Shown here: in pieces, positions 1-64,000 of the stretch
Position numbering within the stretch: the first letter of the stretch is position 1
Layout: the number at the start of each line of letters is the position of its first letter
Assembly (NCBI GenBank): GCA_027382625.1
Contig: JAJKFJ010022676.1
Location: 62,001-126,000 of the forward strand
From: Tetmemena sp. SeJ-2015
Taxonomy: Eukaryota > Ciliophora > Spirotrichea > Sporadotrichida > Oxytrichidae
Length of the DNA stretch: 64,000 bases
Reading direction: 5' to 3'
The notes under the pieces: model-generated
Database searches by the model: none
The model's input: the letters and a program-made list of their open reading frames with translations, nothing else
Told to the model about the DNA's origin: nothing
Translations under genes and position numbers: made by a program

Positions 1-3000
1 GTAACGCTCGCAGATATAGCAATCAGTGCATTCGTGCCACTGATAAGACCGAGGGATTTCAAAGTGCCCTAAAAGGCGGGAGAATATGAGCCTCTCTCCT
101 GGAATTCCCTTCATCGCACTAGAGCCTGATTACTCCTACTTCTGAGGACCATCGTTATTTTCTTCGTACTTTCCAAGCTTAGCTTTAATGGCCTCGTTAA
201 TGTCGAAGTTGTGCGATGCGTGGGGAGAATGCTGCTGTCCATCCTTCATTACCCTCTCTTTGACGATATCTCCCTATTTCTCTTATTTAAAAATGAGATA
301 TCTGGGTCATCATCTGGGTTGTTAATGAGTTCGTAAAAGTCCTTGGCTCTCTTGCGTGGCCTGAGATGCTCTCTGATTTTCTTCTTCACCTCCTCACTGA
401 TGATGTTGCCCGAGAGATGCACAGCAAGCAGTGAGCGGGACTTCTTGCAGGACTTTGTAATTTCAAATACCTCCTCTGACTTCAGTCCACAGTAGGAAAT
501 ATCTAAATGCTGCAAACTCCTATTTCTCCTGATAAAGTTGCACATAGACTGACTTGTAGAAATTGAAATTATTGGTATAATTGAAGTGAAATTTAAGACT
601 GGACTATATCTTGGGTCTTAGAGCCCCTGAAGGAATTGAAGGAGAGGTTAAGGAAGGAGATGTGCTTGCAGAATTCTATATTCTAGACCAGCTCCCACAT
701 ATTGAGGGCAGTCACTTCATTCCAAGCTAAGTCCAGCTCTCTCAGTGAAGGATTGCCATTGGCAACATCTGCTAATAACTTAAAGATAAATTTAATAATA
801 TTCTTAACTTGCAACTCTCCTTGTCCAATTTTGATTAGCAGAGTGCGAGCATCTTGAGGCCGCTGTAGTCTGCAAGTCTCCTGAGTAGCTAGTTAGTATG
901 ACTCAGCTTCTGTTTACAGTTACTGATTACAATCTCCTCAAGAGTGGGCTTCTTTTCAGTTTCAAAATAGCGGAGAAGTTTCTTGAGGGAAGATTCTGCG
1001 AATTCATTTCCCCTGAGATGCAGAGATTTGATGTTCTTGTTCTATAGTGCTCCGTCTAGAATTATTGCATAAGACTCGTCGTTTATGCCATTCAATAAGT
1101 GCATAAAATCTTTATAAGTCCACTTCAAGTTTAAACTAATGATTGTTTCTGAGGACTATCTTCCTAATGAGGGCGCCTAGATCATCTAGCACACTTCCGA
1201 GTGCTTTACAAAGTCCCAAGTTGAGTTTGTAATCCTCAAGTGCGAGCACTCCATCCTCTATCTTGCTGAGGATGGGGAGAGGCAAGTACTTTCTCGTTCT
1301 TGCAGAACTGGAGATATTTGCGTGCCATGTTGTTTTGCTGCTCCTCTTGGATCTTGAGCCCCTAATTGCTGCTGTTCGTAGAGGTCCTCCTTATCAATTA
1401 TCTCCTAGGAGATGCTCATCATGTATTTCTGCTTCTTCTCCTCCTCTTCGGTTTAGTCAGCCTAGCTGTCGTCCTCAGAGTGGTATTCCTCCTCACTGAA
1501 GTCTTCCTCCTCCTAAATCAGCTGATCCTCGTCCATGGACATACTGCCAGCCATTCTGGACTTTCTCATCATCCTAGACTTGCGATGCTGTTTCTACTTG
1601 GCTTTCTTGGTAACGTATTCTATGTCTTTCGTTCTTCTCATAGACCTCCTGAATGAGCTTGCCGAACTCTTACTTCTGCTGGGCCTTGTCCAGTATCTTT
1701 TAGAAACCCTTGTTTAAGTTGGCTTGGTTCATGACAGTGTTCCCTAAGATCAGCTTTAGTCTCACCCAGACCTTGCGTGTTTACAGTAGCCATGGCTTGG
1801 TCCTTGAATCCAGCTTCTATAACACAAAAATATGCTATTCTTATTCTCCATAGAGTAGTCTCTTGTCTTCCTAGTCTTATTTGATGTCCTTAAGGCCTTA
1901 AGCGATGTTGGAAAGTATGTCTCTCTTGCCTTGGATCTTTTTCTGCTGCGTGACTAGCATCTTCTGCGTATCCTTCACCCTTTGCCTCTGCCTGTTTGCT
2001 GCTTACACCTTCTACTTGGCTATCATATGAGCCTGGGTGCAAGCAAAGTTCTCAAAGATGCCGAATTCATCGTCACTGTCGTGCTCCATCTTATCTATCT
2101 CCTGGCTTAAGTCCAGAGCCTCCACCTGCTTCAGATCTACGAAGCTTCCCACCTGACTGAGGTGGTGCTCTTACCTGAGTTTACTCTGCTCCTGCCAGTA
2201 CTCCTCTTCCTCCTAAGTCATCTCCTGTTTCAACTGCTGGATCCTAGCTTGATGCTCCTTCTGCACTGTTTACAACTTTTACTTGAGCTGATCTATCTGC
2301 TTTTTAGACTGTCGAGATCGGTGCACCTCAAGCGTCTTAATCTTCTTTGAGATCTATTCCTACTAAGTCACCAACTCCTTCAACTCCATATTCTTCAAAG
2401 CGGACAAGAAATCCTGGTCCTTCTGCTACTTAGTGGTTGTGGCGGCATTCACAGACACTCCATTTTCCCCATCTGACAGATCCCCCATATCATCCAGCTC
2501 TCCTCCACTTATTCTTTCATCTTCTTACAAGCTGTTGAGACTGATGCCTCTTTTGCGAGCAGAGAAGGTCGGACTCGTGAGGGCCTCTGTAGTTGAATTG
2601 AGATTTTGCTTTCCATCAAATGTGGGTGAGTTTCCAATCAAGCGAGAGAACTTAGTCTTCTAACGCTGTAATAAAGTCATCTTGTTCTTCATCTCTTCCT
2701 CTTACTCCTTCTACCTCTACTCCTCGTCCATCTTAAGTCCAGACTTAGATATTTGATTGCCTTGGTGATCATATAGATCAGTCACCTTCTTCCACTTCTG
2801 CTCACTGAACTCTGAGTAATGCTTTATCGAAGTCAGTTTCTTGCCCTTGATTTGCGCTTTCTTTTCCAGTTGCAGCTTAAACTGTTAGTAAATATACTCG
2901 TCATCCAAATACTTCTATTACACATCATCTAGGCGCTGGTCCATGACCTAGTTCATGCCCTCCATCTTATTCCTATAGATGGCTTGCTCTAGATCTAAAA

Positions 3001-5356
3001 CTCGCTCGAGGTTGTTTCCTCCCTCACTTTTCCACATCTGATCTAGCAATACACCCAACGCCTCCTTCTTGCCAATTGATTTATAATGTATATGCAATCT
3101 AGAGAAAAACTTTATGGAGTGATGAATGATGTCTGAGATCTTAATCTTCATTTCTTTCTCATTCTCCATGTCTATTCTTTGGAACATGTTAATATCCTTC
3201 TACAAAGGGAAGATCGGCGTTATCTCCTTCACATTTATTATAAGAGAATAACATTTATGTCTCCTTGATGATAGAGGACTCTGCATTTTCAGACTTGAGG
3301 ACAGAGAATTTAAACTTCTGCGAGGGAGTTAAACTTTTGCTGTTTTATCCTTGACTCTTTGCATTCTAGAGTAGATTTTTCTTATTGAAAAGCATCTCTA
3401 TACTTTTCTCACTCATGTTCCTGTCCTTCGCTCCATCGATGAGCTAGAATATCATCTGCTAGCGCTTAAAAACATTGGTCTCCTTAGATATGACCTTTGA
3501 TAAGGCTCGATCCTATCGCTCACTTGGCGATAGTTGCGATTCAGTCTCTTCCTTATCCTCTAGATAGTTTTGCTTTCCTTTCAAATGAAATTAGTTCTTG
3601 GAGAGAGGACGTAGAGTTGTTTTGCTTTGATCTCCCAAGCGAGATCGAGATCGACTTTGCATCTTCAAATTCTTCAGCTTAAATTAAGAGTCCATTCGAA
3701 ACTAAGGCTAGAGAGTAATTTTAGAGGATGTTATTGAAGGCTCATAGTCTCCGTTTATATTCGCTTGATATTCGTTTTCAAAATTCTAATTGGTGACTTT
3801 CATTGAAGCGTTGATAATATTTATCTTGGGTACTGCATTTTACTCCATGGATTTGATAGAGCCATCTCGTCTCATTTGAGCATCCTTGACTTCTGCAGTT
3901 TGATAGTGGCCAACAAGTATGGAGTTATTTTAGGTATTTCTGGACTGCCCAATCCTAGGTAGACTCATTCTCGAGGAAAAATTATTGCCCTATCTGCTTG
4001 TAGATACCTTCTGAGTTACTGTTATACTCGATCTGCCTGTCTGCTCTCCATTAAGTGTGGAGTATTTTCCACCTTCATTCTGCTGATAGATGTTCGAATC
4101 ATCCTCTCCAATATAAACATCTCTATCTCCCTCCACCAGTTGAGTCGAGTCATTTCCAGACAGCTGTCCAATCATTTAAGGATTAAGTCTCGACTTTCTT
4201 TTCCCTTGGCTATCTTGGATAAATGAGCTATCATTGAAAGTAGGTACATCGATAGGTTGATTCAGTAAGCGACTCACTCTTGACTTAGATCTTTCCCTTT
4301 CAAAATTGAAGAAGCGCTGAATTTTTGAGAGCCGCGATTGGTTCTTTGCCACAACTGAAACTGATTAACTCCTTTTACTAAGTAGCAAGCTTCTACTACT
4401 TGATTAGTTGATCATGGCTTTTTCTTCTTGGACTATTGAGTAGTCTTGATTGCGGATCAAGCTTAACCTATGCTTTTCATCTAAGCCATTTCTATTCAAG
4501 ACAATCTTAGGACTCTAATAATAGTAAACATATTTCACACTAAGAGTTTAACTCTGAAGATTAAGCTGCTTGGCTCTCGTTGGAGAAGCTACATTTTAGA
4601 TATTTTCATATTCTTTATCATTAGTTAGCTTGAACTGATCGTATTTGATAAGCTTCACTGGCCTTTGAGAATACATATCTTGAGTAGAAGCTGCTCCTGA
4701 CTCTGCAACTGTCAATGCTTAACCATTTGATATTGATACCTTGAATGGTTTGAAAGTTTCATTCTAAAGTCAAGAAATTAGAGATGGAGAAGAATTTGAG
4801 AATGGAAACTTACTTTACCATGGCTTCGATTATTACTTCTATTATCAAGAGTTCTTGAAATCTAATCATTGAGTCTGATCTCTCTGGTTCTTTCATTCGA
4901 AAGACTTCTTTCTTGCTCGTTTCTTTGCAGAGTTTAGTAGGAATATTTTTCACCTTAGTGTAAAGCATTTTAATTCTGTTCATTGAGATTTTATGGGGAG
5001 AGATGGATTGAATTTTATTGTTAGGCTTAAGCTTAGCTGTATAAAAATATCAAATATATGATGAATAAACTATCTACTTAAGTATTGTGAAGTAACTTCC
5101 TGAGTCTGTTCTTAATCCCCACTTGTCAATTTCTGATACTCGAGAAGCAAGGCATTCGATATTCTCCGATTGAAAATATAAAACACATCATAGAAGACTA
5201 TACAATCTGATAATTTTTATGATTGGTGAAGGCTTGCTTATTTTAATTTGAGGCATATGGATCCACGAAGTCACAGTCGAGATTAGCCAAAGCTTTTTTA
5301 TGAGCTTCCAGATCCCTTTTGAGTCTTTCGATCCGCTTGCTGTTTTAAATGTGCAT
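1..5356 (-). CDS. Large leucine-rich-repeat / coiled-coil protein, partial at left edge
   Basis: The frame is open on the minus strand with TAA/TAG as Gln for more than 1,500 codons, interrupted only by IES-like inserts. The N-terminal part (about 5356-3200) is Ser/Gln-rich and looks disordered. The middle (3190-1400) is charged coiled coil. From about 1290 down it holds LRRs of the ciliate type: the entry motif LPLPILSKIEDGVLALEDY, then IVLRNN, IKSLHLRGNEF and LQHLDISYCGL. A Cys-rich stretch (WHECTDCYICERY) follows at the window edge, so the C-terminus lies outside. At least three IESs with explicit pointers (1095, 1335, 3223) repair its frame. The start at 5356 (MHIQNSKRIERLKRDLEAHK) is the most upstream plausible Met; a Met at 4983 is an alternative. 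Its function is not recognisable; LRR/coiled-coil proteins of this sort are common in ciliates. Confidence 0.7.
1095..1113. other. Predicted IES, 19 bp, pointer ATAAGT
   Basis: ATAAGT occurs at 1095-1100 and again at 1114-1119. Deleting 1095-1113 removes one copy plus the insert and restores a +1-shifted LRR frame on the minus strand. Confidence 0.65.
1335..1365. other. Predicted IES, 31 bp, pointer TTGCTGCT
   Basis: The 8-bp repeat TTGCTGCT lies at 1335-1342 and 1366-1373. Deletion of 31 bp reconnects the coiled coil to the reading frame that runs towards the LRR entry motif. Confidence 0.75.
3223..3259. other. Predicted IES, 37 bp, pointer TCTCCTT
   Basis: TCTCCTT is at 3223-3229 and 3260-3266. 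Removing 37 bp joins the Ser-rich part to the coiled-coil part in frame (minus strand, ...SSIIKEITPIFPL...). Confidence 0.8.
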
Positions 5357-5924
5357 TTTAGAGATCCTTATAAATTATCAGTTTAATATTTACAGTAGGT
5401 ATACTTTAAAAATAAATTCCTTTCCTCATGAATTCATTCCTGATCATCTATAAATCCATAACTCATATTATGGGGTTGCTGTCCAGCAATCTAAATTTGC
5501 AGTAAAAATTGGTCTAATATATATATTGATCTATTGCAAATACTAATATTATTGAGGACGACTTAAACCCAATAAAAATTAAAGTGTGAACTTTATTTTA
5601 TGCTAAATGCTTTGGTCCAATAATTTGTAATGGAAAATAAATTAAAATAAAAAAGAATTTATAAGGTCAGTGTCTTTTCCATTCCAAAATTAGTAGCCGC
5701 TATATTTCTATAATTTCCTAAATCTATTAAGAAGGGGCAATAAAAGATTAAATGCTTCTTGCTTTGAGAACTTTAAAAATTATACTCGAATCCTAGTAGA
5801 AGTTATAAAGCTTGCCTAACATAATTATAATTCCCTTTATTTATAGACTCTTATTTCATTATCGAAGTAAAGACTTTCAGATTTATCAGAGGAGTTAGCT
5901 CTAAGTTTGATGATGATGCTCTAA
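5357..5924. other. AT-rich intergenic stretch
   Basis: Very AT-rich sequence between the LRR gene and folylpolyglutamate synthase. I see no conserved frame, RNA gene or clear repeat in it. Confidence 0.5.
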
Positions 5925-7425
5925 TCAGTTGAAATTGACTTCCTTGTGGTCATACACATCATCGAAATGAAGGCACTCTCTCACATCCGACATTATATAA
6001 AAGCTGCCGCATATCAAAACGATATCCCCGTGTTTTTTGGCTTCTTGAAGAGCGTGAAAAATTGTCTCACTGATTTCTCCCTCACTGATAGGATCTCTGA
6101 AGGCGAGCTAATCTTTCTCAAAGGAATGGAAGAGCTTGTATACTTCCTTAATTTTATCGCTCATCTCTTGCAAGCCCATAATTTTGAAATGCTTGTTAGT
6201 CACTGGGTACATCGACCTCACTTATTTAAGAAAGGATCATATGAAACTGATAATTAGCTTAATTTGTGAGAGGCCAGGTAATGAAGCATCGCAGTGTGGT
6301 CTTTCTGCTTTGAAAAACCTACTACCACTTGAATTTACTGTTCCGGGTGTCTCTTTTATAGCTCTTCAATTACTGCCTCCACGGCTTGAGGGTTGTGACA
6401 AATATCGAGGTAGGTTGTGGGAATCTAATCGCCATCCTCTTTCCCTAGGAGCTTAATCAATTGCGCCTCAGGAATTAACTCAAGCCTGCAAGGCTGCTCA
6501 GCTTTCAAGCCTTCCTCAAGTGCAGTCTCTGGCACATGCACTCCAAGCAAGTCAACTATGCTCTTCACCATTTCTTGGTTGGCCTTGCGGAAATTTTTCC
6601 AGTTAACTTGGACTATCTTGCTATTAGTCTCTGCAACCTTGCGTAGTACGGAGTCCTAGGTGACTGTCGGGCCTACCACGCAAGGCACTCCTTCCTTAAT
6701 GATGCCTGCTTTTTCGCCGGCTATCGCCTCAAGAGTAGTCCCAAGAACCTCCATGTGATCAAACCCGATACTTGTAATGGCACATACCTCTGGCCTCTCG
6801 ATGATGTTAGTCGCATCTAGACGGCCGCCCATGCCGCACTCTAGCACCGCATAGTCAACCTTCTATTCTGCAAACTGCAAAAGAGCAATCATGAATACTA
6901 TCTCGAAAAATGTCACGTCAAATTATTTCTGCTCTATCGCATCAAAGATTAAATATACTGTGTAAAAGACATGTGTTGTACAGATTTGACTTGCATATTT
7001 GACTACCTCCTCTTGCGATATTAGTTCTTTGTTGATAGTAATGCGCTCTCTGAAGGAAGAGATATGAGGGGAGATGAATAGGCCAGTTTTAAAGCCTGCA
7101 TTTTCCAAGACTCGTGCAGTTTTTAGTGATACAGTACCTTTTCCATTTTAAACTTATGTCGAATTAAAGCATACAATTTAAATTTTAAGATTCCATTAGT
7201 CCCTGCGATGTGAATGGCCTTAAATTTCTATTGAGGATTGCCAAAATAGTTAGCTAGCGTCATCATTTGATCTACATTTGGTTTCACGCCGTGCTCAAAC
7301 TTGCGGAACATGTTCCACTTGAAGATGCGCTTCAAGTTTTAATCGTAGAGCTAGTGAATGACTGGAGTCGAATTTTGGGATACAGCGCTCCCCATCATGG
7401 CCTTTGCAGCATGCAGAGTTTGCAT
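5925..7425 (-). CDS. Folylpolyglutamate synthase / dihydrofolate synthase (FolC family)
   Basis: This enzyme adds glutamate to folates with ATP, retaining them in the cell. The full-length frame starts at 7425 ([11 protein letters not shown]) and ends with TGA at 5925-5927. It carries the ATP-binding loop AGTNGKGTVS, the Mur-ligase segment [48 protein letters not shown] and [13 protein letters not shown]. The Mur-ligase C-terminal domain follows ([14 protein letters not shown]). The P-loop itself is split by an IES at 7141-7190 and the frame after KYASQI by another at 6946-6981. A third insert after LASHKLS (about 6240-6260) was not resolved to a unique pointer. Six internal TAR codons fall at ordinary positions. 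Identification is firm from motif order and length (about 450 codons). Confidence 0.9.
6946..6981. other. Predicted IES, 36 bp, pointer AGATT
   Basis: AGATT at 6946-6950 is repeated at 6982-6986. The insert is a multiple of three, so the frame stays open through it, but it splits the FolC-like sequence [18 protein letters not shown]. Confidence 0.75.
7141..7190. other. Predicted IES, 50 bp, pointer TTCCATT
   Basis: The 7-bp repeat TTCCATT is at 7141-7147 and 7191-7197. Its deletion rebuilds the invariant ATP-binding loop GTNGKGT of FolC, with no GT-AG ends to suggest an intron. Confidence 0.92.
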
Positions 7426-7499
7426 TTTGTATTGCTTAATAATAATAAAGTAAGAAAAGGATAGAGAAATAAGTGGCATGAGTGCTTTATTTATTGCAA

Positions 7500-8167
7500 T
7501 ACTGATTAAGTAAGTATAAATCCTTAAGTTTGTTTAATTAATTAATTTTGTTCATAATTATTTGTTCCACCTCACTTTCCAACTGCTTATGTTTCTCATC
7601 ATTTTGAGTAGGTTAAGAAATATTCAAAGGCTTGAGTGTCTTGGCCAGCTATTCAAAGTCTATGCTTTATTTCTAAGTAGGTAACTGCGATCTCTGGCCC
7701 TTTTAGCTTTGGCCTTTAGATTAGAGGAGTCCATTATTATTCTTGGGCATAGTATTCATGAGTGATTGGTCTGCAGAGTCAGTGGGATTCGTGAACATTT
7801 GCCCATAACCTACATGCAACTGTTGCTGGTCATTTTGCGGCCTAGACGAAGCTTGGGCCTCTTTCTGGAGTTCTATTTGAACTTATACGTAGTCAGGGAA
7901 TTCAGGCATGCTAGTCTTCAAAACTCATTAATGGAAGCATACATTTTAATGATAAAAAAGATTTAATTAAGTTTAAACTCCTTCTATGATGAAAGCTTAA
8001 TCTATTCCGAGTTCTGTAAGCACCTCCTAGTCTACCATTAAGAGTGATTCTTAGTTGTCAAATCCATTTTCTAGCAGTATTTGTACAACGTTCTCAGGCA
8101 GTTTTTCCTAAAGGAAATTTTACAAGTAGAAAGCAGTTTCCTCTGCTGTCAGTGATGTCGACTCCAT
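7500..8167 (-). CDS. SAM-domain-like small protein, unknown role
   Basis: Starts at 8167 (MESTSLTAEETAFYLQNFLQ) on the minus strand. The first 60 residues resemble a SAM-type helical domain (VVQILLENGFDNQESLLMVD, then EVLTELGID). After an IES at 7921-7974 comes a Gln/Asn/Ser-rich segment and a short charged C-terminal helix (QPTQNDEKHKQLESEVEQII). The frame uses many TAR codons as Gln. I could not place the TGA stop: the frame remains open towards 7480 and the real end probably lies near 7500, possibly after another insert. SAM domains usually mediate protein-protein contacts; the partner is unknown. Confidence 0.5.
7921..7974. other. Predicted IES, 54 bp, pointer AAACTC
   Basis: AAACTC at 7921-7926 and 7975-7980. 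Deletion joins ...AFIIEGV to LKTSMPEFPDYV on the minus strand and removes an in-frame TGA. Confidence 0.8.
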
Positions 8168-8540
8168 TAGTGTTTTGAACTCAAACTCAGTTGAAAAGCA
8201 ACTTAGATTTTTATTGTAGTAATTTCAAATTCAAAGAAAAATTTAATCATGTTTTCATCTGAGGATAATATACAAGAGAAAATATAATCCTGTGATGATT
8301 GATTAATTTAATAAATTATACCTTATTCCAACATGTAAGTAATTTCAAGCAATGACACGAACAAGTTAAATAAATTCCATCTTACTTCCCAAGTCCTTAA
8401 TACATATTCATATTTGTCGAATTTTAAGAGCTTTATACTAAGGGAATTCGCAACTCTATCGTTAATGATACAAAGTCTTGTGATTTTGGATAAAAGCTAA
8501 TAAGTTTATAGAGAATATGAAAGGGATACAAACCTAGAGA
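8168..8540. other. Intergenic, divergent gene starts
   Basis: AT-rich gap between two genes read away from each other; it would hold both promoters. No recognisable motif was seen. Confidence 0.4.
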
Positions 8541-10397
8541 ATGATTATGCTAGGGGCACTTGCACTTTTACTTTTGCTAGAGACTGCAAGGTCAGGTGAG
8601 CAGGGAGTGATAGAAAGTGCGGATGATTTGAACCTAGTTGTTTCTTAGAGTCACTACATAGAATACCCACTTACAAAGAAAGATCTCCTGAATTGGAACA
8701 CAACTGGTCATGCTATTTAACTAAAGAACAAACTCGTTCTTGCACCTCAATTACCAGATGCCAAAGGATTCACTAAATTTATTACTCATTAAAAGTAATG
8801 TAGATATATCACATAGGAATAAAATCTCTTAAAGTAAGTGTTGATTGTTCTTCAACAACAACCCAAACCCTTTCACAAAGGGATGGATAGTAGATGTGGA
8901 AGTGAGAGTTAGCAACAAGCAAGGCCATAACAAAGTATCAAGTGCCTTTGGACTATACTATTTGAGAGAGATGGAGCCTCGCATCCACAAAGAGTCACTC
9001 GTAGGGCTACTCAACTACCTTCGATGGGCTGGGAGTATTCATGAGCACTCAAGGCTTCTCAATAAGCAGAAGGCAAGTAGATTGCGAACTCTATCTCAAT
9101 CATAATGGGCGACGGCAAGAGAGTTTACAACAGCCAGTCAACTGGAACAAAGCCTGTTACCGCGTCTACAGACATCTGCCTGAGGGAGTTTATACGAGGC
9201 TAAGAGTTAAGTATGAGCATGGACTCGTCACAGTCTAGACTTTTGATGTCGCTGCAAACACATTTATAGTCACATCATTAATGACTGGTTAATTTATCTA
9301 TATGGATTTGAGGAATGCACCTCCTATGAGATTGAACCTGCAAAGATGGAATACGAGGGCTACTTCATGCTGGGCGCAGGAAACGGCTTCCAGTTCCAGG
9401 ACTCAATCGAAGTCAAGAGCTTTAAGCTCTACGAGGCTGGCCATCACGCCGAGAACCAGCATTTTCAGCAAGCACGAAGAGCAAAAGTAGTAAGTGAGAA
9501 GGAGCTGAAGGAAGTGTTCAACGATAAGATTCACAGCATGTTCGAAAAGGTCCACAACATCACCAACGAGGATATCAACCAAGATAGATAGATTTTAATT
9601 AAGTACTTCTTCATGTCAAGATAGCAGGTCTAATATGAGTGAGTTGTACCGCAAGATCCCCAACGCACACGTCAATCTGACTCACAACTTTGAGCGAGTA
9701 GTCACTCTGGAAGATGTCACTCAGCAACGCTACATGGCCATGGTCTAAAGTCTGCCCCAGAGAACCAAGTTCATCCACCAGTTGGAGAAGGTATTCATGT
9801 TCAAGAACCAACTCTCCACCCTCAGCTACTAGCTCGATCAGGAGTACAGCAAGATCGCCTTCCTGCAGAAGGATATCAAAAGAGCTATTGCCATAATGAA
9901 GTTAAATTGTCTCTACTCATTATATAGATGGCTGAGAATAGGTACCAGAGAGACGCTACTCAAAGTGTGAGCAACGTAGAGATCAGGAACAAGCAGACTG
10001 ATGAAGTCAGCTCGGCTTTGCTCAACTTGGTCAGCAAGATGCAGCGACTGCAAAATGAAAATGATAACTTGGTGCTCACTCTCCAACGCCTGGATTAGAG
10101 AGTGCAAGATGAAACCCCAAACACTAGGGAGCTAATTAAAGACAGCAAGCGACAAAGAAACTCTGAAATCAATTGCTACTGCTAGTCATTTTATTTTACA
10201 AATGAGTTTTAATGAATGGCTTCGTAGGTGTAGTATTTCAGTTTGGACTAAGTGGATGCTTTGTTTGATGAGTTAGAGTCTGAAGGCTCAAAGGGAAACT
10301 TCATGAGTTCACTTATCAACGGAGGAATGGTTTTAGTTGTACTGAGTTGCGGCTGGGTATGGTTCAAACTCAACCAGTTCGAAAACAAATTCAGATG
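8541..10397 (+). CDS. L-type lectin cargo receptor (ERGIC-53/VIP36-like)
   Basis: Predicted glycoprotein cargo receptor of the early secretory pathway. It begins with a signal peptide (MIMLGALALLLLLETARSG). The lectin beta-sandwich follows: WNTTGHAIQLKNKLVLAPQL, KGWIVDVEVRVSNKQGH, GYSTTFDGLGVFMS, then Cys-containing strands and EYEGYFMLGAGNGFQFQDSI. Next come a coiled-coil stalk (9640-10180) and a single transmembrane helix close to the C-terminus (GGMVLVVLSCGWVWFKL), ending in FENKFR and TGA at 10395. Type-I topology with a lumenal lectin and short cytosolic tail matches the family. Three IESs with clear pointers lie at 9262, 9581 and 9896; further inserts near 8790-8845 and 10180-10240 were not resolved. 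A one-base excess in GGG at 9004-9006 is needed to keep the lectin frame. Confidence 0.8.
9262..9305. other. Predicted IES, 44 bp, pointer ATTT
   Basis: ATTT at 9262-9265 and 9306-9309. Deletion joins DVAANTF to EECTSYEIEPAKMEYEG, restoring the lectin frame. Confidence 0.7.
9581..9617. other. Predicted IES, 37 bp, pointer AAGATAG
   Basis: The 7-bp repeat AAGATAG is at 9581-9587 and 9618-9624. Deletion joins EDINQD to SRSNMSELYRKIP in frame. Confidence 0.85.
9896..9927. other. Predicted IES, 32 bp, pointer ATG
   Basis: ATG at 9896 and 9928. Deletion turns IKRAIAIM|AENRYQRDATQ into one coiled-coil frame. Confidence 0.65.
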
Positions 10398-10547
10398 AGC
10401 TGGAAGACAAAAGTAAAAGCAAGCTTTAGAGCAATCCAATAATCAAAGGTATCAATTTATTTAAAGTTTGCTCTTTTATCAGCCAATTTTATAGCGTATG
10501 AAAGATAATTTGAATGCGAATGAAAAATATTCTAGCTTATTCGAACG

Positions 10548-13500
10548 TCATTGGTTCTTGAGTTAGGTTTATATAGAGGCCAATTCCTATTTGATTAACT
10601 TAGTGTTGCTCTTCAACTCCTCTTATATGTTGATGAGGATCTCTTCGCTGCTATAATATCATAAAATACAACTATAAGGGAGTGATTTTGCTATCCATAT
10701 TAGGAACATTTTGGATGGAGATGAGGTACTTGATTTTCTCCACATTCTTGATAGATGGCAGGAATTGGTTCTCGATTACCAGTTGCAGCTGCTCTCTCAG
10801 GATGGAAGGTTAGACTGTCTCAGCCACTCGCCCAAACGTCTGACCCATTATAGCAATAAGCATGTTCAAAAGCACCACCAGAAGGAGAATTAGATAAATG
10901 TTGTGACACTCTAAGTGTGGCATTTATAAGAATCGTGGTGTAAGCCAAGTAAGCCCAAAGATAATCTTCATCCTCAGACTCGTTATAAGCATCGTAGTTG
11001 AAATCACCTATAGCACTCAGGTAAGTGTAGCGAATGGTCATATCTCTTTATACTACTATATAAAGATTTAATTTATGAATGGACCCTATGACACTCCAGT
11101 AGGGGATATCACCCTTCAGCTTTCCCTCGTAGAGCTAATTCTGTCCAATTATATAGAAGGCATTTGCTGCTGAAGCCAAGCAGAATACGAAGATAACCAC
11201 AAAGCTCCTCATGTCAATGAGAATCTCCTTAATCATTCTGATGAGAGGGGCGGTTGCATCTATGATTCGGAAGAAGTAGAGGAACTTAAGCCACATCAGA
11301 GTTGAAGCGACCGCCTCGATCCTTCTAATTTGAGACACCTTGGTCATGTTCAAACACATAGCCACTACTACCAAGTTCAAACACACAGAAGAGATATCTA
11401 AGTAGCACCACATTCCTGTGAAGTAGACCAGTCGCTGCTGCCATACCCTCACCACTATAATCGCAAAGAAGTACCCGATGAAGAACAAAAGCTTATTAAG
11501 AAATAAGTGAGTAAGTAATTGATTGAGACATATTTAAAGCAGTATACAGATGATGATCATGGCTGCTTTCTGATCTCCCTCAAAGTGGATTTCATCTCCA
11601 CCCACAAAGTAGTTCTCGTTGTAGAAGATTAGTATCTCAAAGAGGGTATGATAGAGGATGTAAGGGATGAGAGTAAAGACAATAATCTTGAACTGGTACT
11701 AACTCCACAGAAATGACACTAGAATCTTCACTTGCTCAGTTTCGAAGAGCTGTAAGATTCTAAGTGGTTGCTTATGTTAAGCAAGAATTTGTAACCTTTT
11801 CCCTTGAGAGTTCAAGTATCCAATTCACGTCCAGGCCCTTTAAGATTACTGGTAGGGACTTAAAATGTAACATTCTTAAAGCGCCTTCATTTTTTGTGAC
11901 TAATCTTCCTCGGACTTATGATTCTGAGTGTGTGGTTTAGCATAAAGCTCCATCTGATTAGTGATGAATATCTTAGCTCTCTGCCTATGAGTTTGATGCT
12001 CCTTGCTTTAGAACGGCTTTAGAGCTTTTACAAAGTCCTCATCTAAGTAGGAAGTGTTGTGAGGGATATAAATGAATTTAAAGTATGATATCTACTATAA
12101 GGATAGTGATAAGGAAGTCAGAGGAGTCCCTCACCAGCAAGTGAAGAGTGTGGATGTGATTCATCTGGAAAGTCTTGAAAATAAATTGATATCTTAAAAA
12201 TATGCTTACTTTACTTTTTGAAGAAGCAACTGTCCAAGTACTGCTTGAAAGTGTTGAATTGCGTGAGCTTGGTGAAGACCTTTCTAAAATTGTAAGTGCT
12301 GGAGGACTTCTATCTTTGAGAGGTACTTCAGAATTACATTGATGCACTTCTAGTCGTTGTTCTCCAATGCTATGTGTAATCAATCCTATTTTAAGAAGCT
12401 CTCACTTTAAACTTGTGAATTATTAATGTAATGGAGTATTACCTTCTTTGTCCAGGAAGAGCAGATTCTCAAGCAGCCTTGGCTCTTGCTAGCTGTACAT
12501 CTCTAACAGATAATTTAGACTATTGATAGTCATTGGCCAAAAGGTGAAGCTCTGTCTAATTCTCTAAGATCCTGTGGGACAGCTCCAATGAGAATTTAAG
12601 ATACCGTCTTTAAAGCTAATAATATTTCAGTAAGAAGTTGTCATCGGAATACATTTGCGTTGCCAAATGATCATAGTATACGAGTTACAAGTAGCTAGTT
12701 CCTAGAGCGAGATGATTCCTGATAAGAATGAAGTCAAGTGAATCACTAATGCACCTGATGCCCTTGTCCAATCCGAAGAATAAGTACTTCGGGATGAAGC
12801 TCTCTACATCTAGAGAGTAAGTTACCGTTTTCATACTCGACTTTTCAATAAGAAGCTCATCGTTATTAAAACCTTCTTAATTTTTGTGAGCTTAGTTATT
12901 AAGGACATACAGGTGGCCAGCCTCATCAAAGAACTGGTGTGATTTGATTTCTGCGTCAAAGGAGGTTACCTCCATCTATCTCTCCAAGTCATAGACAATT
13001 ATGTTTTGCAATTACCCATGAAGAGTAAGAGTGATGCTGATCTTGTCATCGCACCTTCCAGAGACTTTAATCGAGCTAATCTCAGCCACTCCATCTTCAA
13101 CCACTGGTATTTCCACTTAGATCTTATTGAGCTATTTAGTCTATAAGTCGAAGTTAAATTAAATTTTGTCAAATACTTCATACAATTTAAAGTAAAAGGC
13201 TTGCTAATCATCCCATAGGAAAAGTTTAGAGAGTCCAAAGGAGAAGGACTTAAAAGTTTTGAAATCAGAGAGCTAGTCTAATAAATTCACAATGAAATAA
13301 CTCTTCTAATAACTCTCAAAGTCTTTGTTTGAGATGATTTGTTTGATTTAGTAGTTCCACAGTTACTTGGATTCTGTATACATCAACTCCTCCTTCCCAA
13401 GCAGAATGAATATCTTAAATTAGTAAACATCTATAAGTTGGTTTTAATCTTGGCGAGTGACCTCTGCTCTATGATGTTGAAGACTTTTTGATGAATTTTC

Positions 13501-16500
13501 TTCTGAATTGTAGACTTTCTCTGGGCTGCATGATTCTAAGGACTACTCATGAATTTTTTGAGAACATCGCTCTACTTCTCCTCCATCAACAGCAAGATCT
13601 CTCCCTTGTTATTGATTGAGTACGTATAGGTGTAGTTGTCTACTATATCATTTTCAATGAAAGCCTGTAAATTTTTCATGATAGCAGCTGCCCATGGATC
13701 CTCCTTTAAGACTTTGACTATTTCTAAAGTCCCAACTTCTCAAAGGCTTTGGGCTTGCATCTCATAAACCATCACTTTTTGGTCACTATCATACAATGAG
13801 GTAGCATATAATCTTAAATCTAAAGTCTATCGCTAGCTTTGAAGATGTACTTGAGTCCATCATGAGAACAGCAGATTGGGTCGCCCGAGGAATTTCCCAA
13901 ATCCTCATAGCTTACTCTACTTTGCACTTGACCCTTGAAGTTGTAAACGAAGTAGCGATATTCAAAGGGATACAAGCAATAGATCAACCACTGATTAGTA
14001 TCCTCAGTTTTCTAAAAGAGAGTAAATATCAATACTCTATTGATAACTATAGAGTGTAGAACTGCGTGATGTCAGTCTTTTCATTGATAGTCACTCGCTT
14101 CTAGTTTAGGAAGGGCATGATGATAGCCTTCTTAGGTGTGAAGTAGGAGCTGTCCTTGCGAAAGTAAATCACTCGACTGTAGTAGTGAGTTGCAAGAATA
14201 CCGAAGTAGGGCACGTATTAATTCACACTCAAGTCCAGACAGTCTTCAAACCCCAGGAACTTTATTCCTCCATCAGGTTAGTAGCTGAGCTGGATAACTT
14301 TATTCTTGAAATACATCAAACTGTCAACCAAGAGAGTAGTTCCACATTCCATCTCCCCGATGAACTCTGAGTTCTGCAACTGTGACTGATATAAGACGTT
14401 GTTTAAAACTTGCTGAACACTTTATAAATTAATAGTAATTTTGATTGTAGAAACCAGATTTAGCATCGAGCACTTTGATATAGTAAACCTTGCGGAAGCT
14501 CTCTTTTTTCAAGAGCAGTAAATATAGGTACTTGCGATCAGCCGAAAACTGGAGGATCTAAGTCCCAGGATGACTCTCCTTAAATTAGACCAAATTATAG
14601 AAATAAGGCTTTAAATTTGCATCCTTGTAGATATGAAACATTAAATAGAACTGTGTATTAAAATAGATCTCTTCTATCTTATAGGAGGAGAAAGAAATTT
14701 CAATCATAATTAGGTGCTTAGTAATATACAACTAATCATAAATTTTGAGGCGCCTGATGTTGTTAATAGTCTTATCGAGGAGGAAAAGTTTGTTGTCATC
14801 AAAAGCTTTAAGATGAGAGCATTCCCCTAGCTCTTTGAAGCCCTCATGCTAGCTCCACACATGCAACTTGTTTCTGAATTTCATAAACGCTATTGTTTTC
14901 AAGTTATAGTCATTCATAATTTTAAGATTCCTTTACACACATATATATCGCCATGTAATAATTTATTGTGCTCCTTTGCTGATGTGGACCTAACGTGGAG
15001 CTGATAGATCTGATAAGAGTTAAAAGTGGTATCTTGCGTCCGAAATATGAGCTACTTATCCAAGTTTTAGTTGTCTAGGTTAAGCAGATACAACTGAAAA
15101 GCTGCGCTTCACTCTATCAAATGTCAAATAGAACATATTCATGCTTCGAGATTAAAACTACGTTAAGGATTAATATGTCGAGATATGAAAGAAGACACTA
15201 AACTTTCATCCTTGCCCTTGTAGCTCAATCTATTAGCAATCTTCTCCTTGAACAGGTTAATAATGAAGATATCCTCTGTGTTTACTATGAAGGAGAGGTA
15301 GGGCCACTTAAACTCCTCCAGCAAGTAATAAGAGTAATAGTACTAGGTGTAATCTTCCTACTAAGCATCCACTATGTCAACGAATAGCTCAGTGTCTCTT
15401 TGAAAGATAGCATAGGTCTTATTATTGATCCACTTCAAGTCAAGGTACTTAAATGAGTTAGGTGTCGACTTTATCGAAATTTAAACCCAAAAAATATATG
15501 CGTATGGATGAATAGCTCATTTGATGATTTTAAGAAATCCTGTTCTTAAAATCCTAGTTATCGCTTCTGTAGAGAGTGAATTTCGTGTCATAGGGTTTAC
15601 TGCAAAGTCAAATTAGATATGATATGGAGTTCATCTTTTAAAAGGGCTAAGAAGTTACCATCAGAGGTGACTGCTACCTTGTGGACCAATTTATTCTTGA
15701 ACCAACTAAGTACCTCCTATCTATCCTCAAGGAACAAGATGGCATCAGTTTCAGTGGTGAGGATAATCTTCTTCATGTCTATTGATATCTTCGCCTTGAT
15801 CTGCTGCGCCTCCTTATTTTGAAAGCGTAGCGATTTGTAAAATGACACATCACCTATCTTTAACACGTCCACGTTCCTGTACTCTTTTCGTTTATTTAAT
15901 GAAAATGCTAAAATATTCCTTAAAATAGTTTACAGATGACTATTCCATCTGTGCCTTCTGTATTGATTCTAAATCCGATAATTCTCTCTACATTAACGTC
16001 GTTAATTGATTGGTCGAGTGTTACCATAAATATGCTGCATGTGGAATACTCTCTAAGGACTTGACTGCTTTGATCTGAGGTCGTAGAGATTTATCTATAA
16101 AGCATTGGATGATGACAATGGGGTTATCTATTAAATACCTGATGCTTCATTTGCGCAGCTAGTATGTGATCATTCTTGGAAAAACTCAGCTTTCATAAGA
16201 ATCAGTCATTCATAAATATTGAATCTTGAATTTTAAGCTTTTCTAGAGAAGCGAATTCTTGATGGTTGTAATTTGCAATTCAGAAAAAGACATTGATTCA
16301 AAGCTAAAGTTTACGCTTCTCTTTTTTAATTGTCTTCTGCTCTTTGATGTTCTGAAGGAGCTACAGCGGATCTGAAGATTCGAAAACCTACACCTCAGAC
16401 TCATTTACCCCTTGTATAGCAAAGTACTCTCTTCTATTCATTCAAGATGATCAGAGATATAATGTCTTAAATATGAGTACTCGCCAGAGGTGGAAAACTT

Positions 16501-17040
16501 GAAGTAGCCTCTCCTGTATTCTGGCAAAACAACCTGATGAATAAGTTCCAGCCCCACCCCTTGCGAGATCTTACGCAGACTGAACACAGACTTAGTGAGG
16601 AGCGCCTAGTGCTCGAACTCTACATCTCTTTGTGGGGGCCCTTCTTCCTAAATGTTATAGACCTCCATCTCCTCGGGGAATGCGTGATTCTCCCAAATTA
16701 ACACCTGATTTAAGTCCTTCGGGTAAAACCGAGCCAGCTGCACGTACAAATAAGTAAAAACTGTGAAATTTTCAATCTATTCATCTGTATATTTTCAGTA
16801 CAGAGCTATAAAACGCATGTAATAAGTATATCCAAGAAATAATACTGGGCAGCTGTAGTTGCACTCCATAGTTTTTGATGAACTACTTCTTCTCGCTCAT
16901 ATCAAAGTAAGAAGAACTTTGATCTTGGAGAGCGAGGGAGGGGTTCTGGCCACTGAATCTCTTATTGTTCAATCGAGAAGAGCTGTTCCTCGTCAGTTGC
17001 AACTGCGGAATTTATGAATTGACTTTCTACATTTTTAATA
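10548..17040 (-). CDS. Very large WD-like / ion-transport (TRP/polycystin-like) channel
   Basis: Minus-strand gene ending with TGA at 10548-10550. The C-terminal quarter is a six-helix ion channel. It includes VSFLWSQYQFKIIVFTLIPY, a segment at 11135-11488 with IGYFFAIIVVRVW, LDISSVCLNLVVVAMCLN, WLKFLYFFRIIDATAPLI and FVVIFVFCLASAANAFYII, and a last helix ILLLVVLLNMLIAIMGQTF. That last motif is typical of TRP/polycystin pores. A cytosolic coiled tail follows. The long upstream part (12-17 kb) shows repeating beta-type segments such as NIIVYDLERQMEVTSF and HQFFDEAGHLYVLN, resembling degenerate WD repeats. The start lies near 17.0 kb and was not fixed, and whether 15.9-17.0 kb belongs to the same gene is inferred from uninterrupted coding character. 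One in-frame TGA near 16.8 kb is unexplained and may sit in an IES. Confidence 0.55.
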
Positions 17041-17149
17041 ATCCAATCTAATAATCTGAAACAGTTTTAAGTCTTAACTTAAATAATCTCAATCAATAAT
17101 CAAGAAATATTAAATTTCACATCTCATAATGATGATAAGGAGTATTGTC

Positions 17150-19141
17150 TTTGTTAAGAAAAATTAATTTGAGAATCTACAGATGAATATCAAACCTATA
17201 TCATCATTCTTGAAGACGATATGCTAATCTCATACGGAAATGTTTGACAAGTCACTTTGAGTGAACTACTCAGACTCTGTGTCTTCACTTGCATCTGAGT
17301 TCTTCCTTCATAATATAAACTTTAAGGATTTATCAAATGATATTTCCTAGCAGGAGTTGCTGGAATGAAGTTCGACCCTATAATGTTTTGAGTCTTAAAA
17401 TAGCTTAGTCAGACGATTTTATTTAAGTCTGATAGAAAGCAGTATCATAGTTTCTCTTTGTCTTGGTGAAATTAGCCATCTTCTTGGTTGGTGTAATCTT
17501 GCCTGAATCTCGCTATTACAAGAATATGCTGCTAATGCCTTGACCTTACACCCCCTGAATAACCTACTGGCCATTTGAGTTTGCTTGTTTATCTTTCAAG
17601 TTCTGCCAGAAAAGCTTCTCCTCCTGCTTTTACTCATCGGGGGTGAGAGGCTTGGACTCGTTAGCTAGCTTTGCTCTGGCCTATTACTGTTGCTGAATTT
17701 TGAGGTTTCTCTCCATCTTCAGCCTCTTCACAAATGAAATCTTGTCCTCATCAGATTAGTAAGAGGGAGAAAGAATGAACTGCACTTTCTTCTTGCAAAT
17801 TAATTGATGATATAGAAATAATATTTTCTTAAACTTGCTTAGTTACTCATCCTTAGATTTCTTCTTAATGGAAGACTTGATATCTCTCTTCCTTTCCTAT
17901 TTTCAAATATTTCAAAACCTTATCATTTGAAAAATATTAAGGAGGGGAGCTAACTTCCTCTCTTAGTCCCACTAGCTTCAAGAAATTAAGAGTTTACTGG
18001 CTCTTGTTTTTGAATTCTGGCTCATAGAGAACAAACTTCTCCTAGGACTCTCTTCTTCTATTTTCTCCTACTTTACTTTCTGAAATATCGTTCAGTTGTT
18101 ATTTCCTTTCACAGGGGTTTTCATCAGACTGTTCAAGGACTGTATTTTAAGATTCCTTTTCAAATGATGGTCACTTTGCAAATTTAGATAAAGAAGCAAA
18201 TTTAAAAGATGGCTGCTTCTCTTAAGAAAGTTGCTCATTCTCAGTTTAAAAGTCTGTGCTTTATTCTCCCTCTGTCTGGTTTGAAAATAAATCTTGTGAT
18301 TGATAAGTGAACTATTGCGAGACTTCTTCAAAGAAAGGAAATACAATAAAACGGAAAATAAACAAAAAGGGTTTTCATATTGGACACCTGCATCTTTCTT
18401 CTCAGTTGGAGGTTTAATATTTTAGATAGTCAATTCCTCTGCCAATTATATAATCAACTCGCTCCTCTCTTCTTTAAATTCTCCTTATTCCATTACTTAA
18501 TCTTAATTTCCAGCCATTTCTGAATCTATACTTTCAGGATCCTATTTCCTTATTTCATTAATCGGTGTTTCTTAATGAAGTTCTTTTGCTTAAACCATTA
18601 GCTCGTGGTCGTTTGATATTTGTTGCGGAATAATCTCCTCATTTTCTTCTGCTTATTATTCATCTTGATGAATCTGAACTTATTTCTCCTGTTCAAAATT
18701 GACTGTAGTGGTAACTTCAGAGTGCATCTCTTCTTCGCTTTCCTTCTAATTTAAACTTCTCTCTTCTTCATCTTCATCTTATATGACTATAAATTTTTCC
18801 TAAGATTTTAACTCTGATAATGCAGGTTGTGCTTCAATTGCTTGAAATTGGTGTGCTTCATTGTCTATAGTCAGATCAATGATTTCACTTTCCACCAATT
18901 CTTCTTTTTCGCTAGCCTAGCCTTGAAGTAGCATTAAGTTTGAGTCGTTTACAGGCTACTCTTAAACTATTTGAAGATCTTTAGTTTCTTGAATCTCCTC
19001 TTCAACTTGTGAATCCTATTAAGAGGGAATGACTTCTTGTACTTCATAATCATCCTGAGAGTTTAATCCTAGCAGTTCTTGTCTTTCCCTCTCCAAGAAG
19101 GCCTGCAACTCTAGACTGGAGTCGGACGACATCTAGCTCAT
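17150..19141 (-). CDS. Acidic Gln/Glu-rich protein of unknown function
   Basis: Starts at 19141 (MSQMSSDSSLELQAFLERER) on the minus strand and runs with few breaks to about 17.2 kb. The N-terminal two thirds are strongly acidic and Gln-rich, many Gln from TAA/TAG. The C-terminal part is basic and helical (EDKISFVKRLKMERNLKIQQ, then TPDEQKQEEKLFWQNLKDK, KITPTKKMANFTKTKRNY). The opening loosely recalls a clathrin light chain, but no diagnostic motif follows. I do not recognise the family. The frame breaks near 17.9-18.5 kb, so inserts are likely there, and the stop is not fixed. Confidence 0.45.
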
Positions 19142-19337
19142 TCTAGATTCCTCATTATGCTTAGTTGTATTATTAACTTCTAATGATGCTGGTGTTACCG
19201 TTAAAGGGACTTTAAAAGTCTTAAGTTCCGGGTCTGACTCTGTACTGCTCCCGTTAAATAGCTTTAAAAATGGTAATTTGCTTATAGGATAATATCTTAA
19301 AAATGCTTCTTTACTATCTGCTTAGGCTCTTTCACTG

Positions 19338-20127
19338 ACTATTTAGCAGTTTAAAATTTGAAAGAATTTGAGATGAAGTATTACTTACCACTTAAATGTC
19401 TACCATCTCATTATAAATAAACACAAAATATTATTGTTTAATTGTTGCATCTAACTTTAATAAAAGGAGTTCATAGATTATTGATTGTAACTTTTAGAGT
19501 TAGAAGCATGAATCTACTACGACTATCCTACTTTGGTCTAAACTAAAATTGAAGAGTTGCTGTTCTCTTGACTTCCCTGCAAGAATTTCTAAATCTCCTC
19601 TCTGTTCGAAAGTAAGTTAAAAAACAACAATTAATTAGGTATTTATAAGAGAATTTAAGTTGGCTTGGGAAACTAGAGGCTTCTTCTAGGTAGCTGTGGG
19701 AGTACCAAGCAACTGCTGAAGTCTCTTTTGGCTTGAGCCAGCACCCATCCCTCTGATAGCTGTCTTATTCGGTGTTAACTTGGAAAATCAATTAAGCGAT
19801 ATATTTATAAAAATTAAATGTAATGAATTTATAATCCCATGGGTTGCTGGAAATTTCTTTGAGAGTTGAAAAGCTCGTTGACCTTCTACTGTATTCTCAG
19901 TACTTGCGAGTTGGGTATCTCTGCTTATTGAGAAATGAGCTCTCTTAACTTCTGCGGGTCGCTGCAGTAACTTGAATTCAAACTCAAGAAGGTTTAATTT
20001 ATAATATTTTAGTCCACAAATAAAAAATGAAAGCGTCATTCTTTTATAAGGTCTTGGTGGTGATGTTCTTCTCTGTGAACTTTTGAGAGTATTGTTTGAG
20101 ACCGAGATCGGCCAGCACTTCCTCCAT
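19338..20127 (-). CDS. SAM-domain protein
   Basis: Starts at 20127 on the minus strand (MEEVLADLGLKQYSQKFTEK), a typical SAM domain opening with a conserved YSQKF helix and an NITTKTL turn. After an insert (about 19980-20040) the frame resumes as SDPQKLRELISQQAEIPNSQ and QKVNELFNSQRNFQQ. It then continues as KLTPNKTAIRGMGAGSSQKR and LQQLLGTPTATQKKP. The C-terminal end is uncertain: a TGA in frame lies near 19338. A second insert around 19770-19850 is AT-rich and flanked by TTTCCA-like repeats, but the phase did not resolve exactly. Role unknown; SAM domains oligomerise or bind partners. Confidence 0.5.
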
Positions 20128-20383
20128 TTCCGCTAAACTAAGATAAAATAATTATTTTCCGCCAAACCACACCACTCACCCTCTACTCTAATTTAATTAC
20201 ATTCGCGTGAAGAAACAATCGAATCCTTAATTTATTGAGAGAGAAAAAATAATATATCCAAGTTGATCTAATCAAATAAGGTTAATGATAGAGCAAGATA
20301 AAATACGCAACCTCTGCTTGCTAATTAAATGATTGAGTTGATTTATTTAGCTTAACTTTACAATTTACTTTTATTAAAATTTC

Positions 20384-22403
20384 ATGGAGGCATCTTCAAC
20401 ATTTTTCACAAATCACAGATTAAAATAAACCTGACACTACTTAAAGTAATAAAGACTTATTTGGACAAGGCAAGAGCGTCGCAATAATTGGAGCAGGTCC
20501 AGTTGGCTACATTCTCTCCATCTTGCTTGCTCAGAGAGGGTATCAAGTTAAAATGTTTGAGAAGAGAGAAGACCCTCTTGAGCCCAATTATGGACAGGAC
20601 AGCGAGGGTAGGTCCACAAACTTCATGATTGCTTTGAGAGCTCACTCAGCTCTCAGAAGAATCAATATATTTCAATTTTTATGGATAATTAGAAGAGCGG
20701 GAGTGTTTGAAGAGGTTCTCCGAGTCTCGAAAAAGATTCTTTGGCAGAAATTTGTCTTCTAAAACTTGGATTCAGTCACCACCAACTATTTATTTATCAT
20801 ATACTAAGTAATTTACATTCTATATAGTAACCTATTTTGCAAATTTATTTATACTTTTGTAATATTTTGGGAGAGACAACACTAAGAACTCTATGAGTAT
20901 CAACAGAGCGGCTCTATAGAAAGTTCTTGCAAAGAGAGTGAAGGACTTCTAAGATTAGATAAAAGTCTAATACAACTCCAAGGTCAGAGACATCAACTTA
21001 GACTTAAATAATTTTCTTAAGGGAAATTAATTTTTGAACTTGGGAGCTGGAAGCTTTGTAGTTGAAGACAAAAATGGAGAGGAGACTAAACACAGTAGCT
21101 TTGATATGATATTCGCCTGCGATGGAACTTACTCACTCGTCAAAAATGATTTCATATCTTCTTCATCGACTATGAAGATATTAATGAGTTGTTGAAGACG
21201 CCTGAGTTCATTTAAGACATTTAGTACAGCGGTTATGGATACTGTGAGCTCTCTATACCTCCCAAAGATCAAGCAGATAGAAAGAGTGATCTTAATCAAG
21301 ATTCATTTCACATATAATGAAGTATTTATAGTGAGGAGGACTTATTCAGACTGGAAGAGGGATACTTCTATCACTGGCCCAGGTAAGACCTAGATACGCA
21401 TCTCTGGGCTATGCCCAATTATCAAGGAGACTACAACGTAGGTTTCTATCTTAAGATTAAAGGAGATAACTCTTACGAGTAAATTTAAAATGCCTCTTTA
21501 ATTTATTGAATTAAATTACATGCATTTACTTTAAGGATAATTATGAGGCTTTTGAGGAATTCATGCACTTGAACTACCCTGACTCTAAGTATCTCATGCC
21601 CAATCTCAAAGAAGCCCATAGCAAATGGCAACTAACAAGACTCATCAACATGATGCATAAACAAATAAAAGTGTCTTTTAGCTTATGTTTGATATTATGA
21701 AGTGCAGTCCTTGGAAGTTGGGGAAGTGGTGGCTGTTCGGAGACTCAGCACACACTATGAATCCTTTCCTCGGCCAGGGCTTCAATGGAGGAATGGAGGA
21801 GTGCCAAATCTTAGACGATCTGTTGGTTCAGTATGAGGGAGACTGGAATCTTGCGTATGATGAATTTTACGATTAAAGGAAGCAAGCAGTTGATAAGATT
21901 CACGACTTCTGCGAAATGTAGTTCAATCTTTTCAAGAGCCACTTCTGTGACCCAGATTCCTAACTTAAGCTTAAAATATTACAAAGTCTTTAGTCTTAAT
22001 GAAGTTGATCATCTCAGAGTATCTGAGCAATAACTACAAGGACATATACTCATTAAATTTTAACTTTGAAGCTTCATTTAGTCGTCTGTATTTATACTAG
22101 TCGGTAATTCAATACGTGAGATGGAACTTAATTCCACTAAAGCAATGTGTATCCAGGATTCCAGTTTAGAACGAACTCATCCTCGAGATACTGAAGACTG
22201 TCCCTGATATTATGACATTAGCTTAAAGCTCCCAACACAGTTAACAAGTAAGGGACATAGTGCAAAAGTATTCAGATGTTTTTGACATCAATCAAATTTA
22301 GCGCACCTCTTCTTCTAAGGCCGAAGTTTTCAAAGTCGAAGAGGATGTTAATTACTTCAAAAGATTTATGCCCTCTTATGAAGAAAGCCATGCTAGGCTT
22401 TGA
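20384..22403 (+). CDS. Kynurenine 3-monooxygenase-like FAD enzyme, copy 1
   Basis: FAD-dependent aromatic hydroxylase of the kynurenine pathway family. It shows the dinucleotide-binding motif AIIGAGPVGYILSILLAQRG, FEKREDP, GRSTNFMIALRAHSALR, NRAALQKVLAKRV and the DG motif FACDGTYSLVK. The second FAD motif is LFGDSAHTMNPFLGQGFNGG, followed by MEECQILDDLL. It ends in YFKRFMPSYEESHARL and TGA at 22401. The start at 20384 is the nearest upstream Met; the frame between 20384 and 20460 is not fully resolved. It is convergent with copy 2. It holds one IES (20655) in the ALR|RAGV codons but, unlike copies 2 and 3, lacks the IES just upstream. Other inserts lie near 20.77-20.87 and 21.48-21.55 kb. Confidence 0.8.
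20655..20690. other. Predicted IES, 36 bp, pointer AGAAGA
   Basis: AGAAGA at 20655-20660 and 20691-20696 inside the codons for SALR|RAGV of copy 1. No GT-AG ends. Confidence 0.85.
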
Positions 22404-22576
22404 AAAGATCCTCAAACTTATAAGCTGAAGTATTTCAAGATCAATTTAAAAATCCTGATCCTTGCTCTTTTTTTTCAATAAAAATATGCTCATAATTAAA
22501 GATACTAAATCATCCCTAAAATACAAATGAAATATCTAAAAGGCCACTTTAAAGAGAGGAGGATATTTATACTTTG

Positions 22577-24750
22577 TCATAATTTTGGCTGGAAAATCTC
22601 AAAAGTAGGCATGTAATTTCTAAGGTAATCCACATTTGCCCTCTTAGTCTGTTCCCTTATCTCTTGCTCTTTTTTCCTCTCTTCATTTTCAATTTCAGAG
22701 AGGCTTAACACTCCTTCATACTTCTTCACTATACTTTAAACTGTGGGATCTCTTTGCCTCGCTTTGGCAAGTTTCAAAATTTCAGGTACCTTCTCTTTTA
22801 AATTATTAAATTAAAAAAATATTTTTTATCTTAACTTCTCAAGTAGCTCATTAACCAGACTATCATTGACTGTAAATCTTGAGTAAACTTTCGAGAAGGG
22901 GATGTGTGGCATGAAGTGCACATACTGCATATTGGATGTGTAAATCTCTTAATAGCAAGTAGTCAAGTAAGTCCCAATCAGCAGTCCTATCATTATAATA
23001 TAAATAAATTTTATCCTATCTAGGAGGAGTGAGTGTAGAATAATTGTGCCTCTCCTTGGAAAGCATCGTCTGAGTATTAATTAATTGCATCAGCATTTTT
23101 CTTCCTCGAATTATAAAATGCCTCTGAAATGGCTGTCCAATCATTTCCAAACTCTTCCATCAGATCATCCAGTATTCTTATTTCCTCCATCCCGCTCGAG
23201 AATCCAATACCTCCGAAAGGATTTACAGAGTGAGCTGCATCACCTAAAAGTTAGAACTTCCCGATGTGCCAAGGGCCGCAACTCATATTCAAATAAGTTA
23301 ATTATTCGGTAAGATTTAATATTGGTGAGTCTATTAAGTTGCCACTTACTGTGCACTTCTTTGAGGTTAGGCATCAGCAATATAGAGTCTGGATAGGTCT
23401 CATGCCTAAACTTTTCAAAAGCCTTGTAATTTTAGCTGAAGTAAACTAAAGAGTTTCTATTATATTGGCTGATTGTCTTAAAATGGTTTACTCAAATGAG
23501 TTTTCTCCCTTTATTTTGAGAATAAGGCCCACGTTGAAGTCAAATACATATAGAAGAAAGAAATTACCACCTTTTTAAAGATGAGTCTCCTTAAAAGTTA
23601 GGGATGCTCCACATATGCACCTCTTAGTGGTTTCTAGGCCAATGGTAAACAGCATTCTAAATTTACAATAATATTTTAATGTGAAACTCTATTTATAATT
23701 CTTGTCAAGTCTAAATCTCTCTTCTCTTTCGCTCTTTTCAATTAATTTAATGATAGAGTAAATGTAATTTTCAAGGGCAGGTATTCTTAGTTCACAATAA
23801 CCAAACTTACTATATCTACAGCTGTAATCAAAATTAGCCACTTGCTAGAACTCTCTTTTACAAAAAAAAGCATAAAACTTTAAAAAGAATACTAATTATC
23901 GATTAATATATATTTTAAATTGGGTATGCTCTCTGAACTTTTTTATGACTTAAATTAATCTTTCTTACAATTTTTTTTAAAATTACTTGCATCCTGTAAA
24001 TAAAATAATGCTTTGTTTATAGAATTAAATATATTATTTTAAGATATCTTTTGATTGCAGAATAAATACCATCAGCTGCAAATATCTTCGAATATCCTGA
24101 CTTTACTTCTCTTTATCCATCTGCCTTCTCTACAATAAAGCTCCCCTCAGCTAAGTCTGCATAAATACTTTAGATTTTTAATATTTAAAATGCTGATACA
24201 ACCTTAGAATCAAAATGAACACCAATTTTATTAGGAAACTCTCTAACTCGCTAGCAAAGCAGCTTTTACACGAACTCTCTACTCACCGAGTATATTTAAC
24301 TGCTGCCGTCTGGGGCTGTGAAGGGGATCTAAATTTATTTAGAAAGTTAATTAAGTTTAAAACCAATTTAAATTTATTGAAGTTATAGAAGGAGTCACTG
24401 TTTGCAAGAACGTAGATAACTTTATCAATCGGCAGGAGATTTTAAATTTGATCTCTTGACTATTTCCTCAAAGACTCCTGCTCTCTTAATAGATACAAAT
24501 TATATAAATAATTTCTTAAGTGCTTGCTAGGATCTGCAATCGATAATGAAGTTGTGAATAGCTAATTTAATTTGGAAGCCAATGTTTTTAAGTTAGTAGC
24601 CCTTCCTTCGGTGATTTAACTTTGCTTAAGGGGGTCGCATCGCTTCTCAAACAACTCAACTTGGTATCCTTTCTTGGCTAGCAAGATAGAAAGCACTTAG
24701 CCCACAGGTCCTGCTCCGATTACAGCTATTTTATTCTGAGTTTCTTCCAT
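22577..24750 (-). CDS. Kynurenine 3-monooxygenase-like FAD enzyme, copy 2
   Basis: Starts at 24750 (METQ-type opening, IAVIGAGPVGQVLSILLAKK) and ends with TGA at 22577 after DYLRNYMPTFEIFQPKL. It has the same domain order as copy 1: FAD GxGxxG motif, GRATNF, ALKRAGVFEEIV, an internal DG region near 24.1 kb, then the GD/GQGFNGG region near 23.2 kb. IESs at 24549 and 24484 must be removed to read TNFIIDCRSQQALKRAGV. It is tandem with copy 3, same direction. Several further AT-rich inserts (for example 23.86-24.06 kb) interrupt it; I did not resolve each pointer. All key FAD residues appear present, so nothing suggests a pseudogene. Confidence 0.75.
24484..24513. other. Predicted IES, 30 bp, pointer TCTTAA
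   Basis: TCTTAA at 24484-24489 and 24514-24519, in the ALK|RAGV codons of copy 2; same codon position as in copies 1 and 3. Confidence 0.85.
24549..24589. other. Predicted IES, 41 bp, pointer AAGTT
   Basis: AAGTT at 24549-24553 and 24590-24594. Removing it gives GRATNFIIDC in copy 2. Copy 1 has the same pentamer once and no insert. Confidence 0.85.
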
Positions 24751-25282
24751 AGGTGAGTTTAGATATTTCTATTTAAGGAAAGTTAGGATATTTTCTTTTT
24801 TAAAATTATTACTAACAATAACTATATAGTTCAGTTAAAATTAATTTCTTGTTAAGAATTCAAATAATTTTGGCTTTTCTCTGATAAATTTTAAGTATGT
24901 ATACTTCTCAATTCTCATTTCAATTGTTGTTATATATTTTATATAAATAAATAATATGCGCCTAGGTGAAATTCATGCTTTGAAAATAAAATATATGTCC
25001 ATTTTGTCTTAGAAACTGAATAATTTCATCATGAAATTCTATAAAATAAAAAAAATTAAAAATTAAAAAATAAATAGGATATTGTTAAAAATAAATTTGT
25101 ATAGAGAATTAAATCTTGGAATAATATGATTTAAATTATAAATGAGGGGCAAAATTGATGAGAAATGTCATATTTAAATTCAAATAGATATATTGAGGTG
25201 ACTCATTTTAGTGAAATATGTGTCTTAAATTGAGAAGAGAAAGCAATCTTCTTTCTTTTCTCTAGCCTAAATGGCTCTTATT
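24751..25282. other. AT-rich intergenic spacer between copies 2 and 3
   Basis: Extremely AT-rich. I see no gene in it; it separates two tandem paralogues and probably holds the promoter of copy 2. Confidence 0.5.
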
Positions 25283-27314
25283 TCATATCTTTGGCTGGTA
25301 TTCTTCAAAAGAGGGCATGAACTACCTGATATAGTCTTCACTTGTATTCTTCGCATCTTCACTCTTCTTTTTAATTTCAAGCGATTTTTCAGCTGTTTCA
25401 AGCTCGGAAAGACTCAACACCCCATCATACTTTTTCACTATCTCCTCCACCCGAGGATCTAACTGCTTTGCTTTAGCTATCTCCAATATTTCAGGTACCT
25501 TCTATATTTTAAGAGATATAAAAAATATTCTATAGACTTCTCTAAGAGCTCATGGATCAAAGCCTCATTGACGCCAAATCTCGTATAAACCTAGGAGAAG
25601 GGAATATGAGGCATGTGATGCACGTACTACACGTTCGCTAGATAGATATCCTAGTAGCACGCCACTAGGTAGTTGCTGATCACCATATCTCAAATATCAT
25701 AAAAATATCACTTAACTCAATCGCTTGTTTCTCTTTTTATCTTTTTGAGAGGTGCTTGTGTAGAAGACTTGAGCCTCTCCTTAGAAAGAGTCGTCTGAAT
25801 ATACGTTAATAGCATCGGCGCTGGGCTTTCTCTGCTAATAGAAGGCCTCAGAAATGGCGTCCCAGTCAGTTCCAAATTTCTCCATCAGATCATCCAACAT
25901 GTGACAGTCCTCCATCCCGCTTGAGAACCCTATCCCACCAAAAGGATTCACAGAGTGAGAGGCGTCTCCAAGCAGTTGGAACTTTCCAATATGCCAAGGT
26001 CCGCAACTCATATTAAATATCTACTACAACTATCTTATATTGGTGAGTCTGTTGAGTTGCCACTTGCCGTGGACTTCTTTGAGATTAGGCATCAACTATT
26101 TGGAGTCGGGATAAGTCTCATGCATGAATTTTTCAAAAGCCTCGTAATTATCCTTGAAGTAAACATTTCAAACTCGTATTTCTCTTTAACGATAAGTATA
26201 AAGTGTTTATTCGAAAGAGTTCTCTCCCTTAATTTTGAGAGTGAGGCCTACGTTGTAGTCTCCTTAAAATCTAAACTTGCATTAATTCATTGAAAAAAAA
26301 TTTGTCACCCGCAAAGTTAGGGAAACTCCACATGTGCACATCTATGTCTTTCCTAGGCCAGTGGTAGAATGTATTCAAAAATTAAATGTGCATATAATCT
26401 TAATGTATTCTTCTCAAGTCTGAATCTTTCCTCTCTATCCTCTTTGTTATTTCAAAATTCTATAATAGAAGACAGTCTGATTTTTGTTTTCAAGAACAGG
26501 GATTCTGAGTTCGCAGTAGCCGAACTTGCTGTAGTTGCAGTTGAAGCTGAAGCCTGGCACTCGCATGAACTCTTTCTTGATGGCTGAGTATATACCATCA
26601 GCTGCAAAGATTTTGTCGTAACCATCCTTCACTTCCCTTGAGCCGTCAGCCCACTCAATGGTGAACTTCCCTCCCTCGATATCAGCTCTTAAAAATTAAA
26701 AATAGATGAACTATATATTAAAGCTGAGGCTACTTTGGCTTCAAAATGCACTGAGATGTTTTGGGGGAAGTCTCTAATTCGCCTACAGAGCAGCTGCTAG
26801 ATATACTCTCTGTACAGTGAATAGATCTAGTAGGTGTTGTCTCTTCCCCTGAAGGACACCTAAAATATTAAGATCTGTAAGAAATACAAAATATTTATCT
26901 TAAATAGATGGATAAGTTTAGAATGAATCGCAGTTGGGCAGGATGTAGCGGATGTTGTCAATTCTCTGAGATTATGAAAGTGAAGATATTAAATTAGTTG
27001 GGAATAAGATGCCGCTTTAATTGTCTCGAGAACGCCTGCTCTCTTCAAAACTAAAAATCTTCAAACTAAGAATATTTTTTTATCTTGAGGGCTTCATAAG
27101 ATCTCCCACCAACAATAAAGTTAAAATAAGTTAGACTAAGAAAACAGAGATTTAAGTTAGTAGCTCTTCCCTCTGTGATCTAGCTCTGAACCAAAGGATC
27201 GCATCTCTTCTCAAAGACCTCTACCAAGTGTCCTCTCTTAGCTAGCATAATTGAGAGGACCTAGCCCACAGGGCCTGCTCCGATGACTGCAATACGTTGT
27301 TGACGCGGTTCCAT
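25283..27314 (-). CDS. Kynurenine 3-monooxygenase-like FAD enzyme, copy 3
   Basis: Starts at 27314 (MEPRQQRIAVIGAGPVGQVL) and ends with TGA at 25283 after RQFMPSFEEYQPKI. It contains FEKRCDPLVQSQITEGRATN, FIVGGRSYEALKRAGVLETI, KIFAADGIYSAIKKEFMRVP and, near 25.9 kb, the GD/PFGGIGFSSG-type FAD motif. It is closer to copy 2 than to copy 1 in sequence and in IES content, which suggests a later tandem duplication. Two IESs (27052, 27118) are needed to read the N-terminal FAD domain; others near 26.2-26.4 and 26.7-27.0 kb were not resolved. Its substrate is inferred from the family only. Confidence 0.75.
27052..27082. other. Predicted IES, 31 bp, pointer TCTT
   Basis: TCTT at 27052-27055 and 27083-27086, in the ALK|RAGV codons of copy 3, matching the position in copies 1 and 2. 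Confidence 0.75.
27118..27153. other. Predicted IES, 36 bp, pointer AAGTT
   Basis: AAGTT at 27118-27122 and 27154-27158, with a third copy inside. Deletion gives RATNFIVGGRSYEALK. Same place and pointer as in copy 2. Confidence 0.8.
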
Positions 27315-27578
27315 GATGTTTGTTATATTAAGTAAGTTAGTTAGTTGCGTTTGATTTTTCTCACTATTTTATTGAAGATAATTAGTGATAGACACTCACA
27401 TCATAAAAATACAAACACACTAACTAGCCAATATTATCCTAGATTATCTTTCATTCACTTGCTAAAAAATAAGCTTATTTATAGTTCACAACTCAATATG
27501 AGGAACAAATATCTCGCACACAATTTAGAGAAATCTGTAATTGAAAAGTGTAGAATTATAATAATTGATTTGATTTCG

Positions 27579-30383
27579 ATGCATCGAGTACACCAGAGCA
27601 AAAACATAATCTTCCAAAGAACCACTCTCCTCCAGACTTTCAAGTTTCTCTACTAGAACGATCTCGTTGTAGAAAGTTAAGAACCCTCAGCTGAACGCCA
27701 AAGTGATCCAGAGTAACCAAGCAAAGTCTAAAATGTTCCTCTAGTAAAGTAAAGCCATCTCTCTTCAATCTTAGAGGAAGAGAAAACGTAAGTTTAAGAA
27801 GGAGGTAAAGAGAGTTTTCTAAATGAGAGAGAACTCGCTGTCAGTAAGTTGACTCAGAAGTCAAATTTATATCTTAAAATGACAAGTTATTGATTTAAGC
27901 TGCTGATATTCTTTAAACGTCTTTACAGTGAGGCACTTAATTCCACAGTGAAAAACTAAGAAGCAGATTTTCATTCAAGATTTCATTTGCCACCTCCTAA
28001 GTTGCCAACGTTCCAGCTGAACATCGAGAGGGATCTTTTTCGATTCGAGCCTTTCGGGTCTGGCATGTTTGGAGGCTATGACAAATACTCCGACATTAAA
28101 AACTCAACTACTTCAAAATTATCATAAATGGCAATTTCATAAAAGAGTGTAATTAAAGTTAATGAATAAAATGTATTAATCTCAACTTATTTGAGAGCAG
28201 TATAGGATATTTGCGAATATATAATAAAATGTGTTTTAGATAAATTATTAACTTGTATTTAGCTTTCAATTATAATGCTTGCTTTCTAAATAATTAAAGT
28301 CTTAATTCTTTACGTTAAATGAAACTATTTGTAAAATATTTCGGGGGTTTAATTGATGTGGTTCTCCAGACTTTCCCCTTCCTGCTTTCTAGAGATGAAT
28401 TCTTCACTAAGCTTCCAAAGTTTCTTGGTGAAGTAGGGGCAGTGATCTTGCAGCAGATTCCACAAGCTCAGATTCCCCTGATAAAGTTCGAGTTTATGGG
28501 GAAGCACTTTGATGTAGTATTTGCTCAGATGACCACTCCTTACAACAACTTTCATCAAGAGCAACTTCAAAAGGATACTTTAAATTATATTTTTAAATTT
28601 TTAAGATATATACCTTTTTCACAGATGTTCAGAATGTTAACCCTGAGAAAGTTGACATATTCAAATCTTTAAGAAAGATCTAATATCAATTTTACATAAG
28701 CTCTTTCAGAGGGAGGTCAAACTGCCTCTTCATTAAAAAGTGCATCAAGGACAGGGAGGCTTTCAGTTGGGCTCTCAAGATAGTCAAATCATGGGCTAAG
28801 AAGAGAGGCATCTATGGCTTCAACTTTGGCTATCTGAACGGGATATCCTTGATTATCATGCTTGCCAAGATTGAGAACCTACTCCATCTACAAAAGACAG
28901 AGGATGAATTTAATCTCCAAGAAGTCATCAACTCAAACCTCTCAAATAATAAGATAGATGAAACTTTTAAGCATATTTACTCTGCAACGGGTAGGTCCCT
29001 CTGGAGTTGCTGAGGATCGGAGCCGATAGGTCGATTGATGAAAGAGTTCAAGAGTTGGTGAGCAAGTTCTTTGAGGTGTTTTCGAAAGTGGGATGATCCC
29101 ACAGTAGCTTGCCCTATCTTTATTTCAGATATCCCCAACTGGCCTTTAGATCAACAATTCATTATGATAATATACTCGAATTTCATTTTATTATAGTTGA
29201 GATCAAGAGCTATACAACGTTTGCGAGAAGGAATTTTTCCAAATTATAACACCAGAGAAGCCCTACAAATGCACCACCCACCAGATGACTAAGAGCGCCT
29301 TCAATCATATCATCAAAGAGATGCAAAGTGCTTGGAATCTGTTCGTCATCATTTCTAAGAGAGCACAAATTCAAGAGCTTGCAAACGAGCAGCAATCTAG
29401 ATTCCAAAGGAGATTACCATAGTTTTAAAAATAATAATATCTAAGGAGAGATTCTACGATGAGGCATGATCAATCAAAGCACATTAAATTTATCAATCTT
29501 TTGGCCAGACGAAGCAGCCATCTTATAATCAAGAGCTTTTGAAAGACTTTGCAGAGCTCACCTGGAAAGATCTTTTCAGACCTTACCAGTTCTTCACAGA
29601 GAACAGATTCAAAATTATAAAATTAGGTAAAAACTTTTATGAACAAAGTGCTCTTTCAGATAGAGGTTCTCACAGATATAGACCTGGATTACTACGTTGA
29701 AAAATATGACTATAAGCTACCTCAACCAGAAATTCAACTTTCTGAAGCCATGAAGAGCGGCCCCGCCTCGCCAAGGTCAGGCTCTTCTAATCCAGATTCC
29801 TCAGGCCACTCTAAATAATCCCAGGCAGCTCTATCAGACACTTAGAAGTTTGAAATAGTGCTGAAACATCACTAAGAGTTCAAAGGCTTGATGGAGTCTC
29901 GTTTCAAGTTGCTTCAAGCTCAGCTTTAAGAATCTTTGGGCTGTGAGAAAGTGCTAATCTTCAATGACTGTCTTGACCGTGATCCAAAGAGGAAACTAAT
30001 CCCTTACAGGAACTCTAACTTCATCTCCAGTATCTACTATTTTGGCTTTCCTTTTGAAGAGTTGACTGTTGACTTGAAGAACAAGATAATTGCTGCGCTT
30101 ACCTAAAGTTGTCATGAGCAATATCAATTGAAAATATGTGATACTATTGTTAGTGAATATTTTAGAAAGCCCTTTAAGCCACATAGAGCAGCACACTGCT
30201 TTCTTCAAGTTTCTCAAGTTTATATTAAATTATTCAAGCAGCATTATAAGTATAATAAAATTTGCTTTAAGAAAGTTCAAAGATTTGCCTCCTGAGACTC
30301 TCGACTACTGCTTGAAAACCTACATCGCTGGTTATGATGAAAACCCCTGCTACTATATTGAAGACACAGATGAGTGGTGCTGA
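27579..30383 (+). CDS. Poly(A) polymerase
   Basis: Nuclear mRNA polyadenylating nucleotidyltransferase. The catalytic domain appears as FEPFGSGMFGGYDKYSDIDV, the GS loop and first catalytic Asp pair, but SDI|DV is split by a 257-bp IES (28095-28351). It continues FLLSRDEFFTKLPKFL, IKFEFMGKHFDVVFAQM (third Asp), FRGRSNCLFIK, ALKIVKSWAKKRGIYGFNFG, LVSKFFEVFSKWDDP and QIITPEKPYKCTTHQMTKSA. A C-terminal RNA-binding-like part follows (LTWKDLFRPYQFFTENRFKI, DCLDRDPKRKLIPYRNSNFI). It ends DENPCYYIEDTDEWC with TGA at 30381. A 52-bp IES at 29149 and one extra A at 29085-29087 also have to be removed. The Met at 27579 is a best guess. Confidence 0.85.
28095..28351. other. Predicted long IES, 257 bp, pointer ATT
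   Basis: ATT at 28095-28097 and 28352-28354. The AT-rich insert separates YSDI from DVVLQTFPFLL of the poly(A) polymerase catalytic site. The pointer is short, so the exact ends are less sure than the presence of the insert. Confidence 0.7.
29149..29200. other. Predicted IES, 52 bp, pointer AGATCAA
   Basis: The 7-bp repeat AGATCAA is at 29149-29155 and 29201-29207. Deletion gives NWPLDQELYNVCEKEFFQII in one frame and removes a TGA. Confidence 0.92.
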
Positions 30384-30678
30384 CATCTGGGATAAACTTA
30401 ATTTAAGATAAGCAAGCTTTTGGGAAGGATTTGCAGAGCTACTCAGCTCCTGAAGATGAGAAATCTAATGAGATTTGATCAAATGCCCCATTTATAAAAG
30501 TATTTTTCCAAGATTAAACTCTTTTTTCGAATTGAATACAGTGATAATTTGAAATATCTAAATGATCTTATTTATAAGGTATTATATTGATGCGATGATG
30601 AGTTAAATGAGTAAGACTCTATTGAGACTTCATAATTTGATAAGTTAAAACACCTATTGATGAATGAATGATAAGAGC
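30384..30678. other. Convergent intergenic spacer
   Basis: AT-rich spacer between two genes that end facing each other. No gene seen. Confidence 0.4.
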
Positions 30679-32741
30679 TCACAAATATTTCTTATGATAG
30701 GCCTCGGAGAAGCTTAGTTTGTCTTGATTACCAACCTAACTGCCATAGCTATTGCTTGAAGCTTGGCTGCTTTTTAAATCCTCCTTAACTGCGGCATTTC
30801 TAGTTCTCTCCATTCGCTTTGCAAACTTGCTCTGAGGTTTTACTTTCCCTTTGCTAAGCTTCTCAGACGAAGAGTTTGCATTTTTCTGTTACTCTATTTT
30901 TTATTGGCTCGGACTCTGGAACTTGAGCTTAAAAATGATGCTATGATAGAAAAGTATCTTATGATAATAAGCTTCATTTCCTTGAGCTCAAAGAACTTTA
31001 CTTTGGAGGAAGGAGCCTAAGGATTATTTTTCTTAGTCAGAGACGGTCGCTCAGTCATTGAATTCTTACGTTCGAAGTGCATACTAGATCTATTGGATTG
31101 GTTTTCTTCCTCTATCACAAATAAACTTTCAGGGTAATTCATTCAGATATGAAGATAGTTATTTAAAATTAATTCTCTAATGGATTCTTGCTTGGCTTTA
31201 ACATTTTTCTCAAAAATAAACGGAATCAAAAGAGTTTAAGTTTATTTTCTGAAGAAACCTTTACCTCTGCTCTTTCTGTATTTCTCATAAGCAGAGAAGT
31301 CAACATAAGAAGCTTGCAAGTCGATCGCTATTTGCAAATTCTCAAGTCTAAATTACTTTCTTAGTGCTCTCCTCTTCATTTCCTCGATTAGTATGCCACT
31401 TCTATGGGAAGATTTCCCTTCATCTTATTCCTATGATTGCTTATCTTTCTTTGTGTACTACTTGAAAAGTAAGAGGCCATTATCTTGCTTCTTTTGGCCA
31501 AAGTATTCATCTTCGTCAGATTCAAGGGAAGAAGAGGATTCTGAATCTCGATGAAAGAGCATAGGGAAGAAGCCCAAATCTGTCACAGCCTCTATCTAGA
31601 AGGATTCATTTAGTCGAATGGATTCTCTTCGAGATAGTTGCTAAGAGAATCTACTTGAGATAGAATTAGTAGGAGTAGACAGCTATTGAAATGTAGGTGT
31701 GGGGCATACCGCAACAGGAGAGGGCAGCTTTAATTTCCTAGCGCTCTTCTCCGGAGATTCTTTGATGCTAAATCTCTCAATCACCTATGTGAGAGTCTTT
31801 ATCCTATCTCTCAAAGCCTTGTTTTCATCTTACACATGAGTCAAATCCTTCCTCAAAGAGTTGCTATCCTACAGCTACCTCTTTTTCTCGTTAATTAGCT
31901 CCTCAACTTTTTTCTTCCAATAGTCTTCAGAAGGAAGAACTTTTTGGCTTTCAAAGTTTCTAATGGGCGATATCCTAGTTTTAGATTTACTGTTTGCTCT
32001 ATCCTTATGAACGATTAATGGCTCGTGCTTTATGGTGTTGAATCTAAATGGATTAGAGGCTAGTTGGTTCTTTTGAGAAGAATTTCTGGTTTTGAGTTCT
32101 TCTAAACCGGAGAAAGATGCAGAGCCTTGTCTCTTATGGCCAACTAATTCATCAAAGTCACCAAAAGACTTTCTAGGGAACAGATTTTCATTAGATTGAA
32201 GCTGCTATTAAAAATTAAATAGATCTTTATCCTTATCAGATTCTATTTGTCCTCTGAAGATAGCTTGCGAGTACTGAGCATCCTAGTTTGCTAATGCACT
32301 TGCGTGAATTTCTTTTAGAGAAGGATAAATGATTCAGCTATCTCCTCTTAAGTTTTCTAATGCCTCAGCTGCATTTTAGATGGAGTTAGATCTTCATCCT
32401 CATCTCCTTGGTATCTGTAGTTTTCTTATTGACCTTATCCCTTATTATCCTTAGAATTCTGCACTTTTGAGCGCTCACTATTTTCTGTATTCACATTTCT
32501 CGATGTTAATAATTTTAGAATTCTTAGTAACTTCAGCAGCCAGTCCTATTAAGTTGATGTTGAACTCACTTCTGTTGAAACTCTGCTATTGCTCCTCAAA
32601 ATTATTTTAGTCCTCTAGGATTATACTCACATTCTAGTAAACTGAGTTCTTTTCCATAGGATCCTCCTCAATGCAAATTACTTCCTCCTCTTCGTGAGTT
32701 TCTTGTATTTGAAGTTCTACTTGAACAGAGAAATCCACCAT
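30679..32741 (-). CDS. Coiled-coil, Ser-rich protein of unknown function
   Basis: Starts at 32741 (MVDFSVQVELQIQETHEEEE) and ends with TGA at 30679 after LSFSEAYHKKYL. It has an acidic N-terminus and a central coiled coil (WKKKVEELINEKKRQ, LRKDLTHVQDENKALRDRIK), then Ser-rich low-complexity sequence (SSSSLESDEDEYF) and a basic C-terminal tail (SKFAKRMERTRNAAVKED). This layout suggests a cytoskeletal or basal-body scaffold, but that is inference from composition only. The frame breaks in places between 32.2 and 32.6 kb, consistent with more inserts. Confidence 0.5.
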
Positions 32742-34077
32742 GTTTTGTCTATCTGAGTTCCTTTTCAGCTTTTTGTATTTGTTAAAAAGAAATATCTTAG
32801 TGATCATCATTCAATGAAATAAATAATTTAATGTTGACCTCTTTGATCAAGTGAATTTTCTACTGTATTTCCAGTTTTAGACGCTGACGTAGCATCAACA
32901 GCTCGTTCTAGCAAATATTGGTTACAATAAAAAGAGTGTTAGCTTACCTTGATACCTTACAAGAAAGAGTTTTCCTCATCTATCATTCTTCAAAAATTCT
33001 AGAGTTCTTAAATATCTTATTAAGGAATAAAATTTTTGATTGCTTGTTATTAAGTAATCATCTAGTCTTGAAGAATTCTGTTGTTCAAATTACTTTGGTG
33101 GAGGGAGGGTGCTTGATTACCGAATCTTAGTTAGTTCCCAAATGATGTGTTGATGTCACTTTAGCTCATAGAATGATGACCAGCTCAAAAATAAAAATAC
33201 AAACTCCATTTGTGAGCTCCGTTATTCAGATGGCGTAGTTGAGTTTTTAAGTACCTTTGGGATTAGAAATCACTCATCGCAGTTGATAAAGCAGAAGAGG
33301 GAATATTTCTAAGAGCCTGTGACTAACTACCTGCATTATGATTATTCTATGCATAGAGTTGCCCATTCATGTGCTGGTTTGCAAATTGACTTTAGCTCAT
33401 AGAGTTCTCATTAAACATGGTCTGAGTTATGATTGTTGAGAAATCGCTTTGACTTTGGGTTTTTTAACTTGTGAGAGGATATATTTCTACTGAAGACTAA
33501 GGAGATGAAGGCTCACTCGATGTTTAAGCTCTTTAAGCGAGATTATTATTACTACTATTTGCAGCTGCAGGATTTGCCAGCAACGACTTGAAATGCTGCT
33601 ACTTCAGAGTTCTTTTGAGGGCTCTTCTTTCAGAGATACACAAGAAATTTAAAGCCAATAATTGGTAGAATATATATTGCTGTCTTAAATTTTGACTGCA
33701 TAAAATGGAGTCAAGGAGCGCCAACTTTTGATCTATCTCAAGCTAAGCAGGGTGGAAATTATTCCTGAAATCAGAGAGGTAAGAATGCTATTGCTTATGA
33801 TAGGGCATGTGTTAATTATTCTCCTATTCTAATATTTCTTGAGGGAGCTTGAGGATTTAGAGGGTGGGTTATTGGTCAACTTAATCTGCAAGCAAAGGAG
33901 CCTGATTAGTTGCTGCTAATACTTGTTCCATTAGACCAAAATTATTATTAAAAGACACAAGCACTTTAACTCATTGTTAAAAACTTAATTATTATACCTG
34001 ACTTTCCTATCTATTTTATGATATAGATCTTAGAAAAATATAGGAGAAATAACATTCTCAATCTCTTTAGCTTTTGA
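32742..34077. other. Gene-free stretch beside the scrambled locus
   Basis: About 1.3 kb with no frame that stays open under the UAR=Gln/UGA=stop code. It abuts the inverted aminotransferase block at 34078 and may be eliminated germline DNA. It can be read as one long frame only if TGA also means Trp, which I do not accept (see rejected items). Confidence 0.45.
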
Positions 34078-34365
34078 ATGAAGTGTAGAGGGGGTATTTA
34101 TCCTAAATGTCCTTCATTTTCTTGTGGAGCTCATCGTCATCTCTAATGATTGTGACTCCTCCATAGATGGCGGTCTGCACTTTGATTAAACCCATGCTGA
34201 ACATAGTCATGGTGGAGTATTGATTGCCAGTGAACTTTTCTGCTCCACAGAAAGACTGAGCCACGTCCTCTAAAACATCAATCTACTTCTCCTTGCACCA
34301 TTTTGCGATTTCACTGATGTCATAGCGCACTCCGAACAAGTAAGCGAACAATACACACTTGGTCT
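34078..34365 (-). CDS. Scrambled aminotransferase gene, inverted block D
   Basis: Minus-strand coding block, fourth in protein order but first on the chromosome. It encodes TKCVLFAYLFGVRYDISEIA, DVLEDVAQSFCGAEKFTGNQ and MFSMGLIKVQTAIYGGVTII. These are the central PLP-binding motifs of DegT/DnrJ/EryC1-type aminotransferases, with the Asp of EDVAQ and the candidate PLP lysine in GLIK. It is bounded by two pointers: ACACTTGGTCT (34355-34365), the inverse of 35792-35802, and ATGAAGTGTAGA (34078-34089), repeated at 37075-37086. Joined to its neighbours through these pointers it reads in frame on both sides. On its own it has no start or stop. Confidence 0.9.
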
Positions 34366-34640
34366 ATCACAATAATTTTTCTAAAGCCCAAATATTTTCT
34401 ACTGGCTTGCCTCTTTGGTGAAAGATTTACAGAGTAGGAGAGAGAGTATGTTAGTTAATTGAAATCTTGTGCGGCTTGGTTGATAGTTTGTTATAGTATA
34501 ATTTAATACCTTACAATCGAATGACCACCCCTCCTTCAAATATTAAAAGTAAGTATGAATTCAAATTAGTTCACTCCCATTTACCTCCATGTCATTCTCT
34601 GATCTTTAATTAAGCAATATGTGTGCATTTATAGCATTAT
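34366..34640. other. AT-rich spacer inside the scrambled locus
   Basis: AT-rich DNA between the inverted block D and the first forward block. No coding signal seen; presumably eliminated with the other non-coding parts. Confidence 0.4.
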
Positions 34641-35802
34641 ATGTTATGATCTTGTTTTCATGGTTAACGAGTTTGAAACTAAGTGATTTGTGTAGGTTTC
34701 GAGAACTTGAAACTCAATGACATGCCCAAGACCATTTTGAAGGAATCTGACGTGATCCCCTGGCAGGGAGTGCACCTCCAATTGGATTTTATGGACCTCT
34801 TCGGCGCCGTGAAGCGTTCTCTCTCGATCGATGAAAAGGAGAAGCATTTCATTCATGCTAAGGTAAGTCTATAACTATCAGCATTAATAAATTTTAAATT
34901 TTTCGTATGAATGACTGTATCAGAATCAGATCAGGTTTGGTCAATATGCGAGTTTCCTGCTTAACAAGATTTGAATAACTAAATGACGTAGTTGAATTTA
35001 TTGCTAAACTAATAACTAAAGTGTAATTTTATTTTTATATTAAATGATAATTGGGCTATTGTACTTTCATTGTTAATACTGATGTGCAAGAACTTTGAAA
35101 AGGAAAAGCTATTGGTAGCTCTGAGTGTGAGATCAGCGTTTGACCTCTATTTCTAGGTAAGTTAGTTAACTCTCTCTACTCGCTTCTGCTTAATTAGCGT
35201 GGTAGCTACAGACTTTTTTATCCCTAATATAGACATAGTCAATCTAAAAATAGCACACTTAAAATAATAGAATTCTTAGATAATCTATTTGAGTAACATT
35301 TCAAAATTTAGCCAATATAAATGTTTAGAAGATTAAATTATCACTATATCGTGATACTTAATTTTCTTAAAATATTATAAGTTTGTGCTATAATTAAGCA
35401 AAGCACAAAACCTAACGGTGTTCTTCGAAAACGTGGAACAGAGACTTGTTACCAATTTAAATTACATTGACACCCTCGATTAATTCTCACTCTTCAATTT
35501 AAACACACATTTTATTTTATCTATATGTGAGATTGAATATAGGCGAGAAAGTTCCCTGTAGGCTCTGAGATTATCATGACTGGTATCAACATCCCCGACA
35601 TGGTGCAGATCATTAAAGAACATGGATTGGTCCCTATACCCATTGACTTCGATCTAGACACTATGTCTCCCAAGAACTTTGACGATATTAAAAATGCCGT
35701 CACTGACAAGGTAAAACCTTCCAAGATACAAATCATCTTTCTTATGTGAATTATTAACAAATTTTAATGAAGATTGTTAATGATTTCTCTTAGACCAAGT
35801 GT
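34641..35802 (+). CDS. Scrambled aminotransferase gene, forward blocks A-C
   Basis: N-terminal half of a DegT-family PLP aminotransferase. The blocks are 34690-34871 (VIPWQGVHLQLDFMDLFGAV, KRSLSIDEKEKHFIHAK), 34927-34970 (RFGQYASFLLNKI), 35045-35155 (LLVALSVRSAFDLYFQ) and 35541-35710 (VGSEIIMTGINIPDMVQIIK, PIPIDFDLDTMSPKNFDDIK). GT-AG introns separate them (one begins at 34872 with GTAAGT, one at 35156). The last intron (35711-35793) ends at AG. The following ACCAAGTGT is not continued here but on the minus strand at 34365, so protein order leaves this block and jumps backwards into an inverted segment. The start codon is not settled (MICVG- or an upstream Met). A junction near 34970-35045 is not fully resolved. 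Confidence 0.8.
35711..35793 (+). other. GT-AG intron at a scrambled block end
   Basis: Begins GTAAAACC after DIKNAVTDK and ends TTAG. Its last two bases are part of the 11-bp pointer AGACCAAGTGT, so intron edge and block edge overlap. Confidence 0.75.
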
Positions 35803-36087
35803 TTATTCCTTAATTGAATTTACTGACCACTGTAGTTGAAAATTTCTATGGTTGACTAGGAGTAAATGAATTGTTGAAAATAATCTTGAGGATAATATCT
35901 ATGAGCAAGAGAATGATGCAGTGAGATCCTAAGTGATAATAGCCTAAGCCTTATCACTTTGAGGGGGGAGGGGAGCGGATCTCTCAATCTCTATTAATTA
36001 GTTTCGAGAGTTATAAAAAGCAGAGCCTTGAATTTCTCTGTTCAATCTGATTAAAGCAGCCCCTTGGGACTTGCAGGTGATTAGACC

Positions 36088-37086
36088 TCAAAGTTTAATA
36101 CGGTTGAGGAGTTGGAGGGATCTAGGAGCATTTGGCTTAGGCATGCCATCCTTGTTGAGGTGATCAGCTAACTTGTAATAGCAATCGATGGTTCTCTCGA
36201 TGGTCTCTCTTAGGTCCTTATCGTCCATGCCTGAATGGATTGGCATCAAAATTTCATTAAGCACATATCCTTGTTACTGCTCGCATGTATACGATGTGAT
36301 CCATGAGCCACTTGGAGGCCTCAGAGTCGGGTCTGCCTTCAGGGGGAGCCACGTATCTCAACTGAGTTGCGCCTCTATAAGCGTTGATGCCTCTTGAGAG
36401 CATATAGTCGATGAATAGCATCTTGTTAGGGACAGCAATTGGGAACAGCCTATATAATAGTGGTCAGCCTCTTTTAATAGAGAATAGAATTTACCAGTAT
36501 CCTCTGTCTCTGATCTTGTGGCCCGGCACAAAGATACCTGCCTTAGTGAATGCGTCAGTGGCCAACTAAAGTTAAGATTAAGAAACGTTCAAGCCGATAA
36601 ATTCGGATCGTAAGAAAGATACACTATCCAATATCTAAGACTATGGTGGGGCAAATCTTAATTAACACACCAAAGCTGAAGTGGAAGGAAAGGGATTTCG
36701 AATTTGAGCAAAAGAGCTTCAAACTATGGTGGAGGGGGCAGTTGTGTATTACTTACTTGATACTTTCTCATATTTTCATCAAAAGACTTCTAGTCGAAAT
36801 CCTGAATCCTCTCATGAATGAAGTGAACCAGAGAGGCGCAAGGGTTGAATCTGAATCTAGCGATAAAGCTCAAAAGAATCAATCGTCGTTAATCAATTGC
36901 ATCTTACATTTGATTTGCTCTCACCTGGCTTGAAGCCTCTTGAGAGTGAGACATAGAACTCTTCTCTCTCTTTGCCAGAAAGCTTAGCTGCGTACAAGAA
37001 AGCCTTGTTGCCTCTGCCAGTGTTGATGAAGTAGTAGAGAGCCATGGCCGTCAAGCATCTCTTCCTCAGCATAGATGAAGTGTAGA
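36088..37086 (-). CDS. Scrambled aminotransferase gene, inverted C-terminal block E
   Basis: The C-terminal third of the same enzyme, on the minus strand downstream of the forward blocks. It begins at pointer TCTACACTTCAT (rc of 37075-37086) and reads SSMLRKRCLTAMALYYFINT, GKEREEFYVSLSRGFKP, FRFNPCASLVHFIHERIQDF and KAGIFVPGHKIRDRGYW. It continues FPIAVPNKMLFIDYMLSRGI, IVYMPIHSGMDDKDLRETIE and LLNRIKL, then TGA at 36088. It contains GT-AG introns (5' GTAAGT after MRKYQ; 5' GTAAAT after RGYW) and an IES at 36243. Family assignment is firm; the substrate is unknown. One intron edge (after GFKP) leaves a one-base phase problem. Confidence 0.85.
36243..36282. other. Predicted IES, 40 bp, pointer GCAT
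   Basis: GCAT at 36243-36246 and 36283-36286. Deletion gives DHIVYMPIHSGMDDKDL and removes an in-frame TGA. Confidence 0.8.
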
Positions 37087-37199
37087 TAGAAATATTTTGA
37101 GCGAGATAATTCGAAGAATTATTATCATCAACTTCTTTGAAGAATAAATTATATTAGCAGCAATCCATTATAATTAATCTATTATCACGACCTATCAAA

Positions 37200-38754
37200 A
37201 TGCAGCTGAATTCAGGCCTCAGTCAAATCTAATCCCCGCTCAAGAGTTTCGAAAACAAGGAGGTGCGGATGTAGTTCGATAAACTGCAATAAATGCTTGA
37301 TGATCATGAGTACAAAAAGAATCATAAGGTTAGTGAGAAAGTGAAATCGAAATGGAGTGAGTCTTTATTCTCTATTTGTAGATAATGAGCACGAGAAATT
37401 AGAGCCCGACCGATCGGAGCATGCGCAAGAGGACGAATCAAGATAATGACTAGCGTTAGCACTTACTAACTGGCCGCCCTACCTCTGCCATCACAGCGAT
37501 TGGAAATAACAAACAGAAGGGCCCTCGCATACAGAGGCACATGTCTACCAGTCAACTCCATGGAAATCCTAACTTGAATCATCAATACAGAGTGGTCGCA
37601 AATCCACAGAGAAGCGTCAATCAGAAATTCGTAAACCAGCAATTTCAGTAGCAATAGCAACAGCAGAGATAATAAATGCAGCAAATGTATTTTGGCAGCT
37701 CGCCTGAGAAGCCTAGAAATCTAATTGCTAAGCAGTACTTTGGAGTCAATCAGAATCCTCTATAGTCAGCTTAATATAAAAATTGAGGGACATTCTTTTC
37801 TAGTCTTAAGTGCTGGCAACATTTGCCCACCAAGTTTCGCCTTCTCAAGACATGAAACAGATTTCTCTGATTAATGGCGAGCGCACTCATCAGCAGCGCC
37901 CTCATAGTTCAAGGCCCTAAGTTATTGCAAGTCAAAGACAGATAGTACCTAAGATAGAAGGCTTCAATCTCATAGGTGAGCATAGTCGATAGTCTAAGAA
38001 TCAATAGAGACTCATAAAATAAATCTATAGTATAAGTTTTATAATGTTTTAAGAGACCTCAAAGACCTCTATCCAGTTAATAGAATCGTAGGTATGAATT
38101 ATTATTTTGTCTAGTTACACCAAAACAAAGTCCACCTCTAATCTTCTGAGGCAATCACTTGAGAAGAAGAACTCTCAGCAGCAGTTGTAGGTTTGGCAAG
38201 ACCCTCCCTCAGGTTCTAATAACAACAGCCAGTCTCACCTTAACTAGCCCGCCCACAATTTAAATAACCGCCTCACCTATCAAACTTTCCACGCCACTTA
38301 GAATTCATTAACTGGGGCTTAGGTTAGCAACCTAGTCCTGAGGCAGCGAGATCTTCAAGTTATGGGGAGAAATGATGGTCATCATCAGGGGGTGTCGGGA
38401 CATAGAAGCAGTATGAGGACAGGCAATATGCAAAGCAGCAAGTAAGCGAAAGCTTATTAGACCTGCTTCTGCAGTCTCCTTGTTGAGCCAGGGCTCTTAG
38501 TTTGGTCTCAGGTCCTTAACAAGGTTTTAAGAATGATATTTTCATTATGAATTTTTGCCTTTTTGTTTGGGGATAAGTAATATGCGAAACAGCTACAGTC
38601 GGTAAGTTCCAGACACTTCGAAGCCTAGAATTAACGCAGCTTCTATGATGAAAGTTAAATGCTAGGAGGAGGTGGTGGTCAGGGTTATTAAAGCTTCAGT
38701 GGGTCCTTTGGAAAACTAAAGTTTCAGAAAAAAGGCATACGCAGTCCAAATTGA
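37200..38754 (+). CDS. Gln/Asn-rich low-complexity protein
   Basis: Starts at 37200 (MQLNSGLSQIQSPLKSFENK), has a likely GT-AG intron (about 37326-37380), and ends with TGA near 38752 after KLKFQKKGIRSPN. The protein is rich in Gln, Asn, Ser and Arg, with a run of about ten Gln at 37640-37680 made of mixed CAG, TAG, CAA and TAA codons, and a poly-Gly stretch near 38660. No domain is recognisable. Frame changes near 37790-37830, 38090 and 38550 imply further inserts. Such composition is typical of regulatory or condensate-forming proteins, but function is unknown. Confidence 0.5.
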
Positions 38755-38899
38755 GTAAGTGAAGCTTATCAAATTTCTCTAAATTTTCTAATCTTAAAAT
38801 ATATAGTTAAAGTCGCTTGACCTCAAAGAGTCAGTCCTAAATAAACCATAATTTAAATAATAATTAAGTTTACTCTTCTTCAATTTAAAGTTTAGGTTT

Positions 38900-41063
38900 A
38901 TGGGAGAGATAGACGCAATTTTCAAAGCGAAGATATAGGATTTGAAGATACAGTTCTTTCAAAATCAATTCAATCGCTTTATCGACTACTGCTCCAAATA
39001 TTGCTACAATAGGAAGCTTTACCTCGGAGAGATCAAATAAATATTTTCAAAATTATCGATTAATGAAATATAAGATGAATCTGGGGCCTCTATCAGCCAC
39101 AGTCATTTGCAAAATTGCAGAGACTTCACCTCATGTGTCCAAAATCTTGATAATCCTGCATAAACTCTTATCTTCTATGATTTAAGAGCTGATTAAGTTT
39201 ACCTAAGAACCAAATCGGAGATGATGGAGCTAGGATCTTTGCCAAGCTAATTATGAAGACTCTTTTGCTAGTAGCAATAGATCTCTCTTCGAATGAACTA
39301 AGTCCCTCAGGAGGTGAAGCTATTCTTACAGCTCTTGGTTACAACTTAGTCTATCACAGATCTAAATATATTCATCTTCAGAGGGTCTCAATAGAAACAC
39401 ACTCGGAGCAAAGGGTGTATAGCCGCTTTATTTAATCTATCTACTATACACATTTCTCTATTTAACTTTAGCACGTTCTAGCTTATAACCAATTCCTGAC
39501 TGTGCTTAACGTTGCTGGCAACTTTCATTGGAAATAAGGGCCTGTCCTACATTTGCCAAGGTCTCAGAGACGGCTAAAACTGTACACTCCTTAAATTAAA
39601 TCTGGCTATGAATGACTTAACAGGTGATGGGATTGAGCAACTGTTTCAAGTTTTGCCTATTACTAAGATCAAAGATCTTGAACCTTTAGTAGGAATCCAC
39701 TCAAGAATAAAGGAATCAAGTCTGTTGGAGGATTCCCTTTCGCGAGGAGGGTTGTGTATTGAAACCCTGAGTCTCCAAGATACAGAGTTCAATTATTAGG
39801 GAGGGCCAAGCCTCTATCAAGGAATCAAGCGCAACAACAGAGTCAAATATCTGATCTTAGATGATAATAACCTAGCTGGGAAAACCCTCAATGACCTCTC
39901 ATCTGCTCTGTGGACTAACTCGTCGCTCGTCCGTTTATCAATGGAGAGTTGCAATCTTGGAGATAACGGCTGCATTTATCTTATGGACGGCCTGGAGCGT
40001 AACTCCTTCATAACTGATCTCAATCTGAAGAATAACAACATCGAGCATCAGGGTGCAAGCCGCATAGCTAAGTTTTTAGAGAATGCGATGGCAACCTCCC
40101 TATAGAACTTAAATCTCTCAGGCAACAGATTGGGGGACCTGGGAGGAGCCAGTATTGGTAAGGCCCTCCAGAAGAACAAGTGCCTGGTTACCAACGTGCA
40201 GTTATTCGATACTGAAGTGAAGGACGAGTGCGCTAAAGAGATGGCACAGGCTATGGTTGATAACAAGCAAATTACTCAAGTCAATCTAGGGTGGAACACC
40301 TTCAGTCCAAAGTATCAAACCCAGATCAATAAGCTCAAACATGACAACCTAGTCAGAGCAAGAGAGGACGAGTGCCCCCTCTAGTATTAGGAGATTGAGA
40401 AACTCACTAAAGCAAATGCTGAGATCCATGAAGTCAAGGCTAAGATCCAGAAAGCAGCTGCCAAGAAGCAAATCCTAGAGGGAAAGTTCAAGACTCTAGA
40501 TGAGAAAAACGATGTGCTCACTAGGGACCTGAGTGCTAAGTATGCTGTTGTGTAGGCCTAGTCAAATTAGTTGCGGCATGAGATGCTAGAGATGGATAAG
40601 ATAGAGAACAAGGTGGACCATGAGACGCTTAAGAGAATGACAGAGCACGAGAAGCAGTTTAAGCTGGAGTAGCGCAAGTATTTCAAGCAGTCCAAGGATA
40701 ATGACAAGCTGAAGGAGGACGTTAAAGAGGTGGAGGCAATGCTCAGGAAGGAGAAGTATGAACAGAACTAGGAGAAGCAAGTCTTTATCAGGTAGCTTGA
40801 CGAACTCCAAAAGAAGCTCTATGCAGCTGAAATCAAAGGTTTTCTCATTCTCTTAGCTTATATGTTTGTTTGAAATGTCTTATCAGTCGTTGTTTGGGGA
40901 GCTTGAGAAATAAAGAGCAGCCTTGCTCAAGCCCTAAGAGGAAGTGAAGGTAGTGGAGGAGCAGCCAGTGAATGTGTAAGCAAATCCTGAAAAGAGTCCT
41001 GTTAGAAAACTCAGGGTTAAGAAGGGGAAGAAGTCTGCTAAGAAGCCTAAGAAAGAAAAATGA
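38900..41063 (+). CDS. Leucine-rich-repeat / coiled-coil protein 2
   Basis: Starts at 38900 (MGEIDAIFKAKIQDLKIQFF), ends with TGA at 41061 after a Lys-rich tail (KKGKKSAKKPKKEK). LRRs of the RNase-inhibitor type occupy 39200-40340 (NQIGDDGARIFAKLI, LNLAMNDLTGDGIEQLF, ITDLNLKNNNIEHQGASRIA, NLNLSGNRLGDLGGASIGKA, ITQVNLGWNTFSPKYQTQIN). A long coiled coil follows (40380-40840, EIEKLTKANAEIHEVKAK). Architecture parallels the gene at the left edge. LRR plus coiled coil of this kind is often found in axonemal proteins, which is inference. An IES at 40829 interrupts the coiled coil; smaller inserts near 39190 and 39330-39500 are needed to keep the LRR frame. Confidence 0.75.
40829..40871. other. Predicted IES, 43 bp, pointer GAAAT
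   Basis: GAAAT at 40829-40833 and 40872-40876. Deletion gives KKLYAAEMSYQSLFGELEKQ in frame. Confidence 0.8.
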
Positions 41064-41322
41064 CCTCCAAATTTTAAAGCTATAAGCTATTCACAAAATG
41101 GAATTTTGTTTGTAAAATAAGTTTGTTAGTAAGTCTATGTGGTTAATTTATTTCTTAATTTCAGAGGAAAAGAATCTTTATAGAGCAAAAATAACAACTC
41201 ATTCCTATCTTTTTTTCAATTTAGCAAAATAAATTCATCTTAGATGATAAGGAAAATTCAGTAGTCAGAAAATTTGATGAAATTCAGTTAAGTTCTACTT
41301 GATTGGCTTTTAATCAAAGGTC

Positions 41323-42398
41323 TCATTCGCTTTTGTTTTTGTCTTTGAGGAAGAATTTCTTGACTAGTGGTGGGACAAGACACACAAGGGCGAAGCATAT
41401 GAGCTAGACGTAGATTTCTGGCTTGATGACATCACTCTTGGACTTTATCTCTGAGAGGATCTGCCCTCCTTGGCAGGTGAAGTAGTTCCAGGGCATCAAT
41501 CCAAAGAAGAATAATCTAATAGAGATATATAGATGAGATATTAGAAAGAAGATAGAGAAGAAGACTTGGTACCAGTGGATGGAGTGGATGTGGGCGAAGG
41601 AAATGTTCATGAGCCAGTTGGGCGAACCTGGGAAGATGCGCAGGAAAGTCAGGTAGAAGAAGAGGTTGTCTTTATGCTCTGCCACTTTGGAGGAGATCCC
41701 CTCAAATTTGTCCCTTAGGTTTTTGTGGACTATCTCTCCCAAGAAAAGCTTGGAGACTAGGTAGCAAGTGAACCCACCGATTGTGTTCATCTAGAAGAGT
41801 TGAGATGAGAAGAGGATTGATAGTTGAATGTAAGGGATTGTTAACTCACCATGATGCAGAGAGCGGTGCCTAGTTTGACTCCGAACATAGCTCCTCCCAG
41901 TAAGTTGAAGATGAATGTCCCTGGGATGCACCAAGTCTGCAAGCTAAGAGGTTTAAAAATAGAAGAGGTGCTTACAAGTAGAAGCTAGTGCAGTGGAATA
42001 ACAGCAGATATTCAAAGTGGCTCTCTCTGTATGAGCTGAAGAGTGCTGCTATCCTTTGAGCGCTTTCAATATCAGAAGGGAAGGGCAAATTATAAAATAC
42101 TTGATATGATTACTCATTAGCTATTTAAATAATCATCCACCCTATGCAAAGTCATTCAGTTATTTGATCTCAGGTTATGTATTTTGCTTACTTGTCTAGC
42201 TTTGAAAGTATGAAGCGAATGATCAGGTACTAACTAGTCCATGGACTATCAACTTAACTTAGATACATTACTTATCTAAAATCCATTTACTATGAATAGG
42301 AGTGGAACAAATTTCCAAGAGAACCCCCTTTCATAAGTAGTCTGACTTCCCATCTTTCCCTCCTTGCTCTGATTATCTTTTTGTGCGACTTTAGACAT
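41323..42398 (-). CDS. TMEM41/VTT-domain membrane protein
   Basis: Multi-pass membrane protein of the SNARE-associated/DedA (VTT) family, which in other eukaryotes includes the ER lipid scramblase TMEM41B. It starts at 42398 (MSKVAQKDNQSKEGKMGSQT) and ends with TGA at 41323 after KKFFLKDKNKSE. Diagnostic stretches are LQTWCIPGTFIFNLLGGAMF, MNTIGGFTCYLVSKLFLGE, HKDNLFFYLTFLRIFPGSPN and FFGLMPWNYFTCQGG. A GT-AG intron (GTGAGT) lies before MNTIGG. An IES at 41504 splits QVFF|GLMP; without removal the protein would carry an extra hydrophobic 18 residues. The region 41.96-42.29 kb includes more non-coding DNA not resolved. Confidence 0.85.
41504..41557. other. Predicted IES, 54 bp, pointer AAGAAGA
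   Basis: The 7-bp repeat AAGAAGA is at 41504-41510 and 41558-41564. The insert is in phase (54 bp), so it could be mistaken for coding sequence; the family alignment HWYQVFFGLMPWNYF shows it is extra. Confidence 0.85.
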
Positions 42399-42494
42399 GA
42401 CACGAGTTTATTAAAAGTGCAATTTTAATAAGTTATTCTTCTAATACGCTTTCTGAATTATTATTGATTTCTGTAATTATAAATTATAAACAAA

Positions 42495-43225
42495 ATGATC
42501 AGAGGTCTGGGTGATTACAAGAAAGAAGAAAAGAAGGGCGGCAAGAAAACTGAAGCCTACGCTGGCGGAGACTAGAGCGGCATCGCAGTTGAGAACGATG
42601 ACATAGAATCTATAGTGCAGAAGGCGAGAAACGCAAGAGGAGCAGCGACGACTTGCCCGCACTTCAGATGGAAACAAAGACTGAACTTAGAATCAAGCTA
42701 TACTCAAATGGCTTCCAGGTGGACGACGGTCCCTTCAGACCCTATGAAAGCGAGGAGAACAAGCAGTTCATGAAGGAGCTCAACGAAGGCTACGTCCCCA
42801 AGGAAATCCAGGAAAAGTACAAGGGCAAAGGTGTCAGTGTAGGCCTTGAGGATAGAAGGAGCGAGGCCTACAGACCTCCCACCCCTCCCAAGTACGTTGC
42901 CTACTCAGGCTCTGGCATGAGCATGGGCGGCACTTCTGGTCTCGGCCTCACTGTTAACAAAGATGCAGCTGGCTTGCCTATTGTTGACGATTCTCAGCCT
43001 AAGACTACAATCCAGATCAGATTCCACAACGGAGAGCGAGCTTCAATTACTCTGAACTTGCACCACCGCGTGAGCGACATCCACGACTACGTTATGCAAG
43101 CAGCTCCTGTTGAGGGAGAGTACCAGCTGGTATTCGGCTTCCCTCCCAAGCCAATTACCAATCCTTCCCTGACTATCGAGGCAGCTGGTCTCAAGAACGC
43201 AGCCATCACTCAGAAGATCGTATGA
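42495..43225 (+). CDS. p47/NSFL1C-type UBX cofactor of Cdc48/p97
   Basis: Adaptor that recruits the AAA ATPase Cdc48/p97 in membrane fusion and ubiquitin-dependent processes. Starts at 42495 (MIRGLGDYKKEEKKGGKKTE). It has the SHP-like box YAGGDQSGIAV (the Q is TAG), a SEP domain (LRIKLYSNGFQVDDGPFRPY, FMKELNEGYVPKEIQEKYKG, SVGLEDRRSEAY) and a C-terminal UBX domain (TTIQIRFHNGERASITLNLH, VSDIHDYVMQAAP, YQLVFGFPPKPI, ITQKIV). It stops at TGA 43223-43225. The N-terminal UBA domain of animal p47 is absent. The frame shifts once near 42626-42640 and is repaired by removing 11 bp. Confidence 0.9.
42626..42636. other. Predicted tiny IES, 11 bp, pointer GAG
   Basis: GAG at 42626 and 42637. Removing 11 bp joins ESIVQKAR to SSDDLPALQMETKTELR in the UBX gene. 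A single missing base would also mend the frame, so this is tentative. Confidence 0.45.
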
Positions 43226-43699
43226 GCAATTGAGTGACACGTACTTCTTGTATAATCTATTTCTAACAATTGAGGAAGGATCTGCCTTTACAGCATAGAC
43301 AAGGACTGTGTATTTGAAATTTACAAGGTGTTATCCAATTCTGATTAATTTCTAACAAATTTTAATCATAAGTGAGGGGTACTATAAAAATCAAACACTC
43401 TCTCACCCATATGAAATATTCCCACCTCCTCTTTAATCAATTGTTGGTTAATCTTCTTCCCATAATGATGTATTCTCTCTGTCTGATTATCAAAGTGATT
43501 GTGGATTTATTATAAAGATTGAAGTTAAGATTATAGAATGTCCAAAATCATCAATTAAGATGAGCAGCAGATAACTAGAAAGAGACGCAGGCGAAAGCAG
43601 AACCACACCAGAGAACCCTCCAATCAACTCACAAACTACCAAATCAAAAGTTCTTTTTAAGGTCTCACTTATTTTTTTCCTACAAACTAAAACCCAGTA
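43226..43699. other. Intergenic, no gene seen
   Basis: AT-rich sequence downstream of the UBX gene. No convincing frame. Confidence 0.4.
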
Positions 43700-44260
43700 A
43701 GACTTAATCATTCACGACCACCACTACCGATATATGTTAACTCAAATAATTGTAGAGCCTAGTTGCGATGTCGCCCATGAACAACTTCTCCAAGGAGACT
43801 TTTCAAAATTTCAACTAGAGAGAAACTGGGGCGCATATTCCCACCCCCACCCTAAATACCAACTCCAATACCACCCACCCCAACATCCTCCTTACCCCCA
43901 CCCGAACCCAACCTCAAACCAACACTAACATGTCCAGGTCTCTAAGCCGAATAAGGCCGAGATAACCAGCTGCTCAATAGACAACCAGCTTCAGTTGAGG
44001 AAACCCCACAAGCACCAGAAATAAATTGCTGCAGCCTCGCTCTGTGCAGCAGAGTGAAACTGACTTCCTTTACTCCAGAATGGAGAAACTCAGACAAGAT
44101 GGAGAACACAAGAGACGGCTTACTCTCGGCATTACAGAAACTGAAAATCAACCCAAGGAAAACATTAACAAGATGAGAAGTTATTTTTAGTCTTATTTCA
44201 ACATTTACAAAGGAAGCATTTTTTTTCCCCTTCGATTTACATATTAAAGATGGATTCGCT
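43700..44260 (+). CDS. Possible small Pro/Thr-rich coding region
   Basis: A plus-strand frame reads MSPMNNFSKETFQNFNQRET (from about 43770), then Thr/Pro/Asn-rich sequence over a C-rich tract at 43830-43930. It continues in the same frame as KLLQPRSVQQSETDFLYSRM and RLTLGITETENQPKENINKM. One TGA interrupts the frame near 43998, so an insert or a second gene is needed. It could instead be a further N-terminal part of the downstream channel. Function unknown. Confidence 0.3.
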
Positions 44261-44428
44261 AATGAAAAATACTTAGTTTTATGCAAATAAAAAAATATAT
44301 GAGAACTATCTGAGTAACCTTTACTCTCAATGTTATAAGTATTTCAAATTAATAGGTAAACTTAATCATCCATATTTTAAGTAGAAATTTTGAGCATCTG
44401 TTTTTTATAAATATAGTTTCTTTTAAAC

Positions 44429-47400
44429 ATGAACAACGTGAGTGGAATTGGAGACAAGTCGAGCAGGAATAGCATTGTGGCGCAGTCCAGATTGGGCTAG
44501 TCAGGCTACCATCAAATGGATGATTAAAACGTTGCAAGTATCAACTTCTACTAAAATTTTACTCATTTGAGTCAAATTGAAAGAATAAGACTCAAATAAA
44601 ACATTTTGGAGATTATAGTTTTAAGAAACATTATAGATTATAATAATTACAATTTATTTTTTTCTAGTTCCATTATAGACTATTTTTTAGTTCTACTCTA
44701 TGCAGAAGTACGCCAATAGAAAGTCCAGTTCTAAAAAGCCGATTCCCTCCCCTCGCCACTCAGAGTTCTCTCCCAAATCAAATCTTTACAGGCAGAAGAA
44801 TACTTTAGGAGATTAGACTCCTTAAAAATTCTTATAGTGAGATAAAATGTTTTCCTGGGAGGGTAAGTCTGAGACGGCAAAGCATGCTTTAGAAGTTCAC
44901 AGGCTTGTTTAAAACCGCTGCCCCTCGAGACAACACAATCTATCATCCTTTGATCTGCAGAGTGAAACTCTAAGTTAATTTTTTGTATCATCCTCAGTAA
45001 TCTTCAATTAGTAGCATTTAAGAAGAGGATATTAGCAGCAGGAATCTCAAAGTTAGAAACAACAGAGCACCCCTTTATCGTAGCATGACACATAATAAAG
45101 GTGCATAGCTTATTTCTTTCTGAGGTGACAAAGTAGCAAAAGAGGCAGCATGTCATTAGCTTGTGGCGCCGCATATACACGATGGCGAGTGCATGCTCTA
45201 AGTTTTTGAACGTAAAGGACTACATCAACACCAAAATATAGATCTTTGGACTTCACGTTGGCACACATGGCAAACGCTAATAGCTCACCTCCAAGCAAAT
45301 AGAAGATAAGAAAGTTTTCATCTTATGAGTTAGACGATAGAGATTTCTTTAATGTGAAGTTGAGTAGCTGAGCAAGTAGTGGTGGCTGGTTATGCCAAGC
45401 AACAATTTCATTATGATTTGGTAGTTGGTGCATCTGGGACTGCAGATTTATCACGCCACTTACCTCCCTTACAAAATTTGCTTCATTGATTACGTGACGT
45501 CAGGCGGCTTACTCTACTTTGAGTATTTCCTTGACTTTCTCTCAATCAGTATTTGAATAAGACTTAGTATGCTGTGTGAATTTAATTCTCTACTTGTCGG
45601 ATATCATAATACATTTTCTGACTGTGATGATAGATGAGAAGGGGAACTTCATCTCAGATTTAAAAGTGATAGCCAGGAGCTATGCAAAGAAAGGCCTCTG
45701 GATTGACATTCTTTGCTGCATCCAAAACATATTTCATTCTAACTATAAATCAAGTGAAGGAGTTTATAACTGTATATCCCATCTCAGTTCATGGAACAAT
45801 TCTATGAATCGAAAGAAGATAATCACTATGATTAGTTTAGAATTGAGTTTGTAGTTTAAGAAGATGATGGCGTCTCTGTGTCTGCTTCTACGACTGTGCT
45901 AATGATAGCCAAGCTTTACAAACTCGTGAGGCTGCTCAAATTCACCTCAGTGCTCAGGAAGCTCAAAGCGACTCGCTAAGTCCAGACTCTGAAAGCTAAA
46001 CTCAAACTGAGTGCTTCATTCTTTAGACTTCTCTTCACACTCATGCTTGCATTCGAATCTGTCCACATAGTCTAATTATTAAAGTTAGATAGACTCTATC
46101 TAAAGAAGATAATTGTAGTAAAGATGATAATTATCTAGTCTCTTGTCTCTGGTATCTGAGTGCGAAGTACAAAAACTTCAGCCCAGACACTTGGGTAGTA
46201 AGACTGGGACTTTAAAATTAGTCGAAGCCTCTGCTCTACATGCAGTGCCTATATTGGTCTTTGTAGACTGTGGCCACTGTTGGCTACGGGAACTTTGGAG
46301 CTATAACTGTCCCTGAGCTGCTCTTGAGTAAAATTTCTCGCATATTAAATATGGCAAGTTGAAATAAGAGTATAGTTTGGATGGTCTTTGGTGTGGCCTT
46401 CTACTCCATCATTATTGGTAATCTGTCCCTCATCATTAAATAAAAATGATGTCTGAGAAGTCCTAAACTTATGATTAATCCATTTTTGGATTGCGAATGA
46501 CAGTCAAGCATCTCAGAGTTTATTAGACAAGTTGCAATCGATAGATGAGTTCGCTGAGAAAACAAAAATGCCTGAGGATCTGACTCACAAGCTCAAAGCC
46601 TTCTTGGACAAAAACTTTGACGATCTTTACTCCCACATTGATGACTAGATACTTATCTCTGAGCTCCCGCGAGCGCTCAAAGATGAAATCTTCAACCACC
46701 GCTATCATCAACTTCATTTTAAACAAGACTTTATCGTTAATTATCTAACTGATTGATGCATTCTAGTTGCTGCTGAACTGCCCAAATAAGGAATTCGTGA
46801 GGGACTGTATTCAAACCATGAAGCGAATCAAAGTTGAGAAGGATGACATGGTTTATAATGATGGAGATCTCTCAGAGGAGATTTACTTCATCAAAAAGGG
46901 AGCAGTCAAGATCTACACCAAGGCTGGTTCCAAAATACCGAATCATGAAGATCATCCTCTCTTATATATTTCGGTTAGCCGTTTATAGACTTTACAGATG
47001 GGCAGAATTTTGGAGAGGCGGAGGTTATACTAAGCAAGGTAAGAGATGGAAAGGCAATTGCTCTCACTGATAGTCTCTTCTACTACCTCCACAAAGACGA
47101 TTTAGAAAATCTACTAACTAAGCATCCTTCAATGAGCAGATTTTAAATTGCCTGCTTTCAAAAGTTTAACCTTAATTGTACAAACATTTTCCAATTCTTT
47201 GGTTTTTTCTTGCACATATTGTTGAGCATGTTCTTTGCTGACTTGGCAGAAGAGACTTTGTAGAACTATCAGAGGAAGAAGTAAGAGGCGAGCAAGATAA
47301 CTCCAATTTTCGGGAGAAAGAATCTGAACCTCGATACTTCTAATACAAATGCGGAGGAAACTAACTTCCTCATGAAGTCTAAGCTCAACAAGTTTGTAAG

Positions 47401-49790
47401 CTAATATTATTGAATGATTAACTTTCTTTATACAGGGACTGAATATGAAGCAGCGAGTATTTGAGAGTAAAAGACCCAAGGCTCTTCAGTTGGGCCTCTC
47501 CCCTTCTTCCAAGTCTATTCGAAGCATGGGTCTTCAGACAGACGCGAGGACTGTGCCCTCACCACTCCTAGGCCCAAATTCAAGTACTCAAATGATTGAG
47601 CCTAACTCAGCCACCGTCAAGGGAAAGCTCAAAATCTTTTCTAAGTTCAATCCTTTCAACACCCAGAAGAAGTTGACTGAGAGTTAGGTGGCCTAAAGAG
47701 GCGATGCTACTTCAAGAGCGGCAGCAGCCGTCCCTCCTGATTAAAGCAATAAGTCTAAGATTCAACAGACAGAAGCGAAGTTTAATTTATAAGCTTTTAA
47801 GAGTGTAGTTTAAAGTCTAAATAGAGGAGCAAGTCAAGCCTTGCAGATTTAAGAGCTCATGAGAACAGCAGTCCCGCTAAAGGAGCAGTAATGAACGATA
47901 TGAACTTTAGCAAGATGGCGAGTAAGGAAAGAGATTAAAGTGCAGACTTGATTAGAATAACCAAGAAAAATATGCTACATAAGCTGAAGAAAGAGAGGAT
48001 GGACAAAATACTTTCGCTCATTAAAAGTATTTGGATAATTTTTATACTGAGCTAGTATGATCAGGAGTCTGAGTTCACGAAGAGTGTGGCCGACTTACTT
48101 TAGTCAGAGATCATTGGAGGGAAGGAACATTTGTAAGATGAAATGTCTTAGAACTCTAGATACAAGTCTAGCACCCCAGTCAGGTTCTTACATAACTTAT
48201 TTCTTATCTTTGAATAAAGTATGTAAGGTTCAACAAGAACAATCAGGGCAAGGCAGAGCGTCTTATGAAAGAATTTGAGAGCAAGAACAAAGTCTCCTCT
48301 CGCCAATCCTATGACCTAAGAACCTCTAAGTTTGCAGACTAGCTGAAATTGACTCAAGATCAAACCAATAAAAATAAAAATGACTTGCTCTAGTAGTTAT
48401 TTGTAAGTTTTCATTTCAAGCACACACCTCTAATAAAAGAGAGTGAATATACTTATTTTCTCAAGGATAACTTTATTTAGAATGGAGAAGAAGGGGATTT
48501 ATTAGCAGAGGAGGGACTAGAGAATTTAACTCGCTTCAATGAGGATATGGCTATGATCTCTAGAAATGTTTTTGAGATCTATAACTTAGATTTTTCTCAA
48601 GTATTAGTTTGAAATATTCTTCTTTATTTGAAAATAACCTATTTGAGACTTTAAACAACGACAACGTTGACAAAGTAGACAGATTGAGGAAAGTTGAGTC
48701 TTAAACTATTGAGCTCGAGGAAATACAGGCAGATAACTTGAAGCTTTTAGAATAGATAGCTCAGTTGGAAAGTGCTATTGCAAAAAGATAATGAACAAAG
48801 TAGGCTTGATATCAACAAATCTATTTATAGAGTTGCCCTATTTCATAATTCATCCACTACGTTTTTGATACTCTTATGTCAGAAAATAGAATTTTTTCGA
48901 AGATAAATCGAAATAGCTACCAATTTATAAACGAAAGTAATGAGTTAAATCTAGGAGCAAGCTCCCTAAACACAGCCTAGAATCCTGTAAAGTCATCCCT
49001 CACAACCCCTGCCAACTAATCAAGGTCTCTAAGACTCGCCTTTGAGAGACTTCTCAGACATTAATCTGTCAGCGAGAGATGGCTCCATCCCTATCTATAA
49101 TGACAAGCATGCTATCATCGAGGTAAGATCAGACGGCCCGAGTTTCCAAGGACCAAGGTCACATAACTACTAGCTTGAGAACTAGAGTGAACTATAGTAA
49201 AATAGCTCAGCATAAGGGGATAGACTTGGAAACTTGCCAGCTCAAAGAGCCTACATGAATGGCTTGTTCAGCCTAAACAAGCAGAGTATGCAGTAAAGCA
49301 GCTAAGAGAGTCTCGCAAAGATATGGAATAAGCAAGCTAGCAAGCAGGAAAATGGGGCGGCCAATAAAAAAGGGGGCCTCAACTTACTGCAAAACTTGGG
49401 AGCTGCTATGAAGAGTAGGATTGATGACGACAAAAACGACATGCCTCATGTGGAAATTGTGAAATTTTCTAAGACTTGTATTATGAATGGTTAATTGCAG
49501 AGTACTATGATGATAAGGACAACATTACAATATTGAATGCTAGATAGCAGTCTGAAGAAGACAAGCATTTCAGTGACATAGAATCGTATCCCAACGAAAG
49601 GCAGAAATTGAACTTAATCAATGAAGATGAAGAGTGCTTAGAGTTGTTAAGTAAAGGAGTAGAAATTAATCTCTCATCATTTTTCATTGTTAGGAAGAGG
49701 ACAGGAGAAACTTGAAGTGTGCTTTGACTATGGTTTCTCTTTGCAAGATCAGAAGAGTTAGGCAAGCTGCCTCTATAACTGCTGCATTTT
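44429..49790 (+). CDS. CNBD-type voltage-gated K+ channel with long C-terminal extension
   Basis: Starts at 44429 (MNNVSGIGDKSSRNSIVAQS). The transmembrane core shows S1-like PSNNFIMIWQLVHLGLQIYH, S2-S3 VNLILYLSDIIIHFLTVMID and DLKVIARSYAKKGLWIDIL, S4-S5 MIAKLYKLVRLLKFTSVLRK, and the pore SLQTVATVGYGNFGAITVPE. The K+ selectivity filter TVGYGN is at 46276-46293. S6 is IVWMVFGVAFYSIIIGNLS. A C-linker and cyclic-nucleotide-binding-like domain follow (LLNCPNKEFVRDCIQTMKRI, DLSEEIYFIKKGAVKIYTKA). After 47.4 kb comes a long Ser/Gln-rich and coiled-coil tail. The apparent TGA stop at 47892 is removed by IES 47867-47883, so the frame continues towards the PTEN region. IESs at 46326, 47867 and 48182; a 19-nt GT-AG segment at about 45550-45570 must also go. 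Confidence 0.75.
46326..46367. other. Predicted IES, 42 bp, pointer GAGTA
   Basis: GAGTA at 46326-46330 and 46368-46372. Deletion removes an in-frame TGA and joins the pore to S6 as TVPELLLSIVWMVFGVAFYS. Confidence 0.85.
47867..47883. other. Predicted IES, 17 bp, pointer AGCAGT
   Basis: AGCAGT at 47867-47872 and 47884-47889. Removing 17 bp abolishes the TGA at 47892 and continues the frame as LMRTAVMNDMNFSKMASKER. Confidence 0.7.
48182..48225. other. Predicted IES, 44 bp, pointer AGGTTC
   Basis: AGGTTC at 48182-48187 and 48226-48231. Deletion gives KSSTPVRFNKNNQGKAERLM in frame. Confidence 0.85.
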
Positions 49791-49797
49791 GGGCGTG

Positions 49798-51688
49798 ATG
49801 AAGTGCTTTTGCATTAAGAAACTCGTATCAAAGAAGAAGGCGCGTTACTAGGACGGCAGATACGATTTAGACTTGGCTTATATTCAGCCCACCATAATTG
49901 CGATGGGTTTCCCTTCGACAACCTATCAAGGCTTGTACAGAAACAGCAGGGACATGGTCATCAATTTTCTGAGGGAGAAACATGGTGTGGGAAATGTTAA
50001 AATTTACAATCTTTGCTCAGAGCCAGATAGATATTTATTCGCAGATGTACTTTTAGACTTTTGCTAAGTGATTTTTATATGATATTACAGGAGGTCAGAT
50101 TTCCCAGACTTCAAAATTCAAAGATATCCAATGCCCGACCATAACATCACTAGCATCAAAAGGATGTTTAACTTCTGCATGGATGCCGCTCTTTTCTTAC
50201 AGTAGAGAGTTTAAGTTTACAGAAATGCTGCTTAGGAAAACAATGGACAGAGTGCGATTCATCGACCAGCGATTGCAGTTCATTGTAAAGCAGGCAAGGG
50301 AAGAACTGGTTTGCTTATTTGTGCCTTCCTCATTTTCTCAAGCAATCTTAGCTCAGCAATTAACTTGAAATGTTTGTGGTCGTGATGAATTTAGTATGAT
50401 ATTTAAGTGGTGAATGTCTCAACGAGATGCAAGTTTGCAGGAGGACTTATTCCACTCGAGCCCCAAGAAGTCAGAGGTTGCCAACTCTCAAGCCTCTGTC
50501 AAGAATAGAGAAAGCTAACTCATTAGGAAGAATCCAAGCCAAGCTAAACTCTCTCACTAAATCATTGATTACAAACTACCGCTTCTCATTTCTTTGTTTA
50601 AGGAGAGGAGAGCTAAGCAGGAGGCTTTTGATTATAAGAAGGCGCTGGCGTTTTACGATGAGATGAGAATCCAAAAGAAGTAAAAGAAGAAGAATAATGC
50701 AAAAGAGAGGTGCTATATATGCTTAAATTTTTTTTAGAATAGCTCTAAGAACAAAGAATAGGGAGTGTAAAAGCCCAAAGGATTAACCATCCCTTCTCAA
50801 ATCAGACAAGTATGGATTAATTGTTATCTAGTGCAGTTTATCATCTTTAATTTGCAAGTGCAGTTCTTTTATCACTTCCTGAGAGATATGACTCTCGGGG
50901 AGATGCCCTACTTCAAACTTTGTCTTTAGAAGTTCCAAGAAATCAAGAGTCATCTTGGCAAAGAAGGAAGGGGCAAGCTTACATATTTTGTTTATCCATT
51001 TTAAGCGATCGAACTATCTGAAGCTGTTCTCTTTAAGTTTTGGCCCCTTTCCTAAAATAGCCCAGAACTTCGATATCAAAGTCTTCGCACTCAATAAGAA
51101 TGGCTAGCTTGAAAATATCAGTAATAAACTAAAAATATTTTTGAGCACTCTTAAACTCATCTTATTAAAGTTTAAGCCTTCGAAGAAACAGCTTTTGCGA
51201 ATGCTGGAATGGCATACCGAGGACAGCCACCCAAATTCATCGCAACATGGAGAGTACTTGATAGTGAAATTTCAGGGTTAGATGGCGGCAGAGGACAAGG
51301 ACGAGAGAGATCTGAGCGAGTTGAAGCTCTGCAAGGACTTCATGTTTAAAATACAAGTAGGGCAATTCAGTTTCTACTTCTGGCTCAACAACTTAATAAT
51401 TATATTAGAGCTGAGAATTTAAGATAATATACTTTTTTTGTTGTAACTATGAGATAATCCACAGTAAGCAAGTTCTTTTGTTATTGAGAGTGCGTTATAG
51501 GGTCGCATCCATTCAGATTCATAGTGGATACTAAGTTCACTAGCAAAAATAATTATCTGTTGGACTTAAAGGCTAAGGAAGAAGAGCTTGAGGTGCCTTG
51601 GTTTAGAGAGCTCGAAGATTTCAAGAACACAAAATATATATTTGGTTAATAGATCAGAGTTAAATATAGGATGAATATGAATACATGA
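49798..51688 (+). CDS. PTEN-type phosphoinositide 3-phosphatase with C2 domain
   Basis: Lipid phosphatase acting on PIP3 at the membrane. The phosphatase domain reads LVSKKKARYQDGRYDLDLAY, IIAMGFPSTTYQGLYRN, NVKIYNLCSEPDRYLF and RYPMPDHNITSIKRMFNFC. The catalytic P-loop HCKAGKGRTG (50281-50310) has Cys, Arg and both Lys residues of active PTEN. Then come AFYDEMRIQKK and GLTIPSQIRQV, the equivalent of the PTEN TIPSQ segment. A C2-like region follows (MFKIQVGQFSFYFWLNN, IRVKYRM) and TGA at 51686. The Met at 49798 matches the position of the PTEN start, but the frame is open upstream with a Cys-rich stretch (SCLYNCCILGVMKCFC), so this may be the C-terminal half of the preceding channel gene. Inserts near 50070, 50330-50420, 50715 and 51060 were not all resolved. 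Confidence 0.8.
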
Positions 51689-51785
51689 TCGTTGATTGTT
51701 TTTCCTTAGAAATACATTGTGCTTTCTTCCTTGTTGAGTGATTCATAATATATTACGCTTTAAATTTAGAGTTAAATTAATTTAA

Positions 51786-52434
51786 ATGTCTACTGTAACG
51801 ACTACATCAACAACTACAACATCAACAGCAATAACAACATCAGCAACTAAAAACCCAACTTGAAGGTGACTTCGGAGGAGGCAAGTGTGTTGGACAAGTA
51901 AGGCTTCCCACCCGATCAACAGAGACTCATCTTCACAGGCAAGACCTAAGAGTTTGAAAAGTATTCTTCCATTTGCGTACTTTTGAACATCATCATGCAC
52001 AAGATTTGCAACTTGAGGAGAGAAAACTCTCACCGACTATAACATTCAAAAAGAATCTACCCTCCTCCTAAACTACAACAGATTTGAGAGCAGACACAAA
52101 AACTAAAAACTAGACTAGGGTGGTATTCATAATGATTCTGATAGTGATCTTGTTCGAGCTGACTCCCTCATTAAATTTAAAAACATAATGCTTTTAAACT
52201 ATCTCTAATTTAATATATGTCACTTTTCTGCAGTTCTCTATCTTGATTAGGTTTTACTTACCCTCTATCATGTATTCATATTCACCCTATAGTAGTTTAA
52301 GAAGCGGAATCTGAGAGATGATGATTTGCTAAGGAGGCTGATTATTCCAGTGGATTTTGTACTTGACTAGTCTGAGTTTGAAGCCAACTATTCCTCATAA
52401 GTCAAATCAAGTAATGGATTTTTAATGCTATGAT
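51786..52434 (+). CDS. Ubiquitin-like domain protein
   Basis: A ubiquitin-type fold is recognisable from DKQGFPPDQQRLIFTGKTQE and, after an insert (about 51960-52015), TLTDYNIQKESTLLLNY. These match the central helix-turn and the C-terminal strand of ubiquitin. The sequence then continues with an acidic tail (NDSDSDLVRADSLIKF, NLRDDDLLRRLIIPVDF) and TGA at 52432. There is no terminal Gly-Gly for conjugation, so it is a domain protein, not a modifier. The N-terminus is a low-complexity Thr/Asn tract whose frame is unclear; the Met at 51786 is out of frame with the domain unless a small insert lies between. The segment before LDKQGF is shorter than in ubiquitin. Confidence 0.6.
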
Positions 52435-52540
52435 TAATTGAGCGAGTATGAAATTGCTATATATGAAATTACATAAGTGAAGGGAGCAAGATGTAAGAAG
52501 AAGCAATTGACTATTCTCTATCTAAACTCTACTTATAGAG

Positions 52541-53314
52541 ATGCGAAATCAGCAGCAGCAATAGTAAATAGATACAGGCATTGTGAGAGTCGTCGACGTC
52601 GATTAGCAACCTAATTAAAACTTAAAGAATGTTCCTTTATAATAAGACTATATTTAATCATAAACTAGGAGGGCCCTTTGCAGATGACTCAGCAGCAAGA
52701 AATTAACTTCAATGGGCAAGAAGAGGAGAGGAGTTTCCTGCTCTTAAATAACTAAAACACTCAGGGTGCTGAGAACGAGCAGTCCCTGAGGACAGACGCA
52801 AGACTCAAGCTCATCGACTTGACTTATTCATTTATACAATTACTAAAATTCAATTCATCATTGTTGACTTCAGAAATGTTTCCACCTTTAATTTAACCTT
52901 TACCCACTATATGTTTTCTATTTATGTAAGAGGTGTTGCAGCGACAAAGTAGCCAGGTAAGTCTTGACTCCCCCATTTGAATTAGCATCCCTAAAGATCC
53001 TTGAGCAGAAGCAGGATGAGTTGCATTACCAGCAGTCAGAAGCTGGAGTAGTGCATGAATACGGCATGTTGACTTAGGAGCATCTAGCATCCGATGATCT
53101 GTGGCGCAACCTCCGCACGCGCACCAACAAGGAACTCTCCTCGCTGCTGGAGAAAACCCAACGCAAGATAGAGCAAGTGCGCAGAGAGAGGGTCCCAAAG
53201 GAACACAAGTTCTACTCAGTGCAGTTTGATAAGGACTAATTAGATAAGTTCAAACCCAAAAAGTACCCCCAGTCATTTAGGATGAAGGCAGTCTTCTATA
53301 AAGAAGAGTTTTGA
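52541..53314 (+). CDS. Coiled-coil protein, possibly SPF27/BCAS2-like splicing factor
   Basis: Starts at 52541 (MRNQQQQQQIDTGIVRVVDV) and ends with TGA at 53312 after MKAVFYKEEF. The C-terminal half is a continuous helix (LKILEQKQDELHYQQSEAGV, LWRNLRTRTNKELSSLLEKT, RKIEQVRRERVPKEH). The spacing of Gln-rich helix, a Leu/Trp core and Ile-x-x-x-Arg-x-Arg resembles SPF27/BCAS2 of the Prp19 complex, but the N-terminal SPF27 motifs are not visible. Treat the family as tentative. An AT-rich insert (about 52830-52960) divides the N- and C-terminal parts. Codons here are more GC-rich (CGC, CTC) than in neighbours. Confidence 0.45.
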
Positions 53315-53520
53315 AGAGAAAAAGAAAGCTATGAAGACATAAAGGGAATGTAAATAAGTGAAAATATGAAAGTATATTTCTTAATTCTATGCTGTGAGAT
53401 AAATTAAAGTAAATAGAAAATACGATTGACTGGTGAAACATTTGGGGATAGATTAGTATAATCTAAAAATTTTTTTTTAAAAGTAAATAAGTTATATTTA
53501 ATTCATCTGATATTAAAATC

Positions 53521-56433
53521 ATGGTAAGACAACTTTTTAAAGCACAGCATTATGCTTAACTCAAATTTGCTTATAGAGCAATAATAATGCAGCAGCATCA
53601 ACTGATACAGCTTAGAACTAGCTAGTCCTTTATAAGAATCCGATAGCGCTCTTGAAAGATAAACTCAAGACTCTTGATGATCCCTCACTAGCTGAGATAC
53701 TCAAAATCCTTTTAGTCTGTATTAATTTTTTACTTATTATTAAATTAGAAAGTTAAAATTTCAGGACACACGACCGGAACTAGGCACCGGTCGCCTTTCC
53801 TGAAGGCTTTTGTTTGGAAAATCCATTGGCTGGTGGTAAAGTGCTTAAAAGAGGCAAGGGATAATGGCAGCCAAAAGCCCTGGGGAAGGTGGTGAGCTGC
53901 TCACTGGAAGAGATAATCAAAGGTGAGTGGTCTCCCACTCACCCTCCTAATCCTTTTTAGGCGTGGAGGACGGATCTATGGGCAAACACTCAGTCATGCA
54001 GTTGGACAGCGAAGCCAGACGCTACGGAGCAGCGACTTGTTCCGGTCCGAAGCTACCGGATTTTTTTCTACCTTTAGGTTTTTTTGGATGGTGGAAGCCG
54101 GGGCTTCTGCTCAGATGTGAGGTCGGGGTGCACTGTTATAATCCCTATTCGGCGGTAGGTTGTGTGCGCAGATAATGCGTCACTGCAATATCATTGAGTC
54201 ACCCCTTTATTTTTCCGGCTTAAAAACCTTTTATTTAGTAATTTTTACTTTATTTTGAGGAGGTGGAGAAAATGAGAAACGAGTCAGAGCAGGTGGTGCT
54301 AGATCTTATGGCTGAGGGCAACATCCCCATCAAAGATAACTTCTCTGAAAAAGTCAAGAAGGTCAAATCTTACACACACATATAAATATGATCTCTTTCT
54401 AATATCTTCAGATATTAATTTGATTATCTAAGTTTGCAGTAAAGCAGGCCAAGGAACTGCTAGTTAAATACAGAGTGAAGTTCAACACCCTCACTAAAAG
54501 GGAGTATGTAAGTTCAACAATCACTTATCTATCCTTAAAATTAAACAACTTCTCTTACACAATAATCGACTTAAAATATTCCTAAAGACGATAGAGTTGC
54601 AAATTAACTTCATAATGTTCTCTTCAGATTATGATCTTATCTTTTTTTATAGGAGGAAAAGCTGTAGCAGATAATAAACAGCAAGAACCCAGAGGAGCTG
54701 CTGGCTGAGGAGGAAAACTAATTGAAGATTAAACTAGGTCTTGAGGTGGATAGTTTAAGAGCCTCTGGGAGGGACATCTAGATCAGACAGCCAGTCTACA
54801 CCTAAATAGAAAGAAGGGAGCTCATGAATGAATTTGTAAGTACACTTCACAAGCATATACACACTCTATCCCCCCATAGAGAAATATTTAAACCTTACAA
54901 TATTCTTTGTTAGAAAAATCAAGAAACTCAGGCAAAGCAACTTGTCACTCATTACAATTAATTTTCAATTGTATTTTGTTGTATACTCAGCTTGAAAGAG
55001 ACAGAAAAGAGAGATGCTATAATTTACAGCTTTAATAAAAGTCTTTTTTTCAATTAGAGAGAATGAAGAAGCAAGAGCAGTTATAGAAGTTGCAAGAGAT
55101 GCAAGAGTAGGAAAAAGCCACCAAGAAACAGGAAGAAACAAATCTGCAGAGGTAAATAGAGGAAGAGCAGAAAGAGAAGAGGCGACAAGATGTGTTGCGG
55201 AAGGTAGAGGAGTTGCAGCTTGCTCGAGAGTAGAAGAAAAGAGAGATGGTACGCTCCACTAAGGAAGTTTTCGGGGGGAAGAGGAAGTCTCCCCTGAAGT
55301 ACGTTGAGCTTGAGAAACGGTTTCAAGAGGAGATCCTCATGCCAGAGTTGGAAGAGCAGAAGAAGAAACTGCAGCTGATAAGAGACTTCCACAAGCCAAT
55401 TGACAGAAGAGAAATAGCCAAGCACTCACACAAGATAGAGAAGTAAAACAGAAGAGCAGAGGAGGAAAGACAGGCACATGCAGAGAAAGCTAGGAATTAA
55501 TTCAAGATAGCTGAACTAGAGATTGGGAAACTCAAGTCAAACATACTCGAGCAAGTGGTGTAGAGGGATATACTAGCGAAGACCTTGGAAGATGAGAAGG
55601 CTTAAGAAGGCAGGAATCACAGAAAGAAGATTCATCTCTCTCTATCTTTATCATATCTTGAACTTACTTTAAGATTTAGAGCTATGCGAAATATGTGTAG
55701 GAGATGTATAATCCAAGGCTGAGTATGCCTCATGAGTAGACTCTTGAGCCTATCTCTGCACACTAAAAGTCAAGCATCATAAGCAGAAGCACCTACTCAG
55801 ATCCTCATCACAAAGGTTACAACACCTCTAAAGATAAGCAAGCCCACAGATTTGTGAGCGAGTTAGTTTCTCCTTCCCACCAGAAACAGTTACAAGACAG
55901 ATATGCCTAAATGAAGCAACAAGCCACTAAGCAAATGCTCGCAAGAATTGGCAGTCAAGATAGCGAGCGCACTAGGAACCTGATATGGGAAAGGGAGAAA
56001 CGCTTGAACAAGGGCTAACGACAAAGCATGGATGACAAGAACAAGCGAGTTGAATACAAGGACTACCTCAAGGAGATTAGATTCAATCAACCACTCAACT
56101 CAGATATCCCTCCTGAAAACTCCTTCAATTGAGATATATTTCTATCTTCTTGATATTCTTTACTCCTACAGATAAGATTCTCCTTAGAAACTGACTGCAA
56201 GGGGTGGGAATGTGATCCACGCTTCAGCCAGTATGGACTTAGGAAGAGCGAGGAACATCCTAGAGAAGAACACCCTAATTCAGGAGAAGATTAAGCTGAT
56301 TGACCAGCGGTACCAGATGAAGGAGCAGGCTAACAGAGTCATCAACAAGAGCATCGACTTCGAGATCAAGGCCCACGACAACCTCGTGGAGAACATCAAG
56401 AACAAGCTCAGCATCATAGACCAATTGACTTGA
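53521..56433 (+). CDS. Coiled-coil (probable ciliary) protein with intron after the start codon
   Basis: ATG at 53521 is followed immediately by a GT-AG intron (53524-53576), then SNNNAAASTDTAQNQLVLYK. After a second intron the frame reads DTRPVAFPEGFCLENPLAGG and SCSLEEIIKGVEDGSMGKHS. After a GC-rich non-coding gap it continues as a long coiled coil: EVEKMRNESEQVVLDLMAEG, KQEQLQKLQEMQEQEKATKK, VELEKRFQEEILMPELEEQK. Next are SYAKYVQEMYNPRLSMPHEQ and EYKDYLKEIRFNQPL, then a helical end KEQANRVINKSIDFEIKAHD and TGA at 56431. Clear GT-AG introns also lie at about 54360-54433 and 54509-54651. The composition fits an axonemal or basal-body protein, but I do not recognise a named family. Confidence 0.65.
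53524..53576 (+). other. GT-AG intron directly after the ATG
   Basis: GTAAGACAAC ... GCTTATAG, 53 nt, splicing ATG to AGCAATAATAAT. Splitting the start codon from the rest of the frame gives a one-codon first coding exon. Confidence 0.65.
53774..53786. other. Predicted tiny IES, 13 bp, pointer CCGG
   Basis: CCGG at 53774-53777 and 53787-53790. Removing 13 bp changes a frame that hits TGA into DTRPVAFPEGFCLENPLAGG. Confidence 0.55.
54040..54245. other. GC-rich non-coding island inside a gene
   Basis: A GC-rich stretch in an otherwise AT-rich region, lying between coding parts of the coiled-coil gene. It contains T7 runs and CCGG at both ends (54057 and 54214 areas) but no frame that continues the protein. 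It may be a large IES or an insertion. A loose likeness to an SRP Alu-type fold is too weak to call. Confidence 0.4.
56120..56179. other. Predicted IES, 60 bp, pointer CTCCTT
   Basis: CTCCTT at 56120-56125 and 56180-56185. Deletion joins SDIPPENS to LETDCKG of the last coding block and removes an in-frame TGA. Confidence 0.8.
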
Positions 56434-56722
56434 CCCAAGTAGCCCACACCTTAATGACTTAATTTCTTATAGTATGATCAGTTTATTATCCTATAAGAGA
56501 CTATGTCTAAAAATTTTCACTTGGATTTGAAATTCGATTAAATTGAAATGCTTTTGTGCAAACAACAATAAGTAGTAGGAGCATATTTATACTTTTTTTC
56601 GCTTTGATCGGGTTAAAATGATAGACACATCAGTTATTGCAATCAACAGTCTCGTAGCAGCCAGCAGTTTAGTTTCGAACTCATAGTTATTTATTAATTC
56701 AGACTAGCTCTTAAGCTCATTC

Positions 56723-58843
56723 TCAAGGCATTCTGAATCTGGCACCTGGTTGAGGCCTCGACATCCCTGGCTTGGGGAACTTCTCGTTTTCTTTGTCCAG
56801 CTTGCTTGGAGAATTCAAACTCGGAGAGGAGTGTTCTGATAGCTGGGCTACCGTTGAGAAGTAAACCTCTGGGGATCTTACCGTCAGAGGAGTTCTTCTT
56901 AATCTATATGAGCATCTCGCTGTTCGTTCTGTAAAATTAGTTAAGAATATCATAAGATTAAAGTTAAGGAGATTAAGAAAAGAGCTCTGAATTGCTTACC
57001 TTAGGTTTTTGAAGATGCGTTAGAGACGAGCGACAGTCTTGACTTTGGTTCTAAGAATCTCAGCTCTCTCGTTCTTCTGTTCAGTCTTGCTGTAGTCCTT
57101 AGAGAGTTGGGAGAAATCGATCTTCTCCAGTTCCTTGGCTGACATGGGCGAGTAGGCGTTGTTTTGACCAACGATAGAGAACAGCATCTCAGTCACCTTC
57201 TCAGCCAGGAAGGGAATCGACCAGCAGAAGAGGTCGATGTCACCTGGTAGATGGAAGGGGTGGTCCACGTCTTTATACTACTTGATGTTCATCTTATCGT
57301 TCTCAATTAGGATAACTGCTCCCTTGTTGGAGTAGGTGCCACAGTAATTAGGCGCGGAGAATACTGTAATCACAGATGGGAAGGCCTGTGCTCCACCCCA
57401 TCGATGCATCTTGTATCCCTCCAGCTGCACCTAGTGAGCACGGATGATCGATAAGTAGTTATTCTTCTTTAGCAAGGCCTTCACAGGCTTGAGGCCAAAC
57501 TTGACCGAGCATTCTCTTTCTTTATTCTCAGAGAAGGCGACTTTCATAGCCTGGGCATCGTCAACAGGGTCGGACCACAGCAGATCGCAGAGAAGGCCAG
57601 ATAGAGGTGGCTCCACAAAGCGGTTAATTCTGTTGATCTCTTCTGCATCAGCCAGGTGAGGCGAGACTCCTCCATGCATGCATAGATAGTCGTTGTTTAC
57701 AATAATCCCTAAATTAATATCAGCGGATATTTTACGACTGCAGCTAGTGGCATGGCTTCAAAGCACTCGAGGAACATCTCATAGAGTTCCTGTTCTCTGT
57801 ATTTGTGGAGTACTTCAGTTCTGAATGTGAAGTGCTCTGTCATGGCTCTGCTCTCATGATTGCCTCTCAGCAGCACGATGTCTTTCGGGTAGTTAAGCTA
57901 CAGTTAAGAATCAGTATGAGGATAAAGAGAGTTGTTTTAATATGGAATTTTGGGAAACGGCTTTAAGATTGAATATTGGAAAACGTGAGTAACATTCTCA
58001 AGAATATCAAGCAATTACAGCCAACTACTGAAATAAGTGCTTACTTTCAGGGCAAACAGAAACACCAACACCTCGATTTTAAAGTCAAGTTTATTTACAA
58101 GAAGATGAATTTTTGATTGAGAAGATACCTCTGTCAACGTAATCTCCCAAGAATAGCATCCTTGTCCTAAATATACACACGCACTTTCTAAATGAGTGGC
58201 AATATTTTAATCATAACTTGTAAATATAGAGATTAGCAAACGAGTTCTTTGAAATTGAAGGAGTGTAAGATATAGAATGAATAGGGAGTACATACTTGGG
58301 GAGCTGCCTCTGATCGACTACTTTTTCAAACATGTGTATGAGATCGTAGTACTGCCCGTGAATATCTCCAACTATAATAACTGGCTCCTGAAGTCTGAGC
58401 ACATTTGGCTCGCTCTCTACACATCAAAATTAGCTTGGCTTCAAATCAGAGGCGTTAATAGTCCTTAGCGAATGGGTTGAGGAGGCTTACTGAGTTACTG
58501 CGTGACATCCTTGGTGAGCTTGACGAGTTCTTGCTTTGCAATTGTGCCCTCAGCTAGGAGGTGCTGTCTGATGAGAGCCAGATCAGGCACATTCGGTCTA
58601 CCTGCAAACAGTCAATTACGGATAAGTTCAAATGAGGTATTATTCTCACATCTATTCAGGTTAAATTAAAAAATATATTGAACACAAATCGATGAAGAGA
58701 AATATATACAGCACAAAAAGGTTTTAATTCTGGCAATATTTACTTGGGTCTGGGTACATGAGGCTGGGGGCAAGCGGTCTGTGTGGGGGTGGCTTTATAG
58801 TCTTGACTTGGCGGTCGTTGCAGGGGTCAACAAGCGATTCCAT
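56723..58843 (-). CDS. Calcineurin (PP2B) catalytic subunit
   Basis: Ca2+/calmodulin-regulated Ser/Thr phosphatase. Starts at 58843 ([20 protein letters not shown]) and ends with TGA at 56723 after [12 protein letters not shown]. All metal-site motifs are present: [97 protein letters not shown] and [20 protein letters not shown]. The B-subunit-binding helix follows ([20 protein letters not shown]), then a Gly-rich tail ([14 protein letters not shown]). GT-AG introns at 57898-58044 and near the N-terminus coexist with IESs at 57696, 58075 and a 4-bp unit at 56800. The insert before [15 protein letters not shown] (58.41-58.46 kb) was not resolved. Confidence 0.92.
56800..56803. other. Predicted 4-bp insert: tandem pointer GCTTGCTT
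   Basis: GCTT is duplicated head to tail (56800-56807). Removing one copy turns [11 protein letters not shown] into [20 protein letters not shown], a better calcineurin tail ending in TGA. Confidence 0.55.
57696..57730. other. Predicted IES, 35 bp, pointer TTTAC
   Basis: TTTAC at 57696-57700 and 57731-57735. Deletion gives the invariant [16 protein letters not shown] of calcineurin. Confidence 0.92.
57898..58044 (-). other. GT-AG intron in calcineurin
   Basis: 147 nt, 5' GTAAGCAC and 3' ACTGTAG, between FLFALK and [15 protein letters not shown]. Shows that spliceosomal introns exist beside the pointer-flanked inserts. Confidence 0.8.
58075..58114. other. Predicted IES, 40 bp, pointer GATT
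   Basis: GATT at 58075-58078 and 58115-58118. Deletion gives [20 protein letters not shown]. It lies only 31 bp from a true intron, and has no GT-AG ends. Confidence 0.85.
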
Positions 58844-59149
58844 TTTGTTAAGTGGGCGGATGATTATACAAATTCTTACAGATATTTAATTATTGCCTTA
58901 CTATTAAACCTTCATCACGCAATAAAAAGAGAGAATTCGATCTCTAACTTTTAATAGTTTGGGTTTATAAGTTAGTATAAGCGAGAATATTAGAGTTGAT
59001 ACGAGAGTAATTAGACTTTACCCTCACTCTTCACCCGCACAGATCTCCCAATTTAAATCTTCACACCCCTTCACTTCGCTACTCTATCGTATTTTATTGC
59101 TTTATTTCACACAGCCTTGAAATTCTTATTTATTATCGTAGTATTGCAC

Positions 59150-60758
59150 TATCTACTTGGGGCCTAGTTGGCAGCTAAGTATCAGTATAAGTACAAAGGT
59201 TTCTTAGACCCTGCATATGACCCAAGTGAGATATACGTCCGCTCTACTGACATCAACCGCACCATAGAGAGCGCTTACTCACAGATGTTGGGATTCTATC
59301 CGCTTGGCGATGACAGACTTAATCTCTAAGATAACCTCACAGCAACAGCTGCTCCTCTCTTTATTCTCACTATAAAATTTATTCAATTTCCTAAGTAAGC
59401 ATTTCACTTTAGGCAATAAAATTTCCGACGATATCAAGGCTGATGCAGCAAAGATGAAAGAGTCTGTGCCTTATGGTCAGAGATTTTATAAAATTTCTAC
59501 TGATTGAGATTAGATTAAGTAATTCTAAATAGCTTTAAGATTTGTGCCTATCCACGTAAATAATTTGAACTGGGACTTCTTCCAACCCTAAGACGCTTTG
59601 TGTCCTTATCTTAAGTCCGAGCGCACTAGAAGAGAGCAAGATGACACTATAATCCAGCAGATCAAGGACAAGTATAGCGATGTGCTCCTGCAAGTCGCGA
59701 CAAAGTTAAACTTCACAGATCCAGAGAAAGTTGATCCTCACGTAGTCATAGACTCAATTGATAACATATGGGCAAGAACTTTCGATTAGCAGGTAACACC
59801 AGGGTTCGAGGATCCCGACTTCAGAAAGAAAATGATGGACATGTACTTCATGTACTTCGAATACATACTTGCAGGGAATGATACATCAAGAGCTCTCTTT
59901 GCACGGGTGTATTCTCTGAAATTAAGAAGCAGTTTGAGAAGACTATTCTTTGCAATAGTCATTTATTGATTGAATTTTCTTCGTGATTGCTATTCTGATC
60001 GACAAGAAAGGAATGAGCTCACAAGATAGACTAAAGCTCTTTATTTACTCAGACCATGACGACGCAATCACAGTTATTGCTAAGGCTCTCAACTACATAC
60101 TGGGAGAATACCCTCCCTATGCTTCCTAAATTCTCTTTGAGCTGACTAAGCTAAACGATTAATACTTAGTCTCAGTAACAATCAATGACAAGCTTGTTCC
60201 ACTCTAGGGTAAATGCTCCTCCAAGACTGTTTAAATTTAATTTCAAAGGGAAAAGAATTGAATGAATATAGTGAGTTTGTGAGATCTCAAACTTTGTGAG
60301 TCTTCTGGAGTCACTCAGCTTCATAAACAGAGAAGACGAATACAATAAGCTTTGTGGGCTTCCATCATAATCAAATACTAGTCACATTTCAGAGGCTTCA
60401 ACCTATAAGCTAAAAGAGAAACAACAGCTCAAACTATTCATAAATGAAAGCATCAGAAGGCAGTCTTTAGTTTAGCAAGCGATAGATGGTTTCTAGCTAT
60501 TTCTAAGACCACCTTTGGAAGAATTAATTATAATTTACTCTTTAAAATAGTAACTGAATTGCTATAGTCTATGGCTTTATGCTAGTAGCTTTGATTATTG
60601 GCTTAGTGGTGAGAGCAAGAATAAACAAGGACAAATAATTTGGGATGACTAAGTTTGAGGATGGTTCAGCCACCTAAGCTGCAGAGGGTGGTTCATCTTA
60701 TAATGATGGAGTTCAATAGATTCCTGAGAATGGCTCAGACTTCAAGCCCTATAAATGA
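59150..60758 (+). CDS. Histidine acid phosphatase, membrane-anchored, N-terminal block missing
   Basis: Lysosomal-type acid phosphatase of the histidine phosphatase superfamily. It reads GAQLAAKYQYKYKGFLDPAY, EIYVRSTDINRTIESAYSQM, VPIHVNNLNWDFFQP, LYSDHDDAITVIAKAL-type HD motif (FIYSDHDDAITVIAKALNY), GEYPPYASQILFEL, a C-terminal transmembrane helix (IAIVYGFMLVALIIGLVV) and TGA at 60756. The catalytic N-terminal RHGxRxP motif and signal peptide that should precede GAQL are not found upstream or elsewhere in the window. Either the N-terminal block is scrambled to another place, or the copy is incomplete. Inserts near 59340-59420, 59490-59550, 59930-59990 and 60200-60540 divide the gene. Confidence 0.75.
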
Positions 60759-61103
60759 TTTAATCCAGTTCTTAATCTAACTCGATTCATTCCTCGTAGA
60801 GTAGAGAGACAACTTTTTTACAGAATTTATTAGGAACGTTAAGTATTAAGAATAGGTTATTCCTACTACTACTTTCGCTTTACTACTAATTATTGCATCA
60901 AAGCGCAGTTATACTGGTTGATTTTATTTTACAAATAATTTACTAGTTTGTCTGTCATAATTTTATACCTCCCTTTGAGTTTCACTAAGTTTCAGCTAGC
61001 CCTGAACTAAGTTTTGAAAATATCCAGTGTGCGTATGAATGGCATCTCATACTTAGTGATTCATAAGGAAGACAGTTGCAAATTAATCTCACTACTTCTG
61101 CCT

Positions 61104-62827
<1,724 letters not shown>

Positions 62828-62869
62828 CTAATAAAATACGAAATTACTTATCACTCTCTTATTGAGTGA

Positions 62870-63302
62870 TTGGTTTTGGGTATTAAGTGTCTTTCTCTTC
62901 ATGGTATGGATAGTTTGATGCGGGGAGTTATGAAAATTGAAGTTGTTTCTTGTTGTTTGTATGGTAGCTGTATTTGGCTTATTAGCAATGATAGTTTTTA
63001 ATGATAATCTTTGTAGCGACCCCTTTTAAACTCCCAATTAATTTGAGTAACTTGATTTCTTTTGCCACTCCTCCCCTTGCGATTAGGCACCCACTTGAGT
63101 AACTCAAGAAATATTTAAAAGTAATTTAGGTTCCTTCCTTCAATGAATAGAGGAGGAGGGCCTTATTAATTCTTTGAGCCAGATTCAATTTTACTTTTCC
63201 TATTCACTAGTAGTCCATACTGAATCGCCAGATAAAGCAGTGAGAGTGCTTTTAAAAGTGTGAAGAATAAGTTATAATCAAGAAATTATTGAATTATAAA
63301 AC
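62870..63302. other. Intergenic, divergent gene starts
   Basis: AT-rich spacer with a few C-rich patches. May hold the first exon of the MAP kinase. No other gene seen. Confidence 0.4.
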
Positions 63303-63955
63303 ATGGAAGGAACTGACCCAATATCAAGAGAGAGCCTTAGGAAGCAGAGACTTGAAAAATTAATTGATACTTTGGAAGAGAAGAAAAAAGAGAGTCAGTC
63401 TTTTACTTAGAAGTATGACATCGACTTCAGACTCTTCTTCTCATTTATATAGAGTGTATATATATGCTTTGATGATTCTTCAACCCCTAGGATCCTAAGT
63501 ACTTGGAGAGGTATGACAAAGAGGATTTGGCTAAGGAGAACTTAGTACTTGCGCTTAGAATGCGCTCTGTGAGTCGCATCTGGTACATAATTGGTACCTT
63601 CTGCGCTTATCATGTGACCAAAAGACCATCCTGTGGCGCTTTGGCTACTTCGCAAAGTTCTTTTATCGCCAACGCTTCCCTTTAAAACCACTCTTTTCTT
63701 CTTTTAATAATCTTTTTCTGCTTCCTGTCAATCCCAGTGCTGCTAGGAGCGGGCTATTGGAATATAAAGCACACTATCTCAGAGTTTGAAGACGCAGGAG
63801 TGCTAGATTACATGAACAAGAGGAGTAAGTTTCAAAAGGACAAGGAGATAGTGGAGGCACTTCTCAAGAATTTAGGCAATATCAAAACTGAGATAGAAGC
63901 AGGAGAAGAAAACGTGGTCAGGATCAGCGATGCAATTAACTTGGCTAACAAATGA
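63303..63955 (+). CDS. Small membrane protein of unknown function
   Basis: Starts at 63303 (MEGTDPISRESLRKQRLEKL) and ends with TGA at 63953 after SDAINLANK. After an insert (about 63450-63491, ending in AG) come YLERYDKEDLAKENLVLALR, then an aromatic/basic stretch KTILWRFGYFAKFFYRQRFP. One hydrophobic helix (LLIIFFCFLSIPVLLGAGYW) and a charged coiled-coil tail (KFQKDKEIVEALLKNLGNIK) follow. It looks like a single-pass membrane protein with a cytosolic coiled coil. The frame shifts between the aromatic stretch and the helix, so one more insert is likely near 63.66 kb. Family not recognised. Confidence 0.5.
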
Positions 63956-64000
63956 AGAAGAGAAAACTATTTCTCTGTTTTGAATTTACTATCAGGCAGA

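Follow-up and report, generated by a model that had tools for sequence, protein, structure and literature searches.

Introduction

Germline genes with scrambled segments have been described in the spirotrich ciliates Oxytricha trifallax, Tetmemena and Euplotes woodruffi (in the part of PMC9797194 drawn on here), and in Halteria grandinella and Strombidium cf. sulcatum (likewise in part of PMC10901763). In section 19 of the latter paper, scrambled chromosomes are reported for all four spirotrichs studied, from 4.2% in Euplotes vannus to 29.2% in O. trifallax, and 14.7% of the scrambled chromosomes of O. trifallax carry an inversion and an insertion together. Section 8 of PMC9797194 describes a tendency of scrambled genes to have more paralogs.

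The locus presented here lies in a window of 64 kb (the whole stretch of DNA that was analysed) and holds three blocks of one DegT/DnrJ/EryC1/StrS-family aminotransferase gene. As in the spirotrich scrambled genes covered by the parts of PMC9797194 and PMC10901763 used here, segments are out of order and inverted, a repeat is found for each join, and small predicted IESs are present. Unlike those cases, the gene is a different one and the pointer between blocks C and D overlaps a predicted 3' splice site of the same gene. Against the paralog trend in PMC9797194, as far as its section 8 goes, no paralog of this gene was found in the assembly. A search of the open-licence PMC literature found no paper on a scrambled micronuclear aminotransferase gene with pointers; the gene may still be described. 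In all likelihood this is a scrambled germline gene, probably rebuilt on DNA at two 12-bp pointers during development of the somatic nucleus.

Organization of the Gene

Block ABC is on the plus strand and ends at 35802, while blocks D (34366-34078) and E (37086-36088) are both on the minus strand. The initial annotation had proposed that an aminotransferase can be read only in the order A-B-C, D (minus), E (minus), and the blocks and repeats that it named are indeed present. Read along the minus strand, the pieces run 3-4-5, then 1 inverted, then 2. The segments are therefore both non-collinear and inverted, which is what marks a gene as scrambled. The annotation had also called for two inversions, and here it needs revision: D and E share a strand, the repeat between them is direct, and ABC alone is inverted, with a permutation of the blocks in addition. 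If reversals were the sole operation, a minimum of three was computed to be necessary to unscramble the gene. Block A had been drawn from 34.64 kb, which is outside its reading frame; the frame opens at 34677 and the likely start codon is at 34722. The features are listed below, with identities given relative to P0001, the closest protein among the relatives listed.

34078..34366, minus strand: block D, predicted MDS2, residues 126-220 including the pointer; 78 of 95 residues identical to P0001; by alignment, contains the counterpart of the PLP lysine in DegT enzymes
34078..34089, minus strand: pointer D/E, copy 1, TCTACACTTCAT; closes block D
34355..34366, minus strand: pointer C/D, copy 2; opens block D
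34367..34721: spacer between D and A
34722..34862, plus strand: exon A, coding for residues 1-47 from a likely ATG at 34722, which was placed by comparison with relatives such as P0002-P0004; belongs to predicted MDS1
34863..35090, plus strand: predicted intron 1, GTAAGT...CAAG, 228 bp; may alternatively be an IES
35091..35156, plus strand: exon B, residues 48-69, its last codon TAG (Gln)
35157..35542, plus strand: predicted intron 2, GTAAGT...ATAG, 386 bp
35543..35710, plus strand: exon C, residues 70-125; identical to P0001 at 37 of 45 residues (81-125)
35711..35793, plus strand: predicted intron 3, GTAAAA...CTTAG, 83 bp; P0001 has an intron-like stretch of 12 residues at the equivalent place
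35791..35802, plus strand: pointer C/D, copy 1, TAGACCAAGTGT; begins at TAG, the predicted 3' splice site of intron 3, and closes predicted MDS1
35794..35802, plus strand: tail of ABC after intron 3
35803..36087: spacer between C and E5
36088..36243, minus strand: E5, predicted MDS5, with the TGA stop at 36090-36088
36244..36283, minus strand: predicted IES2, 40 bp with one copy of the ATG repeat counted in
36284..36867, minus strand: E2-E4, predicted MDS4, with predicted introns 4 (36756-36566) and 5 (36494-36450) inside; identical to P0001 at 33 of 37 residues (274-310)
36868..36916, minus strand: predicted IES1, 49 bp with one copy of the GAGC repeat counted in
36917..37086, minus strand: E1, predicted MDS3, coding after the pointer at 37074-36917; identical to P0001 at 51 of 53 residues (221-273)
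37075..37086, minus strand: pointer D/E, copy 2; opens block E

If predicted MDS1 is complete, the 5' end of the somatic gene would have to fall in 34367..34721 and, if predicted MDS5 is complete, the 3' end in 35803..36087.

Pointers and Reading Frame

The C/D pointer is an exact word, TAGACCAAGTGT, found on the plus strand at 35791-35802 and on the minus strand at 34366-34355. The word and its inverted copy had been recognized in the initial annotation; its length is 12 bp rather than the 11 bp given there. The D/E word of 12 bp, reported at 34078-34089 and 37075-37086, is confirmed as TCTACACTTCAT (minus strand 34089-34078 and 37086-37075), a direct repeat. Each of the two words occurs twice within the window. 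Codon phase is preserved through both joins, as had been claimed, and the frame implies that one copy of the shared pointer is retained at each. The joined model comprises 441 codons with the final TGA as its sole stop (440 residues), and four in-frame TAG codons are read as glutamine, as is usual in the ciliate code.

A pair of 12-bp repeats is of little weight by its mere presence. The region 33500-37700 contains three direct and two inverted 12-mer pairs, against 0-36 direct and 0-10 inverted pairs in 29 overlapping 4.2-kb stretches tiling the window. Random pairs of 120-bp stretches from the window shared a word of at least 12 bp in 36 of 20,000 draws (overlapping draws were skipped uncounted), a comparison that is post hoc since the real stretches were placed on known repeats. 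As 12-bp repeats are commonplace in stretches of the larger size, the weight rests on their position and phase.

A joining of the pieces by trans-splicing was also considered, with the order in the DNA being real and the joins made at the RNA level. Block D has its own TAG before ACCAAGTGT, and a splice from the exon C donor (35711) is conceivable. However, the D/E word has neither a donor nor an acceptor at any offset, and at no common offset does the C/D word combine a donor (GT or GC) with an acceptor (AG). Thus, canonical splicing between the repeats cannot make either join, and repeats of 12 bp are needless for trans-splicing. We regard this explanation as scarcely credible.

Joining of the scrambled gene at its pointers leaves five predicted GT-AG introns of 228, 386, 83, 191 and 45 bp. 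Two small predicted excisions within E add to the anatomy that the initial annotation had given, one of 49 bp flanked by GAGC repeats and one of 40 bp flanked by ATG repeats. Removal of the first gives GESFIARFRF, exactly as in P0001, the GAGC boundaries having been chosen with P0001 in view. Removal of the second gives HIVYMPIHSGM, for which P0005, for example, has HVIYLPVHKNV. An earlier placement of IES1 between TTCAA repeats, in a 428-residue model, was discarded because it loses the GESFIARFR present in P0001. Pointers at scrambled joins exceed those at plain IESs in length as a published rule, in the portion of the literature used here, and the present values of 12 and 12 bp versus 4 and 3 bp agree with it.

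The Encoded Protein and Its Relatives

By its sequence, the gene encodes a predicted DegT/DnrJ/EryC1/StrS aminotransferase of the perosamine-synthase-like family. With the 428-residue model, the joined protein scored 75 bits against PF01041 (DegT), for which the cut-off is 19.8; taken separately, ABC scored 17.5 bits and D 34 bits, and E alone gave no match. The same model matched 39 PDB sequences, the best being 7n63. The lysine of GLIKVQTA in block D aligns with that of YPGKNLGA in 7n63, which we take to be the catalytic PLP lysine of DegT enzymes.

Relatives were searched with the 428-residue model, and the best 120 of the 157 found were used. Identity to the nine longer relatives compared is 31-35%. 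Within these best 120, the order ABC-D is found in 120 of 120 and D-E in 114 of 114; all 114 relatives that match the three blocks have ABC-D-E, which is the order of the initial reading. Overlaps of up to 15 residues were tolerated in this comparison, and the six other relatives have no BLAST match to E at 0.01.

P0001 is a frame of 245 residues represented by two contigs, the longest of which is 2373 bp. It is collinear across IES1 as well as both joins; once a stretch of 12 residues, VTNHSSLNLYHQ, is left out, 199 of 230 residues (positions 81-310) are identical. A presumed somatic molecule that is collinear across the joins is thus provided by a relative, P0001, and none from the host species was found in the assembly. 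The stretch VTNHSSLNLYHQ sits exactly at the position of intron 3, beginning with valine (GTN) and ending with glutamine, for which CAG would serve, as would an unspliced 36-base GT-AG intron in P0001. Similarly, the terminal VSA of P0001 fits the donor of intron 4 (GTAAGT). We assume that P0001 represents the somatic DNA of a related organism.

Among the best 120 relatives, none bears the name of Oxytricha or Stylonychia, whereas molluscs, lancelets, echinoderms and oomycetes are present and most entries are nameless. The aminotransferase gene may be patchy among ciliates.

Host Lineage and Flanking Genes

The host is most likely a spirotrich because TAG is read as glutamine, C4A4 repeats are present, and a calcineurin tree places it there. 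C4A4 is the telomere repeat of spirotrichs. The assembly contains the exact 20-mer CCCCAAAACCCCAAAACCCC, composed of C4A4 repeats, 67 times, and in nine of these cases it opens a contig at base 1; the backward control is the same word and so provides no chance level. The tree was calculated from 21 sequences, of which 20 were selected from a listing of 120. In it, the calcineurin-like protein of the window groups with Stylonychia and unnamed relatives with a support of 1.000, apart from Paramecium, Tetrahymena, Stentor and Blepharisma. The protein is 45% identical to Stylonychia calcineurin and 51-54% identical to two eukprot entries. A search with alpha-tubulin listed 120 matches, mostly fused or distant tubulins, with no named ciliate of use for the placement, which thus holds at the level of spirotrichs. 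For tintinnids, genomic data are reported to be lacking (PMC13408134).

The neighbours were identified by scanning frames picked by codon score with Pfam; apart from the aminotransferase gene, two genes were followed by eye over their gaps. The gene for the calcineurin-like phosphatase (approximately 57.0-58.6 kb, minus strand) is collinear where it was read by eye, with a predicted excision of 40 bp between AATC repeats at 58118-58075, the removal of which gives the unbroken DYVDRGIFSIEVLVFLFALK. Short repeats that flank plain IESs are thus present in the same genome as the scrambled joins, as GAGC and ATG in the aminotransferase gene and AATC in this one, all predicted from the reading frame. 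The two genes are separated by, among others, an LRR frame at 39500-40873 and an SEP/UBX frame at 42617-43219. A kinase gene at 61.1-62.8 kb also appears collinear by eye, with a Pfam kinase match in 62380-62820 and none in 61149-61556. At 62361-62343 it reads with a one-base shift of frame directly past the DFG motif, which may reflect either a base slip introduced during assembly or a genuine break.

A Single Locus in the Assembly

The assembly comprises 146,216,379 bases in 5213 contigs. A search with the 440-residue model gave eight matching pieces, all of them at the window locus; the 146-Mb assembly, from which short somatic chromosomes may be missing, yielded no paralog, no haplotig and no collinear copy.

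These results were weighed against two further explanations. In the first, the germline gene is collinear and misassembly has flipped or moved either D and E or ABC. An assembly in 5213 contigs is fragmented and may contain base-level slips, such as the one that would put the kinase gene out of frame past its conserved motif at 62361-62343. However, both switches would need to hit 12-bp repeats exactly, at joins that are exact to the codon, and the pieces are found once in the assembly. An assembler is not led astray by a repeat as short as 12 bp. Misassembly is considered improbable. In the second, the locus is a decayed or rearranged pseudogene with a working copy elsewhere. Its coding pieces are fragmented and permuted, as decay would have them, and an incomplete assembly could miss a working copy; against this, no other copy was found in the assembly, the joined frame is unbroken, and 199 of 230 residues are identical to P0001. 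A pseudogene is considered more improbable still, if not as far-fetched as trans-splicing.

A scrambled germline gene with pointers, as the initial annotation had proposed, is the reading favored by the protein order in the relatives, the collinear P0001, the in-phase pointers, the IES-like excisions in two genes of the window, and the single locus.

Other contigs of the assembly carry telomere-like ends. L025, L026 and L027 (14.8-21.2 kb) have an exact CCCCAAAACCCCAAAACCCC at positions 1-20, whereas their other ends lack it. What follows CCCCAAAACCCCAAAACCCC in L025 is found elsewhere only on contig C1815, at 95% identity, where no CCCCAAAACCCCAAAACCCC is listed at that point; L025 has a telomere-like end on otherwise germline-like DNA. 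C1815 also has an insertion of approximately 6.5 kb (L046:2965-9472) that is absent from L025; its first bases are C4A4 repeats, next to TTA as a short target repeat. This insertion was considered as a telomere-bearing element and the idea was dropped, as its right end is no mirror of the left and there is no simple terminal repeat. By eye, L028 and L029 contain a stretch that resembles the left part of the insertion, reversed.

A Model for Rebuilding the Gene

We infer that the blocks are joined at the DNA level in the developing macronucleus, in the manner known for spirotrichs. ABC would be flipped relative to D and E, D would be attached after C and E after D, and a single copy of the pointer would be retained at each join. 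The choice of partners would probably be guided by template RNA, as described for Oxytricha. Both small excisions in E would be eliminated in the manner of ordinary IESs, with pointers of 3-4 bp, while the long pointers would serve the scrambled joins. The five predicted introns would leave later, at the RNA level. Between the arbitrary ends 34560 and 36060, the rebuilt molecule would measure 2446 bp in the model.

The C/D join is one point where this locus may be compared with published cases. Section 10 of PMC9797194 describes an intron boundary that coincides with a rearrangement junction, and the same is seen here with a predicted intron. In the part of that paper drawn on, an intron in one species corresponds to a pointer in another, whereas here a predicted intron and a pointer occur together, and P0001 is also intron-like at that place. 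A scrambled break may have fallen on the existing end of an old intron, a tentative idea that we hold to be rather doubtful, and the C/D pointer would then be both an address for DNA joining and a 3' splice site for RNA. If the pointer does lie on an old intron end, one kept in the relative, introns may be safe landing sites for scrambling without a cut in a codon.

The gene would be a new example of a known phenomenon, which it extends slightly in a single respect, the location of a pointer on a predicted splice site. While the picture of ciliate genome rearrangement is unchanged, the locus offers a clean and readable case that needs both inversion and permutation, in which three kinds of junction (scrambled pointers, plain IESs and predicted introns) are found together, and it provides a testable case of a pointer on a splice site.
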